Source: a bacterium (GTDB lineage: Bacteria > CSSED10-310 > JAJRTK01). Taken from it: a stretch of 6,329 bases of DNA. The stretch covers positions 1 to 6,329 of the forward strand of contig JAJRTK010000538.1 in the NCBI GenBank assembly GCA_024278345.1. The letters are read 5' to 3'. The notes below the pieces were generated by a model. It saw nothing but the letters and a program-made list of their open reading frames with translations. It was not told the origin of the DNA and ran no database searches. Positions 1 to 6,329 of the stretch are shown piece by piece (position 1 is the first letter of the stretch; every line of letters begins with the position of its first letter). A program made the translations under genes and the position numbers.

Positions 1-331
1 CGGCCAGCCCCGGCTCGCCCGTCACCGTCCCATCGCTGGCCAGCCCGGGAGGCAGGCCTTCTCCATCGTCTCCCGGAGCGCTCTCCCACTCGGCGCCCCA
101 CCCCTCGGCGCTAGCGGACCAACCATCGGAGCCGCCAGGATCCCCACAACGCGCTTCCCGGGCGGCGGGCACCGCGAAAAGCAGCACTCCAAGAACCGCG
201 GCGCAAACGACCAGAATCCGCTGCCGCCAACGACGACGGAACCCCGCGAGCCCGGACCTGAAAGCGAACAATCGACTCGAGCCCTGACGTGGCCTTCCCA
301 TCTCCCGGCACAACCCGAATTCCTTCGCCAT
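1..331 (-). CDS. Membrane-anchored or secreted protein, N-terminal fragment (runs off the left edge)
   Basis: Reading the minus strand from ATG at 331 gives an open frame of 110 codons to the window edge. The start is supported by a Shine-Dalgarno GGAG six bases upstream (AGGAGACAATC-ATG), and a plausible promoter lies about 75 bases further up. The protein opens with a long arginine-rich segment (residues 1-38, including FRRRWRQR). A hydrophobic stretch follows at about residues 39-56 (ILVVCAAVLGVLLFAVPA), then a Gly/Ser/Asp/Glu-rich, low-complexity tail. That is the layout of a signal anchor or a long signal peptide before an exported region. Met11 is an alternative start. The last visible residues contain PGLA twice, eight residues apart, perhaps the beginning of a repetitive region. 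I do not recognise the family. The gene is transcribed away from the CRISPR array and the metallophosphoesterase. Confidence 0.6.
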   Translation of the reverse strand, partial: MAKEFGLCREMGRPRQGSSRLFAFRSGLAGFRRRWRQRILVVCAAVLGVLLFAVPAAREARCGDPGGSDGWSASAEGWGAEWESAPGDDGEGLPPGLASDGTVTGEPGLA

Positions 332-407
332 GATTGTCTCCTCTCCCTTAGCTTCCAAGGCGGTTTCGGCTCAAAACCCCGCGTGGCCCCGACCGAAGAT
401 CTCTACC

Positions 408-435
408 ATCATATACCCTTCAAGGAATCGTTCAA
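408..435 (-). promoter_or_regulatory. Predicted sigma70-type promoter for the left-edge exported protein
   Basis: On the minus strand, TTGAAC (430-435) and TATGAT (408-413) are separated by 16 bases, close to the consensus TTGACA-N17-TATAAT. Transcription would start near position 401 and leave a 5' leader of about 70 bases before the ATG at 331. This is a match by eye only; no transcript evidence exists in the window. Confidence 0.4.
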
Positions 436-487
436 ACCCGGGACTCTCGCTAAGGCTCGGCGCGCAGCAGTCCGGGGCTCGGGATGA

Positions 488-516
488 AGGAAAACCCCGG
501 CGCGCGCGGGGCTCCC
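488..516 (-). repeat. CRISPR repeat, copy 1 (leader-distal by inferred orientation)
   Basis: 29 bp, identical to the copy at 549-577. The internal stem is CCCCG (495-499) against CGGGG (507-511), with a seven-base CG-rich loop. Terminal repeats in I-E arrays often decay, but this one has no mismatch. Confidence 0.8.
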
Positions 517-548
517 TCGATCCATAGGGCCTAGCGCCTTTTCATTCC

Positions 549-577
549 AGGAAAACCCCGGCGCGCGCGGGGCTCCC
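549..577 (-). repeat. CRISPR repeat, copy 2 (leader-proximal by inferred orientation)
   Basis: 29 bp, identical to 488-516, with the same stem. Just to its right at 586-599 is a short GC hairpin (CGCCCC-CA-GGGGCG) that is not part of the repeat. The flank to 802 is GC-rich, unlike a typical AT-rich I-E leader. Confidence 0.8.
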
Positions 578-802
578 CGCCCGCACGCCCCCAGGGGCGA
601 AACGAAGCCCGCGGGACTCCCGCTTTGGCATGCGGGGCAGAGGGGCGAGCGGCGGTGGCCGGATGGCCGGCGACGTGAGCGGACCTCCACCCAAATGCAA
701 CGGAGGGCTTTGGTGATCTCCCTGCCGTGAGGTAAGCTCTTGCCGTTCACACTCCAGGTTTCGGGTTTTCGGCGGCACAGCGCCGTAACCCAAGGATATC
801 CC
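578..802. other. Gene-free stretch between CRISPR array and metallophosphoesterase
   Basis: Together with 332-487 this forms a 471-bp region without a credible gene. It contains a small GC hairpin at 586-599 and a short GGCCGG tandem around 656-670. It must also hold whatever promoter drives the gene at 803, but I find no convincing -35/-10 pair. Open frames crossing it are either antisense or CRISPR-repeat translations and have no homology-like features. Confidence 0.5.
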
Positions 803-1993
803 ATGGCGATGCAGAGTTATTTTCCTCGCATTCTTTCTAGGCCCGTGCAGGGCGCGCGGTCGATTCTGGTCCTGAGCGACATCGAGATGGGGGAGCCTGG
901 TCCGTACGACGATTTTCCTCACGACGGGTTCCTGGCGGACCTGATTCTGAGCTACGTTCGGCCGCCGTACGACGGGATGCCTGTGGACCTGGTGCTCAAC
1001 GGGGATATTCTGGATCTACTGAAGACCTCCATTGGCGGAAATTACACCAGATACGTCACCGCGGACGTGGCCCTCCAAAAGATCCAGATCGTCCTGGACT
1101 CGCATCCTGGTTTCATGGAGGCGCTCAAGGCGTTTGGCTCGCATGGTTCGGGGAACAAGCGGATCTTTTTCATCGCGGGGAACCACGACACGGAGATCCT
1201 GTTTCCGGAGGTCCAGCGGCATCTTCGGGCGCTCTTGGCAGACGTGCCCCACTTCGAGTTCCCGGGGCTCCAGTTGACGCTGGGGCCGGTCTACTTCGAG
1301 CATGGGCACCAGCGGGACACGATTTTCGCCATGGATCCCGAGCAGCTTTTCGTGGAGTTCAACGGCGAAAAGATCCTTCGGCTGCCGTGGGGGACTTGTG
1401 CGCTTTTGGACGCGGCAATGCCTCTTCGGCCGCTCCTTTACCATCACGACCGGTTGCGGCCGCGGTTCCTGATCTTCGAGCGGATGCCCAAGATCCGGAA
1501 GGTGATCGTCAAGGCGTTCCGGCGGTATTGGATGCGGGACTACCTTTGGGAGAGCATCGTCCACTACGGCGATCCGACGCGGGAGCTGTCGTGGAAGATG
1601 ATCAGGGAGATCGTCTTCCGGCTGTACACGGCGGATCCGGATGTCGTGCTGAGCGACGACCTGGCGCAGCTCCTCAAGACGAGCCCCGACCTGGAAGTGG
1701 TGAGCATCGGTCACCTGCACACGCCGTCGTGGCAGATGCATGCTCGGCGATACCTGGTCCAGACCGGCTGCCTGCGGGACGAGTTCGAGATCCACCACTA
1801 CGACGACAAGCTCGTGCCCATCGACAAGTCGTACGGGGAGATCCTGCTGGTGGAGGGTCACGTGGAGGATGTGCGGCTCTTCCACGTCCAGGGTCCGGAG
1901 CGGCCTCCCGGCACCTATCCGGGCGATATCTTCGCCCTGTCGAAGCGGGTGCCGAAGCTCTTGAAGGAGGGGTGCCTGCAGATTGCCGTTTGA
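803..1993 (+). CDS. Calcineurin-like metallophosphoesterase (LpxH/UDP-diacylglucosamine-hydrolase-like superfamily)
   Basis: This is a 396-aa phosphoesterase with the metallophosphatase motifs in order: SDIEMG (25-30), NGDILD (66-71), AGNHD (125-129), EHGH (166-169) and GHLH (303-306). These residues hold the two active-site metals that hydrolyse phosphomonoester, phosphodiester or pyrophosphate bonds. The first motif is normally DxH but here is D26-I-E28, so a glutamate replaces the first metal-binding histidine. About 135 residues separate HGH from GHLH, longer than in typical LpxH (about 240 aa in total). That insert (about 175-300) is rich in Arg and aromatic residues and may form a cap or membrane-contact surface. 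No signal peptide is visible, so it is probably cytoplasmic. I chose ATG 803 because AAGGA precedes it by six bases (AAGGATATCCC-ATG) and the motif-bearing domain starts soon after. An in-frame TTG at 740 would add 21 unconvincing residues; ATG 809 is also possible. The substrate is unknown, and lipid A precursor processing is only one option. Confidence 0.85.
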   Translation: MAMQSYFPRILSRPVQGARSILVLSDIEMGEPGPYDDFPHDGFLADLILSYVRPPYDGMPVDLVLNGDILDLLKTSIGGNYTRYVTADVALQKIQIVLDSHPGFMEALKAFGSHGSGNKRIFFIAGNHDTEILFPEVQRHLRALLADVPHFEFPGLQLTLGPVYFEHGHQRDTIFAMDPEQLFVEFNGEKILRLPWGTCALLDAAMPLRPLLYHHDRLRPRFLIFERMPKIRKVIVKAFRRYWMRDYLWESIVHYGDPTRELSWKMIREIVFRLYTADPDVVLSDDLAQLLKTSPDLEVVSIGHLHTPSWQMHARRYLVQTGCLRDEFEIHHYDDKLVPIDKSYGEILLVEGHVEDVRLFHVQGPERPPGTYPGDIFALSKRVPKLLKEGCLQIAV

Positions 1994-2168
1994 GGTGATG
2001 GGCGCCTCCCCTGAGCTCCAGTGCGTGAGAGTTCCGGGCTGAAAAACTGCCTGCCCTGGCAAGAATCGGCCCGGGGCTGTAGCTTGCTTTTGATAAACTC
2101 GAGGCGCCCGGATCCGCGACCACAATACCTCAACGAAGGGTGAGACAAGAAGGGTGAGGCAAGCCAGC
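1994..2168. other. Intergenic region upstream of the pqi-like operon
   Basis: This 175-bp gap should carry the terminator of the phosphoesterase gene and/or the operon promoter. Neither is clear. There is no stem followed by a T-run. The best promoter-like element is an extended -10 (TGATAAACT, 2091-2099) with no matching -35. It ends in the tandem duplication listed separately. Confidence 0.4.
2136..2163 (+). repeat. Tandem 14-bp duplication carrying the ribosome binding site of the pqiA-like gene
   Basis: AAGGGTGAGACAAG (2136-2149) is followed directly by AAGGGTGAGGCAAG (2150-2163), differing at one base. Each unit has a purine-rich GGGTGAG core. The second core ends nine bases before ATG 2169. 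The duplication therefore gives two candidate Shine-Dalgarno sequences, and the upstream one could serve an alternative GTG start at 2154. Confidence 0.65.
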
Positions 2169-2771
2169 ATGAGCACCTCCGAAAAGCTGAAAGCCTGCCA
2201 CTGTTGCGGGCTGATCCAGTGGGTTCCCGCCCTTGAACGACGAGGGCGGGTCCGGTGCGCACGATGCGGGACCCGGTTCGCCACGGTCCTGGACCGCGCT
2301 TCGGCTCTTCACCGAACCGCCGGATTCGCTCTGGCGGGGCTTCTTTTCTATTTTCCGGCCCTCTTCTTGCCGATTTTGGAGATCGAGCGGTTTGGGCAGA
2401 GCCACCGGTCGAGCGTTCTTGAAGGGTGCTGGAGCCTGCTTTCCCAGGGGGAATGGTTCGTCGGGGGCATCATTCTGGTCTTTTCCGTGATCCTGCCGCC
2501 GGTGAAGCTCTTGCTCCTGCTGGCCCTCTGCGGCCGGGGCCTCATGAGCCAGCGGCACAAAGCCTGGACCTACCGAATGATGGAGCGAATCGGAAGATGG
2601 GGGATGCTGGATGTGCTGCTCGTGGCGCTTTTGGTGGCCCTGGTGAAACTTGGGGGGCTGGTCCGCTTCCACCTGGGGCCGGCGGCGCTGGCCTTTGGCC
2701 TTTGTATCCTTGCCAGTATGCTGGCGGGAGCCTTTTTCGATCCCCATTCCGTGTGGGAGGAACCGGCGTGA
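2169..2771 (+). CDS. pqiA: PqiA-family inner-membrane protein (paraquat-inducible protein A), single domain
   Basis: This is a 200-aa integral membrane protein. A zinc-ribbon-like pair lies at the N-terminus, C10-x2-C13-G and C30-x2-C33-G, followed by about four hydrophobic segments (roughly 46-68, 95-120, 141-162 and 165-187). PqiA-family features include the FALPILEIE-like segment (here FLPILEIERFGQ, about residues 66-77) and the polar RxxKAWTYRMMERIGRWGMLDV stretch before the third segment. In E. coli, PqiA is an inner-membrane partner of the MCE protein PqiB in inter-membrane lipid transport and has two such domains. Here there is only one, as in many PqiA proteins outside enterobacteria. 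ATG 2169 is preferred because GTGAGG precedes it by nine bases; GTG 2154 would add five residues. The stop overlaps the next gene's GTG start by 4 bp, so translation is probably coupled. Confidence 0.88.
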   Translation: MSTSEKLKACHCCGLIQWVPALERRGRVRCARCGTRFATVLDRASALHRTAGFALAGLLFYFPALFLPILEIERFGQSHRSSVLEGCWSLLSQGEWFVGGIILVFSVILPPVKLLLLLALCGRGLMSQRHKAWTYRMMERIGRWGMLDVLLVALLVALVKLGGLVRFHLGPAALAFGLCILASMLAGAFFDPHSVWEEPA

Positions 2772-4300
2772 CGGAGGAGCCTGACAATCGGCCGCGAGAT
2801 TCCGGCAGCGACCCTCTCGAGGCTCTTTCAGCCAGCGATTATCCTCGGGCAGTCTTGGAGCGGCCCGCGGGGTCCCTGGGCTGGCTCCTTCTTCCCGCGG
2901 GTCTGGCGGCCGTGATCGTGGCGACTCTGCTTTTACCCTACTTGACCACCGGCGACACTCTTGTGGTGGTGAGCTTCCAGGAGGGCCACGGCATCCGAGC
3001 CGGAAACGCCCTGAAATACCGAGGCATCGTCGTGGGCGAAGTCAAGTCGGTCCGGCTTTCCCGCCATTTCGACGGAGTGGACGTCAACCTAGCCCTGGCG
3101 CCTGAGGCGGCCGATCTGGCCCGGGCGGGGAGCCGCTTTTGGATCGTGCGGCCGCTGTTGAGCCTTCGGCGAGTACAGGGCCTGGATACAATCATTGGGG
3201 CCCGATATTTGACGGTGCTTCCGGGGCCCCGTGATGCTCCTCGGCGAACTAAATTCACGGGACTGGAAGCACCGCCCGTCATCCAGGATCAGGGGCGAAT
3301 CGGCCTGGAACTCCTGCTGGAGGCAGACGGAAAGAAGGGGATGGATCGAGGCTCGCCAGTGCTCTACCGGGGGATCGTCGTGGGACGCATCCTGTCGGTA
3401 TCACTTTCCAGCGACGGAGCAAGCGTGGTGGCTCGGGCGGCCATGGAACCGAAGTACCAACCGCTCATCAGGGAGAACAGTCGATTTTGGATTTCGGGCT
3501 CAATGGAAATCGAGGGTGATTTCTTCTGGGGCCTGGCGAGCGGTGCCTTGGATCTGGGAGCTCTTCAGGCGATCACGGGCGGAGGTGTAGAGATGGCGAC
3601 GCCGGACAGGCCCGGCCCGCCGGTGGCGCAGGGTCACCGGTTCCGCATCGCCAATCAGCCGGAGGAGGGCTGGAGGGAGTGGCGGCCCAGGATCGCCATA
3701 GGCAGTCCTCTCCTGCCGGCGCGCTCCAGGCGACCCAAGCCCCTTGGGCTCCAGGTTCTTTGGAAAAAACCAGGCCTTCTCTATGGCGAGCGCAAGGTCT
3801 CGCGGACGGGATGGGGCCTCATGGTCGAGGGAATCGGCCTTCTTACACCCAAAGACCTCTTTCCTAGCTTCGCCAGGGAAAAGGTCATCGGAGGCAAAGC
3901 CACACTCCTAGTAGCGGGTAAGAAGCTGCAGATCACTCCCAAGAAAATCACGCGCCACGGTTTTCTGGCCATTCTCCCCATGAAAACGGAGGAACTCCCA
4001 GGGAACACCGAGGCCATGATCTGGCCCATGAAGCGAGTCCGGGGCGCGGATGATCCGGAAAACTGCGCGCTCTTCGCCAATCCTGGCAATGAAGCAATTC
4101 CTCTGGACGACGGCTCCATCCAAAAGGACGGGAAGAGCTGGCTCCTCGACAGTCGCATCCGCCTTGGCAACCGGTGGCACGGCGCCGCAGCCCTCTCCAG
4201 AAAAGATGGGCGGCTCATCGGAATCGTGGTGATCACCCAAGAGGAGGCCCGCATCCAGACTCTCGGCGACCTTCAACCCTTGGAGGCGCCGGAACCGTGA
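2768..4300 (+). CDS. pqiB: PqiB/MlaD-like MCE-domain lipid transport protein with an unusual C-terminal domain
   Basis: The protein is 510 aa, with GTG start 2768 preceded by a strong GGGAGGAA Shine-Dalgarno seven bases upstream. Residues 1-35 are cytoplasmic, and about 38-60 form one membrane segment. Two MCE domains follow, at about 62-153 and 178-280, each with the signature YRGIVVG (84-90 and 200-206) and the PqiB-type phrase SRFWI (122-126 and 238-242). The first domain continues with a GLDTIIGARYLTVLPG-like segment, typical of the family. MCE domains form hexameric rings that make a hydrophobic conduit across the periplasm. E. coli PqiB has three such domains and is about 546 aa, so this one has fewer. 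The remaining about 200 residues (309-505) are not MCE. They resemble a trypsin-like fold with the catalytic residues replaced: TGWGLMVEGIGLLTPKD at 347-363 and DGRLIGIVV at 480-488. The gene overlaps both neighbours by 4 bp, consistent with one operon. Confidence 0.87.
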   Translation: MTEEPDNRPRDSGSDPLEALSASDYPRAVLERPAGSLGWLLLPAGLAAVIVATLLLPYLTTGDTLVVVSFQEGHGIRAGNALKYRGIVVGEVKSVRLSRHFDGVDVNLALAPEAADLARAGSRFWIVRPLLSLRRVQGLDTIIGARYLTVLPGPRDAPRRTKFTGLEAPPVIQDQGRIGLELLLEADGKKGMDRGSPVLYRGIVVGRILSVSLSSDGASVVARAAMEPKYQPLIRENSRFWISGSMEIEGDFFWGLASGALDLGALQAITGGGVEMATPDRPGPPVAQGHRFRIANQPEEGWREWRPRIAIGSPLLPARSRRPKPLGLQVLWKKPGLLYGERKVSRTGWGLMVEGIGLLTPKDLFPSFAREKVIGGKATLLVAGKKLQITPKKITRHGFLAILPMKTEELPGNTEAMIWPMKRVRGADDPENCALFANPGNEAIPLDDGSIQKDGKSWLLDSRIRLGNRWHGAAALSRKDGRLIGIVVITQEEARIQTLGDLQPLEAPEP

Positions 4301-4767
4301 CGATCCCCAGAGAAATCTACCAGCGCCACCGCCAGACCGCCCGCTATCTGCTCCAGATCAGAATCGAGAAGGCCTGGATCGAAAAGGCCGAAGCCGGGCT
4401 TGTCCCCGTCGAGGGGATCGTGGCGCGAGCGTTCCGAAGCACCTGGAAAACCCGCGTCGGAAGGCGCGTCCGCTTCGAAGTGCCGGTCCTGCCCCCCGGG
4501 AACCCCATGCCCCTGGGACCCGCTCTATTCCTGCCCCTGGCCGCCCTCCAACCCGGCCGTTACCTGGAAGCCTATCTGAACGGAAAGCCTCCCGACCTGG
4601 AGCTGGCGGGCTGGCAGGTTCTGCCGCTGGATGCCCCCACCAACCGGCCATTTCACAGTTTTTTTCAAAGCCGGGAAGAAGCCGAAGCAACAATCCCGCC
4701 AGAATCACTGTACCAAAGACTCGCCGCGCTATGGAAGAGACCAGCGTCGGGGCGCGACGCGGAATAG
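4297..4767 (+). CDS. Hypothetical protein, third gene of the pqi-like operon
   Basis: This is a 156-aa protein I do not recognise. GTG 4297 overlaps the stop of the MCE gene by 4 bp, and GGAGG lies ten bases upstream. An in-frame longer reading from 4174 only adds antisense-like Arg/Pro-rich sequence inside the MCE gene. The N-terminus (5-32) is charged and probably helical. Residues 38-110 look like a beta-rich domain: VEGIVARAF, then GRRVRFEVPVLPPG, GPALFLPLAAL and GRYLEAYLNG, followed by a W-Q-V-L-P-L strand. The tail (about 125-150) is a charged amphipathic helix. There is no signal peptide or lipobox, so it does not fit the lipoprotein PqiC that completes the operon in E. coli. The overlap makes a role with PqiA/PqiB likely, but its activity is unknown. 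Confidence 0.75.
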   Translation: MTIPREIYQRHRQTARYLLQIRIEKAWIEKAEAGLVPVEGIVARAFRSTWKTRVGRRVRFEVPVLPPGNPMPLGPALFLPLAALQPGRYLEAYLNGKPPDLELAGWQVLPLDAPTNRPFHSFFQSREEAEATIPPESLYQRLAALWKRPASGRDAE

Positions 4768-4806
4768 CCCAATGGATTCTCAGTCATGGTTGGGGAGAGA
4801 AGCAAG

Positions 4807-5409
4807 TCACCTCACGAACCACCCGAGGCTCACCCGCGTGGCGACCGTCGTCAGGTTCTCCCCCTGATACAAGATCTCTCCCAAGACAATGCTCGTCCCA
4901 AGGAGAAGCCGATCCCCGATGTCGAAATCCACGCCGCCTTCCAAATGTACTCCAAAGCTGAAACTCCCGCCCTCCACCTCCGTTCGAAGACGCCGCACTC
5001 CCGAGCCCACGGAGATTACAGTGACAAAATCCGAAAGATAAATCCCCGCCCCGACTCCGGCATAGGCCGCGAACCGAGACTTCCGCAGACGGACCAAAGG
5101 CGCCATCCTGAGATAGAAAACATCCCGATCAAAGCTCTCAGGAACAACCTCCCCCATGATCCGGACTGGATCCGCGTCAAGCTGGAAATAGCCCAGACTC
5201 GCCCGAAGACCAAAGGAGGGCCGATAGTAATGGTCCAGGTCAAGACTGATTCCAAGGCCCTTCTCCGCGCCGCCGACTCCGTCCTCCACGGACAAAATCC
5301 TCTCCAGGGAGACCCGGGCAACGCTGACCTCACTCTCCAACCCATCCTGGGCCAGCAACGGAGAGGTCATCCATAGCAAAACCAGCACCGCGGCCCAACG
5401 GCGGCCCAA
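4807..5409 (-). CDS. Predicted outer-membrane beta-barrel protein with signal peptide
   Basis: With a TTG start at 5409 the product is 200 aa. It opens with a classical signal peptide, MGRRWAAVLVLLWMTSPLLA, likely cut before QDG (after residue 20). The mature part alternates hydrophobic and polar residues in short strands with Gly and aromatics (GISLDLDHYYRPSFG, FAAYAGVGAGIYLSDF, FGVHLEGGVDFDIGDR) and ends in the barrel-like strand TRVSLGWFVR. This resembles small porin-like or OmpW/OmpA-type barrels of about 180 residues, though the last residue is Arg rather than Phe. The start is uncertain. No good Shine-Dalgarno precedes the TTG, while the same frame stays open to ATG 5667, which has an excellent one but would bury the signal peptide behind about 86 odd residues. 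The gene converges with the pqi operon across a 39-bp gap with no clear terminator. Confidence 0.68.
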   Translation of the reverse strand: MGRRWAAVLVLLWMTSPLLAQDGLESEVSVARVSLERILSVEDGVGGAEKGLGISLDLDHYYRPSFGLRASLGYFQLDADPVRIMGEVVPESFDRDVFYLRMAPLVRLRKSRFAAYAGVGAGIYLSDFVTVISVGSGVRRLRTEVEGGSFSFGVHLEGGVDFDIGDRLLLGTSIVLGEILYQGENLTTVATRVSLGWFVR

Positions 5410-5424
5410 CCAAACCGAGGCAGG

Positions 5425-5460
5425 CCGGGAACCAGGGCACGCTCTTCGTCTAGGGCGTAG
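5425..5460 (-). repeat. Imperfect direct repeat, copy B
   Basis: Partner of 5581-5616, sharing GCCCTAGA and CCTGGTTCCCGG. It lies immediately upstream of the inferred TTG start of the beta-barrel gene, so it falls in that gene's leader if the short start is right. Confidence 0.55.
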
Positions 5461-5580
5461 ATCTCGGTAAACTCTTTGCTTTCTTTGCGTTGCGTTCCGC
5501 TCCCATCGGGCGCCGTCCGGCACCCGCTGATCGCCATTGTCACAGCTCTCATCATCCACTGCCCGAAGGCCGGAGCACCA

Positions 5581-5616
5581 CCGGGAACCAGGACGTGGCG
5601 CGTTTCTAGGGCAGAG
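5581..5616 (-). repeat. Imperfect direct repeat, copy A
   Basis: This 36-bp unit matches 5425-5460 at 24 of 36 positions without gaps. Identity concentrates in GCCCTAGA at one end and CCTGGTTCCCGG (12 of 12) at the other. The copies lie exactly 156 bp (52 codons) apart, so they stay in phase in any reading frame. Confidence 0.55.
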
Positions 5617-5666
5617 AGTCTCTCCAGCCTGGCCACCGATGTCCGCCTCCCGCAGCAAAATTGTCA

Positions 5667-6206
5667 TCAGGATTTCCTCCGCCCTGAAGCCTGAGCCTGA
5701 GCCCGAGCCATGAGCAGGCTTCGAAACGCTTCCTTGAGCTTGGTGTTCCCGATGGGTTCCACGGCCTCGTCGATCCAGTCCCTTTCGGCGGGATCCACCG
5801 CTGCGGCGGGAACCTGCCTGATGGGGGGCTTGTGTGGCCTGGCTCGGACCCTCATGGAGAGTTTTTGGACCTCTTCGAATCCCGCATCTCGAAGCCTGTT
5901 CAGGAGCACAGCCGTCATGTTTTCTAGCTGCAATCGCCACTCCTGGCTGTCCACTTCGATCCGGACGGTTCCCGCCGACACACTTAGGACGCGGGTATGC
6001 GCGGCGATCATGGGTCCCACGGCATCACGCCAGGCCATGCCCATCCGCAAAATCGGGCGCCCCCGAAGTCCGGCGAGTACCTCTCCAACGGGCGCGGCAC
6101 CTTGTCCCGGTTTCGCCCGGGCAACACCTTCTCCGGAGTTGTGCTGCCCATTGTGGAACTGACCTGCCATGGTAGAAATCCGGTGGTGCTCGGCGGAACC
6201 GGTCAT
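5667..6206 (-). CDS. DUF721 (DciA-like) domain protein
   Basis: This is a 179-aa protein with a DUF721 domain at about residues 40-122. The family pattern is visible: W59-R-D-A-V-G-P-M-I-A-A-H-T, then GTVRIEV, then S-Q-E-W90-R-L-Q-L and an NRLRDAGFEEVQKLSMRV segment. This is the usual order of Trp, VGp, H-T, a beta strand and a second Trp. DciA members of this family interact with the replicative helicase DnaB in bacteria lacking DnaC or DnaI. Many DUF721 proteins remain uncharacterised, so that role is family-level inference. A proline-rich linker (124-135) leads to a C-terminal helix with DWIDEAV and LKEAFRSLLMARAQ. ATG 6206 overlaps the stop of the upstream frame as ATGA, which favours it; ATG 6170 (Met13) is the alternative. 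Neither has a strong Shine-Dalgarno. The stop at 5667 overlaps a downstream ATG. Confidence 0.82.
   Translation of the reverse strand: MTGSAEHHRISTMAGQFHNGQHNSGEGVARAKPGQGAAPVGEVLAGLRGRPILRMGMAWRDAVGPMIAAHTRVLSVSAGTVRIEVDSQEWRLQLENMTAVLLNRLRDAGFEEVQKLSMRVRARPHKPPIRQVPAAAVDPAERDWIDEAVEPIGNTKLKEAFRSLLMARAQAQASGRRKS
5674..5680 (-). promoter_or_regulatory. Strong Shine-Dalgarno inside the end of the DUF721 gene, before ATG 5667
   Basis: GGAGGAA on the minus strand ends six bases before ATG 5667, and that ATG overlaps the DUF721 stop in a TGATG arrangement. Such coupling usually marks a real downstream start. It is the main evidence for translation beginning here rather than at TTG 5409. The motif also encodes Arg-Lys codons of the DUF721 tail, so it could be coincidental. 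Confidence 0.45.
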
Positions 6207-6329
6207 CGGTGGCGGCTCTCGATCCCCTCGACTCCTGGAGTCTCGGCAGTCTGCCCGGTTTCCCGAAAGAGGGCCTCGGTCATGGTACCGGCCACGGTGC
6301 AGATTTCAGACGCCGCTCCAGGGCTTCCA
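6203..6329 (-). CDS. C-terminal end of an upstream gene (partial, frame uncertain)
   Basis: A minus frame open from the right edge ends at TGA 6203-6205 and overlaps the DUF721 start by 4 bp (ATGA), as expected of an operon neighbour. Its visible 41 residues end in TPGVEGIESRHR and match no family I know. A second frame is also open from the edge and ends at TGA 6280-6282 as EALERRLKSAPWPVP. Its codons look at least as natural, and its stop overlaps ATG 6283 in the same ATGA fashion. In that reading the larger gene ends at 6280 and the remaining 26 codons form a small coupled ORF or non-coding spacer. The window is too short to decide. Confidence 0.35.
   Translation of the reverse strand, partial: GSPGAASEICTVAGTMTEALFRETGQTAETPGVEGIESRHR

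Follow-up and report, generated by a model that had tools for sequence, protein, structure and literature searches.

The repeats and spacer at positions 488-577 probably constitute a minimal, leaderless one-spacer orphan array of type I-E, which lies apart from cas genes and is possibly served in trans by the I-E genes of its host. The unit is best read as a type I-E array, given its 29+32 geometry, intergenic position, period of 61 and I-E-like repeat; most likely this is nothing new but a satellite or remnant array of an ordinary sort. The window, i.e., the whole stretch of DNA analyzed, is an entire contig (C486, 6329 bp) of an uncultured bacterium, whose draft genome comprises 6.06 Mb in 550 contigs and is 87.9% complete. 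Its features around the array are as follows.

Positions 2-358, minus strand: left neighbour, an open reading frame running off the contig end, with a hydrophobic stretch in its translation.
Positions 408-435, minus strand: promoter-like site beyond the array, a consensus match only.
Positions 488-516, minus strand: repeat 2 (terminal), identical to the repeat at 549-577.
Positions 517-548, minus strand: single 32-bp spacer, GGAATGAAAAGGCGCTAGGCCCTATGGATCGA in the crRNA sense, no protospacer found.
Positions 549-577, minus strand: repeat 1, GGGAGCCCCGCGCGCGCCGGGGTTTTCCT, identical to 488-516 and leader-proximal on the assumption that the crRNA comes from the minus strand.
Positions 578-739, upstream on the minus strand: expected leader site, upstream of repeat 1, 71-78% G+C, no recognisable leader.
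Positions 803-1993, plus strand: right neighbour, a calcineurin-like metallophosphoesterase (PF00149, E=8e-5).

The two 29-bp repeats (AGGAAAACCCCGGCGCGCGCGGGGCTCCC) are mutually identical and start 61 bp apart. Because the bases bordering the two copies are unlike (A and C before, T and C after), 29 bp is the maximal length of the repeat. The 32-bp spacer between both copies shows low likeness to the flanks (31% and 19%). When the window was simulated 300 times with a first-order Markov model, the longest identical runs at a spacing of 40-99 measured 8-14, and chance is thus no explanation for the 29 observed. The unit is intergenic, with a leftward open reading frame (358 to the contig end) on one side and the rightward phosphoesterase gene (from about 803) on the other. 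The first-pass annotation had described identical 29-bp repeats around a 32-bp spacer, with no additional repeats and with the spacer absent elsewhere in the window. All of this proved to be real: the identity extends over 29 bp with a period of 61, there is no third copy of the repeat in the window and none elsewhere in the whole 6.06 Mb assembly at up to 3 mismatches, and the spacer has no second copy in the window or the genome. Near-identical direct repeats of 28-29 nt and a unique spacer of the 32-33 nt class, as used to recognise a CRISPR, are therefore present; the usual presence of more than one spacer, or spacer diversity, is not, there being a single spacer here. One-spacer arrays are known, and multiple spacers are usual and not strictly defining.

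Repetition alone is weak evidence of a CRISPR in this genome, because several isolated identical pairs per Mb occur in it. A scan of 0.86 Mb of the same genome's contigs revealed approximately 5-6 other isolated identical pairs (23-32 nt, periods of 54-71, unlike intervening sequence). In most of these background pairs the period is a multiple of 3 and an open frame spans the pair, suggesting that they are coding repeats. None has the 29+32 geometry, and their likeness to the I-E repeat is at most 15/29 even allowing shifts, vs. 18 here. Unlike these pairs, the unit in the window is intergenic and has a period, 61, that is not divisible by 3. It had also been pointed out at the outset that the same element scattered singly through intergenic regions would indicate a REP-like family; as the 6.06 Mb contained just these two copies even when 3 mismatches were allowed, with no scattered single ones, such a dispersed family was rejected. 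The core of the repeat had no exact match in IMG/VR or GTDB species genomes, an Rfam search returned only sub-threshold chance matches, and a blastn search of the whole unit against plasmids gave only weak partial matches with an E of 3 or worse.

Other dispersed repeats were observed in this genome. A palindromic element, GGTGGCACCGGCATCTTGCCGGTG, lies on both sides of a cas contig (L005:196-220 and 6020-6044) and is tandem elsewhere (L061:5710-5850; L102:28-150), and repeats of this kind are close to several contig ends. The right end of the window (6271-6329) is itself a dispersed repeat, showing 93% identity over 59 bp to a copy at positions 2904-2962 of contig C132, downstream of a Cas8e gene.

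The minus-strand repeat was identical to the E. coli I-E repeat, which served as the reference, at 18/29 positions in register, vs. 10/29 for the plus-strand sequence, and to the I-E repeat of another genome of the same phylum (G002, L028) at 17/28 positions. Among 1.63 million 29-mers from sampled contigs of its own genome, both strands included, 111 reached at least 18 against the E. coli repeat, and only 2 reached 18 against both the E. coli and the same-phylum repeats. The same-phylum repeat was read from a 56-repeat array with a period of 61, located downstream of cas3-cas8e-cse2-cas7-cas5-cas6e-cas1 and behind an A+T-rich stretch; because this full I-E locus has a period of 61, that value is I-E array geometry in these bacteria. 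In addition, the repeat in the window contains a central hairpin, as I-E repeats do, with a 5-pair stem (CCCCG/CGGGG) and a loop region of 7 nt. The tail has 7 nt vs. the usual 8-nt handle, and the folding energy of the hairpin is ordinary for its composition (z about -1). The G+C-rich hairpin and overall I-E layout noted in the first-pass annotation are thus supported by the comparison with both repeats.

There are no cas genes or cas remnants within the 6.3-kb window. The statement that the array stands without cas genes accordingly holds for its contig and fails for the genome, in which a search for them found Cas3, Cas8e, Cse2, Cas7e, Cas5e, Cas6e, Cas1e and Cas2e on three contigs. Contig C243 carries, in this order on one strand, Cse2, Cas7e, Cas5e, Cas6e, Cas1e and Cas2e; contig C388 carries Cas3 and a Cas8e cut by the contig end (L009:3-4450); and C132 carries a second, full-length Cas8e (L008:939-2528). 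The two Cas8e proteins are 59% identical to each other, and both score below the TIGR02547 curated cut-off; the complete same-phylum locus has a Cas8e that likewise scores below it. The ends of C132 and C243 have 87 identical bases in common, and the two contigs may be neighbours, an adjacency that is unsafe because these bases belong to a dispersed repeat. The presence of two Cas8e genes with one Cas6e points either to two I-E loci, one of them incompletely assembled, or to a mis-binned contig. Type I-E cas genes are therefore present in the same genome as far as the draft is correctly binned; its contigs could be mis-binned, since the assembly is fragmented. No close relatives of the Cas1e were found in viral contigs. 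Other cas-type genes were also seen. Contig C280 (L029:3890-9965) encodes a second CRISPR system with Cas3 (HD and helicase), Cas4 and a Cas1 match at 8115-8429, together with an array of a 37-nt repeat (GTCTGAAGCATCAATCCAGCAAAACAAGGATTGAAAC) running past the contig end. On contig C377 (L030:11195-13147), a 650-aa open reading frame has a Cas1 domain at 243-524 with its best match in the Cas4g/Cas1g family; its N-terminal 240 residues lie outside the Cas1 match, and there is no array in that stretch.

The location of I-E cas genes on other contigs makes a satellite array served in trans plausible, as the first-pass annotation had proposed, but no second array with this repeat was found to back that proposal. 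On C243, the 475 bp that separate cas2 from the contig end contain no array, and a repeat scan of 85 contig stretches of the genome showed no other array of the I-E kind. Searches of the genome for the hairpin-pair pattern (loop 7) returned the array in the window and one unlike hairpin pair on contig C52, and none of the hairpin-pair patterns brought up a further convincing array of I-E type. Because short-read assemblies readily lose arrays, the absence of a second one is weak evidence. Judged from sequence, the link between the array and the I-E system of the host is by subtype only, because the repeat was found nowhere else in the assembly.

An A+T-rich leader, usually found beside the first repeat, is lacking on either flank. 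As had been remarked from the outset, the surroundings are not A+T-rich: the G+C content is 78% at 578-677 and 59% at 388-487, and no promoter-like or IHF-like site adjoins the array. In particular, neither a sigma-70-like site nor an IHF-like site was found in 578-739, and the promoter-like site at 408-435 more likely serves the leftward open reading frame starting near 358. An A+T-rich leader is usual in adaptation-active arrays and absent from many orphan arrays. Because there is no recognisable leader, uptake of spacers is unlikely; the array probably gains new spacers no longer, and it may be hardly expressed.

The suggestion of a regulatory or anti-plasmid role for a single-spacer array found no support, and the search for spacer targets proposed along with it, carried out against phages, plasmids, IMG/VR pieces and the genome itself, returned none. 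Searches of 50,697 phage records and of 72,556 plasmids gave no spacer match; there was also no exact 20-mer of the spacer in IMG/VR and, at up to 3 mismatches, no match in the 8 phylum genomes except its own locus. One viral contig (L114) matches 18 nt of the 5' part of the spacer and then stops (20/32 overall); it was rejected as a target, since chance alone would be expected to yield matches of roughly this length in a collection of that size. Partial (seed) matches of the spacer to the window and the cas contigs were no better than those of shuffled spacers, and there is thus no sign of a cas-regulating guide RNA. Most spacers have no known match.

The comparison set comprised 8 genomes of the phylum, among which the source genome is the sole member of its class. 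The repeat is absent from the other 7 phylum genomes, and so is the locus; the sole phosphoesterase homologue there is 43% identical and has different genes upstream. The locus was not found in the genome_contigs collection either. Further along the window, positions 2169-4300 hold a PqiA gene followed by a gene for a protein with two MlaD stretches, which are probably an intermembrane lipid transport pair; the MlaD-type protein gene contains an internal DNA repeat (3017-3064 and 3365-3412, 71%).

The unit might instead be a relic, namely the two final repeats left over from an I-E array that has lost its cas genes and leader here and is inert today. The lack of a leader, a promoter and cas genes on the contig, the single spacer, and a repeat unlike anything else found in the genome all agree with such a history. 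Old arrays often end in a degenerate repeat, whereas both repeats here are fully identical, and the window contains no cas gene remnants; we regard this explanation as unlikely. Another possibility, to which we give only a slight chance, would be an off-target insertion, in which the host Cas1e-Cas2e put one spacer into a hairpin-like chromosomal site and duplicated 28-29 bp of it, creating a natural neo-CRISPR without a leader. Exactly one spacer, two identical repeats, no leader and a repeat unique in the genome are what is seen, and Cas1e and Cas2e are encoded in this genome. There is also a precedent, as overexpressed Cas1-Cas2 has been reported to insert spacers outside arrays (Nivala et al. 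2018, as cited in PMC11788318). However, likeness to I-E repeats at the 7e-5 level would be surprising in a random chromosomal site, though a preference of the integrase could select for such a site.

Least credible to us is the explanation that the unit is not a CRISPR at all but two G+C-rich hairpins that chance or duplication has paired in a genome rich in repeats; we assign this very little probability. It draws on the isolated identical pairs of 23-32 nt at a spacing of 54-71 that occur several times per Mb here and on the ordinary folding energy of the hairpin, but in most of those other pairs the period is a multiple of 3 and the frame is open, and they show neither the 29+32 geometry nor likeness to the I-E repeat.

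Several points count against the preferred reading, a leaderless one-spacer I-E array: the lack of a leader, a promoter, a spacer target and a second array with the same repeat, the stretch without an array after cas2 on C243, the dimensions of stem, loop and tail, and a fragmented draft in which contigs could be mis-binned. If this reading is correct, the array is possibly weakly active or inert. Given transcription of the minus strand, for which no leader or promoter is seen, cleavage by Cas6e would fall 3' of the CCCCG/CGGGG hairpin and release one crRNA with a short TTTTCCT-type 5' handle, which could be loaded into Cascade in trans and would then guide Cas3 to a matching invader. Such an array carries little weight alone, as isolated short arrays are common. 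The case shows that cas genes missing from a short contig can sit in the rest of the genome, and the base rate of isolated pairs implies that a two-repeat unit should be called a CRISPR on the strength of its period, reading frame and repeat likeness and not for mere repetition. If a close strain showed an empty site, the locus would be a natural example of the birth of a CRISPR locus.

Isolated arrays are well described (PMC5294841, PMC12814883, PMC8616872), and it is established that arrays can work together with cas loci far away from them (PMC5294841, PMC12814883). The array shares with the I-E arrays of E. coli and G002 the period of 61, identical repeats of 28/29 nt, the central CCCC...GGGG hairpin and a CC close to the repeat end as read on the crRNA strand. 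It differs from both in its one spacer, the lack of a leader, cas genes that do not adjoin it and a 5-pair stem with a 7-nt loop region, and 11/29 positions of its repeat differ from the E. coli repeat. Like orphan arrays such as E. faecalis CRISPR2 and E. coli I-F CRISPR4, it consists of repeats and spacer without adjacent cas genes; in such arrays, however, the repeat is common to the matching cas system or its relatives, whereas here the link is one of subtype. The mini-CRISPR arrays of prokaryotic viruses and proviruses, reviewed in PMC8616872, likewise have a single spacer between two complete repeats. In contrast to them, the array described here has no spacer target and shares its repeat with no other array of the host, and it lies among housekeeping-type neighbours (phosphoesterase, PqiA, MlaD and DciA) with no sign of a provirus.
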